39,080 bases of DNA from NCBI GenBank assembly GCA_002410755.1, contig DHOL01000048.1, positions 11,225 through 50,304 of the forward strand, written 5' to 3'. Below the pieces are notes generated by a model, which did not search any database, had not been told where the DNA came from, and worked only from the letters and a program-made list of their open reading frames with translations. Position numbers and translations under genes: made by a program. Of this stretch, positions 1 to 39,080 are shown piece by piece. The DNA comes from Ruminococcaceae bacterium UBA5391. Its GTDB lineage: Bacteria; Bacillota; Clostridia; Oscillospirales; Acutalibacteraceae. The first letter of the stretch is position 1. The number at the start of each line of letters is the position of its first letter.

Positions 1-65
1 AAGGCAGAAGGGATTTGAAGGGGAATAAGAACGTTAAGTTCCGGGAGACAGACTGGAATACCTGA

Positions 66-94
66 TTGACATCTAAGGCCAGCAGCATTATGAT
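66..94 (+). promoter_or_regulatory. Sigma-A promoter of the carboxypeptidase gene
   Basis: TTGACA (66-71) is separated by exactly 17 bp from TATGAT (89-94). This is a near-consensus vegetative promoter about 50 bp upstream of the ATG at 148. An AAGGAG ribosome site lies at 131-136. The first ~60 bases of the window show no confident gene. Confidence 0.7.
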
Positions 95-147
95 TAATTT
101 AATATGGCATCTTGGGCTAATTTAGGGAATAAGGAGTTGCTGGCAGC

Positions 148-1182
148 ATGAAGAGGTATGTCCATATCAAGTCGGTAAGAGGAATCCTGACTGCAACGGT
201 GCTGGCAGGTATTTTGTGCGGCTACAATGTCTTTTCACGCAACTGTTCTGGGAATTCCATGCCGGTAAATGCGCAGTCTGACAGCTTTGCGTTGCCTATT
301 TTATCCTCAGCCTCCCTAAAGCCTGTTTCTTCTGCACTGGAGAAAAAAGATGAGACGATAGTACTGACCGAAGAACTGCAAAACAGTGTCATAAAAAATC
401 CGGACAAGCTGAAAAGCAGCCTTGCAAGCCCAAACGCAATCCTTGTGCGGGTAAAAGACCGGAAAATTCTTTTTGATAAAGATGCAGAAGGAAAAATTTA
501 CCCGGCATCGATGACAAAAATCATGACGGCGATTCTGGCAATCGAAAAGCTTCCGAACCTTGCAGAAAAAATAACGCTGACACAACCGATTTTTGACCGT
601 ATGTATCGGCAGGATGCGTCTATGGCGGGCTTTCTGCCCGGAGAGAGTGTCAGTGCAGGGGATCTGCTTTATGGGGCTATTTTGCCAAGTGGGGCAGAAT
701 GCTGTGCTGCTTTGGCTGAACGCCTGGCGGGGACGGAAGCTGAATTCGCCGTTGAAATGAACCAGAAAGCTGCGCAGATTGGCCTTTTTGGTACGCGTTT
801 TACCAATACCACAGGGCTGCACGACCCGAACCATTATTCCACCGTGAAAGATATAGCGGCGCTTCTGTGCTATGCGATTCAGAATGAGACATTTCGCAGA
901 ATCTTCACTACGCCACGCTATACAACTGCTGCAACAAATAAGCATCCCAAGGGCCTTTCCTTCCAGAGCACCATGTCCAGCTGCCTGAAGAGCACCAAAG
1001 CTGGAAAGGCAACCATTCTCGGTGGAAAAGTTGGCTTTACGGATGAAGCGGGCCTTTGCCTTGCAAGCCTTGCGGAGGAAGAAGGGACGGAATATATTCT
1101 GGTAACAGCGGGTGTAAAAAACCTGTATCGCGGTGAAATCCATGATGCACTGGAAACTTATGGAATCCTTGGCGAACAGTAA
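148..1182 (+). CDS. D-alanyl-D-alanine carboxypeptidase-like protein (peptidase S11)
   Basis: This is an exported penicillin-binding-protein-type serine peptidase, expected to trim the terminal D-Ala of peptidoglycan stem peptides outside the membrane. Residues 1-30 form a basic-then-hydrophobic signal peptide or anchor. The SxxK motif is S121-M-T-K124, within YPASMTKIMTAI, which is a strong S11 signature. The usual SxN is SGA at 181-183, and the usual KTG is K294-V-G296, followed by FTDEAG. Two of the three active-site motifs therefore depart from the family norm, so activity may be altered. At 344 aa it is a little short for DacF or PBP5 and seems to lack most of the C-terminal beta domain. 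It has its own sigma-A promoter and a ribosome site at 131-136. The family is certain; full catalytic competence is not. Confidence 0.88.
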   Translation: MKRYVHIKSVRGILTATVLAGILCGYNVFSRNCSGNSMPVNAQSDSFALPILSSASLKPVSSALEKKDETIVLTEELQNSVIKNPDKLKSSLASPNAILVRVKDRKILFDKDAEGKIYPASMTKIMTAILAIEKLPNLAEKITLTQPIFDRMYRQDASMAGFLPGESVSAGDLLYGAILPSGAECCAALAERLAGTEAEFAVEMNQKAAQIGLFGTRFTNTTGLHDPNHYSTVKDIAALLCYAIQNETFRRIFTTPRYTTAATNKHPKGLSFQSTMSSCLKSTKAGKATILGGKVGFTDEAGLCLASLAEEEGTEYILVTAGVKNLYRGEIHDALETYGILGEQ

Positions 1183-1280
1183 CCGGAGAAAAAGAGCAGC
1201 TCTATGGCCTTGACGGGACAGGCTGCCGGATGATACCATAAGGACAGAAATGAAATCCAAAGGAATTTAGAGGTAGATAT

Positions 1281-2300
1281 ATGTATGTTTCAACCGGTGG
1301 TCCTTACCGCAATAATTATAACCCTTATGACTTAGGTATCTGGGATGAGCGCAGGCAGATTCGGAGTGCGGCAAGCGGCGTCTGCTGGACTGCACTTTTG
1401 GGCATTTTACTGATGATTTTGGTACTTCCTCTCGCTTTTAAGGCATACCTTTCGTCTCTTGGCTTTGTTTTTACTCAGCAGGACTCTTTCGGCGGCATTC
1501 CACCCGCCATCTATTACCTCGTTTTGGCGGTAGACTATATTCTTGGACTGGCGCTTCCGGCTTTTCTGTATTTTTTCATAAAACACATCCCGCTTTCGGA
1601 AGGGCTTCCATTCCATCATGCCGGTGCTATGGATGTTACCTTGTATGTTGCAATCGGATGTATGGTCTGTATGCTGGCAAACTATCCTGCAAGCTGGGTA
1701 TCCGTGATACAGGAGCATTTTGGATTCAGCGGAACCCTGCCCTCCATGCCGCTTACCAACAGTCCACTCGTGATTTTTCTCTATGCCGTAAATGTGGTTA
1801 TTGTCCCGCCACTTGTGGAGGAAATCATGTTCCGCGGCGTAGTGTTGCAGAGTATGCGCCGATTTGGCGACGGTTTTGCCATCCTGTTTTCCTCGATCCT
1901 TTTTGGCCTTTACCATGGGAACTTTATTCAAATGGTTTTTGCATTTTTCTGTGGTCTTGCAATGAGCTTTGCTGTAGTCCGCACAAATTCTCTGCTGCCA
2001 TCCATCCTAATTCATTTCATCAATAATTCTATTTCCCTTGCGGTAGAGATGACAGAACGTTTTAAAGGCCAGGCAATGGCAAATTATGTAGACCATATTG
2101 CTTCCTTTGCTCTGATTGCGGCAGGCCTGATTGCGATTGGTATCTTGTTTAGTCGGCATAAGCTCTTTTCCGGCAGGCGTGCTGCCGGTCCTCTCCTGCC
2201 GCTGTCCCTTCGGATGGGTGCAGCATTTGGCAACTTTGGGGCCGTGTCGTTTATCCTCTACGGTTTCCTGTCATCCGTTTTTACGCTTTACCATGCCTGA
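1281..2300 (+). CDS. CPBP family intramembrane glutamic protease
   Basis: This is a polytopic membrane protein of the CPBP/Abi (CAAX-protease-like) family, with about eight hydrophobic segments. The diagnostic motif is E180-E181 followed by MFRG (EEIMFRG). A second motif contains the FGLYHGN histidine, and a third helix (near residue 245) contains HFINNS, together giving the Glu/His catalytic set. These enzymes cleave peptides within the membrane, but the substrate cannot be told from sequence. The N-terminal 40 residues are polar and cytosolic. GAGG (1270-1273) is the ribosome site. The stop codon overlaps the tadA start by 8 bp, so the two are probably translationally coupled. Confidence 0.88.
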   Translation: MYVSTGGPYRNNYNPYDLGIWDERRQIRSAASGVCWTALLGILLMILVLPLAFKAYLSSLGFVFTQQDSFGGIPPAIYYLVLAVDYILGLALPAFLYFFIKHIPLSEGLPFHHAGAMDVTLYVAIGCMVCMLANYPASWVSVIQEHFGFSGTLPSMPLTNSPLVIFLYAVNVVIVPPLVEEIMFRGVVLQSMRRFGDGFAILFSSILFGLYHGNFIQMVFAFFCGLAMSFAVVRTNSLLPSILIHFINNSISLAVEMTERFKGQAMANYVDHIASFALIAAGLIAIGILFSRHKLFSGRRAAGPLLPLSLRMGAAFGNFGAVSFILYGFLSSVFTLYHA

Positions 2301-2781
2301 CGGAAAAAAAGCCTGCGATGAACAGTTTATGCGACGTGCCTTAGAGCTTGCACAGCAAGCCGCTGAGGAAGGGGAAGTACCCGTCGGTGCCGTAATCGTA
2401 AAAGACGGTGAAATAATTGCTGAAGGGCGCAACCGCCGTGAGAGCGGGAAAAATGCCCTCTGCCACGCAGAACTGGAGGCAATCGGAAAGGCGTGCCGTG
2501 TGTTGGGAGGCTGGCGGCTGTGGCAGTGCGAGCTTTTTGTTACGCTGGAACCATGCCCAATGTGTGCGGGTGCGGTCATCAATGCGCGTATACCCCGTGT
2601 TGTGTTCGGTGCCTATGACCCAAAGGCGGGTTCCTGTGGCTCAGTTGTCAATCTGTTCAATTTTCCATACAACCATAAACCAGAGGTTTCAGGCGGTGTG
2701 CTGGAGAAGGAATGTGCAGGGCTGCTTACGGAATTCTTTAAAAACCTGCGTAAAAATAAAACACCCGCTTCCAACGGGTGA
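2293..2781 (+). CDS. tadA: tRNA adenosine(34) deaminase
   Basis: This enzyme converts A34 to inosine in the anticodon of tRNA-Arg(ACG). At 162 aa it is the usual TadA length. The zinc and proton-shuttle motif is H58-A-E60, and the PCxxC motif is P87-C88-P-M-C91, as in all cytidine/deoxycytidylate-like deaminases. The start was placed at ATG 2293 because the protein then begins just before the conserved FMRRALELAQQAA helix, and the ATG overlaps the stop of the upstream protease gene (ATGCCTGA). A longer upstream reading in the same frame has no family similarity. The end of the gene contains a CACCCG/CGGGTG hairpin that includes the stop codon, followed by a separate terminator. Confidence 0.95.
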   Translation: MPDGKKACDEQFMRRALELAQQAAEEGEVPVGAVIVKDGEIIAEGRNRRESGKNALCHAELEAIGKACRVLGGWRLWQCELFVTLEPCPMCAGAVINARIPRVVFGAYDPKAGSCGSVVNLFNFPYNHKPEVSGGVLEKECAGLLTEFFKNLRKNKTPASNG

Positions 2782-2786
2782 AAGTG

Positions 2787-2817
2787 ATGCGGAGGCGAAA
2801 AACTGTCCGCATTTTTT
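2787..2817 (+). terminator. Rho-independent terminator after tadA
   Basis: ATGCGGA (2787-2793) pairs with TCCGCAT (2806-2812) and is followed by a run of T to 2817. It ends the transcript of the protease and tadA. Confidence 0.75.
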
Positions 2818-2826
2818 CTGCCTAAT

Positions 2827-3165
2827 TTAAGCCTCCATCCTCCGGGTATACCGGTTTTGGTCAAGATACATCGTATTCCCATTGATTTTGATGGTATAAA
2901 TATCTTTTACATCCTGGGTAAAAACCCGGTAACGAATTGTAATCCGGCTTCCGCTTACTGCATAGGTACCGTTAAACGCGCCCAGTTTCAGCGCACCGAT
3001 TTTCATTTTCCCGTCTCCCATGAACTGATATTCCACAAGGCCGTAACTGTCTGCCCAGGTTCCAACAAGGCTGCCGGAAGCACAGGAAACGTTTTGTACC
3101 CCACAGGAAGACAGGACCATGAGGAGCAGCAACAGGAGCAGAATCACGAAAATCGCTTTTTTCAT
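2827..3165 (-). CDS. Small lipoprotein with a predicted beta-sheet domain
   Basis: This is a 112-residue exported protein with a lipoprotein signal: MKKAIFV, a long leucine-rich core, then a lipobox ending LSSC near residue 20. The mature part (GTWADSYGLVEYQF..., ending in a YTRR motif) alternates polar and hydrophobic residues. It contains a G-T-Y-A-V-S-G-S pattern seen in small lipocalin-like or DUF5640-type domains. That resemblance is from memory and unverified. ATG 3165 was chosen over an upstream TTG because GGAGG lies 9 bases before it. It is the last of three minus-strand genes (XRE, ImmA-like, lipoprotein), with 33 bp to the ImmA-like gene. Function unknown. Confidence 0.72.
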   Translation of the reverse strand: MKKAIFVILLLLLLLMVLSSCGVQNVSCASGSLVGTWADSYGLVEYQFMGDGKMKIGALKLGAFNGTYAVSGSRITIRYRVFTQDVKDIYTIKINGNTMYLDQNRYTRRMEA

Positions 3166-3198
3166 TGGCAATTCCTCCCAGATAGCAGCTCAATTTTA

Positions 3199-3678
3199 TC
3201 ACCTTCTTCTGTACGCTTTCTGTCGAACCTTGCTTCTCTTTTCGCACCAGAGATCCGCTACACTGCGTGGGAGGCCGGAAAGGCAGGCAATCTGTTCTGC
3301 CGTAAGCGAATTATAACTGCTGCTCCATTCCTCGACTGACGGACCGATGAGAAGGCAGCCTGCAAAGAAATCCGCTTCACGCTCAAACTTCGGAATGCAA
3401 AGGTTTGTAAGGTCCTTCATTGCCTGTTCATTAAGCCCCGGGTGGAGCAACACATGGCCCAGCTCATGTGCACAGCAGTAGCGGCTTTCACGCTCGTTCA
3501 TCTCACGGTTCAGGAGGATGGCGGAACCGTTTGGCTTTTTCTGTATGCTGAGACCGCGGACCCTTTCAGGCAAGTCAAGGTAGCAGACATCAATATACAG
3601 GTAGTCGCAAAGCTCAAAAGGCGACGAAGTATCATACCGGCTTGTAAGGTCTGCTACAAGCTTTTCAATATCTTTCAT
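3199..3678 (-). CDS. ImmA/IrrE family metallopeptidase
   Basis: This is a 159-aa zinc peptidase of the ImmA/IrrE (DUF955/COG2856) family. The catalytic motif is H71-E-L-G-H75 in CCAHELGHVLLHPG, and a downstream EREADFFAGCLL helix supplies the third metal ligand, as in the family. ImmA of ICEBs1 cleaves the XRE-type repressor ImmR. Here the gene starts 17 bp after the end of an XRE repressor gene, which makes that repressor the likely substrate. No membrane segment is seen, so it is cytosolic. The C-terminal 30 residues are basic and not conserved in the family as I know it. Confidence 0.9.
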   Translation of the reverse strand: MKDIEKLVADLTSRYDTSSPFELCDYLYIDVCYLDLPERVRGLSIQKKPNGSAILLNREMNERESRYCCAHELGHVLLHPGLNEQAMKDLTNLCIPKFEREADFFAGCLLIGPSVEEWSSSYNSLTAEQIACLSGLPRSVADLWCEKRSKVRQKAYRRR

Positions 3679-3695
3679 GTTTGAAATGCGCCGCC

Positions 3696-4046
3696 TTAGT
3701 GTTTGCCGGAGGAAATTGCAGTTGCAATGCGGATTGCATTTACAAGCTTTTCACGGTCGGAGGCTGTCAGAGGTGCCCCGTGGTACATCAGCCCCGGCTG
3801 CTTTTCCAGTGTTCGTGCAAAGCTGTCAATCACATCGTCAACTTCGTTTGGCTTTTCAACGCCGAGAAGCTCATCGGTGCTACAGTGTAAGACCGATGCA
3901 ATCCGTGCAAGCGTAGCGCCGTCCGGTTCCCGGCGCCCCTGTTCGTACATGCCGACGGCTGAGGGTGAAATTCCAAGAATCCGTGCGAGCTGTGACTGTG
4001 TGAGGCCCCTTTCCGTACGGATTCGCTTTAAACGATTAGAAAGCAT
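3696..4046 (-). CDS. XRE-family HTH repressor
   Basis: This is a 116-aa DNA-binding protein. Residues 4-60 form a Cro/C1-type helix-turn-helix (LKRIRTERGLTQSQLARILGIS; second half SPSAVGMYEQGRREP). The remainder is a short helical tail with no recognisable domain. An in-frame ATG exists at 4055, but the ribosome site AAAGGA runs straight into it; spacing favours ATG 4046. Its promoter spacer contains a palindrome that also occurs before the divergent gene at 4310. This suggests autoregulation plus repression of the divergent operon. The downstream ImmA-like peptidase would inactivate it. Confidence 0.9.
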   Translation of the reverse strand: MLSNRLKRIRTERGLTQSQLARILGISPSAVGMYEQGRREPDGATLARIASVLHCSTDELLGVEKPNEVDDVIDSFARTLEKQPGLMYHGAPLTASDREKLVNAIRIATAISSGKH

Positions 4047-4081
4047 CAGCAACATCCTTTCAGACCGTTTTCTTATCTGAT

Positions 4082-4110
4082 ATTATACAACACATATTGT
4101 GTTATTGCAA
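4082..4110 (-). promoter_or_regulatory. Promoter with embedded operator for the XRE-ImmA operon
   Basis: On the minus strand, TTGCAA (4110-4105) is followed after exactly 17 bp by TATAAT (4087-4082). The spacer holds the inverted repeat AACACA-N3-TGTGTT (4089-4103), positioned to block RNA polymerase. Read on the minus strand the site is ACACAATATGTGT, almost the same as the site at 4274-4286. Confidence 0.75.
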
Positions 4111-4190
4111 GGGTAAAAAAATTTTGCCAGACTTCTGTCCCATAAATGTCCCAGTACAGGGATAATTGCGATATTTTAGAATAAAACCGC

Positions 4191-4218
4191 TTGTATTTTC
4201 TGGATGCGGTGTTATGCT
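4191..4218 (+). promoter_or_regulatory. Possible promoter of the small-protein/sigma operon
   Basis: TTGTAT (4191-4196), a 16-bp spacer and TATGCT (4213-4218) make a plausible sigma-A promoter facing the genes at 4310 and 4509. An alternative -10 (TATATAAC, near 4263) lies closer to the operator at 4273-4287, so the exact promoter is uncertain. Confidence 0.35.
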
Positions 4219-4272
4219 AGATTCATAGCGCCGGAGATCATGGCGCACAAAGGCCCCTTTTTATATAACAGC

Positions 4273-4287
4273 TACACAATACGTGTA
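4273..4287. promoter_or_regulatory. Second XRE operator
   Basis: The inverted repeat TACAC-N5-GTGTA contains ACACAATACGTGT, which matches the operator in the XRE promoter (ACACAATATGTGT) at 12 of 13 positions. It lies 23 bp before the start of the small gene at 4310. It ties that operon to the XRE-ImmA switch. Confidence 0.65.
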
Positions 4288-4309
4288 TTCAGAGAGGAGA
4301 CGGGACGTC

Positions 4310-4540
4310 ATGGATTATGTGGCGTGGGGAGCAGAATATCTTGAAGAGGCGTTTAAGCTCAAAAAACGGTCGGACTGTCTGCGGAAGCAGCTTGAAGCGA
4401 GGAAAGGGGAAGATACAATCCAGCTTTACAGCAGGTATTCAATGATCCGGGAGATGTACCTTGAGTGTCTCAGGACTGGACGTGACCTTCAGGAAAGGGG
4501 GAGGAGATATGCGGCAAAGCAGAAAAATTTTAAGCCTTGA
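4310..4540 (+). CDS. Small helical protein of unknown function
   Basis: This is a 76-residue soluble protein rich in charged and aromatic residues (begins MDYVAWGAEYLEEAFKLKKR), predicted to be mostly alpha-helical. It has no membrane segment and no domain I recognise. An upstream in-frame GTG at 4283 falls inside the operator. ATG 4310 has GAGGAG 12 bases before it and gives the cleaner start. Its 3' end overlaps the sigma-like gene by 32 bp, so the two are co-translated. Small genes of this kind next to sigma-like genes occur in clostridial mobile or phage-derived loci. The partnership here is inferred from overlap alone. Confidence 0.65.
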   Translation: MDYVAWGAEYLEEAFKLKKRSDCLRKQLEARKGEDTIQLYSRYSMIREMYLECLRTGRDLQERGRRYAAKQKNFKP

Positions 4541-4808
4541 CCTGATGGAAGATTATTTGCCGGCAAATACGGGGAGCTATGAAGACGAAGATGAAGCGAG
4601 GAAGCGGATGCTGCGGGTTTTAAAGGAAGCCATTGCGGGAGAACTTACACCGCGCCAGCGGGAGTGTGTCATGCTTTATTATGGCGGCAGGAAAAGCGAG
4701 CAGGAGATTGCCCGCAGCCTTGGCATCCGGACGCCGACGGTCTGTAGGCACCTAAAAAAAGCGCGGGAACGCCTGCGGAGGATACTGGAATATTTTCGGG
4801 AAGGATAG
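4509..4808 (+). CDS. Sigma-70 region 4-like factor
   Basis: This is a 99-aa protein. Residues ~45-95 form a sigma-70 region 4 / LuxR-like helix-turn-helix (LTPRQRECVMLYYGGRKSEQ, followed by an EIARSLGIRTPTVCRHLKKA-type recognition helix). It has no region 2 and so cannot be a complete sigma factor alone. It may act as a stand-alone DNA-binding regulator or phage-type late activator. ATG 4509 was chosen because GGGGGAGGAG immediately precedes it. It sits downstream of the XRE operator at 4273, so ImmA-dependent repressor cleavage would induce it. Its target genes are not evident; the next gene has its own promoter. Confidence 0.82.
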   Translation: MRQSRKILSLDLMEDYLPANTGSYEDEDEARKRMLRVLKEAIAGELTPRQRECVMLYYGGRKSEQEIARSLGIRTPTVCRHLKKARERLRRILEYFREG

Positions 4809-4847
4809 TGTGCCGGGCATTGCCCTTTCTGCGCAATGCTAAACTTA

Positions 4848-4856
4848 TGATATAAT
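4848..4856 (+). promoter_or_regulatory. Extended -10 promoter of the aldo/keto reductase
   Basis: TGATATAAT is an extended -10 element (TG-N-TATAAT), 34 bp before the GTG start at 4890. No good -35 box is seen at 17 bp, which is normal for extended -10 promoters. Confidence 0.5.
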
Positions 4857-4889
4857 GGGACAAAGAAAAAGCACAGGAGGGATTTTGCA

Positions 4890-6056
4890 GTGGAAAAAAG
4901 GACAGACCCCAAGACAGGGGCAAAAATATCGCTGCTTGGTTTTGGTACCATGCGGCTGCCAAAAGTTGCGGACGAGGCACCGGAAATTGATGAAGTGAAA
5001 GCCGAAGAGTTGATTGATTATGCTTTTGCGCATGACGTAAATTATTACGATACCGCTTATCCTTACCATGCCGGTCTTTCCGAGCTGTTTATTGGGAAGG
5101 CCCTGCAAAAATACCCGCGGGAACGCTTTTTCCTTGCGGACAAAATGCCGGGCTGGAAAATGAAGGACCTGGATGGTGCCAAGCGGATTTTTACAGAGCA
5201 GATGAAGAAATGCCGTGTGGACTATTTTGATTTTTATCTTTGCCATTCACTCGGCAATTCCCTCAGTGAATTTATCGATGAATATGAGAAGACAGGTGTG
5301 CTTAAATATCTGGACAGTCTGCGCCGTACGGGTGTGATCCGTCACCTCGGATTTTCTTTCCACGGGAAACCGGATGTTCTGGAACAACTGATTTCTCGCA
5401 TGGACTGGGACTTTGTGCAGATTCAGCTCAATTACCTTGACTGGGACATGCAAAACGCAAAACGCCAGTATGCGATTTTGGAAAGCCATCAGCTGCCCTG
5501 CATTGTCATGGAGCCGGTGCGGGGCGGGACTCTCTGCAACCTTTGTCCGGAAGCCGTTTCGCTGCTGAAAACCGCAGAGCCGAACCGCAGCCTCGCATCG
5601 TGGGCAATCCGCTTTGCGGCTTCACAGCCAGATGTGCTGACTGTGCTCAGCGGCATGTCGGCGATTGGGCAGGTAAAAGACAATGTAAAGACAATGGAGC
5701 GCTTTGAGCCGGTTACGGAGCACGAAAAAGCACTCCTTGGGAAAGCGGCTGCGGCTTACCTCAGCCGCGGGACAATTCCATGTACCGGCTGCCGCTATTG
5801 CATGGACTGCCCTTCCGGTGTTGATATCCCCCGCGTTTTTGCGGCGTATAACCGGTGCGCTGCGGCGAACCGGTTACCGCTTTCCTTTGGAGGAGGGGAG
5901 AACGCCGGATATTTCCGAGCGGCCTATGAGTCACTTCCAGAAGCTAACCGCCCGACGCACTGCCGGGACTGTGGGCGCTGTGAAAAGCTATGCCCACAGA
6001 AAATCCGGATTCCAAAACGCTTGCGGGAAATTGCGGAGCTTGCTTCTAACTGCTGA
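4890..6056 (+). CDS. Aldo/keto reductase with C-terminal 4Fe-4S ferredoxin domain
   Basis: This is a 388-aa cytosolic oxidoreductase. Residues 1-290 are an aldo/keto reductase barrel: LLGFGTMRLP at the N-terminus, YYDTAYPYHAG with the catalytic Asp/Tyr, FFLADKMPG with Lys, and DFYLCHSLG with His. The C-terminus carries two iron-sulfur motifs, CTGCRYCMDCPSGVDIP near 297 and HCRDCGRCEKLCPQKIRIP near 357. This fusion is common in anaerobes and links a flavin- or NAD-type reaction to ferredoxin; the substrate is unknown. The start is GTG 4890, preceded by AGGAGGG. It stands alone between an extended -10 promoter and a bidirectional terminator. Confidence 0.9.
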   Translation: MEKRTDPKTGAKISLLGFGTMRLPKVADEAPEIDEVKAEELIDYAFAHDVNYYDTAYPYHAGLSELFIGKALQKYPRERFFLADKMPGWKMKDLDGAKRIFTEQMKKCRVDYFDFYLCHSLGNSLSEFIDEYEKTGVLKYLDSLRRTGVIRHLGFSFHGKPDVLEQLISRMDWDFVQIQLNYLDWDMQNAKRQYAILESHQLPCIVMEPVRGGTLCNLCPEAVSLLKTAEPNRSLASWAIRFAASQPDVLTVLSGMSAIGQVKDNVKTMERFEPVTEHEKALLGKAAAAYLSRGTIPCTGCRYCMDCPSGVDIPRVFAAYNRCAAANRLPLSFGGGENAGYFRAAYESLPEANRPTHCRDCGRCEKLCPQKIRIPKRLREIAELASNC

Positions 6057-6072
6057 CTGCGTGGAATTGAAA

Positions 6073-6114
6073 AGGGCGCTTCCGGGGACCGTCTGCCTCG
6101 GGAGCGCTCTTTTT
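6073..6114. terminator. Bidirectional terminator between convergent genes
   Basis: AGGGCGCTTCCGGGG pairs, with G-U pairs, with CCTCGGGAGCGCTCT. T runs flank the hairpin on both strands. It serves the reductase (plus) and the oligoendopeptidase (minus). Confidence 0.75.
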
Positions 6115-6124
6115 AGCTTTCCTT

Positions 6125-7801
6125 TTAGAGATAACTGCCAATTTCTGCACAAAGCCTGCTGATGCACCCTTCATGGAACGGCAGCTCAAGGCCGGCGGAT
6201 TCCACAAGCTGGATATAGGTCTTTGTGCCGCCTGCCTTTACGAAGGCAAGGTAGCGTGAAAATGCTTCCTTCCAGTTCTTTTCGGAAGCAACCCCAAATT
6301 CGAGCGCTGTTGTCTGTGCAAGGCAGTAATCAATATAGTAGAGCGGAGATGAATAAATATGATGCTGACGCTGGTAGCCGCCGCCTGCGTTAAAGAACGG
6401 CATATCTGCAAAGTCAATCCACGGGCGGTAAAGATGTTCCAGTTTCAGCCAGACCTGTTTGCGTTCTTCCGGGGTGAATTCCGGATGCCTATACATTTCC
6501 GTCTGGAAATGGTCTACAAGACATCCGTAGGGGATAAAATCAAGAGCGGATTCCAACTGATACTGGTGAAATTTTTCTGCACCGCTTTTCCCAAAGAACA
6601 GTTTATCCCAGGGGCGGGCGAACAGCTCCATGGACATGGAGTGTGTTTCGGCAGCATCCATGGTTGGGCAGCTCATTTCGAGAAGCGGGATACTGCGCAG
6701 GGCAAGGTAACTTGCAAAAGCGTGGCCCGCCTCATGCGTCAGGACTTCCACGTCGCCAGCAGTGCCGTTGAAATTTGAAAAAATAAACGGTGACTTGTAA
6801 TCCGGAATATCATCACAGTAACCACCGCCTTCTTTTCCTTTCTTGCTTTCCAGATCAAAAAGCCCGTTTTGCTTCATGTAATCGAAAAATTCCCCAGTCA
6901 GCGGGCTCATCTCATGGTACATTTGCTGTGCATCATCCACAAGCTCGGCGGTGCCGCCCTGTGGGACAGGATTCCCGTCCGGGAAGAGGCAGCCGTCATC
7001 CCAGAATTTAATGTCCGGAAGGCCGAGACGCTTTGCCTGCCGTTTCTTTAACTCTGTGATTTTTGGCACAAGGTCATGCACGATTTGTTCCCGATATTTT
7101 TTCACTTCGCCCGGTCCATAGCAGTTACGTCCCAGACGGTCATAGCCGAGCTGGACGTAATCCTGATAGCCGAGGCGGTGTGCCTGTTCGGTGCGGTTCT
7201 TGACCAGCTCGTCGTAAATACTGTCAAGGCGCTCAGAGTTGCTGAGGAAAAAGCCTGCGGTTTTCTGCCAGGCTTCCCGGCGGATGGAACGGTCTGGTGA
7301 GATAGAGTATTTCTGGAGTTCCGATAGGTTCAAAATTTTTCCACGGAAGCTGATTTTTGCGGAGGCGAGCAGCTTTTCATACTCTGTTTCCAGTGCATTT
7401 TCCCGTTTTTGCAACTCAACCGTCTCAGGGGAAAAAGCTTTGAGGGAAAGGCCAATATTAGTAAAGAAGAGGCTTCCAGTATATTTTTCAAGCCCTTTCC
7501 TTAGCGGCGAAGCGGCAACAGCCCGGTAAAAATTCAACTGATAGCCGGTAAATACCGGTTCGCTTGCGTTGATGAAAGACATCTCGCCGTCGTAATATTT
7601 ATCATTAATGTTAATACTGCTGCGGATAAGAGCGAGGCTTGCCATCGTTCGGAAAGAACAGAACAATTTTTCGTGTTCAAGGATAAGCCGGTACTGCTCT
7701 TCGGCAGACCTGCTCTGTTCAAAGGCTTGAGTAATGCGTGCATAACTGCGCTCCAATTTTGCAAGATTGGGACGGCAGTAGGTCATTTTAGAAAATTCCA
7801 T
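6125..7801 (-). CDS. M3 family oligoendopeptidase
   Basis: This is a 558-aa zinc metallopeptidase of the M3 (PepF/thimet) family that cleaves short peptides in the cytosol. The catalytic motif H356-E-A-G-H360 lies in VLTHEAGHAFASYLAL. The third ligand region is the downstream MDAAETHSMSMELFARPW segment with its Glu. The C-terminal tyrosine/histidine region that closes over the peptide (FFNAGGGYQRQHHIYSSPLY) is intact. ATG 7801 was chosen over an upstream in-frame ATG at 7915 because AAGGAG lies 6 bases before it and the extra 38 residues are unlike the family. TATAAT at 7846-7841 on the minus strand is the likely -10. A peptide importer follows at 9057, so the enzyme may process imported peptides. 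Confidence 0.92.
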   Translation of the reverse strand: MEFSKMTYCRPNLAKLERSYARITQAFEQSRSAEEQYRLILEHEKLFCSFRTMASLALIRSSININDKYYDGEMSFINASEPVFTGYQLNFYRAVAASPLRKGLEKYTGSLFFTNIGLSLKAFSPETVELQKRENALETEYEKLLASAKISFRGKILNLSELQKYSISPDRSIRREAWQKTAGFFLSNSERLDSIYDELVKNRTEQAHRLGYQDYVQLGYDRLGRNCYGPGEVKKYREQIVHDLVPKITELKKRQAKRLGLPDIKFWDDGCLFPDGNPVPQGGTAELVDDAQQMYHEMSPLTGEFFDYMKQNGLFDLESKKGKEGGGYCDDIPDYKSPFIFSNFNGTAGDVEVLTHEAGHAFASYLALRSIPLLEMSCPTMDAAETHSMSMELFARPWDKLFFGKSGAEKFHQYQLESALDFIPYGCLVDHFQTEMYRHPEFTPEERKQVWLKLEHLYRPWIDFADMPFFNAGGGYQRQHHIYSSPLYYIDYCLAQTTALEFGVASEKNWKEAFSRYLAFVKAGGTKTYIQLVESAGLELPFHEGCISRLCAEIGSYL

Positions 7802-8005
7802 GTCTTTCTCCTTCGTAAATGAATTTGAATAATTGAACATATTATACACCTTTTTTAATATAAAATAAAAACTTTTTATGGAATCTTTCATAACTTGTGC
7901 CCTGTAGTCAGACATACGCCAATTCTGAATGCGGAATATAAAAAATGGCCATTCTGGCAGGGAAAAGATTCAGCATTCTAGACAAGGCAAAATTGCAGAA
8001 AAAGG

Positions 8006-8034
8006 TTGCAATTTTTAGGGCATGGGCGTATAAT
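8006..8034 (+). promoter_or_regulatory. Sigma-A promoter of the GntR regulator
   Basis: TTGCAA (8006-8011), a 17-bp spacer and TATAAT (8029-8034) form a strong promoter. It implies a 5' leader of about 230 nt before the ATG at 8272. Confidence 0.65.
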
Positions 8035-8079
8035 GACACTAAATCTCAAGAGGAATAATTATTCATTTCAAGAGGTTAA

Positions 8080-8094
8080 TCATTTGATAAATGA
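8080..8094. promoter_or_regulatory. Candidate GntR operator
   Basis: The palindrome TCATTT-GAT-AAATGA lies 45 bp downstream of the -10 box. It has the size and symmetry of FadR-subfamily operators, so autoregulation by the GntR protein is plausible. Confidence 0.4.
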
Positions 8095-8271
8095 CTGAGA
8101 GGCCTTACAACCCGGAAGCTTTCCTGAAGAATCTGCCCGTCCAATATGTATGACGATCCGTCAGGTCGCTTTTGGGGACGGTGAATATTACTTGGATTGA
8201 TTCATTCCTGTAAAGCGGTAAAACATCCGGGAGCGTTCTGTGTCCATTCCAGCCATTCCGGTGGGGGAAAG

Positions 8272-8979
8272 ATGAACGTGTTTCGGAATATCAGAGCAAT
8301 GCGCGTCAGTGACCGGATCGTCAGCCAGATCCAGGATATGATTGTTGAAGGAAAGTTATCAGTCGGGCAGAAACTTCCCAATGAAACGGAACTTTCCCAG
8401 CAGCTTGGTGTCAGCCGTACTTCGGTGCGGGAAGCACTTTCTATCCTTGAGGCCAAAGGGGTTGTAGAGCGCCACAAGAATGGCGGAACGTTCCTCTGCC
8501 GGTGCAGCCTTGAAAAAATCCTTTCTGTAGTTGATATTCCGCACAAATGTGACAGTGAGCTTTTCAGTGACCTTGAGGAAGCGCGCGCAGTCATTGAGAG
8601 CAGAATCGGCGAACTTGCCTGCCAGCGTGCAGACCGTCTGGATCTTGAAAAAATTGCGAAGACACTCGATATGATGCAGCAGAGCATCATAGAGGGCGAA
8701 TCCGGGCTGAAGGCCGACTTGCTTTTTCACCAGTGTCTTGCCATGGCAGCGAAGAATCAGGTGCTTGCAGGGCTGGCCCAGTCTTTGGGAACTGCTTCGC
8801 AGGAAATCGCTGCGGGAATGGGCTTCCCTTCAGGAAACCCTGAGAAATCCCTGGAGGAACACCGGGCAATCTATGAAGCAATCCGAAAACACGACCAGAA
8901 AATGTGTTCCGCACTCCTTCAAAACCATTTCGGGTGCAGCAGGAAGCTATCCAGATCCCATGCTGCATCAGAAAAATAG
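8272..8979 (+). CDS. GntR family (FadR subfamily) transcriptional regulator
   Basis: This is a 235-aa regulator. Residues 10-75 are a winged helix-turn-helix (LPNETELSQQLGVSRTSVRE). Residues ~95-225 are an all-helical FCD ligand-binding domain with His/Asp/Glu residues typical of metal- or carboxylate-binding sensors. The start was set at ATG 8272, preceded by GTGGGGG, giving the usual FadR-type length. It lies 77 bp upstream of a peptide ABC transporter operon in the same orientation and probably controls it. The ligand is unknown; amino or organic acids are usual for this group. Confidence 0.9.
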   Translation: MNVFRNIRAMRVSDRIVSQIQDMIVEGKLSVGQKLPNETELSQQLGVSRTSVREALSILEAKGVVERHKNGGTFLCRCSLEKILSVVDIPHKCDSELFSDLEEARAVIESRIGELACQRADRLDLEKIAKTLDMMQQSIIEGESGLKADLLFHQCLAMAAKNQVLAGLAQSLGTASQEIAAGMGFPSGNPEKSLEEHRAIYEAIRKHDQKMCSALLQNHFGCSRKLSRSHAASEK

Positions 8980-8996
8980 GCTTATCTTTTTTTATT

Positions 8997-9024
8997 TTGG
9001 CAGCAATTATTTTAGATATATAGT
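8997..9024 (+). promoter_or_regulatory. Promoter of the peptide transporter operon
   Basis: TTGGCA (8997-9002), a 16-bp spacer and TATAGT (9019-9024) precede the binding-protein gene, allowing transcription independent of the regulator gene. Confidence 0.5.
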
Positions 9025-9056
9025 TCGAGCTACGAAAGAGAAAGGTGGATGTTATG

Positions 9057-10808
9057 ATGAAACACAAGAAATTGGCAGGGGCTACAGGCCTTGCCCTTGC
9101 GGTCTGCATGGTGCTTTCCGCATGCGGTGGGAAGACGTCTTCCAGCACTGTTTCCAGCGGTACTGCTTCCACGCCCGCTTCCAGCACTTCTTCTTCAGCA
9201 GGCAATCTCCATCAGGTTATAAAGGCTACTGAACCGAGCAAGCTTCCTTCGGCAGCGTCAGCGCGCAAGGATACGCTCGTTATCGGTACCGCGAAACTAT
9301 CCGGGAAATTCCAGCAGATTTATGCCGAGAGTGTTGACGACTATCACGTTTCCTATGCCATCAGCGGCGCAACCCTACAGAACAATGATGACCAGGGTAA
9401 CTTGATTGACGGCACGGCTTCCATGAAGATTTCCGACGACGGCCTGACTTATACCTTTACACTGAAGTACCCGAATGATAAATATTCCGACGGTTCGCCG
9501 GTCAAGGCCGAGGACTATGTCAATTACTTTAAGGTCATTACCGATAAGTCCTTCGACGGCCAGACTCCTTCGCTGACTAACTATAGTGTCGTTGGAGCGC
9601 AGGACTATTATGATGGCAAGACAGACGAAATCTCCGGCGTTAAAGTCCTCGATAATAAGACTATTCAGGTTAAGCTTACCCAGGCAAATTCCAGCGCTCA
9701 GTATGAGCTTGGAGGCGCGTACCCGATCTCCACAGCAAAATACGGCAGCCTGATTAAGCACGGCGACCTGAAGAGTTTTAAAGCGATCAATATGATTGGC
9801 TATGTAACAAACGGCCCCTACACGCTTTCCAGTTTTGAAAAGGGAACCAGTGCCACGATGAAGGCAAACCCGAACTACTGCGAAGGTGCCCCCAAGATCC
9901 CGACCATTATCATTAAGGAAGTCGCTCAGGGCGCTGAGATGCAGGCTGTTACAACTGGTGATGTTGATGTTGAAGAATCGACAACATGCAATGCGGACAA
10001 TATTGCCCTTGGCAAAAAAGCCGGATTTGTCAATATGCAGATTGATCCGACACTCGGTTATGGCTATGTCAGCCTGAACTTCACGAATGATCTTTTCAAA
10101 GATGTGAGAGTTCGTCAGGCGCTGCTGTATGCTTTGGACCGCAAGAGTGTTGTAAAAGCTGTCTTTGGTGACTACGCCCATGTGCAGAATATCGGCCAGA
10201 CTTCCCAGAGCTGGCTTTACACGGACGAAAGCATCAACCATTACGATTATAACCTTCAGAAGGCTGCCGAGCTTCTGAAAGAGGCTGGCTGGACGAAAGA
10301 CTCCGGCGGCAAGCTCATGAAGGATGGCAAGCCGTTTAAGTTTATTTTTACCGCATCACAGACGAACGATGTTACAAAAGCAATGTTTCCTGTGATGATT
10401 AAGTCCTATCAGTCCCTTGGCATTGACATGCAGGCTGAGTATGTTGACTGGGATACCCTCCAGACAAAGCTTGACAAAAAGAAATATGATATGCTTTTCC
10501 TGGCATGGGGACTTACTGCTGACCCGGATGATTCTTATGTCTTTATGACCAATGGTTCCCAGAACAAGAGCGGTTACTCCAACACGGAGCTGGACGAAGC
10601 TTATAAAACTGCACTTGGCACTGTTGATAAAACAAAGAGGAAGGCAGCTTACCAGAAAATCTATCAGATTATCAACAAGGATCTGCCCTGCTTCCCAATT
10701 TATCAGCGCAGTGACCTTGTCTGCTATGATACTCGTCTCAAGACCTTTAATGTTTCTCCGTATGTCCCGACCTATCAGCAGTATAACAAACTAGAACTCA
10801 ATGGCTGA
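9057..10808 (+). CDS. Peptide ABC transporter substrate-binding lipoprotein
   Basis: This 583-aa extracytoplasmic receptor belongs to the SBP_bac_5 (OppA/DppA) family. It has a lipoprotein signal with lipobox LSAC near residue 23, then a Ser/Thr/Ala-rich linker of about 30 residues and a large two-lobed domain. Typical family segments are VRQALLYALDRKSVVK and AAELLKEAGW. It captures oligopeptides and delivers them to the permeases encoded downstream. ATG 9057 was chosen because AAAGGTGG lies 8 bases before it; GTG 9045 and ATG 9054 are also in frame. The first gene of a five-component importer is separated from the next by a stable hairpin, which usually keeps binding protein in excess. Confidence 0.93.
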   Translation: MKHKKLAGATGLALAVCMVLSACGGKTSSSTVSSGTASTPASSTSSSAGNLHQVIKATEPSKLPSAASARKDTLVIGTAKLSGKFQQIYAESVDDYHVSYAISGATLQNNDDQGNLIDGTASMKISDDGLTYTFTLKYPNDKYSDGSPVKAEDYVNYFKVITDKSFDGQTPSLTNYSVVGAQDYYDGKTDEISGVKVLDNKTIQVKLTQANSSAQYELGGAYPISTAKYGSLIKHGDLKSFKAINMIGYVTNGPYTLSSFEKGTSATMKANPNYCEGAPKIPTIIIKEVAQGAEMQAVTTGDVDVEESTTCNADNIALGKKAGFVNMQIDPTLGYGYVSLNFTNDLFKDVRVRQALLYALDRKSVVKAVFGDYAHVQNIGQTSQSWLYTDESINHYDYNLQKAAELLKEAGWTKDSGGKLMKDGKPFKFIFTASQTNDVTKAMFPVMIKSYQSLGIDMQAEYVDWDTLQTKLDKKKYDMLFLAWGLTADPDDSYVFMTNGSQNKSGYSNTELDEAYKTALGTVDKTKRKAAYQKIYQIINKDLPCFPIYQRSDLVCYDTRLKTFNVSPYVPTYQQYNKLELNG

Positions 10809-10845
10809 AGCGGGCATTATCCAGCAGTTATCCTAAGTCGGAAAT

Positions 10846-10876
10846 TCAGGAAAGGAGCCATTTGGCCCTTTCCTGA
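10846..10876 (+). terminator. Intra-operon hairpin (partial terminator) after the binding protein
   Basis: TCAGGAAAGG-A-GCC pairs with GGC-CCTTTCCTGA around an ATTT loop and is followed by a modest T-rich stretch. It lies between the binding protein and the permeases and probably lowers downstream expression or protects the upstream mRNA. Confidence 0.65.
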
Positions 10877-10948
10877 GTTTTCGCTTTTGTAGTTTCTGCC
10901 ATTATCCTGCAGCTTATGAAAGGAAAGGACTTGAACGGTGAACAAGAC

Positions 10949-11914
10949 ATGAAACAATACACCATCCGGCGCCTGCTGATCATGATTCCGATTTTGCTGG
11001 GCGTCTCTATCATTGTATTTTTCCTGATTTCTTCTATTCCAGGCGACGCAATCAGCGCACGGCTCGGGCAGTCAAAGCTGTCCGCGCAGAAAATAGCTGA
11101 GATAAAGGCCATGTACGGCTTTGACCAGCCGACATGGAAGCGCTATCTTTCGTGGCTGGGCGGTGCCCTGCAAGGCAATTTCGGTTTTTCATTTCAGTAC
11201 AACCTGCCGGTGGCGGATGTGATTCACTCGTTCATCTGGAATTCATTCCTTCTTGCGCTTGTATCTTTTATCCTGGAACTTGCGATTGCGATTCCTATTG
11301 GTGTTCTATCTGCGACAAAGGTTCACTCGGCATTCGACGTTGTGTTTACGGTGATTGCATTTGCGGGTATTTCTCTTCCTTCTTTCTTTCTTGCCCTTCT
11401 GCTTCAAAAAATATTTGCGGTTGACCTCGGCTGGATGCCGCTGGAAGGGATGAAATCGGTTGGCGTCGCCATGACGGGCTGGCAGTATATCGGTGACGTG
11501 GCCAAGCATATGGTTCTCCCTGTGATTTCCCTTACCATGATGAGCATGGGCAGCACAATGCGCTATGTGCGCACATCCATGCTCGATGTGATACATCAGG
11601 ACTATATCCGCACGGCAAAGTCAAAAGGGCTTCCGGAGCGGGTTGTCATTTATAAGCATGCCCTACGCAATGCCTCCATCCCAATCATAACTTATGTTGG
11701 CGGCGCACTGCCTAGCCTTTTCTCCGGCGCCATGATTACCGAGACCATGTTTAGTTGGCCGGGCATTGGCAATGTCTTTCTTACCTCCATTACACAGCGC
11801 GATTATATGTTCATGATGGGCTACATCATGCTTCTTGCGCTGCTGACGATGCTTGGAAACCTGCTTTCTGATATTTTCTACAGCATTGCAGATCCAAGAA
11901 TCCGTCTAAAGTAG
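10949..11914 (+). CDS. Peptide ABC transporter permease (DppB/OppB type)
   Basis: This is a 321-aa inner-membrane permease with six predicted membrane segments. It has the DppB-type start (MKQYTIRRLLIMIPILLGVS) and a BPD_transp_1 domain. The EAA-loop region DYIRTAKSKGLPERVV contacts the ATPases. ATG 10949 gives the family's usual N-terminus. An earlier in-frame ATG at 10916 would add 11 polar residues and lies close to a hairpin. It pairs with the permease encoded 13 bp downstream to form the membrane channel of the importer. Confidence 0.92.
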   Translation: MKQYTIRRLLIMIPILLGVSIIVFFLISSIPGDAISARLGQSKLSAQKIAEIKAMYGFDQPTWKRYLSWLGGALQGNFGFSFQYNLPVADVIHSFIWNSFLLALVSFILELAIAIPIGVLSATKVHSAFDVVFTVIAFAGISLPSFFLALLLQKIFAVDLGWMPLEGMKSVGVAMTGWQYIGDVAKHMVLPVISLTMMSMGSTMRYVRTSMLDVIHQDYIRTAKSKGLPERVVIYKHALRNASIPIITYVGGALPSLFSGAMITETMFSWPGIGNVFLTSITQRDYMFMMGYIMLLALLTMLGNLLSDIFYSIADPRIRLK

Positions 11915-11927
11915 GGGGGGCAAAGAA

Positions 11928-12857
11928 ATGAACAAAACAAAAGAAGACGTAAAAAAAGAGAAGCAGAAAAAGCAGGAAATTATTGAGACTCCGTGGACAA
12001 TTTCCATGCGCCGCCTGCGCAGGAACAAGCTTGCGATGGTGGGGCTTATTTTCCTGGTTGCAATGCTCCTGTTCTGTGTGGTAGGGCCGCTGTTTTCTCC
12101 TTATAACGATGTTACCATGGTGGATATGATACATACGAAGGAGGCACCTTCGCTCAGCCACTGGCTTGGTACTGACATCAACGGCCGTGATATTCTGACA
12201 CGCCTGATGCTTGGCGGCCGGATTTCGCTCCTGATCGGAATTGTGACGACTGCACTGGAAATTTTCGTCGGCACATTCCTCGGCTGTATTGCGGGCTATT
12301 ACGGCGGCATTGTTGACTCAATCATGATGCGTATTGTCGATATTTTTCTGTCGATTCCAGCCATGCCGGTTCTTATCATGATCAGCGCTATTTTTTCAGA
12401 CCGGCGTGTGGACACCAGCGTGCGGATTTACTATCTAATGTTAATCCTTGCCTCCATTGGCTGGGCGTACACCTGCCGCTTTTTCCGTGGGCAGGTGCTT
12501 ACCATCCGGGAAATGGACTACATGACCGCTACGGAGTCTATGGGCCTGCATGATATGCGGAAAATCTTCAAGCACATTATCCCAAATGTTTTCCCGCTGA
12601 TTATCGTGATGGCAACGCTGTCAATTGGCGACACAATCCTTACGGAATCTGCCATGTCATATCTGGGCGTCGGTGTCCTTCCCCCATATGCAAGTTGGGG
12701 CAACATGGTGGAGGAAGGCTCTAATATGATTGATTTCACCTTTCATCCCTGGATGTGGATGCCGGCAGGCTTCTGTATCCTTTCAACGGTGCTGTGCATC
12801 AACCTGTTCGGCGACGGGCTCCGCGATGCCCTCGACCCCAGAATGACGACAAAGTAG
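11928..12857 (+). CDS. Peptide ABC transporter permease (DppC/OppC type)
   Basis: This is the second permease, 309 aa, with a long charged cytosolic N-terminus of about 40 residues (KEDVKKEKQKKQE...) before the first membrane helix, as in OppC proteins. The LGTDINGRDILTRLMLGGR and DYMTATESMGL segments are diagnostic. A run of seven G just before the ATG provides the ribosome site. It forms the heterodimeric channel with the preceding permease. Confidence 0.93.
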   Translation: MNKTKEDVKKEKQKKQEIIETPWTISMRRLRRNKLAMVGLIFLVAMLLFCVVGPLFSPYNDVTMVDMIHTKEAPSLSHWLGTDINGRDILTRLMLGGRISLLIGIVTTALEIFVGTFLGCIAGYYGGIVDSIMMRIVDIFLSIPAMPVLIMISAIFSDRRVDTSVRIYYLMLILASIGWAYTCRFFRGQVLTIREMDYMTATESMGLHDMRKIFKHIIPNVFPLIIVMATLSIGDTILTESAMSYLGVGVLPPYASWGNMVEEGSNMIDFTFHPWMWMPAGFCILSTVLCINLFGDGLRDALDPRMTTK

Positions 12858-12869
12858 GAGGGAACCGCT

Positions 12870-13838
12870 GTGTCTGTTTTTGAATATAAAGACCTTAAAA
12901 CATGGTTTTATACGGATAACGGCATTGTTAAGGCTGTAAATGGTGTGAGCTTTGTCATTCCGGAAGGAAAAACAGTCTGCGTCGTCGGTGAATCCGGCTG
13001 TGGCAAAAGTGTAACGGCACTTTCCATGATGCACCTTGTCCAGACACCGCCCGGCAGGATTGTCGGCGGGCAAATCTTTATGGACGACGTAGACCTTCTA
13101 AAACTCAGCGATAAGGAAATGCGGCAGATTAACGGCAAACAGATTTCGATGATTTTTCAGGAGCCGATGACTTCGCTGAACCCGGTGTTTACTGTTGGCG
13201 ACCAGATTATGGAAAACCTTCTCACGCATACGGATGTCTCGAAAACGGAAGCCCGAAAGCGTGCCATTGAGATGATTAAGCTTGTCAACATTCCCCGTGC
13301 GGAAGAAATCGTTGACAGCTACCCTCATGAACTTTCCGGCGGGATGCGTCAGCGCATCATGATTGCAATGGCCCTCATCTGCAAGCCGCGCCTGCTGATT
13401 GCGGATGAGCCGACAACTGCCCTGGATGTGACGATTCAGGCGCAGATCCTCGACTTGATGCGTCATCTGAAAGATGAATTCAACATGTCCATCATGCTCA
13501 TTACACATGACCTCGGCGTCGTGGCTGAAATGGCGGACTATGTTGTTGTAATGTATGCGGGCAAAATTGTGGAAAAAGGCAGTGTGGATGATATTTTTGA
13601 GCATCCAACCCACCCTTACACTGTTGGGCTGCTGAAATCGAAACCGGTCATTGGGAAAACGGATCACAGCAAAAGGCTTTATTCAATCCCCGGCCAGGTG
13701 CCGAACCCGATTGATATGCCGGATAACTGCTATTTTAATGAGCGCTGTTCCTATTGTACAGAACAATGCAAAAAGCAGATCCCGGAACTGAAAGAGATCA
13801 GCAAGGGACATTATGTCGCCTGCCTGGTCCGGTCGTGA
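12870..13838 (+). CDS. Peptide ABC transporter ATP-binding protein (DppD/OppD type)
   Basis: This is a 322-aa ATPase that powers peptide import. Visible motifs are Walker A GESGCGKS, the Q-loop in MIFQEPMTSLNP, signature LSGGMRQR, Walker B LLIADEPTTALD and the H-loop ITHDLGVV. The C-terminal oligo_HPY region has Cys-rich RCSYCTEQC, which in related proteins can bind a 4Fe-4S cluster. The start codon is GTG at 12870, with TAGGAGGG before it. It is 12 bp from the preceding permease and from the next ATPase. Confidence 0.94.
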   Translation: MSVFEYKDLKTWFYTDNGIVKAVNGVSFVIPEGKTVCVVGESGCGKSVTALSMMHLVQTPPGRIVGGQIFMDDVDLLKLSDKEMRQINGKQISMIFQEPMTSLNPVFTVGDQIMENLLTHTDVSKTEARKRAIEMIKLVNIPRAEEIVDSYPHELSGGMRQRIMIAMALICKPRLLIADEPTTALDVTIQAQILDLMRHLKDEFNMSIMLITHDLGVVAEMADYVVVMYAGKIVEKGSVDDIFEHPTHPYTVGLLKSKPVIGKTDHSKRLYSIPGQVPNPIDMPDNCYFNERCSYCTEQCKKQIPELKEISKGHYVACLVRS

Positions 13839-13850
13839 GGAGGTACCAGC

Positions 13851-14834
13851 ATGGAAGACAAAAACAATATCTTGGAAGTCAACAACCTGAAACAGTACTT
13901 TCCAATCCGCAGCGGCGTTTTTCAGCATGTAACCGGTTATGTCAAGGCTGTGGATGGTGTTTCCTTTAACATTAAGCGCGGCGAGACGCTCGGCGTCGTC
14001 GGAGAATCCGGCTGCGGCAAATCAACACTTGGCCGCTCCATTATGCGGCTCTATAACATGACGTCCGGACAAGTGCTTTTTAATCATGAGGATATAAGCA
14101 GACTAAACCACCACCAACTCCGCCAAAAGCGCCTTCAGATGCAGATGGTTTTCCAGGATCCGTATTCTTCCCTTGACCCGCGCATGACGGTAGGGCAGAT
14201 TATCAGTGAGGCACTGGTAGACCACAGACTGGGTTCTAAAGAACAAATCCATAAAAGAGTATTGGACACAATGAACCTCTGCGGGCTGCCTTCTTATTAT
14301 ATTAACCGCTATCCGCATGAGTTTTCCGGAGGCCAGCGCCAGCGCATTGGAATCGCCCGAAGTTTGGCCGTTGATCCGTCCTTTATCATCTGCGACGAGC
14401 CGGTTTCTGCACTGGATGTTTCCATTCAGTCACAGATTATCAACCTGCTGAGTGACTTGCAGAAAGAAAAGGACCTCTCCTATATGTTTATTTCCCATGA
14501 CCTTTCGGTTGTGGAATATATCAGCAACCGGGTAGCAGTGATGTATCTTGGAAACTTTGTCGAAATGGCGCCAAAGGATGAGCTGTACAATAACCCATTG
14601 CACCCTTACACCAAAGCGCTCCTTTCGGCAATCCCGGTTCCAGACCCCAAAAGCAAGCACAACCGGATTATTCTGAAGGGCGACTTGCCTTCTCCGGCAA
14701 ATCCGCCGTCCGGCTGTAAGTTCCGTACCCGTTGCCCAATAGCCTGCGAACAGTGTGCGAAAAAGATTCCGGAGTACCGCAATGTCGGGAATGACCACTT
14801 TGTCGCCTGCCCGTTCGCAAAACCAAATGTTTGA
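13851..14834 (+). CDS. Peptide ABC transporter ATP-binding protein (DppF/OppF type)
   Basis: This is the partner ATPase, 327 aa. Motifs are Walker A GESGCGKS, the Q-loop in [12 protein letters not shown], signature FSGGQRQR, Walker [13 protein letters not shown] and the H-loop ISHDLSVV. The C-terminal region has a Cys set ([11 protein letters not shown]) like the DppD partner. Its stop overlaps the start of a small membrane-protein gene by 8 bp (ATGTTTGA). Confidence 0.94.
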
Positions 14835-15096
14835 CATTTCCCGGCTCGGGCAGGGACCTCGGCCCGACCTCCTGCAAAAAGACCTAGAGGAACGCCTTGC
14901 TCGTGAGAAAAAAGAAGAAGAGGAAGCTGAGCTTGCAAAAAAGGATCCGGTTGCAGCGAAAAAACGAGCTGAATCCAAGCCGGAGCCGAAAGATGCCATG
15001 GCAATGATGCTTGCCATGGTTGAGCTGCTTCTCCCATGGGTTTGTGTGGCAGTCGGTGTCTATTTCCTCGCTGTATTTCTAATTTCTAAATTTTAA
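14827..15096 (+). CDS. Small C-tail membrane protein coupled to the peptide transporter
   Basis: This is an 89-residue protein with no recognised family. Residues ~18-55 are a very charged helix, probably a coiled coil (EERLAREKKEEEEAELAKK). Residues ~60-89 are one strongly hydrophobic segment ending LAVFLISKF. The topology predicted is a cytosolic coiled coil with a C-terminal anchor. The start codon overlaps the OppF-type stop, so translation is coupled and the protein probably works with, or is made in proportion to, the transporter. A strong terminator follows at once, marking the operon end. Some longer readings of the frame exist but start inside the ATPase gene. Confidence 0.6.
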   Translation: MFDISRLGQGPRPDLLQKDLEERLAREKKEEEEAELAKKDPVAAKKRAESKPEPKDAMAMMLAMVELLLPWVCVAVGVYFLAVFLISKF

Positions 15097-15102
15097 CGGA
15101 AG

Positions 15103-15148
15103 GACTTCCCGTCCTGCTTGGTTCACGCGGCCGGGAGTCTTTTTTTTT
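15103..15148 (+). terminator. Terminator of the peptide transporter operon
   Basis: GACTTCCCG (15103-15111) pairs, with one bulge, with CGGGAGTC (15132-15139) and is followed by nine T residues. Confidence 0.8.
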
Positions 15149-15231
15149 CGACTTTTTTCCTTTTGTTTCTACTTCTTATGTTTAAAAAATGGGAAACAGT
15201 GTATTGTGCTCTTCATGAGGAAGTGAGCAGC

Positions 15232-16977
15232 ATGTTGGAACTAAAATGGCTCTGGAAATACATGGGCCCCAAACGACGGTATCTTGTAATTGGGCTTTGT
15301 CTGTCGGCTGTCACATCAATGATGTGCGTTATTAACCCGATGCTTTCCCAGAAACTGATTGACGATGTGATTACTCCCCGGAACACAACTCTTTTGCTTC
15401 CAATATTGGGGGCGATGATGATTGTGCAGATTGTGCGGCTCTCGCTGCGGTATCTGATGATTGTCCTTTTGGAAAAGAACAGCCAGCAGATGTTGGATGA
15501 CGTCCGGACACAAATGTACGATGTGATCCAGGGTGAGGACTATCGTTTTTTTAAATATATGCGTACTGGCGACTTGATGACACGCATGACGAACGACCTT
15601 GACCTGATCCGCCACTCCACCGCATGGATTTCCTACAATGTTGTGGATTCGGTGGTTCTCTTCATTGCAACGATCGTCTTTTTCTTTACTATAAATGTCA
15701 AGCTGACGCTGTGCCTTGCGGCTGTCACGCCGTTTATCCTGCTTGTTACCTACTGGTTTTCCCACGTGATTCATCCGATGTATATTAAGCTGCGTGAAAA
15801 ACTTTCCGGCCTTAATACCGTTGCACAGGAAAATATTGAAGGGAACCGGGAAGTTAAGGCCTTTGCGCGCGAAGAATTTGAAAAACAGAAGTTTGAAACG
15901 CGGAATGAGGACTACCGGAAGGCAAACCTGAAAATCAGTTATGTAGGGGCAAAAATTCAGCCGATCATTAACCTGCTTTCCCAGTCCCTTACGGTTATGA
16001 CTATGCTGGTCGGTGGAATTTTCATGATTCAGGGAAGCCTGACTGCCGGCCAGTTTCTTGCCTTTACTTCCATGACATGGGCTCTTTCAAATCCCCTTCA
16101 GAATCTCGGCATGTTGATTAATGACATCCAGCGCTTTTTTGCTTCCTGCGATATGGTGATGGAAGTATTCTATGCACGGCCGAGCATATTCAACCACAGT
16201 GATTCTGTTGAACCGGGTAAGCGTGCGGAAGGCGATATTGAATTCCGCAACGTCTCTTTTTCCGCTGGGAAAACCCAGATTGTCCGGAATGTCAGTTTTC
16301 ATGTCAAACCGGGCAGTACGTTTGGAATTGTTGGGACAACCGGTTCCGGAAAGACTTCCCTTGTCAGTCTGATGACGCGCTTCTATGAACCAACGGAAGG
16401 TACGGTCCTCCTGGATGGCCGCGATGTGCAGAAATACAAGCTTGCTTATTTGCGGCAAAGCATTTCTGTTGCCATGCAGGAAGCGTTCCTGTTTTCCGAC
16501 TCCGTTTCCGGAAATATTGCTTATGGCTGCCCGGATCTTTTACAGGAGCGGGTGGAAGCCTGTGCACACACCGCAGACGCAGACGGGTTCATCAAAGAAC
16601 TTTCAGATGGCTATGATACACTGGTTGGCGAGCGCGGAGTTGGCCTTTCCGGCGGCCAAAAGCAGAGGATTTCCCTTGCGAGGGCGCTGGCGATGCAGCC
16701 TTCTGTGCTTGTCCTGGATGACACAACTTCTGCTGTGGATATGGAAACCGAGCAGAACATTCAGAACCGCCTGCGCCATCTTGATTTTCCATGTACGAAA
16801 ATTATCGTTGCCCAGCGGATTTCTTCCGTTCAGGATGCCGATGAGATTATCGTGATGGACAAAGGTAGGCTTATTGAGCGCGGCACACACAGCCAGTTGC
16901 TGAAAGAGCATGGTCTGTATTACCGGATTTGGGTACTCCAGAACAGGATGAAAGCAGGTGAGCAGATTGGTGCGTAA
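15232..16977 (+). CDS. ABC exporter half-transporter with degenerate ATP site
   Basis: This 581-aa protein has six membrane helices (ABC_membrane domain, residues ~1-310) and a C-terminal ATPase. Walker A is VGTTGSGKTS and the signature is LSGGQKQR. Walker B reads LVLDDTTSAVD, with Asp in place of the catalytic Glu. The switch region is IVAQRISS, with Gln in place of His. These two changes mark the non-hydrolytic half of heterodimeric exporters such as BmrCD and TM287/288. The partner gene overlaps by 8 bp. ATG 15232 gives the usual half-exporter length; an upstream in-frame start would add an unlikely second hydrophobic leader. Substrate unknown; drugs, lipids or peptides are possible. Confidence 0.92.
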   Translation: MLELKWLWKYMGPKRRYLVIGLCLSAVTSMMCVINPMLSQKLIDDVITPRNTTLLLPILGAMMIVQIVRLSLRYLMIVLLEKNSQQMLDDVRTQMYDVIQGEDYRFFKYMRTGDLMTRMTNDLDLIRHSTAWISYNVVDSVVLFIATIVFFFTINVKLTLCLAAVTPFILLVTYWFSHVIHPMYIKLREKLSGLNTVAQENIEGNREVKAFAREEFEKQKFETRNEDYRKANLKISYVGAKIQPIINLLSQSLTVMTMLVGGIFMIQGSLTAGQFLAFTSMTWALSNPLQNLGMLINDIQRFFASCDMVMEVFYARPSIFNHSDSVEPGKRAEGDIEFRNVSFSAGKTQIVRNVSFHVKPGSTFGIVGTTGSGKTSLVSLMTRFYEPTEGTVLLDGRDVQKYKLAYLRQSISVAMQEAFLFSDSVSGNIAYGCPDLLQERVEACAHTADADGFIKELSDGYDTLVGERGVGLSGGQKQRISLARALAMQPSVLVLDDTTSAVDMETEQNIQNRLRHLDFPCTKIIVAQRISSVQDADEIIVMDKGRLIERGTHSQLLKEHGLYYRIWVLQNRMKAGEQIGA

Positions 16978-18805
16978 CCGATATGATGTCGATGAAAAAC
17001 TGGAAACGCCATTCAATGCCGCAAACCTGAAGATGACGCTCAAATATGTGGCCCGGTACAAATGGAAACTGATTCTGGCCCTTCTGCTCAGCGCAGTCGG
17101 CAGTGTAGTCGGCCTGACCGGCCCGATGCTGATGCAGAAGGCTGTTGATGTTGCCATCCCGAAAAAAGACATGCAGGAGCTATTCCACCTTGCCTGCCTG
17201 CTTGCCGCTACAATCTTTATCAACATCATTTTTAATGCAATCCGGTCTGTCCTTGTTGCACAGGCTGGGCAGAACATTGTGCATGACATTCGGAAAGACC
17301 TGTTTGACCATTTGCAGGTGCTTCCATTTTCTTACTATGACAGCCGTCCGCACGGGAAAATCCTTGTGCGCGTCGTACACTATGTGAACGCTGTTTCCAA
17401 TGCCCTTTCCAATGGAATCCTGAACTTTATTATCGAAATTATCAACATTGTTTTCATTATTTTCTTCATGTTTAAGGTCAGCCCACCGCTCGCAGAGGTA
17501 ACAGTTTCCGGCCTCCCGCTGGTAGCTGCATTTATTCTTTTCATTAAGCCGCGCCAGCACAAGGCATGGCGGGATGTGAACAACAAAAACACAAATGTCA
17601 ATGCGTTCGTTCAGGAATCTATTGAAGGGGCACATGTTATTGAAGCTTTTGACCGTGAAAAGGAAAACGACAGAATCCTTGAGGGCCTGCTGAAAAAACG
17701 CAAAAAAAGCTGGATGCACGCAATTTATATTTCAAATTCGGTCTGGTTTACAACTGAGACGGTATCCCAGATAGTCTTCACCATGGTATATATTGCCGGT
17801 GCATATTGGATGCACCCGATGGTTTCATTTGGCGTCCTGCTGGCAATGGGCAGCTATGTTAACCGTTTTTGGCAGCCGATTATTAACCTTGCAAATATTT
17901 ACAATGACTTTGTCAATGCCATTTCTTATCTGGAGCGTATTTTTGAAACCATGAACGAACCGGCCGTTATTGAAGATAAGCCCAATGCGGTGCCGCTCCC
18001 GCCGGTCCGCGGCGAAGTGGAATTCCATGACGTCAGTTTCGGCTATGATCCGGGACAGTTAATCCTGAAGCATGTTTCGTTCTCGGCGGCACCTGGCGAA
18101 AGCATCGCACTGGTAGGCCCGACCGGTGCAGGCAAGACGACGATTGTGAGCCTGCTTTCCCGCTTCTATAATATCGACAGCGGGGAAATCCTAATTGACG
18201 GCCACAATATCATGGATGTGACGCTTCATTCCCTGCGCAGCCAAATGGGAGTTATGTTGCAGGACAGCTTTATTTTTTCCGGCACGATTGCGGATAATAT
18301 CCGTTATGGAGAGCTTGACGCGACCGAAGAAGAAGTGGAAGATGCTGCAAAACTTTTACGTGCGGACGAATTTATCCAGCGGCTTCCGAATGGTTACCAG
18401 ACAGTTGTAACAGAACGCGGCGGCGGCCTTTCACAAGGGCAGAAACAGCTCCTGGCCTTTGCGCGCACACTCCTTTCCAATCCTCGTATCCTCATTCTGG
18501 ATGAAGCCACTTCCTCGATTGATACTGCAACGGAGCAGCTAATCCAGAGGGATATCAGCCTCCTGATGAAAGGGCGTACAAGCTTTATCATTGCGCACCG
18601 TCTTTCCACCATCCGGAACTGCACACGCATTATGTATATTTCCGACGGCCAGATTAAGGAAGTCGGTTCACACGATGAGCTTATGGCTCGAAAAGGGCTA
18701 TACTATCGCCTGTATCAATCCCAGTACCGGCAGCACCCGGACAACCGTCACCTGGATAGAGTAGAGCAATCCAGTAGTAATGTGCCTGATTTTGCCAAAT
18801 ACTAA
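16970..18805 (+). CDS. ABC exporter half-transporter with canonical ATP site
   Basis: This is the 611-aa catalytic partner of the preceding gene. It has a ~25-residue polar N-terminus, six membrane helices, then the ATPase: Walker A VGPTGAGKTT, signature LSQGQKQL, Walker B LILDEATSSID and switch IIAHRLSTI. The LSQGQ signature is characteristic of this half in BmrCD/TM287-288-type pairs. The start was set at GTG 16970, with AGGTGAG 7 bases upstream, overlapping the stop of the first half. A GTG at 16958 is the alternative. A perfect 10-bp terminator follows. Confidence 0.92.
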   Translation: MRNRYDVDEKLETPFNAANLKMTLKYVARYKWKLILALLLSAVGSVVGLTGPMLMQKAVDVAIPKKDMQELFHLACLLAATIFINIIFNAIRSVLVAQAGQNIVHDIRKDLFDHLQVLPFSYYDSRPHGKILVRVVHYVNAVSNALSNGILNFIIEIINIVFIIFFMFKVSPPLAEVTVSGLPLVAAFILFIKPRQHKAWRDVNNKNTNVNAFVQESIEGAHVIEAFDREKENDRILEGLLKKRKKSWMHAIYISNSVWFTTETVSQIVFTMVYIAGAYWMHPMVSFGVLLAMGSYVNRFWQPIINLANIYNDFVNAISYLERIFETMNEPAVIEDKPNAVPLPPVRGEVEFHDVSFGYDPGQLILKHVSFSAAPGESIALVGPTGAGKTTIVSLLSRFYNIDSGEILIDGHNIMDVTLHSLRSQMGVMLQDSFIFSGTIADNIRYGELDATEEEVEDAAKLLRADEFIQRLPNGYQTVVTERGGGLSQGQKQLLAFARTLLSNPRILILDEATSSIDTATEQLIQRDISLLMKGRTSFIIAHRLSTIRNCTRIMYISDGQIKEVGSHDELMARKGLYYRLYQSQYRQHPDNRHLDRVEQSSSNVPDFAKY

Positions 18806-18812
18806 AAGAAAA

Positions 18813-18847
18813 AGCTCCCGGAACTGTTTTTTAGTCCGGGAGCTTTT
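18813..18847. terminator. Bidirectional terminator between exporter and cotJC 3' end
   Basis: AGCTCCCGGA pairs perfectly with TCCGGGAGCT, and T runs flank it on both strands. It ends the exporter operon and, on the minus strand, the cotJ transcript. Confidence 0.85.
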
Positions 18848-18852
18848 TGCTG

Positions 18853-19460
18853 CTATTTTGCAGCAATACTGCAAAAGGGGATCAGATTTCTCGCTGTGCT
18901 GCTTTGCGAGGGCTTTCCCGACTGGACGGCAGTCATCAGCGGCGCTGTGCTTTTAGCTGGCGTGGATGGCGACTGTGCAGTTCCCGCTGCTTTTCCGGAT
19001 GGTTGCGGGGAAGCGGCCTGTGTTGGGGCAGTTTGCTTTGGAGTGGCCTTCTTGGCCGGCATTTTGTCGAAGGCAGGGTTAAAAGCGTAGAAATTGCGGT
19101 CATCGAGGCTGTCTGTCACAATGCGCAGCCCTTCACCGAAACGCTGATAATGGACGACTTCACGCTCACGCAGGAAGCGGATTGCATTAAGCACGTCGGG
19201 ATCGTCAGTCATGCGCAGAATATTGTCATAAGTGCTGCGGGCTTTCTGTTCTGCTGCAAGGTCTTCATGAATATCGGTAATGGGGTCGCCCGAAACCTGA
19301 AGAGCTTGTGCACTGAAGGCGGAACCGTCTGCGTTGCAGGGGTAAACGCCGTTGCCATGGTTGACAAAATACGCGCTAAACCCGCCTTCGCGGATTTGCT
19401 TTTCCGTCAGGTTCCGTGTGAGCTGATGGACAATGGTGGCCACCATTTCAAGGTGTGCAA
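18853..19460 (-). CDS. cotJC: Spore coat protein CotJC, third (3') segment
   Basis: This encodes residues 66-267 of a CotJC/manganese-catalase-family protein and has no proper start of its own. It begins at LAHLEMVATIVHQLTRNL, directly after the 14-bp attachment core. It supplies ligands H68, E136 (in HEDLAAEQKAR) and H169 (in EREVVHYQRF). The E136-H169 spacing of 33 equals that of Lactobacillus plantarum manganese catalase (E148-H181). Residues 198-267 are a low-complexity Ala/Pro/Ser/Thr/Lys tail that CotJC of Bacillus lacks. No frameshift or stop disrupts it. The codon at its 5' end (CTT) takes its first base from the core, so joining to segment 2 is exactly in frame. An internal ATG at 19446 lacks a ribosome site and is unlikely to be used. 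Confidence 0.93.
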
Positions 19461-19474
19461 GTTCTTCTGTACCA
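19461..19474. repeat. Attachment core of element A, left copy
   Basis: The sequence is GTTCTTCTGTACCA on the plus strand, that is TGGTACAGAAGAAC on the coding strand. It is identical to 22340-22353. In CotJC it encodes Gly-Thr-Glu-Glu, the conserved metal-ligand stretch. It lies 8 bp from the recombinase stop codon. Confidence 0.88.
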
Positions 19475-19482
19475 TAGCATTG

Positions 19483-21066
19483 TCAGTGATCTGTGCTGCT
19501 TTTGGGGAGTTTTGGATACAGAATCAGTTCAAAGTCATCTGGCTGCCCGTGCCAGCGTCCATTTGTTTTCTTTGTGTAAATCACTTTTTCTACAACAGAT
19601 TTCAGCAGCGCATTTTTTTCTGCGGGGGATTTTGCCTCTGTGTATTGTTCCAAAACCTGTCCGACCTTTGGAATCATGGGATTCTGGTTCTTTAGCCCGT
19701 CCTGCCTGACCTTGTCTTCTAACTCTAAAATATTGCCCTGTACGTCTTCAATTTTCTGGCTGACAGCCTGAATACGCTTGCGGAAAACTTCTGCCGTGTA
19801 GATACCCCTTTCGAGCAGACCGTAAATGCTGTTTTTCTGCCTTTGAAGGTTGAAAAGTTCTCCCTGTGCAAGCCGGAGGGACTGTTGTAAACTGGCTGTT
19901 ACGGATGCAGCATGGGATTCCCCATGGAACGAAAGCTTATAATTGCCAAGCCACTCATGGAGCGACTTCAGGATGCAGGTTTCCACACATTCGAGCCGGG
20001 AGCTAATATTATTGCAGGAAGCGGCAGGGCACATCAGAATATCCGAGCCGTTCCGGTCCGCACAGGGCCTGCGAATCATTTTCCTGCCGCAGATGCCGCA
20101 TACAACAAGGCCGGAAAGTGGATTTTTCATTTCGCGCCCCTCCGGGGGCGGGTGCGGTCCGTGCTCCTTAAGGCGTTCCTGAACAGTGCCCCATGTGGCA
20201 GAGTCAATCAGCGGTTCCTGTAAGCCGTCGGCTACAACCCAGTCTGCCGATTTTGTCCGCGGCCTTTTTTTAACAATGCGGCCATCCGCCATCGCTTTCC
20301 GGAGTGGGCGGGAATTCCATCTGATTTTCCCGATATAAACCGGATTCCGAAGCATTTGCCGTATACTTGCGTTTCCCCATGCGTCCCCTTCATAAGGCGG
20401 TATCTTTAAATCATTTAAGCGGCGCGCAATCTTTGAAATTCCCATACGGTGTACGGTGCCTCCGGACTGTTCCCCATAGGCGTACCAGCCAAAAATTGCT
20501 TTGACAACCGGTGACTGCACCGGATTTGGGACAAGCGTAAAACCCTTGTCATGCTCCAGCTTTTTGCGTAGGTATCCATATGGCGGTTTGCTTCCTACAT
20601 ATTTTCCTTCTTTTACGGAAGCAATGCGCCCCCGCTGAAGCCGGCGGTTTATTGTCTTATATTCACGCCGGCTCATAAAGAGGCCGAATTCAAAATATTC
20701 TTCATCATATTCATTATCAGGATCGTAAATTTTTGCAGGAGTAATGATTTTTGTCTCACTCAACTGAAAGGCTTGCGCAACAATGCCCTGGTCGATGGTG
20801 TCGCCACGTGCAAGACGTTCCACTTCCATGACAAGTACGCCTTCCCATGCGCCCTTCTCTACGTCGGTGAGGAGTTGTTGCATGACAGGCCGTGCTGCAA
20901 TCGTTTCACCGGAGACAATTTCACGGTAAATGTAGGTGATATCCAGCTTCATCTTTTTTCCGAGCTCCAAAAGGGCATGTTCATGCCGGGCAAGCGTCTC
21001 ACCTTCACCGCGCGCTTCCGCTTCTGCATCGGCGCGGGATTTGCGTAGGTACAGACAATAGGACAT
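19483..21066 (-). CDS. Large serine recombinase of element A
   Basis: This is a 527-aa site-specific recombinase. The N-terminal resolvase domain (residues 1-150) has catalytic S10 in LYLRKSRAD and the arginine region VERLARGD. The Recombinase domain follows, with the signature MLRNPVYIGKIRWNSRPLR. A zinc ribbon (VVCGICGRKM plus two later Cys) and a C-terminal coiled coil (~420-490) complete the family architecture. ATG 21066 was chosen because AAGGGAG lies 9 bases upstream; an in-frame ATG at 21138 lacks a site. It is on the same strand as cotJ, and its stop is 8 bp from the attachment core. It differs clearly from the element B recombinase, so the two elements probably have separate specificities. 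Confidence 0.95.
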   Translation of the reverse strand: MSYCLYLRKSRADAEAEARGEGETLARHEHALLELGKKMKLDITYIYREIVSGETIAARPVMQQLLTDVEKGAWEGVLVMEVERLARGDTIDQGIVAQAFQLSETKIITPAKIYDPDNEYDEEYFEFGLFMSRREYKTINRRLQRGRIASVKEGKYVGSKPPYGYLRKKLEHDKGFTLVPNPVQSPVVKAIFGWYAYGEQSGGTVHRMGISKIARRLNDLKIPPYEGDAWGNASIRQMLRNPVYIGKIRWNSRPLRKAMADGRIVKKRPRTKSADWVVADGLQEPLIDSATWGTVQERLKEHGPHPPPEGREMKNPLSGLVVCGICGRKMIRRPCADRNGSDILMCPAASCNNISSRLECVETCILKSLHEWLGNYKLSFHGESHAASVTASLQQSLRLAQGELFNLQRQKNSIYGLLERGIYTAEVFRKRIQAVSQKIEDVQGNILELEDKVRQDGLKNQNPMIPKVGQVLEQYTEAKSPAEKNALLKSVVEKVIYTKKTNGRWHGQPDDFELILYPKLPKSSTDH

Positions 21067-21266
21067 GTAGCTCATCTCCCTTGTGTGGTTTGCCGGGTAT
21101 CGGAAAATGCCGATATTCCACCTGCCCGGCAATTCCATACCATCTTTTATTCAGTTTTATGCCGAAATAGTACGCTGCTGAAAAATGGCCTGCAATTAAG
21201 CTGCGGGCGGAGAGCAATGAATAGGACGATCCGTCATTTGAGTAAAGATAGGATGAGGTGGTAGAG

Positions 21267-21488
21267 GTGCTTGCCAAAATTCCGGTTGCAGGAAACATCG
21301 TGGGGGACTGCTGCATTGGGGCTGCCCATATTTTAATCAGCGATGCGGCTTATATAGGGAAAAGCAGGAAAGAATTTCAAAATGTGCTGGATGAAGCAGC
21401 TCAGGCGTCTTGGAATATCCTCGTGCACAGACGGGAACAGGGGGACTTAAAAAATAAGAGTCTGAACTTTTCAGAGCAGGTGGGATAG
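21267..21488 (+). CDS. Small protein divergent from recombinase A
   Basis: This is a 73-residue protein of unknown family (starts VLAKIPVAGNIVGDCCIGAA, with a DAAYIGKS segment and a helical C-terminus EFQNVLDEAAQASWNIL). GAGGTGG (21254-21260) precedes GTG 21267; GTG 21258 is an alternative start. It is soluble, has no HTH that I can see, and is divergent from the recombinase with a 200-bp gap. Element B has a similarly placed small plus-strand gene. By analogy with SprB, the directionality factor of SPbeta, a role in excision control is possible but not shown by sequence. Confidence 0.55.
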   Translation: MLAKIPVAGNIVGDCCIGAAHILISDAAYIGKSRKEFQNVLDEAAQASWNILVHRREQGDLKNKSLNFSEQVG

Positions 21489-21849
21489 AGGGTTCTTCTC
21501 TGTGGGGGGAGAGAACAAAAATGCCTTACAGTGCCGAATAAAAAAAGTGCCGCCCATTTCTGGGTGGCTGAAAAGGAACATCAATTTTTCACAAAACTAG
21601 TTTAACAGGAAATTATGGAAACTTCAAATCCAATTTGTTCCATAAATATTGGATAATATTGTTACATTGATCTTTGATTTATGAAAAGACATATGCTAAA
21701 AGCTGGGAATATTTTTACAGAGAGTAATATTACTTATGTTTTCAACATTTTCAACTGGCTTTTCAACATCTTGCTGTTGACAATTTGCAATAAACTATAT
21801 CAGGGATTCTCCGCAGGAATGCCTTGTATCAAAAAGCGAGTAGATCCCT
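21489..21849. other. AT-rich non-coding part of element A
   Basis: No supported gene. A GCCGCCCA/TGGGTGGC hairpin (21549-21568) has a T run on the minus strand, and TCCAAT/ATTGGA forms a wide inverted repeat near 21630-21655. The 147-codon plus-strand reading frame from 21681 has no ribosome site and overlaps the well-signalled Cys-rich gene on the other strand. Confidence 0.4.
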
Positions 21850-21858
21850 CTACTCGCT
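21831..21858 (-). terminator. Terminator of the Cys-rich gene
   Basis: On the minus strand AGCGAGTAGA pairs perfectly with TCTACTCGCT around GGGA and is followed by TTTTT. The stop codon of the Cys-rich gene lies in the stem. Confidence 0.85.
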
Positions 21859-22059
21859 CTCTTGGTTTGGCTGGCCCAGACAATCTTTTCCTTCGCCTTT
21901 TTTCCCTGAGAAGTTGTCACACAGGCAGCACTTGGAATTGCCGCAAGCAGAATTTTCGCATGTCTTTGACGAAGAGCCGTCTGGGAAATATGAAAATTGA
22001 ATCGGCACATATCTCTTTACAAATGTACAGTATTTCCCAATCCGCTTTTCATTGCTCAT
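21850..22059 (-). CDS. Cys-rich small protein of element A
   Basis: This is a 69-residue protein (begins MSNEKRIGKYCTFVKRYVPI) with seven cysteines. Most lie in the block CENSACGNSKCCLCDNF, suggesting a metal-binding or disulfide-stabilised fold. No family is recognised. It has the best ribosome site in the element, AAGGAGG 7 bases before the ATG. It also has an extended -10 (TGATATAAT; TATAAT at 22086-22081, minus) and a perfect terminator, so it is an independent, well-expressed unit. It is transcribed towards the recombinase but terminates before it. It could be cargo or a recombination accessory factor. Confidence 0.7.
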   Translation of the reverse strand: MSNEKRIGKYCTFVKRYVPIQFSYFPDGSSSKTCENSACGNSKCCLCDNFSGKKGEGKDCLGQPNQESE

Positions 22060-22339
22060 GCTTTAACCTCCTTTTTATTTATTATATCACAATCCTGTTA
22101 AAGTATCTAACTTTGATATTTTAGTAAAGCCTGTTATAAATGTACCACTTTTCTGGGAATGCGGCTAAAAAACGTCGGAGCCTCCTGCCGCAAGTGCCTC
22201 CAGTCGGAAAAGTGCTGAACAGTATACCTTTCAGAACAATAGCTGCATTGGTGTTTATAAGGTCTGTCCCATGCGGCCTTAAAATGCTGCCGTATCCTTA
22301 ATCGCAGGCACTGTTTTCACTGACCATATTAAGGCTCAG
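22060..22339. other. Promoter region and right end of element A
   Basis: This holds the minus-strand -10 of the Cys-rich gene (22081-22086). The remaining ~200 bp up to the attachment core shows no supported gene and presumably contains recombinase arm sites flanking the core. Confidence 0.4.
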
Positions 22340-22353
22340 GTTCTTCTGTACCA
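22340..22353. repeat. Attachment core of element A, right copy
   Basis: GTTCTTCTGTACCA on the plus strand, identical over 14 bp to 19461-19474. On the cotJC side it continues the reading frame (DIGTEE). On the element side the frame runs into a stop after three codons (PEP then TAA). Confidence 0.88.
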
Positions 22354-22439
22354 ATATCGGTCAGAATAGCTTTCATTTCAGGATAAGGCATACTGTAACG
22401 CTGGCTGAGATAACGCAGGGAAGCGCCAATCTCGCCGTC
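22340..22439 (-). CDS. cotJC: Spore coat protein CotJC, second (middle) segment
   Basis: One hundred bases encode residues 33-65 plus one base of codon 66. The translation runs from DGEIGASLRYLSQRYSM to ILTDIGTEE. This is the highly conserved centre of the CotJC/manganese-catalase family and carries ligands E35 and E65. It is stranded between element A (low-coordinate side) and element B (high-coordinate side) and has no start, ribosome site or stop of its own. It is in frame with segment 1 through GGT-GGG-CCA and with segment 3 through the 14-bp core. The absence of any mutation in such a short isolated exon argues for recent insertion or continuing selection. Confidence 0.93.
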
Positions 22440-22448
22440 TGGCCCACC
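22440..22448. repeat. Attachment core of element B, left copy
   Basis: TGGCCCACC on the plus strand (GGTGGGCCA on the coding strand), encoding Gly-Gly-Pro of the conserved YGGPDGE motif. It is identical to 30679-30687. The surrounding 14 bases match at 12 positions. Confidence 0.8.
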
Positions 22449-22467
22449 ATATGGCAATTTGTTATCA

Positions 22468-23901
22468 TTACAGATAGTAAAAGATTTCCACCTGATTTTT
22501 TTCCCGGTCAAAGACGATTTTATCAATAAATGACCGGAGGACAATATTTTTTTGCTCGGCGCTGATTTTTGGGCTGCGCAGCAGCGCAACCATCTCAACC
22601 TGCTGCGCAGGGAAATTCCCTGTGGCCGCAGGCTGTGGCTGTGCGTTTTGCAAAGACTTTTCGCTCTTTAGCTTTTTAATCTGGCTTAGTATTTTCTGTT
22701 TGTTTGCCTGGTATTCCTTCAGGGTGTCGGCGCCCTCTGCATAGGCTTCTTTTACACGGGACAGCTTTTGTTGTTCCCGGGAAATCTGCTTTTTTATGAT
22801 TTCAGAATAGCAGTCTGCTTTGGGGAACTGTTTCTGAGTAAAGATAAAATTATTTGACTTCAGATTTGCTTCAATGGAGGCTAAGACCATTCCTTCAAGC
22901 CTTCTAATCAGGATTCCGTGTGACTCGCTGCACTCCCCATGGGCATACCCAGTGCACTGCATGGAATTTTCTCCGCTTTTGCAGAGGGTGCTTCCGCAGC
23001 TGCTGCACTTTACAAGGCCTTGCAGCATAATTGTGGCCGGCTTTTTACGACCGGAACTCTTCCCGTACATCAATTTATTTTTGGCCAGCATCTCCTGGGC
23101 TTTTTTCCAAGTTTCATCGTCCAGGAGATGTTTGTGACCGCTGTCGGTAACAATAAGATTTGGATCGTCGAAGTTCCTGCACGTTTTGTGCTTCGGATTC
23201 CAGCGGATTTTACCAATATAGACTGGATTTCTCAGGACATATTCAACGGTCCGGCTTTCCCAGCAGCCGCCGCGCTTTGTTTTGATTCCCATGGCGTTCA
23301 GTTGTGCGGCAATGGCACGGCAGCCCATGCCGCTGATGTAGCTGTCAAAAATCATTTTTACAAATGGAGCGGTTTCAGGATCAGCATAGTATTTTTTATC
23401 CTGAATCAAATAACCAAAAGCCGGTGCTGTGACCGGCTCCCCACGGATAACTTTTTCGCTCATGCCACGCCGGACTTCCTCAGCCAGGTTGATGCTGTAA
23501 TATTCGTCCATGGCCTCTATCATGGCTTCCACAAGAATGGACATTTTGCTGTCCCCAACCGGCTCTGTGACAGATACGACTTCAATTCCGCACTGCTTGC
23601 GCAGCATGGATTTATAAACAATGCTGTCCTGCCGGTTCCGCGCGAAGCGGGAAAATTTCCAGACAATAATTACGTCAAAAGGCCTTGGCTTCCTTTCAGC
23701 AGTGCCAATCATCCGCATAAACTCCGGACGCTTCTTTGCTGCTTTTCCACTGATGCCTTCATCCTCCCGAAAAATAAATTCCTTCGGTAATATCATGTCG
23801 TTCTTTTCAGCATATTCCTGAATTTTTTCCAGTTGGCTGTCCGGGCTGTACTCCAACTGGTCGTTGGTTGAGACACGAATATAAGCGGCTGCAGTTTTCA
23901 T
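22468..23901 (-). CDS. Large serine recombinase of element B
   Basis: This is a 477-aa recombinase. The resolvase domain has catalytic S11 in AAAYIRVSTND and the arginine region WKFSRFARNRQDS. The Recombinase domain contains VLRNPVYIGKIRWNPKHK. The zinc ribbon has KCSSCGSTL with a later Cys pair, and a coiled coil spans ~365-420. The stop codon lies 19 bp from attachment core B. No good ribosome site precedes ATG 23901; instead the start overlaps the stop of a 34-codon ORF (ATGA), suggesting translational coupling. It shares only family motifs with recombinase A. Confidence 0.95.
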   Translation of the reverse strand: MKTAAAYIRVSTNDQLEYSPDSQLEKIQEYAEKNDMILPKEFIFREDEGISGKAAKKRPEFMRMIGTAERKPRPFDVIIVWKFSRFARNRQDSIVYKSMLRKQCGIEVVSVTEPVGDSKMSILVEAMIEAMDEYYSINLAEEVRRGMSEKVIRGEPVTAPAFGYLIQDKKYYADPETAPFVKMIFDSYISGMGCRAIAAQLNAMGIKTKRGGCWESRTVEYVLRNPVYIGKIRWNPKHKTCRNFDDPNLIVTDSGHKHLLDDETWKKAQEMLAKNKLMYGKSSGRKKPATIMLQGLVKCSSCGSTLCKSGENSMQCTGYAHGECSESHGILIRRLEGMVLASIEANLKSNNFIFTQKQFPKADCYSEIIKKQISREQQKLSRVKEAYAEGADTLKEYQANKQKILSQIKKLKSEKSLQNAQPQPAATGNFPAQQVEMVALLRSPKISAEQKNIVLRSFIDKIVFDREKNQVEIFYYL

Positions 23902-24002
23902 GGCTTTAGCTCACACTCCCCGCTTATTCCATATATTTCCGCTTTTATCGGCAGTTCGTTCAGAGTTATGATTCGGGGCGGTTTACTTATGCGCCTTAGC
24001 AT
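23898..24002 (-). CDS. 34-codon ORF coupled to recombinase B
   Basis: This short ORF (begins MLRRISKPPRIITLNELPIK) ends in a TGA that overlaps the ATG of recombinase B. The recombinase has no clear ribosome site, so translation of this ORF may be needed to start it. Its own ribosome site is weak. The sequence looks protein-like (LNELPIKAEIYGISGE) rather than random. It could be a leader peptide or a small recombination factor. Function unknown. Confidence 0.4.
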   Translation of the reverse strand: MLRRISKPPRIITLNELPIKAEIYGISGECELKP

Positions 24003-24086
24003 ACTTTAAATTGCAGCAGAAAAGCGGTTCAGGGACATCATAGGACAATTCATATCAGGAATAGACTTAAAACTGAGGTGAGCCAT

Positions 24087-24323
24087 ATGGCAGCAAAGGA
24101 ACCGTTTACATTTACTGCGGTCAGCTACATAACGGATCAGTCTGGAAGCGGAAAAACGGTCTGCCGGGAAAAAATTATCTTTGAGCAGATTCTTTCCCCG
24201 GAGGATAACTGTCAATTCAAACCGGTCAGGCGCACCGTTTATATGTCAGAAGAGGAACAGACCAAGTGCGATAAGAAAATGATGAAGCATGTGGAGGCAA
24301 ATTTAGCGCAGAAACGTTTGTAA
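24087..24323 (+). CDS. Small protein divergent from recombinase B
   Basis: This is a 78-residue soluble protein (begins MAAKEPFTFTAVSYITDQSG) with a basic, helical C-terminus containing TVYMSEEEQTKCDKKMMKH. GAGGTGA lies 5 bases before ATG 24087; a GTG at 24078 is an alternative. No family was recognised. Its position, divergent from and directly upstream of the recombinase, mirrors the 73-aa gene of element A, though the two sequences are not similar. Candidate recombination directionality or regulatory factor by position only. Confidence 0.55.
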   Translation: MAAKEPFTFTAVSYITDQSGSGKTVCREKIIFEQILSPEDNCQFKPVRRTVYMSEEEQTKCDKKMMKHVEANLAQKRL

Positions 24324-24335
24324 CGGAGGAAAAAC

Positions 24336-24446
24336 GTGCTGTTCCGGGAACAGTTTGGAACTCAGTCTGCCAATCAGAACGTGAGCCAATCAATATGCGC
24401 GGAAGGCTTTTGTATGTACAAGGCTATGTATATCGCTGAAGTTTAA
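24336..24446 (+). CDS. 36-codon mini-ORF after the small element B gene
   Basis: This tiny ORF (GTG start, begins MLFREQFGTQSANQNVSQSI, ends YIAEV) starts 12 bp after the previous stop. It has a perfect GGAGG site 6 bases upstream, which is hard to explain unless it is translated. Function unknown; it may be part of the same small operon as 24087. Confidence 0.42.
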   Translation: MLFREQFGTQSANQNVSQSICAEGFCMYKAMYIAEV

Positions 24447-24633
24447 GGAAATTTTAGTTTTCAGGCTTGCTATTCTTTCCGGGAGGGAACCGTGCATTAT
24501 ATTTATAAATTTGTCAATTAAGGATGTTTCGACATTTATAGCATAAAAGTATATATTTTCAAAAATAAGTAGAATGATTTTAAACTTTATATCTATAAAT
24601 CGTCACAATATAATAAAAGCAGAGGGAATAAGA
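24447..24633. other. AT-rich upstream region of the PTS operon
   Basis: No gene seen. The region contains AT-rich promoter-like sequence: TTGTCA near 24510, and TTCGAC near 24527 followed by TATATA after about 16 bp. This is the likely start of the PTS operon transcript and the place to expect PRD-regulator binding. A clear cre site was not found. Confidence 0.35.
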
Positions 24634-26790
24634 ATGAAGCTCAGACAAAAACTCCTGATGGATAAAATCATGCAGTCCGGCACAGTAAGCTTTGATGACC
24701 TGTCAAGGCTTTTCTTTGTTGGCGAAAAAACAATCCGGAATGATATTAAACAAATTAATGAATATGTCAGCAGCCGGGAAGGCAGGCCATGTTTTTCCAT
24801 CTTCAGACGTACAGTTTCATTCTGTGGCGATTCGGGAATGAAGCAGGCCCTTGATGGGTGCAGCGTCAGCGACGATTACTATCTTTATCATTTATCTGGC
24901 GAGGAGCGCTTCTTTATCATTATTGCAAAACTCATTTGCAGCAGCGACTATATGACGATTGAGGAGTTTTCCAACCAGCTTTGTGTCAGCCGCAGCACGG
25001 TGAATTCGGACATGCTCCATATTAAGGAATGGTGCAGGAAAAACAGCATTCGCATTGAGTTGAAAAAAAGCCGGGGAATCCGGCTGGATGAGGGGGAAGA
25101 GAAAAAGCGGAAAATTCTGTCCAAGCTCATCAGCGACCATGTTCACGTCGGCGGACTCGGCAACACTTTTTATGAGGCCGTGCTAAGCCAGAAAATCTTC
25201 CATGGAATCAATGAATCTGCCATCAAAGAGATTATATTATCCGCAGAAGAAAAATATAAATTCATTTTTTCCGATGAAGCCTTTGAAGAGCTGGTTGTGC
25301 AGATTGCATTTTCCATCCTACAGGATAAGACAAGCCATCCGGCTTTCAAGGATGACAGGCCGGATATCCGCCCCGACCGGATGGAATATCAAGTTATCCG
25401 GTATATCGTTGACCGCACGAATTTCTGCTTTCATACGCAAATATCGGAGAATGTGATTCCCTGTTTGGCAGAGCTGTCCCTAAAAAGAGCCTCACAGCCA
25501 GAAAAGAGCCCCATGCAGGATGAAGAGGCAGAACTTCCTTATATCCAGATTATAGCGGAACAGCTTATCCTCAATGTAGGAAAAAACATTCATTTTGATT
25601 TTTCAACAAACGAGGTTCTGTACAGCCGCCTAGTTGTTCATTTGTGTTCCGCTATTTTTTCAATGAGAAACGAAATCCGCAGGGACGATCCTTTCAGCAG
25701 GTCCCTGATTGAAGAAAATAAATCCCTATCCTGTGCCATACGTGCAAGCTGTAACTGCCTCAGCCAGTTTTTGGGCAGGGAAGTTTCCAATGAGGGAATT
25801 TGCCATTTGCTGATTTATTTTGCAAGTGCTGTTGAGAATTCCTCCAAAACATTTCCAGCGAGGATCCCCGTTGTTGCGGTGCTCTGCAATACAGGGCAGG
25901 GGACGGCGCAGTTGGTTGTTGAGGAACTGAAACGGTATTTCAACTTTGACATTAAATCCGTTATGGCAGTCCATCAGCTTGAGTATTGTCAAAAAAAGCA
26001 AAAATTCGACTTTGTAATTTCAACCATTCCGCTTAAAACAGTGCTGCCGTGTGTGGTGGTCAGCCCCATTATCCGGAGGGATGACATTGAGAACATAACA
26101 GAAATGATGATAAAGCTTGGGTTCCTAAATCGAATTCCTGCCTCGTCAGGGCTGGCGAGAAATGGATGCCAGGAGCCGGAAGACAGTCTGCAGGAACAGG
26201 TCAGGGCACTGTTGGGCAATAACTGTAGCAACGATTACATTTTTGCAGAGAAGTTGCAGAAAATATTAAAGCAGTACCAGGAACATCAGAAAAACTGTAA
26301 GGAAGCAAAGGAGATTGAGCAGCCAATGCTGAGTGAGTTGTTAAAGCGAGAATATATTTCCCTCGACGCTGAGGCGAAGGACTGGAAGGAGGCGATGAGG
26401 ATTGGCGGAGAAATTCTGCGTAGCCACGGCGTCATATCGGAAGCGTATATTGAGGCGTCTATTCAGAACGTGATGGATTCAGGCCCCTATATTGTTCTCA
26501 CAAAGGGAGTTGCAATCCCGCATGCAGGTAAGAAGTATGGGGTATACCATACGGCATTTTCCTTTGTAAGGCTGAAAACACCAGTTTACTTCGGAAATAA
26601 AGAAAATGATCCGGTGAAATATATTTTTACTTTGGCAACGGTTGACTCTTCCTCCCACCTTACTGCGTTGAGGGACCTTGTTGCTCTGTTTGACTATCCG
26701 GAATTCTTCGCTGCCCTTGATACGGCCAAGACACCGGATAACATTATAGATTTTATTCAAAAATTTGAAAAACAAAAGGAGCATTCATGA
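24634..26790 (+). CDS. PRD-containing PTS transcriptional activator (BglG/MtlR-type)
   Basis: This is a 718-aa multidomain regulator. It has two N-terminal helix-turn-helix segments (residues ~1-55, TVSFDDLSRLFFVGEKTIRN; and ~100-160, TIEEFSNQLCVSRSTVNSD). Two PRD domains follow (~180-400), then an EIIB-like domain with Cys418 in VLCNTGQGT. The C-terminal EIIA domain (~565-718) has active-site His630 in AIPHAGKK. Such proteins sense sugar supply through phosphorylation by HPr and their cognate PTS, and activate the PTS operon. ATG 24634 has GAGGG 8 bases before it. The EIIA domain may also serve as the missing IIA of the transporter, since no separate IIA gene is present. Confidence 0.92.
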   Translation: MKLRQKLLMDKIMQSGTVSFDDLSRLFFVGEKTIRNDIKQINEYVSSREGRPCFSIFRRTVSFCGDSGMKQALDGCSVSDDYYLYHLSGEERFFIIIAKLICSSDYMTIEEFSNQLCVSRSTVNSDMLHIKEWCRKNSIRIELKKSRGIRLDEGEEKKRKILSKLISDHVHVGGLGNTFYEAVLSQKIFHGINESAIKEIILSAEEKYKFIFSDEAFEELVVQIAFSILQDKTSHPAFKDDRPDIRPDRMEYQVIRYIVDRTNFCFHTQISENVIPCLAELSLKRASQPEKSPMQDEEAELPYIQIIAEQLILNVGKNIHFDFSTNEVLYSRLVVHLCSAIFSMRNEIRRDDPFSRSLIEENKSLSCAIRASCNCLSQFLGREVSNEGICHLLIYFASAVENSSKTFPARIPVVAVLCNTGQGTAQLVVEELKRYFNFDIKSVMAVHQLEYCQKKQKFDFVISTIPLKTVLPCVVVSPIIRRDDIENITEMMIKLGFLNRIPASSGLARNGCQEPEDSLQEQVRALLGNNCSNDYIFAEKLQKILKQYQEHQKNCKEAKEIEQPMLSELLKREYISLDAEAKDWKEAMRIGGEILRSHGVISEAYIEASIQNVMDSGPYIVLTKGVAIPHAGKKYGVYHTAFSFVRLKTPVYFGNKENDPVKYIFTLATVDSSSHLTALRDLVALFDYPEFFAALDTAKTPDNIIDFIQKFEKQKEHS

Positions 26791-27071
26791 TGAAAAAAGG
26801 ATTGGTTGTTTGTAGGACTGGTATGGGAAGTTCCATGATGCTGTGCATCAAATTAAACAGCGTGATTGAAAAGAATCATTTTCCCCTGGAGCTGGAACAC
26901 GATGTTTTAAGTGGCGTTGGCATGCACAATCCGGATGTTGTTATCGTGATGAATGACTTGGTGGATGAATTTAAAGACAAAGATGTCTATGTGATTGGGA
27001 TACGTGACATCATGGATACAAAATATATGGAAGAGGAGTTGAAAAAATTTTTCAAGCTGAAGGGTGAATAA
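26790..27071 (+). CDS. PTS IIB component (ascorbate/lactose-type, UlaB-like)
   Basis: This is a 93-aa cytosolic phosphocarrier. Cys8 in VVCRTGMGSSMM is the phosphorylation site. The fold pattern (DVLSGVGMHNPDVVIVMNDL) fits the PTS_IIB (SgaB/UlaB) family. The start ATG 26790 overlaps the regulator's TGA by one base and has AAGGAG 8 bases before it; ATG 26787 is the alternative. It transfers phosphate from an IIA domain to the sugar bound by the IIC component encoded next. Confidence 0.92.
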   Translation: MKKGLVVCRTGMGSSMMLCIKLNSVIEKNHFPLELEHDVLSGVGMHNPDVVIVMNDLVDEFKDKDVYVIGIRDIMDTKYMEEELKKFFKLKGE

Positions 27072-27097
27072 AGAAAATGATATAAGGAGGGAAAGTT

Positions 27098-28384
27098 ATG
27101 TCAGTTATCATGTCAATCCTGCATTTCATTGTTTTCAGCCTCCTGTCACAGGCCTCAATCCTCGTAGGCCTGATGGCCATGATCGGGCTGATTTTGCAGA
27201 AGAAAAAAGCGGTGCAGGTTATCACGGGGACGGTTAAAACAATTGTAGGGTTCCTGATTTTCGGAATTGGCTCCAGTGCGGCTCAAAGTGCCCTGACGTC
27301 TTTCCAGACGCTTTTTACAAAAGGGTTCCACGTAGAAGGCGTTCTGCCGCTTGCAGAGGCAGTTACAGGCCAGGCACAGACAAAATTCCCCATGGTGATT
27401 GCACTGGTCATGGTGTGTGGCTTTGCGCTGAACCTTTTGGTTGCAAGAATTACCCGGTTTAAATGTATTTTCCTCACCGGCCAACACAACCTGTTCCTCG
27501 CGGCCATGCTGACAATCCTGTTTAAGGCCATGGGGATGAGTGATGTTGTCACAGTCGTTGCCGGTTCCATTATCCTCGGCTTTGCTGCTGCTATCTTCCC
27601 GTCTATCGCGCAGCCCTATATGAGGAAGATTACAGGGCACGACGACATCGCGATTGGCCATTACTGCACCCTTGCCTATGCACTTTCCGGCTGGCTCGGC
27701 AGTAAAGTCGGTAAACCGGAAGAGAGCACGGAAAAGCTGAAACTCCCAGGGTGGCTTTCCATCTTCAAGGACTATGTCGTTTCCGTTACACTCTCAATCG
27801 GCGTGTTCTATTATATTGCCGCTATTGCAGCAGGGCAGGCCAATGTTGAGAAGCTGTCAGGCGGTATCCATTGGCTGGTATATCCTTTCCTTCAAGCTTT
27901 GGCTTTTGCAGGCGGGCTGTATGTCATCATCACAGGCGTTCGGATGTTCCTTTCCGAAATTGTGCCTGCATTCGTTGGCATTTCCGAGAAATTCATCCCG
28001 AATTCCAAGCCTGCACTTGACTGCCCGGTTGTGTTCCCCTATGCTCCAACTGCAACAGTGCTTGGGTTTATCTGCTCCTATCTCGCAGGTGTAGCATGTA
28101 TCCCATTCTTTGCGGCTGTTGGCCTCCCGGTAATCATTCCGGTAGCAATTCCGTATTTCTTCATCGGCGGCACGGCAGCAGTATTTGGCAATGCTACAGG
28201 CGGCTGGAAAGGCGCAGTGCTGAGCAGTGTGGTAACCGGTATTCTGATTGCCGTTGGTCCGGCACTGATGTATCCGGTTATGCAGGCGGTTGGCCTTTCC
28301 GGAACGGCTTTCCCGGAAACAGACTTCAACGCTCTTGGGCTTGTGATTTATAACCTTGGCAAACTGTTTGGTCTGGCACACTGA
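27098..28384 (+). CDS. PTS IIC component (ascorbate-type, UlaA/SgaT family)
   Basis: This is a 428-aa membrane transporter with about ten hydrophobic segments. The family-typical segments are TVKTIVGFLIFGIGSS, CIFLTGQHNLFLAA, DDIAIGHYCTLAYALSGW and a C-terminal GGTAAVFGNATGGWKGA. The UlaA family imports L-ascorbate, but many clostridial homologues have other, unknown pentose-like substrates. TAAGGAGGG precedes the ATG. The neighbouring transketolase and absence of ulaD/E/F-type genes argue against simple ascorbate use. Confidence 0.9.
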   Translation: MSVIMSILHFIVFSLLSQASILVGLMAMIGLILQKKKAVQVITGTVKTIVGFLIFGIGSSAAQSALTSFQTLFTKGFHVEGVLPLAEAVTGQAQTKFPMVIALVMVCGFALNLLVARITRFKCIFLTGQHNLFLAAMLTILFKAMGMSDVVTVVAGSIILGFAAAIFPSIAQPYMRKITGHDDIAIGHYCTLAYALSGWLGSKVGKPEESTEKLKLPGWLSIFKDYVVSVTLSIGVFYYIAAIAAGQANVEKLSGGIHWLVYPFLQALAFAGGLYVIITGVRMFLSEIVPAFVGISEKFIPNSKPALDCPVVFPYAPTATVLGFICSYLAGVACIPFFAAVGLPVIIPVAIPYFFIGGTAAVFGNATGGWKGAVLSSVVTGILIAVGPALMYPVMQAVGLSGTAFPETDFNALGLVIYNLGKLFGLAH

Positions 28385-28397
28385 ATACTAAGACACT

Positions 28398-28435
28398 GAC
28401 AAGTAGCCGAAAGGGCCAACTCTCGGCTGCTTGTC
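28398..28435 (+). terminator. Intra-operon hairpin after IIC
   Basis: GACAAGTAGCCGA pairs with TCGGCTGCTTGTC (13 bp, one G-U) with no following T run. More likely an mRNA stabiliser or processing site than a full terminator; the transketolase genes continue downstream. Confidence 0.55.
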
Positions 28436-28456
28436 TCAATAAACTATGGAGGCAGT

Positions 28457-29284
28457 ATGACACTGGAAAAACAGTTGTCTATTCTGGCAATGGAAAACAG
28501 GGAGCGGATTATACGGATGATCTACTACGCAAAAGCCGGCCATCCGGGCGGTTCGCTTTCCATTATTGATATTCTTACGGCAATCTATGAGCTTGATGTT
28601 GACCTTGCCTCAAAAAAGCGGAGCAGAGTGATCTTGTCAAAAGGACATGCCGTCCCTGCACAGTATGCAGTTTTCAATGAAAAAGGTATTCTCAGTGATG
28701 AGGAAATGAAAACCTACCGCACTGTCAATTCCAGGCTTCAGGGGCATCCTTATCTTGTTGACATCCCTCAGTCAGATGCGACAACGGGGCTTTTGGGCCA
28801 GGGACTTTCCATTGCAGTCGGGGTTGCAGTCGCGAAAAAGCATGACGGGGAGAACAACCGCGTTTATGCCATTGTGGGAGACGGGGAAATGATGGAAGGC
28901 CAGATCTGGGAAGCAATTCTGGAAGCGCCGCAGTTCCGGCTGGACAACCTTGTCTTGATCGTTGACTATAATAAACTTTCCTCCAGCGGGCCGGTTAAGG
29001 ACGAAATGGATCTTGATCCGCTCGCAGAGAAATTAAAAGCCTTCCGCTGGGATGTTTTGGAAATAGACGGCCATAACATGGAGCAAATCGTAAAATGTAT
29101 CCGCCTTGCGCAAAAAGGTACGGGAAAACCAATCGCAATTATCGCAAATACCGTGAAAGGCAAGGGCGTCTCCTTTATGGAAAATAATCCGAAATGGCAC
29201 AGTTCTGCACTGACGGACGAAGAGTACCATACGGCCCTTGCGGATATCAGGCGTGGGAAGGAAGCGATTTGCCTTGGAAAATGA
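28457..29284 (+). CDS. Transketolase, N-terminal subunit
   Basis: This 275-aa subunit binds the thiamine diphosphate pyrophosphate group and Mg2+. The motif is VGDGEMMEGQIWEA...LDNLVLIVDYNKL. AGHPGGSLSIIDILTAIY and LSKGHAVPAQYAVF are typical transketolase segments. Split transketolases occur in archaea and many Firmicutes. It transfers two-carbon ketol units between sugar phosphates, feeding the imported sugar into the pentose phosphate pathway. GGAGG precedes the ATG. The stop overlaps the start of the C-terminal subunit. Confidence 0.93.
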   Translation: MTLEKQLSILAMENRERIIRMIYYAKAGHPGGSLSIIDILTAIYELDVDLASKKRSRVILSKGHAVPAQYAVFNEKGILSDEEMKTYRTVNSRLQGHPYLVDIPQSDATTGLLGQGLSIAVGVAVAKKHDGENNRVYAIVGDGEMMEGQIWEAILEAPQFRLDNLVLIVDYNKLSSSGPVKDEMDLDPLAEKLKAFRWDVLEIDGHNMEQIVKCIRLAQKGTGKPIAIIANTVKGKGVSFMENNPKWHSSALTDEEYHTALADIRRGKEAICLGK

Positions 29285-30209
29285 CCTTATCTGTCTGCGC
29301 GCACATGTAGGTGAAACCCTGTGCGAGTTCGGAAAAGATGACAGGCTGTTTGTACTGGATACCGATCTTGCGCAGTCGACAACATCAGCCAGATTCCGTG
29401 AAAAATATCCGGATCGGTTTATTGAAATGGGAATATCGGAGCAGAGCGCCATGTCGGTGGCAACCGGGCTGGCTATTGAAGGGAAAATTCCGTTTTTTGT
29501 GAGCTTTGCCATGTTTACAACTGGTACTCCGTGGACACAGCTGCGGCAGGCATGTTACTCCCGGCTAAACGTTAAGGTAATTGGTACCCACCCGGGCCTT
29601 GACGACGGACCGGACGGCGCAAGCCACCATGCCAATGAAGACCTTGCGCTGACAAGGGTTCTGCCAAATCTGACTGTGCTTACCCCGTCAAGCCTGTCTG
29701 AGCTGCACGACAGTATTAAGCTTGCCATTGAAACGGAAGGCCCGTTTTATATCCGAGTGGCGAGGGATACGCTCCCGGTTTTGAATGCCCCGGAGCAGCC
29801 GGTGAGGCTCGGCAAATTTATTGTAAATTATGATGACGGCAATGATATTGCCATTTTATATGAAGGCAGCGCATTAAAAGCAGCTTATGAAGGCTACTGT
29901 ATTTTGAAGCAGGAAGGGGTTCCCTGCAAGCTAATCAATATATCCTGCCTAAAGCCGATTGATAAAGAAGGGCTGTGTTCTCTTGCCGGGAACGTAAAAG
30001 GAATTGTCACGGTGGAAAACCATTCTGTGCTTGGGGGGCTTGGCGGCGCCGTCGCAGAAGTCCTGATGAATGCAGGGCGCACCGTTAAATTTGCTCAGGT
30101 CGGCGTGCAGGATGTTTTCACGGAGTCTGGAAAGATCAGCGACCTGAAAGAAAAATATGGCATTACAGGAGAGCATGTTGCAGAATGTGCACGGCGGCTG
30201 GTTCCCTGA
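29274..30209 (+). CDS. Transketolase, C-terminal subunit
   Basis: This 311-aa subunit contains the pyrimidine-binding domain with the activating Glu in RFIEMGISEQSAMSVATGLA. It also has the transketolase C domain (residues ~190-310; VENHSVLGGLGGAVAEVL). The start is proposed at TTG 29274 (ENDLICLRAHVGETL), with GGAAGGAAG nearby and an 11-bp overlap with the previous gene. GTG 29253 or TTG 29238 would add residues not typical of the family. It forms the active enzyme with the preceding product. Confidence 0.9.
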   Translation: MENDLICLRAHVGETLCEFGKDDRLFVLDTDLAQSTTSARFREKYPDRFIEMGISEQSAMSVATGLAIEGKIPFFVSFAMFTTGTPWTQLRQACYSRLNVKVIGTHPGLDDGPDGASHHANEDLALTRVLPNLTVLTPSSLSELHDSIKLAIETEGPFYIRVARDTLPVLNAPEQPVRLGKFIVNYDDGNDIAILYEGSALKAAYEGYCILKQEGVPCKLINISCLKPIDKEGLCSLAGNVKGIVTVENHSVLGGLGGAVAEVLMNAGRTVKFAQVGVQDVFTESGKISDLKEKYGITGEHVAECARRLVP

Positions 30210-30294
30210 CAGCTTTGGCTGCCTTAATCCATTTGTTGGGAAACCCGTATCGGTGTATTGGCCTGTTATAAGCAGAGGAAGCGAGGTTCAATCA

Positions 30295-30552
30295 ATGCAG
30301 ACATTTCGATATGCAATTACCGATCCGGAAGGGATGCATGTCCGCCCGGCGGGCTTGCTGGCAAAATTTGCCCAAAGCTGCACTTCCAGGATTACCATGA
30401 TATATGGGGGAAAATCAGTCGACGTGAAACGCCTTTTTGCTATTATGAGTTTGTGTGTTAAGTCAAATGATGAAGTTACCTTTCAAGTAGAAGGAGAACA
30501 TGAGGCTCAGGAGTGTGAAAACCTGAGAGCCTTCTGCCAGAAAAATCTTTAA
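30295..30552 (+). CDS. HPr-like phosphocarrier lacking the regulatory serine
   Basis: This is an 85-aa HPr-family protein. His15 lies in GMHVRPAG, the site phosphorylated by enzyme I. In HPr of Firmicutes, Ser46 is phosphorylated by HPrK for CcpA-dependent repression; here the equivalent position is Arg46 (SVDVKRLFAIMSL). It could therefore carry phosphate for transport but should escape HPrK/CcpA control. That suggests a dedicated carrier for this operon. ATG 30295 is preceded by GAGG; the frame upstream lies inside the transketolase gene. It is the last gene of the operon, followed by a perfect terminator. Confidence 0.88.
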   Translation: MQTFRYAITDPEGMHVRPAGLLAKFAQSCTSRITMIYGGKSVDVKRLFAIMSLCVKSNDEVTFQVEGEHEAQECENLRAFCQKNL

Positions 30553-30589
30553 GGCAGGCGGAAGGCCGCGCTCATCCTTCTTCCATAGA

Positions 30590-30620
30590 AAGCCCATCAG
30601 AAAATTCTTCTGATGGGCTT
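30590..30620 (+). terminator. Terminator of the PTS operon
   Basis: AAGCCCATCAGAA pairs perfectly (13 bp) with TTCTGATGGGCTT around AATTC, followed by ATTTT. It shields the adjacent attachment site and cotJ from convergent transcription. Confidence 0.85.
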
Positions 30621-30678
30621 ATTTTGATGTACCCGCGCCTTTTTATCCCTTCTCCATCATTTATCACAGTTTGATATT

Positions 30679-30687
30679 TGGCCCACC
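30679..30687. repeat. Attachment core of element B, right copy
   Basis: TGGCCCACC, identical to 22440-22448. With flanks the plus strand reads TTTGGCCCACCGTA here and TCTGGCCCACCATA at the other end (12 of 14 identical). Beyond it the truncated cotJC frame reads NIKL and stops (TGA at 30666-30664). Confidence 0.8.
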
Positions 30688-30774
30688 GTACTGTGCGATA
30701 ATAATCTGTGCAAGGTGCGGATCGGTTATTTTAATTTTGACCGGATACTGAAGGCGCTTTTCATAGATCCACAT
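30679..30774 (-). CDS. cotJC: Spore coat protein CotJC, first (5') segment
   Basis: This segment is exactly 32 codons, MWIYEKRLQYPVKIK through AQYGGP, the characteristic CotJC N-terminus. It begins 17 bp after cotJB. AAGGAG and AGGAG sites lie in the 16 bases before ATG 30774. As the genome stands, reading continues four codons into element B and stops, giving a 36-residue fragment without any metal ligand. Joining codon 32 to codon 33 at 22439 restores the family sequence YGGPDGE. The gene is too short in isolation to be called by ordinary ORF criteria, which is why it is easily missed. Confidence 0.93.
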
Positions 30775-30791
30775 ATCTCCTGTTTCTCCTT

Positions 30792-31034
30792 TCAAATATC
30801 CCAGGGCCACGGGTCTGAAATCCAGGCCCAACGGCTGGAGTCTCGCTGTGTGCTGTTCATTGGCCCATAAGACGCTTCATACTGCTTAACCAGTTCCTGC
30901 ATGTTTTTGTGAGCTTCTTCCAGCTTTGCGGCCGCGTTGCAGTCGCCAGGGTGGGAGTCAAGGTACAGGTGCAGATCAAGCATGGAAAATTGTGCAGCGG
31001 AAATTTTCCGCTGGAGGGATTCCTGCTCATTCAT
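30792..31034 (-). CDS. cotJB: Spore coat protein CotJB
   Basis: This is an 80-aa inner-coat protein made in the mother cell. Family features include LDLHLYLDSHPGD, a helical middle and the C-terminal tryptophan-rich DPWPWDI. It is needed with CotJC and CotJA for coat incorporation in Bacillus. Its ATG overlaps the cotJA stop (ATGA), with AGGCG upstream. The operon order cotJA-cotJB-cotJC is as in Bacillus subtilis, except that cotJC is interrupted after codon 32. Confidence 0.92.
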   Translation of the reverse strand: MNEQESLQRKISAAQFSMLDLHLYLDSHPGDCNAAAKLEEAHKNMQELVKQYEASYGPMNSTQRDSSRWAWISDPWPWDI

Positions 31035-31246
31035 TTCAAAACGCCTCCCCCAAGAAACGGCTTGTCAAGTTCCGGGAATATGGTGCCGCGCTCCAGCCCT
31101 TTTTCGGGCGGATAAAGATTTCCAAACTGCTGGAATGGGATATAAGCCATTGCCACAGGAGTACTCTGCGGGAATGGTGTTGGATTCGGCGTGCAGCCTT
31201 TGCCTGCTACGACGGTAGACGCTGCAGCGGCTGATGGATTACTCAT
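31031..31246 (-). CDS. cotJA: Spore coat-associated protein CotJA
   Basis: This is a 71-aa protein. The conserved core is VAMAYIPFQQFGNLYPPEKG followed by GTIFPELDKPFLGG, diagnostic of CotJA. An Ala/Ser/Pro-rich N-terminal extension of about 30 residues precedes it. GGAG lies 10 bases before the ATG. First gene of the operon; in Bacillus it is under sigma-E in the mother cell. Confidence 0.93.
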   Translation of the reverse strand: MSNPSAAAASTVVAGKGCTPNPTPFPQSTPVAMAYIPFQQFGNLYPPEKGLERGTIFPELDKPFLGGGVLK

Positions 31247-31554
31247 TATGCTTCTCCTTTCGGATATTTGCGTCGGAATTATCTTGATTCGCTCTCATAA
31301 TATGTAAAAAGGATTCCTGCTGTGAGCGAAAAGAATATCGAATTGATGATAAATGAGAATTATTTAAAATTGAATTGGAAATTATTGTTAATCTCATGCC
31401 GGAAAAGTAATAATCTGTTGCTTTTTGGGAAACATGACAGAGCTGGTAAATATATTTACGCCCTGCAAACATCCTGGAGAAGAGCCAGACTTGCTATTTT
31501 TGTTCTAATGATATAGAATAAAAGCGCGAAAATGAAAAGTATCGGAGATAGGAC
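31247..31554. other. Divergent control region of cotJ and the UPF0104 gene
   Basis: This 308-bp stretch holds no supported gene. It contains a weak sigma-E-like site for cotJ at 31277-31305 and a sigma-A promoter for the divergent gene: TTGCTA (31491-31496), 17 bp, TAGAAT (31514-31519). Confidence 0.5.
31277..31305 (-). promoter_or_regulatory. Weak sigma-E-like promoter of the cotJ operon
   Basis: On the minus strand, ACATATT (31305-31299) resembles the sigma-E -35 (KMATATT). It is followed after 15 bp by GATAATT (31283-31277), a poor match to CATACAAT. Position and spacing suit a short leader before cotJA, but the -10 is weak. Confidence 0.3.
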
Positions 31555-32607
31555 ATGGCAACTAAATTTAACGAAAAAATAAAAAAGAACTGGTTTATGC
31601 TTGCCACGCTGTCCATTTCGGCGGTAATTCTGTTTGTTTTTCTGATTTCCAACAACGGGCTTGAGACACTCGCGGAAATTATTGCAAAGCTTGAGGTAGG
31701 GTGGTTGATTGTTGCACTGCTTTCCGTTGCTGCCTGCTGGATGCTGGAAGGCTATGTCCTGCATTTGATTATCCAGCATGTGTGGAAAGATAAGAGCTGG
31801 GATTACAAGAAATCCTACAATATTGGGATGAGTGGCCTGCTTTACAGTGCGATTACGCCTTCTGCAACAGGTGGGCAGCCAATGCAGGTCTATGCAATGC
31901 ATAATATGGGGATAAACACCGGTACCGCGTGCTCTGCCATTGCAGTGAAAACACTGACCTACCAGATTGTCATGGTTCTTTATGCACTCATTATGGTTGT
32001 GACAAAGCTAAAGTATTTTCAAACGAATGTCTCAAATTTTTCGTTTATCACCGTGATTGGAATTATTTGCAACAGCATCTTTATTGCACTTGTTTTCCTT
32101 TTTATGGTAAGTGAAAAGATAACAGACCGTATCCTTCGCTGGGGCCTGCGCATGGGCTGCCGCATGAAAATCTGCCGCAAGCCGGAAGAACGCTATGAAA
32201 AGATTCACAGCCAGTTGGAACTGTTTCATGATGCTTCCAAAGTGATGGGAAAATCCGCAAAACTGTATCTTACCGCAGCAATGTTGACAGCGGTACAGAT
32301 TACCCTTAACAGTCTGATCCCTTTTTTTATTTACCGCAGTTTCGGTCTGCGCGGCGCACATGTTTCAACGATGATTGCAGCGCAGGTGTTTGTGTCAATG
32401 GTTTCGGCTTTTGTTCCGTTGCCGGGCTCTTCTGGTGGTGCCGAAGCGTGCTTTTACATTTTCTTTGGCCCGTATTTTAAAAACACAATCTGGGCTGGAG
32501 TTTTCCTTTGGCGCGTCCTTACCTATTACTTCAATATCCTGTTTGGTGCAATTAGTGCGTACTGGGACAGCCGTTACACAAGACGCATGAAAAGCGGGAA
32601 AATTTAA
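31555..32607 (+). CDS. UPF0104/LPG-synthase-type membrane protein
   Basis: This is a 350-aa polytopic membrane protein (about eight helices) of the lysylphosphatidylglycerol synthase transmembrane-domain family (UPF0104, YbhN/AglD-like). Recognisable segments are YSAITPSATGGQPMQVYAM and VPLPGSSGGAEACFY. Only the membrane domain is present; the soluble aminoacyl transferase domain of MprF is absent, so it may be a lipid flippase or relative. GGAG lies 7 bases before the ATG. Its promoter diverges from cotJ. Confidence 0.85.
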   Translation: MATKFNEKIKKNWFMLATLSISAVILFVFLISNNGLETLAEIIAKLEVGWLIVALLSVAACWMLEGYVLHLIIQHVWKDKSWDYKKSYNIGMSGLLYSAITPSATGGQPMQVYAMHNMGINTGTACSAIAVKTLTYQIVMVLYALIMVVTKLKYFQTNVSNFSFITVIGIICNSIFIALVFLFMVSEKITDRILRWGLRMGCRMKICRKPEERYEKIHSQLELFHDASKVMGKSAKLYLTAAMLTAVQITLNSLIPFFIYRSFGLRGAHVSTMIAAQVFVSMVSAFVPLPGSSGGAEACFYIFFGPYFKNTIWAGVFLWRVLTYYFNILFGAISAYWDSRYTRRMKSGKI

Positions 32608-32641
32608 AGATTTTTCCGCCCTTTTCTTTTTTTCCGGTCGG

Positions 32642-32704
32642 TTGACAAAAGGAAAGAGGCGTGCTATGTTCTATCTGTACTAATATAAACAGTACAGATA
32701 GAAC
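32642..32704 (+). promoter_or_regulatory. Promoter and operator of the GntR-ABC operon
   Basis: TTGACA (32642-32647), a 17-bp spacer and TATGTT (32665-32670) form the promoter. Overlapping the -10 is a perfect 14-bp inverted repeat, GTTCTATCTGTACT (32668-32681) and AGTACAGATAGAAC (32691-32704), with a 9-bp gap. It is the probable operator of the YtrA-type regulator encoded just downstream. Confidence 0.8.
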
Positions 32705-32724
32705 AGAAGGGCAGGGAGGAAAAT

Positions 32725-33102
32725 ATGTTTGCACTTGATTTTCAAAGCAGGCAGCCAATTTATGAGCAGCTTTACTGGTCGGTTGCACGGATGGCGGCGC
32801 TTGGAGTGCTTGAAAAAGACGAAACGCTTCCAAGCGTGCGGGTGCTTGCACAGGAACTGGGTGTTAACCCGAACACAGTGCAGAAAGCGTATGCCCTGCT
32901 GGAACACGACGGGATTATCTGCACAGTTCCGGGGAAAGGTTCTTTGATTTCCGGGAATGCTTCTGCATTGGAAAAGCAGAAACGGCTTGCTGCTGACCGG
33001 CTGAGAACAGCAGTGCATGATGCTGAAGAAATGGGCCTTGTGAGAGAAGAAATTAAAGCAGTCGTTTCCGGCTGCTTTGGCAAAGGGGGAGAGCAGAAAT
33101 GA
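32725..33102 (+). CDS. GntR family regulator, YtrA subfamily
   Basis: This is a 125-aa repressor. Its winged helix-turn-helix (residues ~10-75) contains LPSVRVLAQELGVNPNTVQK, followed by a short ~40-residue dimerisation helix typical of YtrA. GGGAGG precedes the ATG. The stop overlaps the ABC ATPase start (ATGA). YtrA-type regulators repress their own ABC operon, commonly induced by cell-wall antibiotics. The inducer here is unknown. Confidence 0.9.
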   Translation: MFALDFQSRQPIYEQLYWSVARMAALGVLEKDETLPSVRVLAQELGVNPNTVQKAYALLEHDGIICTVPGKGSLISGNASALEKQKRLAADRLRTAVHDAEEMGLVREEIKAVVSGCFGKGGEQK

Positions 33103-34010
33103 TTGAAGCGAGGGGACTAGTTAAGAATTTCGGCAAAAGGACAGCGCTGGATCGTATGACTTTTCGCATCGGCGGGAAGTCTGTCTTTGGCCTGGTTGGT
33201 TCCAATGGGGCGGGGAAATCCACCTTTCTTCGCACGGTTGCGGGCATTTACCGCCCGGATGCCGGGAAGCTTTTGGTTGATGGAGAAGAGCCTTTTGAAA
33301 ATTCCGGAATCAAGGCGAGAATTTTTTTCATTCCGGATTACCCGTATTTTTTTCCGCAGGCTGATCTTTCAGAAATGGGGCGGTTCTTTTCCCGTATCTA
33401 TCCGCACTGGGACTGGAAGTGTTTCCGGGAAATGAACCGTATTTTCCAGCTTGGGGAAAAGACAAGGATTTCCGATATGTCAAAAGGAATGCAGCGTCAA
33501 GCCGCTTTAATCTGTGCATTTTCTGCCAAGCCGGACTATCTGCTCCTTGACGAAATCTTTGACGGGCTCGACCCTGTGATGCGCCAGCTCCTCAAAAAGC
33601 TGGTCTCAGAAGAAATTTCAGCACGTGGCATGACTGCTGTAATTGCATCACATGATCTGCGTGAACTGGAAGATCTCTGTGACCATATCGGATTGTTCCA
33701 CCGGGGCGGTGTGCTTCTCGAAGAGGACCTGGATGAACTTCGCCTTGGTGTCTGCAAGGTACAGGCGGTTTTCCGGCCGATGCCGAACCGCTCGGAATTC
33801 AAACCCCTGGATATTATCCGGTGGGAGACACACGGGTCACTGCTGAACCTTGTGGTGCGTGCAGGGAAGGAAAAAGTGCTCGCAAGATTGAATTCCATGA
33901 ACCCGGTTTTTGTAGAAGTTCTTCCGCTTACGCTTGAAGAAGTTTTCATCAGTGAAATGGAGGTGGCCGGTTATGACATCGAGAACATCCTTTCAGACAA
34001 AAAGGCTTGA
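33099..34010 (+). CDS. ABC transporter ATP-binding protein
   Basis: This is a 303-aa ATPase. Motifs are Walker A VGSNGAGKST, signature MSKGMQRQ (a variant of LSGGQ, common in this group), Walker B YLLLDEIFDGLD and the H-loop IASHDLRE. A ~90-residue C-terminal extension is unlike import ATPases and resembles bacitracin/lantibiotic-type or YtrB-like proteins. It overlaps the regulator by 4 bp and the membrane protein by 38 bp, forming a tight three-gene operon. Confidence 0.92.
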   Translation: MIEARGLVKNFGKRTALDRMTFRIGGKSVFGLVGSNGAGKSTFLRTVAGIYRPDAGKLLVDGEEPFENSGIKARIFFIPDYPYFFPQADLSEMGRFFSRIYPHWDWKCFREMNRIFQLGEKTRISDMSKGMQRQAALICAFSAKPDYLLLDEIFDGLDPVMRQLLKKLVSEEISARGMTAVIASHDLRELEDLCDHIGLFHRGGVLLEEDLDELRLGVCKVQAVFRPMPNRSEFKPLDIIRWETHGSLLNLVVRAGKEKVLARLNSMNPVFVEVLPLTLEEVFISEMEVAGYDIENILSDKKA

Positions 34011-35865
34011 ATTTTGCAAGGCTTTTCACTGGGAGCTGAAAAAAAATGCAGGCATTTCTGGCCTTCTTGCAGCTCTACAGTTCCTCTGCATGCCGCTTAT
34101 CCTTTTGCTGGAGTTTCCTCAGTGGAAAGAGGGCAGGAAGCTGCAGTATGCCTCTACAACCAAACCGCTTGAGCAGTATGAAAGTTATTTAAAATTAGCA
34201 ATCCCGGCTTTTGTTTTATCACTTTCCCTGCTGTTTGCGGTCATATTCTGTGTACGGCTATTCGGCTATATGCAGAACAAGAGGAGTGTAGACCTCTATC
34301 ATGCGCTTCCGGTCGGCCGTGGCTCTATGTTTCTGGGCCGGTGGTGTGCTGGTGCGGTGCTTTTATCTGTACCGGTTGCACTAAACTTCGGAATCACCAT
34401 GTGGGTTGCTGCAGCAAATGGGATTTCCTCTGCGGCCCTGATAAAAAGTACCCTTCAAGCAATGGGATGGGTTCTCCTCTTTTCTGTGGCAGTTTTCACT
34501 TTTTGCAGCTTCTTTGTAGTTTGCAGTGGAAGCATGATGGACACTTTCCTTTCCGTATTTGGAATCAATGTGGGTTTCCCTTTGACGGTTTATCTTGGAT
34601 ACTTTTTGACCGCCTATACGGTACCTGGCATGGCAATAAGCGGCGGCGATGCACCTTGGCAGATCATGACTCTGCTTGCGCCATTTCCGGCTGCATACCT
34701 GCCGCTCAGCAGCGATACCGTTTCGGCAGGCTTTCTGCCATGGTGGCTTTGCTTTACGGCAGCTTTGCTGGTTGGTGCGCTCCTGGTTTACAGGAAAAGG
34801 AAAAGCGAATTGGCTGAGAGCCAGCTGGCCTTTCCGGTGCCTAAAATCATCAGCCGCTTTCTGCTGACCATATGCGGTGGGCTGACTCTCGGTCTGATTG
34901 TTGGGCAGGCGAACCTTCCCCTTTTCCTGACAGGTGTTGCAGCAGGCTCGCTTGCAGTTCACACAGCCGTTGAGGCGGCTTATTCGCGCGGGTTCCAGGG
35001 CCTAAAAAAGAGTTTCCGGTGGTATGCGGCCTTTGCAGTATGCTTTGCAGTCTTTTATGGTGTATTTGCCACAGGCTGCTTTGGCTATGACACTGCGGTT
35101 CCGGAAGAATCCCAAATTGAAAGTGTATCGGCCCAAACGTTGGTGAATAACAGCGGCGAAAATTTTGTTGTCGTTGAAGGAAAAACAATTTACCTCAAGC
35201 CAAAGATGAAGCAGGCGGAGAGTATTCGTACGGTCCTTCAGGCCCAGCGGAACATAATTAGCTGGTACCGGAAAAACAGTTTTCCTTATGTGCCCTGTAG
35301 TTGCAGCAATGACCTGACTCTCACTTATCACCTGAAGGATGGCCGCACAATTACCCGCAGTTATAGCCTCTTTTCGGAATTCAGGAATCAGCAGGAAGCC
35401 CTTCTAAAATATGCGGACTCCATAACAGAACTTGCGGAGTACCGCTCGAAAAACGATGTTCTGTATTTCTTTGGGCCTCAGGATATTAATGTGGTTAGAA
35501 TTGGCTCCGGTGATAGTCCCAGCGGAAAAACTTTAGATATGAAAAGCTATCTCCTTTCTGGCAGAAATCTACCGCTTGCTCAGGAATTGATGGAAGCACT
35601 CCGAAGCGAATCATTTGGCAACGTGTCTTCCCTAGACTCCAACAACTCTGGCCTTGCCAGCGTCGAGCTGGATTATCGCGGTAGGATTGTCCCGGGCACA
35701 GAACTGAGCGAAGCCCTTGGAAAAAAATATCCTTATGTTGACGGTACGTCTTCACTTTATTATTACCGTAAAGGCGGGAAGGTGGACAGCGTCCTTCAGA
35801 AAATTACAAAGGAACTTACACCCTATGATGAAAATTCGGAGCAGATGACAGTCCCGGCGGAATAA
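33973..35865 (+). CDS. ABC transporter membrane protein with large extracytoplasmic domain
   Basis: This is a 630-aa permease-like protein. An N-terminal cytosolic segment precedes two groups of membrane helices (residues ~20-290 and ~295-390). A soluble C-terminal domain (~395-630), probably outside the cell, is rich in Ser, Tyr and charged residues (LTLTYHLKDGRTITRSYSLF). ATG 33973 has GGAGG 9 bases upstream; ATG 33934 is in frame but poorly signalled. The tail may correspond to the DUF6449 type, recalled from memory and unverified. It is the partner of the preceding ATPase; peptide or antibiotic sensing or export is likely but not shown. Confidence 0.82.
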   Translation: MTSRTSFQTKRLEFCKAFHWELKKNAGISGLLAALQFLCMPLILLLEFPQWKEGRKLQYASTTKPLEQYESYLKLAIPAFVLSLSLLFAVIFCVRLFGYMQNKRSVDLYHALPVGRGSMFLGRWCAGAVLLSVPVALNFGITMWVAAANGISSAALIKSTLQAMGWVLLFSVAVFTFCSFFVVCSGSMMDTFLSVFGINVGFPLTVYLGYFLTAYTVPGMAISGGDAPWQIMTLLAPFPAAYLPLSSDTVSAGFLPWWLCFTAALLVGALLVYRKRKSELAESQLAFPVPKIISRFLLTICGGLTLGLIVGQANLPLFLTGVAAGSLAVHTAVEAAYSRGFQGLKKSFRWYAAFAVCFAVFYGVFATGCFGYDTAVPEESQIESVSAQTLVNNSGENFVVVEGKTIYLKPKMKQAESIRTVLQAQRNIISWYRKNSFPYVPCSCSNDLTLTYHLKDGRTITRSYSLFSEFRNQQEALLKYADSITELAEYRSKNDVLYFFGPQDINVVRIGSGDSPSGKTLDMKSYLLSGRNLPLAQELMEALRSESFGNVSSLDSNNSGLASVELDYRGRIVPGTELSEALGKKYPYVDGTSSLYYYRKGGKVDSVLQKITKELTPYDENSEQMTVPAE

Positions 35866-35891
35866 GAGCAGGATGGGTAAGAGTAAATTAG

Positions 35892-35930
35892 AAAAGCGGA
35901 GGCTCCCGGTTATCGGGAGCCTCCGCTTTT
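35892..35930. terminator. Strong bidirectional terminator
   Basis: AAAAGCGGAGGCTCCCG pairs perfectly with CGGGAGCCTCCGCTTTT around GTTAT, with T/A tracts on both sides. It separates the ABC operon from the convergent small gene at 35940. Confidence 0.9.
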
Positions 35931-35939
35931 ACAGGAATT

Positions 35940-36245
35940 TTATGCGCCGATTTTTTCACTGGCATTTTCGTAAGAAACATCCTGCAAAATGTGATGTGGC
36001 CTTGGGTCCATCTCAGAATAATGGATATCATCGAGGATTTCAGAAAGATTTTCCGGAAAAACCGAATAGCGGCGCAGTTTATATGCTAAGCGAACTGTTT
36101 CGATAAGCCGATGGGAGACATACTGCTCTGCATTCGCTCCGCCTTTTTCCGTGATGCGGATGCTGTACCCATCCCGTCGATTTCCAAAGACGTAGTACTT
36201 TAACCCGAAGCCAGAAAGCTGTGCATTCCCAAAAAATCTTAGCAT
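35940..36245 (-). CDS. Small conserved protein (DUF6514-like)
   Basis: This is a 101-aa soluble protein beginning MLRFFGNAQLSGFGLKYYVF. It resembles a family of short clostridial proteins that I recall as DUF6514 (unverified). The C-terminal half is helical with acidic patches (SEILDDIHYSEM). AGGGGGAG precedes the ATG. It is transcribed alone. Upstream (36309-36344) is a TTCACTTTTT/AAAAAGTGAA inverted repeat and a TGTCGAT near 36350 resembling a Spo0A box (TGTCGAA). Function unknown. Confidence 0.65.
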   Translation of the reverse strand: MLRFFGNAQLSGFGLKYYVFGNRRDGYSIRITEKGGANAEQYVSHRLIETVRLAYKLRRYSVFPENLSEILDDIHYSEMDPRPHHILQDVSYENASEKIGA

Positions 36246-36433
36246 GATTACTCCCCCTTCGCTATGTGAAACAAAACCACATTTTTTCTTCTGACTTTTC
36301 TATTCTATTTCACTTTTTGTTCAGAATCAAGTAAAAAAAGTGAATATTTGTCGATAATCTATAAAATCCGCTAGATATATGTGACTCCATTTATCGCTTT
36401 ATACATATAGGGGAATTATTTTCACGCTAATAA

Positions 36434-36934
36434 TTACATTCGGTATAATGCAAAAATTAGGAAAGCAGATAATACTCCGAGGATTGCACCTACGGCAGTA
36501 TCGGAAGGATAATGAACAAAAAGAAATATACGGGAGAATGCAATTCCAAAAGCGAGTAAAAATGCCGCAACTCCAACTACAGGGTAGTTAACCATGCAGA
36601 TGACGGTGGCTGCGGCGAAAGAGGAAGAGGAATGGCCGGAAGGACAGGAATACCCGCTTGGAATATGGATCAGAAGCCGTTGCCCCGGATAGACAACAAA
36701 GGGACGCGGCCGCCCGATAATCGGCTTTAATATCTGGCTTACAAGATATGCAAGCGCAACGGAAAAAAACAGAAGGAACGCATACCGCTTAGTCCTCGGC
36801 CTGGAAGCCATGAAAAACATAAAGGCAAACCAGATTGCCCCGCCATTTCCAAGGCGCGAGAGTAAAACGAAAAAAAAGTCTGTAAATTTGTTATGACAAT
36901 GATTCTGAACGTAATTCAAAATCGCGATATCCAT
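36434..36934 (-). CDS. PAP2 family lipid phosphatase
   Basis: This is a 166-aa membrane phosphatase with about five helices. The three PAP2 motifs are complete: KPIIGRPRPF, PSGHSSSSF and SRIFLFVHYPSD with the catalytic His residues. It probably dephosphorylates undecaprenyl diphosphate or phosphatidic/phosphatidylglycerol phosphate at the outer face. GGAGG lies 7 bases before the ATG. It is divergent from the P-type ATPase gene. Confidence 0.92.
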   Translation of the reverse strand: MDIAILNYVQNHCHNKFTDFFFVLLSRLGNGGAIWFAFMFFMASRPRTKRYAFLLFFSVALAYLVSQILKPIIGRPRPFVVYPGQRLLIHIPSGYSCPSGHSSSSFAAATVICMVNYPVVGVAAFLLAFGIAFSRIFLFVHYPSDTAVGAILGVLSAFLIFALYRM

Positions 36935-36965
36935 ATCCCGACCTCCGGAAGGCTGACTTGCAATT

Positions 36966-36994
36966 ATTATACCATAAAATCTGCGCGGTGCGAA
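36966..36994 (-). promoter_or_regulatory. Promoter of the PAP2 gene
   Basis: On the minus strand, TTCGCA (36994-36989), 17 bp, then TATAAT (36971-36966), preceded by TGG, so it also qualifies as an extended -10. Confidence 0.6.
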
Positions 36995-37026
36995 TATACA
37001 TGGTAAAAAAGCAGGAGATGATTTGT

Positions 37027-39080
37027 TTGAAATGGCAGACCTTCACGAAAGAGGAATGTGCAGAAAGGCTGGGAAGTAGCCTTTCTGGTGGACTTTCCTC
37101 AAGGCAGGCTGCCGCAAGGTTGCGGGAAAATGGGCCAAATGAGTTGGCCCCGCCAAAAAAGAAGAGCCTGATTGAGCGTTTCCTTGCACAGTTTTCCGAT
37201 TTTACAACAATAATTCTGCTGATCGCGGCTGCCATTTCTTTTGCTGTTTCGTGGGTTCAGCATGACAGCGATTATATTGAGCCGATTGTTATCCTGGTAA
37301 TTGTAAATGTTAACGCTGTAATTGGCATGGTGCAGGAAAACCGGGCGGAGAAGGCAATCGAGGCGCTGCGGAAGCTTTCAAGCCCGCTGGCGTGTGTGGT
37401 GCGCGGTGGGATGGAAAAGAGCATCCCTGCCTCCCAGCTTGTTCCCGGTGATCTTGTAGTGCTGAAAAGCGGTGACCTTGTCCCTGCCGATTTGCGCCTT
37501 GTGGAAGCGGTTGACCTGCGCATGGAGGAAAGCGCCCTCACCGGAGAAAGCCAGCCGGTTCATAAGGAAGAAAATGCAGTTTTTCCGGAGCGGACGACAC
37601 CCGGCGACTGCCGGAATATGGCTTTTTCCTCCGGTGCTGTCGCTACGGGGCGCGGCCGCGGGATTGTTGTGGAAACCGGTATGGATACGCAGGTCGGCCG
37701 CATCGCCCGGATGATTGGCAACCAGGAGCCGCCCCCGACACCTCTTCAGCGCAAGCTGGCGCAGACGGGAAAGTATCTTGGTATCGGTGCACTGGTCATC
37801 TGCTTTATCATTTTTCTGCTTGGGCTGTTTCAGAGGGTACCGCCACTTGACATGTTCCTGATTGCAATCAGCCTTGCCGTAGCCGCAATCCCGGAAGGAC
37901 TTCCTGCCGTTGTGACGATTACGCTTGCCATTGGGGTAAGGAGAATGGCGGCGAAACGTGCAATTGTACGCAGGCTTCCTGCTGTAGAAACGCTGGGCAG
38001 TGCAAGCGTAATCTGTTCCGATAAGACCGGTACGCTGACTCAGAACCGGATGACTGTTGTAGAGCTGCGGAGCTCAGGCGGTGTGCTTGCCGCCGGTTCC
38101 CCGCGCGCAGGAAAACTGCTTCGTCTGGCTGCACTCTGCACCGACTGTGAATATTCCGGGAGCAGGCTGATTGGCGATCCGACTGAAACGGCGATTGTCC
38201 GCGCTGTGCCAAAAGGGGTATTTGAGGCAGACCGGAGAAACTGTCCGCGTGTAGGGGAAGTGCCGTTCAGCAGTGAGCGCAAACGGATGACAACGATACA
38301 CCATATGCCGGACGGAAGCTATCTTGCTGTAACAAAAGGCGCACCGGAACTGCTTTCTGTCTGCTGTGCAGGGGGCGCTGTGCCTTCCGGCAACAGTGAA
38401 ATGGCGGCGAGAGCACTTCGTGTGCTGGGTGTTGCTGCACGGAAACTGGAATCATTTCCCGCACAGCCGGAAGATGCAGAGCGTAACATGACGTTTCTCG
38501 GTCTGATTGGCATGGCAGATCCACCGCGGCCGGAAGCTGCCGAAGCAGTGGCACTATGCAAAAAGGCGGGCGTCCGTCCGGTCATGATTACAGGGGACCA
38601 TGCTGCAACAGCGGCTGCGATTGCAAAGCAGCTCGGCATCGCGGAAAATGGGAAACAGGTGATAACGGGTGCCGAACTGGACCGGCTTTCGGAAGAAGAA
38701 CTCCGCGCAAAAATTTACGATTACTCTGTATTTGCACGTGTTTCTCCGGAGCACAAAGTCCGTATTGTACGTGCCTACCAATCACACGGTGAAGTCGTTG
38801 CCATGACAGGTGACGGAGTCAATGATGCCCCTGCCCTGCGCGCCGCAGATATCGGCTGTGCCATGGGGATGTCTGGGACGGAAGTGGCAAAAGCGGCATC
38901 CGACTTGATTCTGACAGACGATAATTTTGCAACAATCGTTGCTGCTGTGCGGGAAGGCAGGGGCATTTATGAGAATATCCGCAAGACCGTTCATTTCCTT
39001 ATTAGTTGCAATATTGGGGAAATCCTTGCCGTATTTGTCAGTTTCCTTTTGCGTCTGCCGCTTCCGCTCGCGGCTATCCA
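37027..39080 (+). CDS. P-type cation ATPase (Ca2+-type), truncated by window end
   Basis: This is the first 684 codons of a P2A-like ATPase. Its N-terminal cation ATPase domain includes SSLSGGLSSRQAAARLRENG. LTGES is the actuator loop and IPEGLPAVVT in membrane helix 4 is the Ca2+-type site. The phosphorylated Asp332 lies in SDKTGTLTQN. MITGDHAAT and MTGDGVNDAPALRAADIG are the hinge and P-domain motifs. It exports Ca2+ (or Mn2+) with ATP. TTG 37027 is preferred because AGGAG lies 9 bases upstream and the protein then begins MKWQTF as is common for the family. ATG 37018 directly abuts that site. The gene continues past 39080. Confidence 0.9.
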   Translation, partial: MKWQTFTKEECAERLGSSLSGGLSSRQAAARLRENGPNELAPPKKKSLIERFLAQFSDFTTIILLIAAAISFAVSWVQHDSDYIEPIVILVIVNVNAVIGMVQENRAEKAIEALRKLSSPLACVVRGGMEKSIPASQLVPGDLVVLKSGDLVPADLRLVEAVDLRMEESALTGESQPVHKEENAVFPERTTPGDCRNMAFSSGAVATGRGRGIVVETGMDTQVGRIARMIGNQEPPPTPLQRKLAQTGKYLGIGALVICFIIFLLGLFQRVPPLDMFLIAISLAVAAIPEGLPAVVTITLAIGVRRMAAKRAIVRRLPAVETLGSASVICSDKTGTLTQNRMTVVELRSSGGVLAAGSPRAGKLLRLAALCTDCEYSGSRLIGDPTETAIVRAVPKGVFEADRRNCPRVGEVPFSSERKRMTTIHHMPDGSYLAVTKGAPELLSVCCAGGAVPSGNSEMAARALRVLGVAARKLESFPAQPEDAERNMTFLGLIGMADPPRPEAAEAVALCKKAGVRPVMITGDHAATAAAIAKQLGIAENGKQVITGAELDRLSEEELRAKIYDYSVFARVSPEHKVRIVRAYQSHGEVVAMTGDGVNDAPALRAADIGCAMGMSGTEVAKAASDLILTDDNFATIVAAVREGRGIYENIRKTVHFLISCNIGEILAVFVSFLLRLPLPLAAI

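Follow-up and report, generated by a model that had tools for sequence, protein, structure and literature searches.

How could a bacterium make CotJC, which we take to be a spore-coat protein, from a gene that lies in pieces? The window, as we call the whole stretch of 39,080 nucleotides analysed here, holds such a gene, cut at two fixed codons by elements that each encode a large serine recombinase (LSR). We propose, with a probability of about 0.8 judged from the sequence, that excision of both elements in the mother cell restores a reading frame of 267 residues.

The split gene and its two elements

The features on which the argument turns are as follows.

30792..31246, minus strand: two intact open reading frames (ORFs) upstream of piece 1, presumably cotJA and cotJB
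30679..30774, minus strand: cotJC piece 1, codons 1-32, 96 nt (tblastn and exact joining)
30679..30687, minus strand: core B copy at the end of piece 1 (exact match)
22440..30678, no strand assigned: element B, which separates piece 1 from piece 2 over 8239 bp (joins and cores)
24574..30552, plus strand: element B cargo, namely PRD/EIIA regulator, EIIB, EIIC, transketolase N and C parts and HPr-like protein (Pfam)
24078..24323, plus strand: 81-aa ORF divergent from LSR B, by predicted function the candidate directionality factor of element B (9 loci have a related ORF next to LSR B)
24040..24046, plus strand: ATAGGAC box ahead of the element B small ORF
22468..23901, minus strand: LSR B, 477 aa, 3' end toward piece 2 (PF00239 and PF07508)
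22440..22448, minus strand: core B copy before piece 2 (exact match)
22340..22439, minus strand: cotJC piece 2, 100 nt (tblastn and exact joining)
22340..22353, minus strand: core A copy at the end of piece 2 (exact match)
19461..22339, no strand assigned: element A, which separates piece 2 from piece 3 over 2879 bp (joins and cores)
21850..22059, minus strand: 69-aa cysteine-rich ORF in element A (ORF list)
21258..21488, plus strand: 76-aa ORF divergent from LSR A, by predicted function the candidate directionality factor of element A (5 loci have a related ORF next to LSR A)
21221..21227, plus strand: ATAGGAC box ahead of the element A small ORF
19483..about 21066, minus strand: LSR A, 527 aa with the start as chosen here, 3' end toward piece 3 (PF00239, PF07508 and PF13408)
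19461..19474, minus strand: core A copy before piece 3 (exact match)
18853..19460, minus strand: cotJC piece 3 with the stop codon, 608 nt (PF05067 match and exact joining)

Joined end to end, the pieces (96 + 100 + 608 nt) total 804 nt, or 268 codons, and encode 267 residues followed by one stop, at the end. When the intact CotJC of a congener was used as a tblastn query, the alignment covered all three pieces and ran through both joins. Exact joining and this alignment thus bear out the three-piece anatomy and in-frame restoration that the first-pass annotation, made from the letters of the sequence, had claimed. Membership of the CotJC/manganese catalase family is supported by a PF05067 match above the cut-off, and among solved structures the intact congener CotJC matches manganese catalases (1jku, E 2.1e-17). 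At five other tested loci, relatives of cotJA and cotJB likewise precede piece 1.

Each gap holds a single LSR with Pfam support, which upholds the earlier description of two independent recombinase elements. The direct-repeat cores reported with them were likewise recovered as exact matches: core B, GGTGGGCCA, has just two copies window-wide, at 22440 and 30679, and core A, TGGTACAGAAGAAC, just two, at 19461 and 22340, both pairs in direct orientation. With both elements present, as in unexcised DNA, the predicted product is 36 residues long, and taking out element B alone extends it to 68; both excisions would be needed for CotJC, since one remaining element, whichever it is, still truncates the product. 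The main ORFs of element B, checked for phage genes by Pfam only and not against PHROGs, encode sugar transport and transketolase functions, and element A contains its LSR and small ORFs. The cysteine-rich ORF of element A had no Pfam match and was rejected as a directionality factor after the other genus loci tested yielded nothing matching it.

A second intact cotJC, a possibility raised in the same annotation, was not found: the genome's three PF05067 matches are the three pieces described above, in an assembly of 88 contigs that is 71.29% complete. Comparison with relatives, also suggested there, revealed an uninterrupted cotJC in three congeners (G005, G006 and G009).

Four break sites, each with its own recombinases

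Recurrence at four sites throughout the order takes the pattern beyond the two elements first noticed. By hand count, cotJC is broken in 48 of the 110 other genomes of the window's order with a CotJC match, and all breaks were assigned to four codon positions, at about 31, 64, 137 and 176. In 18/19 genomes with two pieces on the same contig, these are ordered and co-oriented, and 30 of 42 piece pairs rejoin in frame under a strict rule. Butyricicoccus sp. Marseille-Q5471 carries five ordered pieces with an LSR ahead of each downstream piece, and in the single-contig genome G197 the first site is split by an 8.6-kb element. The cotJC of Intestinibacillus massiliensis Marseille-P3216T lies in four pieces. 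Among 20 broken survey genes that were fetched, only four of the stretches contained an LSR; the remainder were short, or several kilobases long without an LSR. A second spore-type gene is also split in the window's own genome; breaks of that gene in G002 and G007 were discounted as contig ends.

On an LSR tree of 112 rows, the site labels require 3 changes, the minimum, against a mean of 31 after shuffling, showing that each cotJC site has recombinases from its own clade or clades. LSRs are intact in the window and its congeners. Of the 122 piece ends that lie within 1.2 kb of an LSR, 115 have the 3' end of that LSR pointing toward the junction. The elements themselves occur in two orientations. 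At site B the dinucleotide in common is GG, and a palindromic crossover giving random orientation was not supported there, which leaves both orientations unexplained. No single crossover dinucleotide was found for site A, in keeping with the two LSR clades at that site. The recombinases have probably come to target coding sequence that is highly conserved and adjoins the metal ligands.

Proposed excision in the mother cell and its alternatives

We infer excision, and its timing within sporulation, from the sequence and by comparison with known elements. In the proposed mechanism, each element's LSR would recombine attL with attR to excise A and B, using the small divergent ORF of that element as a recombination directionality factor (RDF). 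Both RDFs would be activated by the mother-cell regulators sigmaE and SpoIIID through the common ATAGGAC box, and the forespore line would retain both elements. Control by sigmaE and SpoIIID is proposed by analogy with the skin RDF of Clostridioides difficile (CD1234), a 72-aa protein described as under sigmaE and SpoIIID in the available part of the source (PMC5025042). The small ORFs adjoining LSR A and LSR B are mutually unrelated, yet the same box, similar to a SpoIIID site, precedes both. A box of the form ATA(A/G)GAC lies 39-48 nt upstream of the candidate RDF start in 13/13 cases tested, and a SpoIIID-family gene is present in all 11 of 11 genomes; an apparent split of spoIIID in the window's own genome was rejected, as the gap is a run of N. 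Genome-wide, the strict box pattern was no commoner than its reversed control (4 vs 3). Three two-part patterns for sigmaE- or sigmaK-type promoters were not enriched in the regions upstream of 65 B and 16 A LSRs. The bare motif CATANNNT was commoner before B LSRs, at 20/65 against 11.9 in simple shuffles, with 1 of 200 shuffles as high.

In the congener draft G003, joined and element-bearing forms agree at 151 of 152 aligned nucleotides, the mismatch lying inside the core; a mixture of strains could be an alternative source of the two forms. In the protein database, where scoring covered 7996 candidates sharing most words, no near-identical joined CotJC stood among the matches listed, the best sourced match being 86% identical; a 99% match of 197 aa without a listed source fits the window's own piece 3.

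An alternative, which we consider improbable, is that cotJC was inactivated by the elements and survives as leftover pieces that are never put back together. Such decay would suit G004 and G150, where the pieces lie far apart amid ordinary genes, and it would suit the partial extra copies of piece 3 in G007 (L033, shortened and close to an LSR with stop codons) and in G003 (L025). The first-pass annotation had named decayed segments in relatives with the same elements as evidence against its reading; such decay was not seen in the main copies, but the partial extra copies of piece 3 do exist. Against decay, the window's frames are open through all pieces with exact in-frame joins, and pairs elsewhere rejoin in frame too; the same four sites recur throughout the order beside intact LSRs, and each five-piece gene would require four separate losses. 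Ratios of dN/dS were 0.05-0.10 in 5 of 15 split genus pairs, given only for the five with finite dS since dS is saturated in most pairs. These values suggest that purifying selection keeps piece 3 in frame; some of the divergence, however, may be older than the insertions.

Less probable still is that cotJC serves as an ordinary attachment site, a hot spot for phages or islands that excise upon induction or transfer with no link to sporulation. Relatives of LSR B do occur on viral contigs, with a cotJC piece at 13 of 59 such loci, and the metabolic cargo of element B would also suit an island. Such a role would leave unaccounted for the elements of about 2-3 kb (L144, L151 and the window's A) that carry little beyond an LSR and small ORFs, the common box ahead of unrelated small ORFs, the presence of another spore-type gene among the targets, and the apparent selection on piece 3. 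The idea that assembly produced the split, prompted by the 88-contig draft and by survey breaks at contig ends (e.g., G061 and G189), can practically be dismissed and is refuted as a general explanation, as the pattern is repeated in single-contig G197, in long contigs of named isolates (L148 and L181) and, with exact cores, in unrelated drafts.

Skin-type excision in the mother cell, with several elements in one gene and a four-site target spanning the order, is the best reading of the pattern, and CotJC production likely depends on cutting and rejoining DNA. We speculate further, and only tentatively, that the elements act as DNA-level introns at four fixed splice points, each with its own recombinase clades, with up to four removed at every sporulation. 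One mother-cell box might then synchronise unrelated elements, other spore genes might join the scheme, and pieces lying hundreds of kilobases apart, as in single-contig G150, might be assembled by chromosome rearrangement.

Comparison with known intervening elements

The locus shows the hallmarks of a sporulation gene-intervening element: an interrupted sporulation gene, a recombinase of the element's own and direct-repeat cores whose recombination would restore the frame. In the literature searched, largely outside subscription journals, we found no report of an interrupted cotJC or of several elements in one spore gene. If excision is confirmed, cotJC would be the most fragmented bacterial gene known to us to be rebuilt by DNA recombination, and a source of several serine recombinase families matched to their sites and accompanied by candidate directionality factors. 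One could then also test what draws such elements to spore genes and what sets the time of their removal. In many possibly sporulating bacteria, cotJC and perhaps other spore genes would be annotated as missing or broken.

The closest likeness is to skin, likewise a serine-recombinase element within a sporulation gene, sigK, whose frame is restored (SpoIVCA in Bacillus subtilis; CD1231 with the RDF CD1234 in C. difficile). Skin is a single element in a sigma-factor gene, whereas cotJC encodes a coat enzyme, is interrupted by two to four elements at four sites used throughout the order, and involves recombinase clades that are unrelated. As far as the available parts of two papers describe them (PMC10747680, PMC5595907), SPbeta in spsM, vfbin in spoVFB, gin in gerE and yin in yabG are also serine-recombinase elements in sporulation genes; they occupy genes other than cotJC, with one element per gene. 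A survey of LSR attachment sites (PMC10083194) found that diverse LSRs converge on one conserved coding site, and the portion available makes no mention of cotJ; here, four sites lie within one gene and give rise to ordered multi-piece genes. The published intervening elements that we found thus occur one per gene, whereas cotJC is a recurrent target at four positions, with up to four elements at once.

Split cotJC gene in the window

The cotJC gene (PF05067), encoding a spore-coat protein of the manganese catalase family, lies in the window as three pieces, numbered in coding order:

30774-30679, minus strand, cotJC piece 1, 96 nt
22439-22340, minus strand, cotJC piece 2, 100 nt
19460-18853, minus strand, cotJC piece 3, 608 nt

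Joined, the pieces comprise 268 codons with one stop, which is terminal, in agreement with the first-pass annotation, which had proposed that excision of the intervening elements restores the gene in frame. Its further claim that both elements have to leave also held: translation of unexcised DNA gives 36 residues before a stop, and removal of element B (between pieces 1 and 2) alone gives 68, so removal of element A (between pieces 2 and 3) is required as well. A 9-nt core for B and a 14-nt core for A each occur exactly twice in the window, one copy per end of the element and in direct orientation. Next to a sugar phosphotransferase (PTS) operon and an HPr-like gene, element B (8.2 kb) encodes a transketolase in two parts, N and C (28457-30209). 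Within the 2.9 kb of element A are its large serine recombinase (LSR) and small open reading frames (ORFs). Both ORFs directly upstream of piece 1, which we take to be cotJA and cotJB, are intact. A second intact cotJC elsewhere in the genome had been named as evidence against this reading, and no PF05067 match beyond these pieces was found in the 88-contig draft (71.29% complete).

Interrupted and intact cotJC in relatives

Within the genus, nine of ten genomes searched, including our own, matched cotJC, and no match was found in G008. The gene is split in five genomes (G000, G001, G002, G004 and G007). Matches on the same contigs identify G004, G002 and G007 as Ruminococcaceae bacteria UBA5406, UBA1036 and UBA5295. 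The suggested comparison with uninterrupted relatives could be made with three genomes (G005, G006 and G009) in which cotJC is intact. The check for decayed segments was negative for the main copies, but partial extra copies of piece 3 occur in G007 (locus L033, shortened, with an LSR containing stop codons nearby) and in G003 (locus L025). G003 has both a joined cotJC, on a contig ending at residue 111, and a separate contig with LSR A beside piece 3. The two forms are identical at 151 of 152 nt in local alignment, with the sole mismatch in the att core and a further core difference just beyond the alignment. This pair fits excision inside one population, but may instead reflect a mixture of strains. 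Where dS was finite, dN/dS over codons 67-191 came to 0.05-0.10 in split genus pairs (5 of 15 measurable), 0.09 in wider pairs (3 of 10) and 0.09 in intact pairs (1 of 3). Some of this divergence may predate insertion.

An order-wide survey of 147 genomes at least 90% complete (our own added), queried with intact CotJC, returned matches in 120. Classified by hand from the table, with four genomes left out, these comprised 62 with near-full-length CotJC, 48 with a broken match (our own not counted) and five whose sole match was to a catalase of full length but more distant (33-35% identity). By best match, all 48 breaks, a count that takes in drafts and some contig-end breaks, were assigned to four positions: codons ~31 (site B; 7), ~64 (site A; 23), ~137 (third site; 10) and ~176 (fourth site; 8). 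One genome counted at ~137 (G169) has a match continuing through stops to 154, and matches at the ~176 position end at 176-185. When 20 of the 48 broken loci were fetched, four stretches contained an LSR (G204, G060, G108 and G079); the others either ran only a short way to a contig end or offered up to ~4-5 kb free of LSRs. The fourth-site class is therefore the least secure; G204 holds a complete fourth-site element of ~2.8 kb.

Relatives of LSR-B in genome contigs numbered 125, and a cotJC piece was present at 71 of the best 80 loci. All cotJC pieces were then sought in the genomes behind 50 of these 80, and 19 genomes had at least two on one contig, ordered and co-oriented in 18, with gaps of ~2 kb to 57 kb; the exception, G058, has them inverted. 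Butyricicoccus sp. Marseille-Q5471 has five ordered pieces on one strand of one contig, with an LSR preceding each of the four downstream pieces and an extra one at the left edge of its second gap. Four pieces occur both in Intestinibacillus massiliensis, where the fetched stretches show LSRs at two of its three gaps, and in G089, a genome of about ten contigs. A single-contig genome from the window's family (G197) carries a first-site element of 8.6 kb.

Recombinases, crossover sites and candidate directionality factors

After codon alignment, attL and attR shared the GG of codon 31 at site B (18/18 pairs), GCAGCAGA at the third site (5/5) and the TT of codon 174 at the fourth (4/4); at site A, no dinucleotide was common to all 15 pairs (one further pair lacked a piece). 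When exact cores were demanded, a stricter rule, 30 of the 42 pairs gave an in-frame join whose length matched the reference to within one residue, six gave no join or lacked a piece, and six joined off-site. In an alignment to solved manganese catalases, each of the four sites coincides with, or falls no more than six codons from, the counterparts of the 1jku ligand residues E35, E66/H69, E148 and H181. We infer that LSRs came to target the coding DNA that is most strongly conserved.

Of the piece ends located at a site, 187 in all with some genomes retrieved and counted twice, 122 have an LSR within 1.2 kb. The 3' end of the LSR points towards the junction in 115 of the 122: in 67 the LSR adjoins the downstream piece and shares its strand, and in 48 it adjoins the upstream piece and lies on the other strand. 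Close LSR-B relatives differ in the piece faced (e.g., loci L171/L183 and L126/L123), and these pairs look as if the element can sit in either orientation. On an LSR tree of 112 rows (103 different), built by a quick method and with several long branches flagged, the four site labels require three changes, the minimum, compared to a shuffled mean of 31; B, the third and the fourth site each make up a single group, and site A falls into two.

Nine B-type loci have in common a small ORF oriented divergently from the LSR, and five A-type loci share another; both ORFs are proposed here as candidate directionality factors. ATA(A/G)GAC occurs 39-48 nt upstream of all 13 starts tested (eight B, one same-species duplicate left out, and five A), compared to ~0.5% of 80-nt windows expected. 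TAGGACAATC matches the Bacillus subtilis SpoIIID consensus WWRRACARNY. Across all fetched DNA, duplicates included, CATAGGACAA occurs 34 times against 6.3 by chance. A stricter box pattern was found at four places in six genomes, three being our own element B and elements A and B of G004, and its reversed control at three, and therefore the pattern is not enriched genome-wide. A SpoIIID-family gene is present in 11/11 genomes, six above the curated cut-off; in our own genome, a run of N interrupts the gene. The directionality factor of the Clostridioides difficile skin element, CD1234 (72 aa), needs sigmaE and SpoIIID, which limits excision to the mother cell (PMC5025042). The timing proposed for the cotJC elements, excision in the sporulating mother cell, is drawn from this parallel. 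On one viral-collection contig (L276), an LSR-B relative and cotJC piece 2 occur together with part of a close relative of LSR A (86%) and the starts of both small ORFs, each with its box.

Departures from simple excision, other split genes and known systems

Several loci fit simple excision poorly. In G004, the three pieces lie on three long contigs with ordinary genes adjoining, and in the single-contig G150 two pieces (C1:198617-198805 and C1:873272-873643) lie on one strand ~674 kb apart, again among ordinary genes. Such copies are either dead or rejoined by rearranging the chromosome. In locus L216 (4254-8370), piece 1, preceded by intact cotJA and cotJB, is inverted relative to pieces 2 and 3; inversion rather than excision would therefore rejoin cotJC there, although this arrangement is possibly a misassembly. 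Of the 59 LSR-B relatives' loci on viral contigs, 13 include a cotJC piece, and phages therefore probably share the cotJC attachment system.

A second gene of our own genome, of spore type, is also split: its 3' piece directly adjoins the end of a third LSR (L043 1148-3382, contig C26), and its 5' piece is at C31:8739-8864. This gene is split at the same codons in G004, with co-oriented pieces 5.3 kb apart, and is intact in G001, G005, G006, G008 and G009. It had no Pfam or NCBIfam match; one source calls a homologue a DUF3794 protein, DUF3794 being a spore-associated domain, and a homologue at 76% carries the label Acutalibacteraceae. A polysaccharide-deacetylase-like reading frame stops at an LSR in G001 and G003 (loci L082, L088 and L092, with G004), and the sequence after the LSR in G004 looks like its C-terminal part. 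A fourth LSR of our own genome (L044 3484-5301, contig C47) lies near a gene we take to be smpB-like.

No paper listed in the literature searches dealt with interruption of cotJC or with a spore gene carrying several elements, and the consulted part of a survey of LSR targets contained no word starting with cotJ (PMC10083194). As described in the parts of the sources consulted, skin, SPbeta, vfbin, gin and yin each place a single element in their gene (PMC5595907, PMC10747680, PMC5025042), whereas cotJC in the window is interrupted by two.
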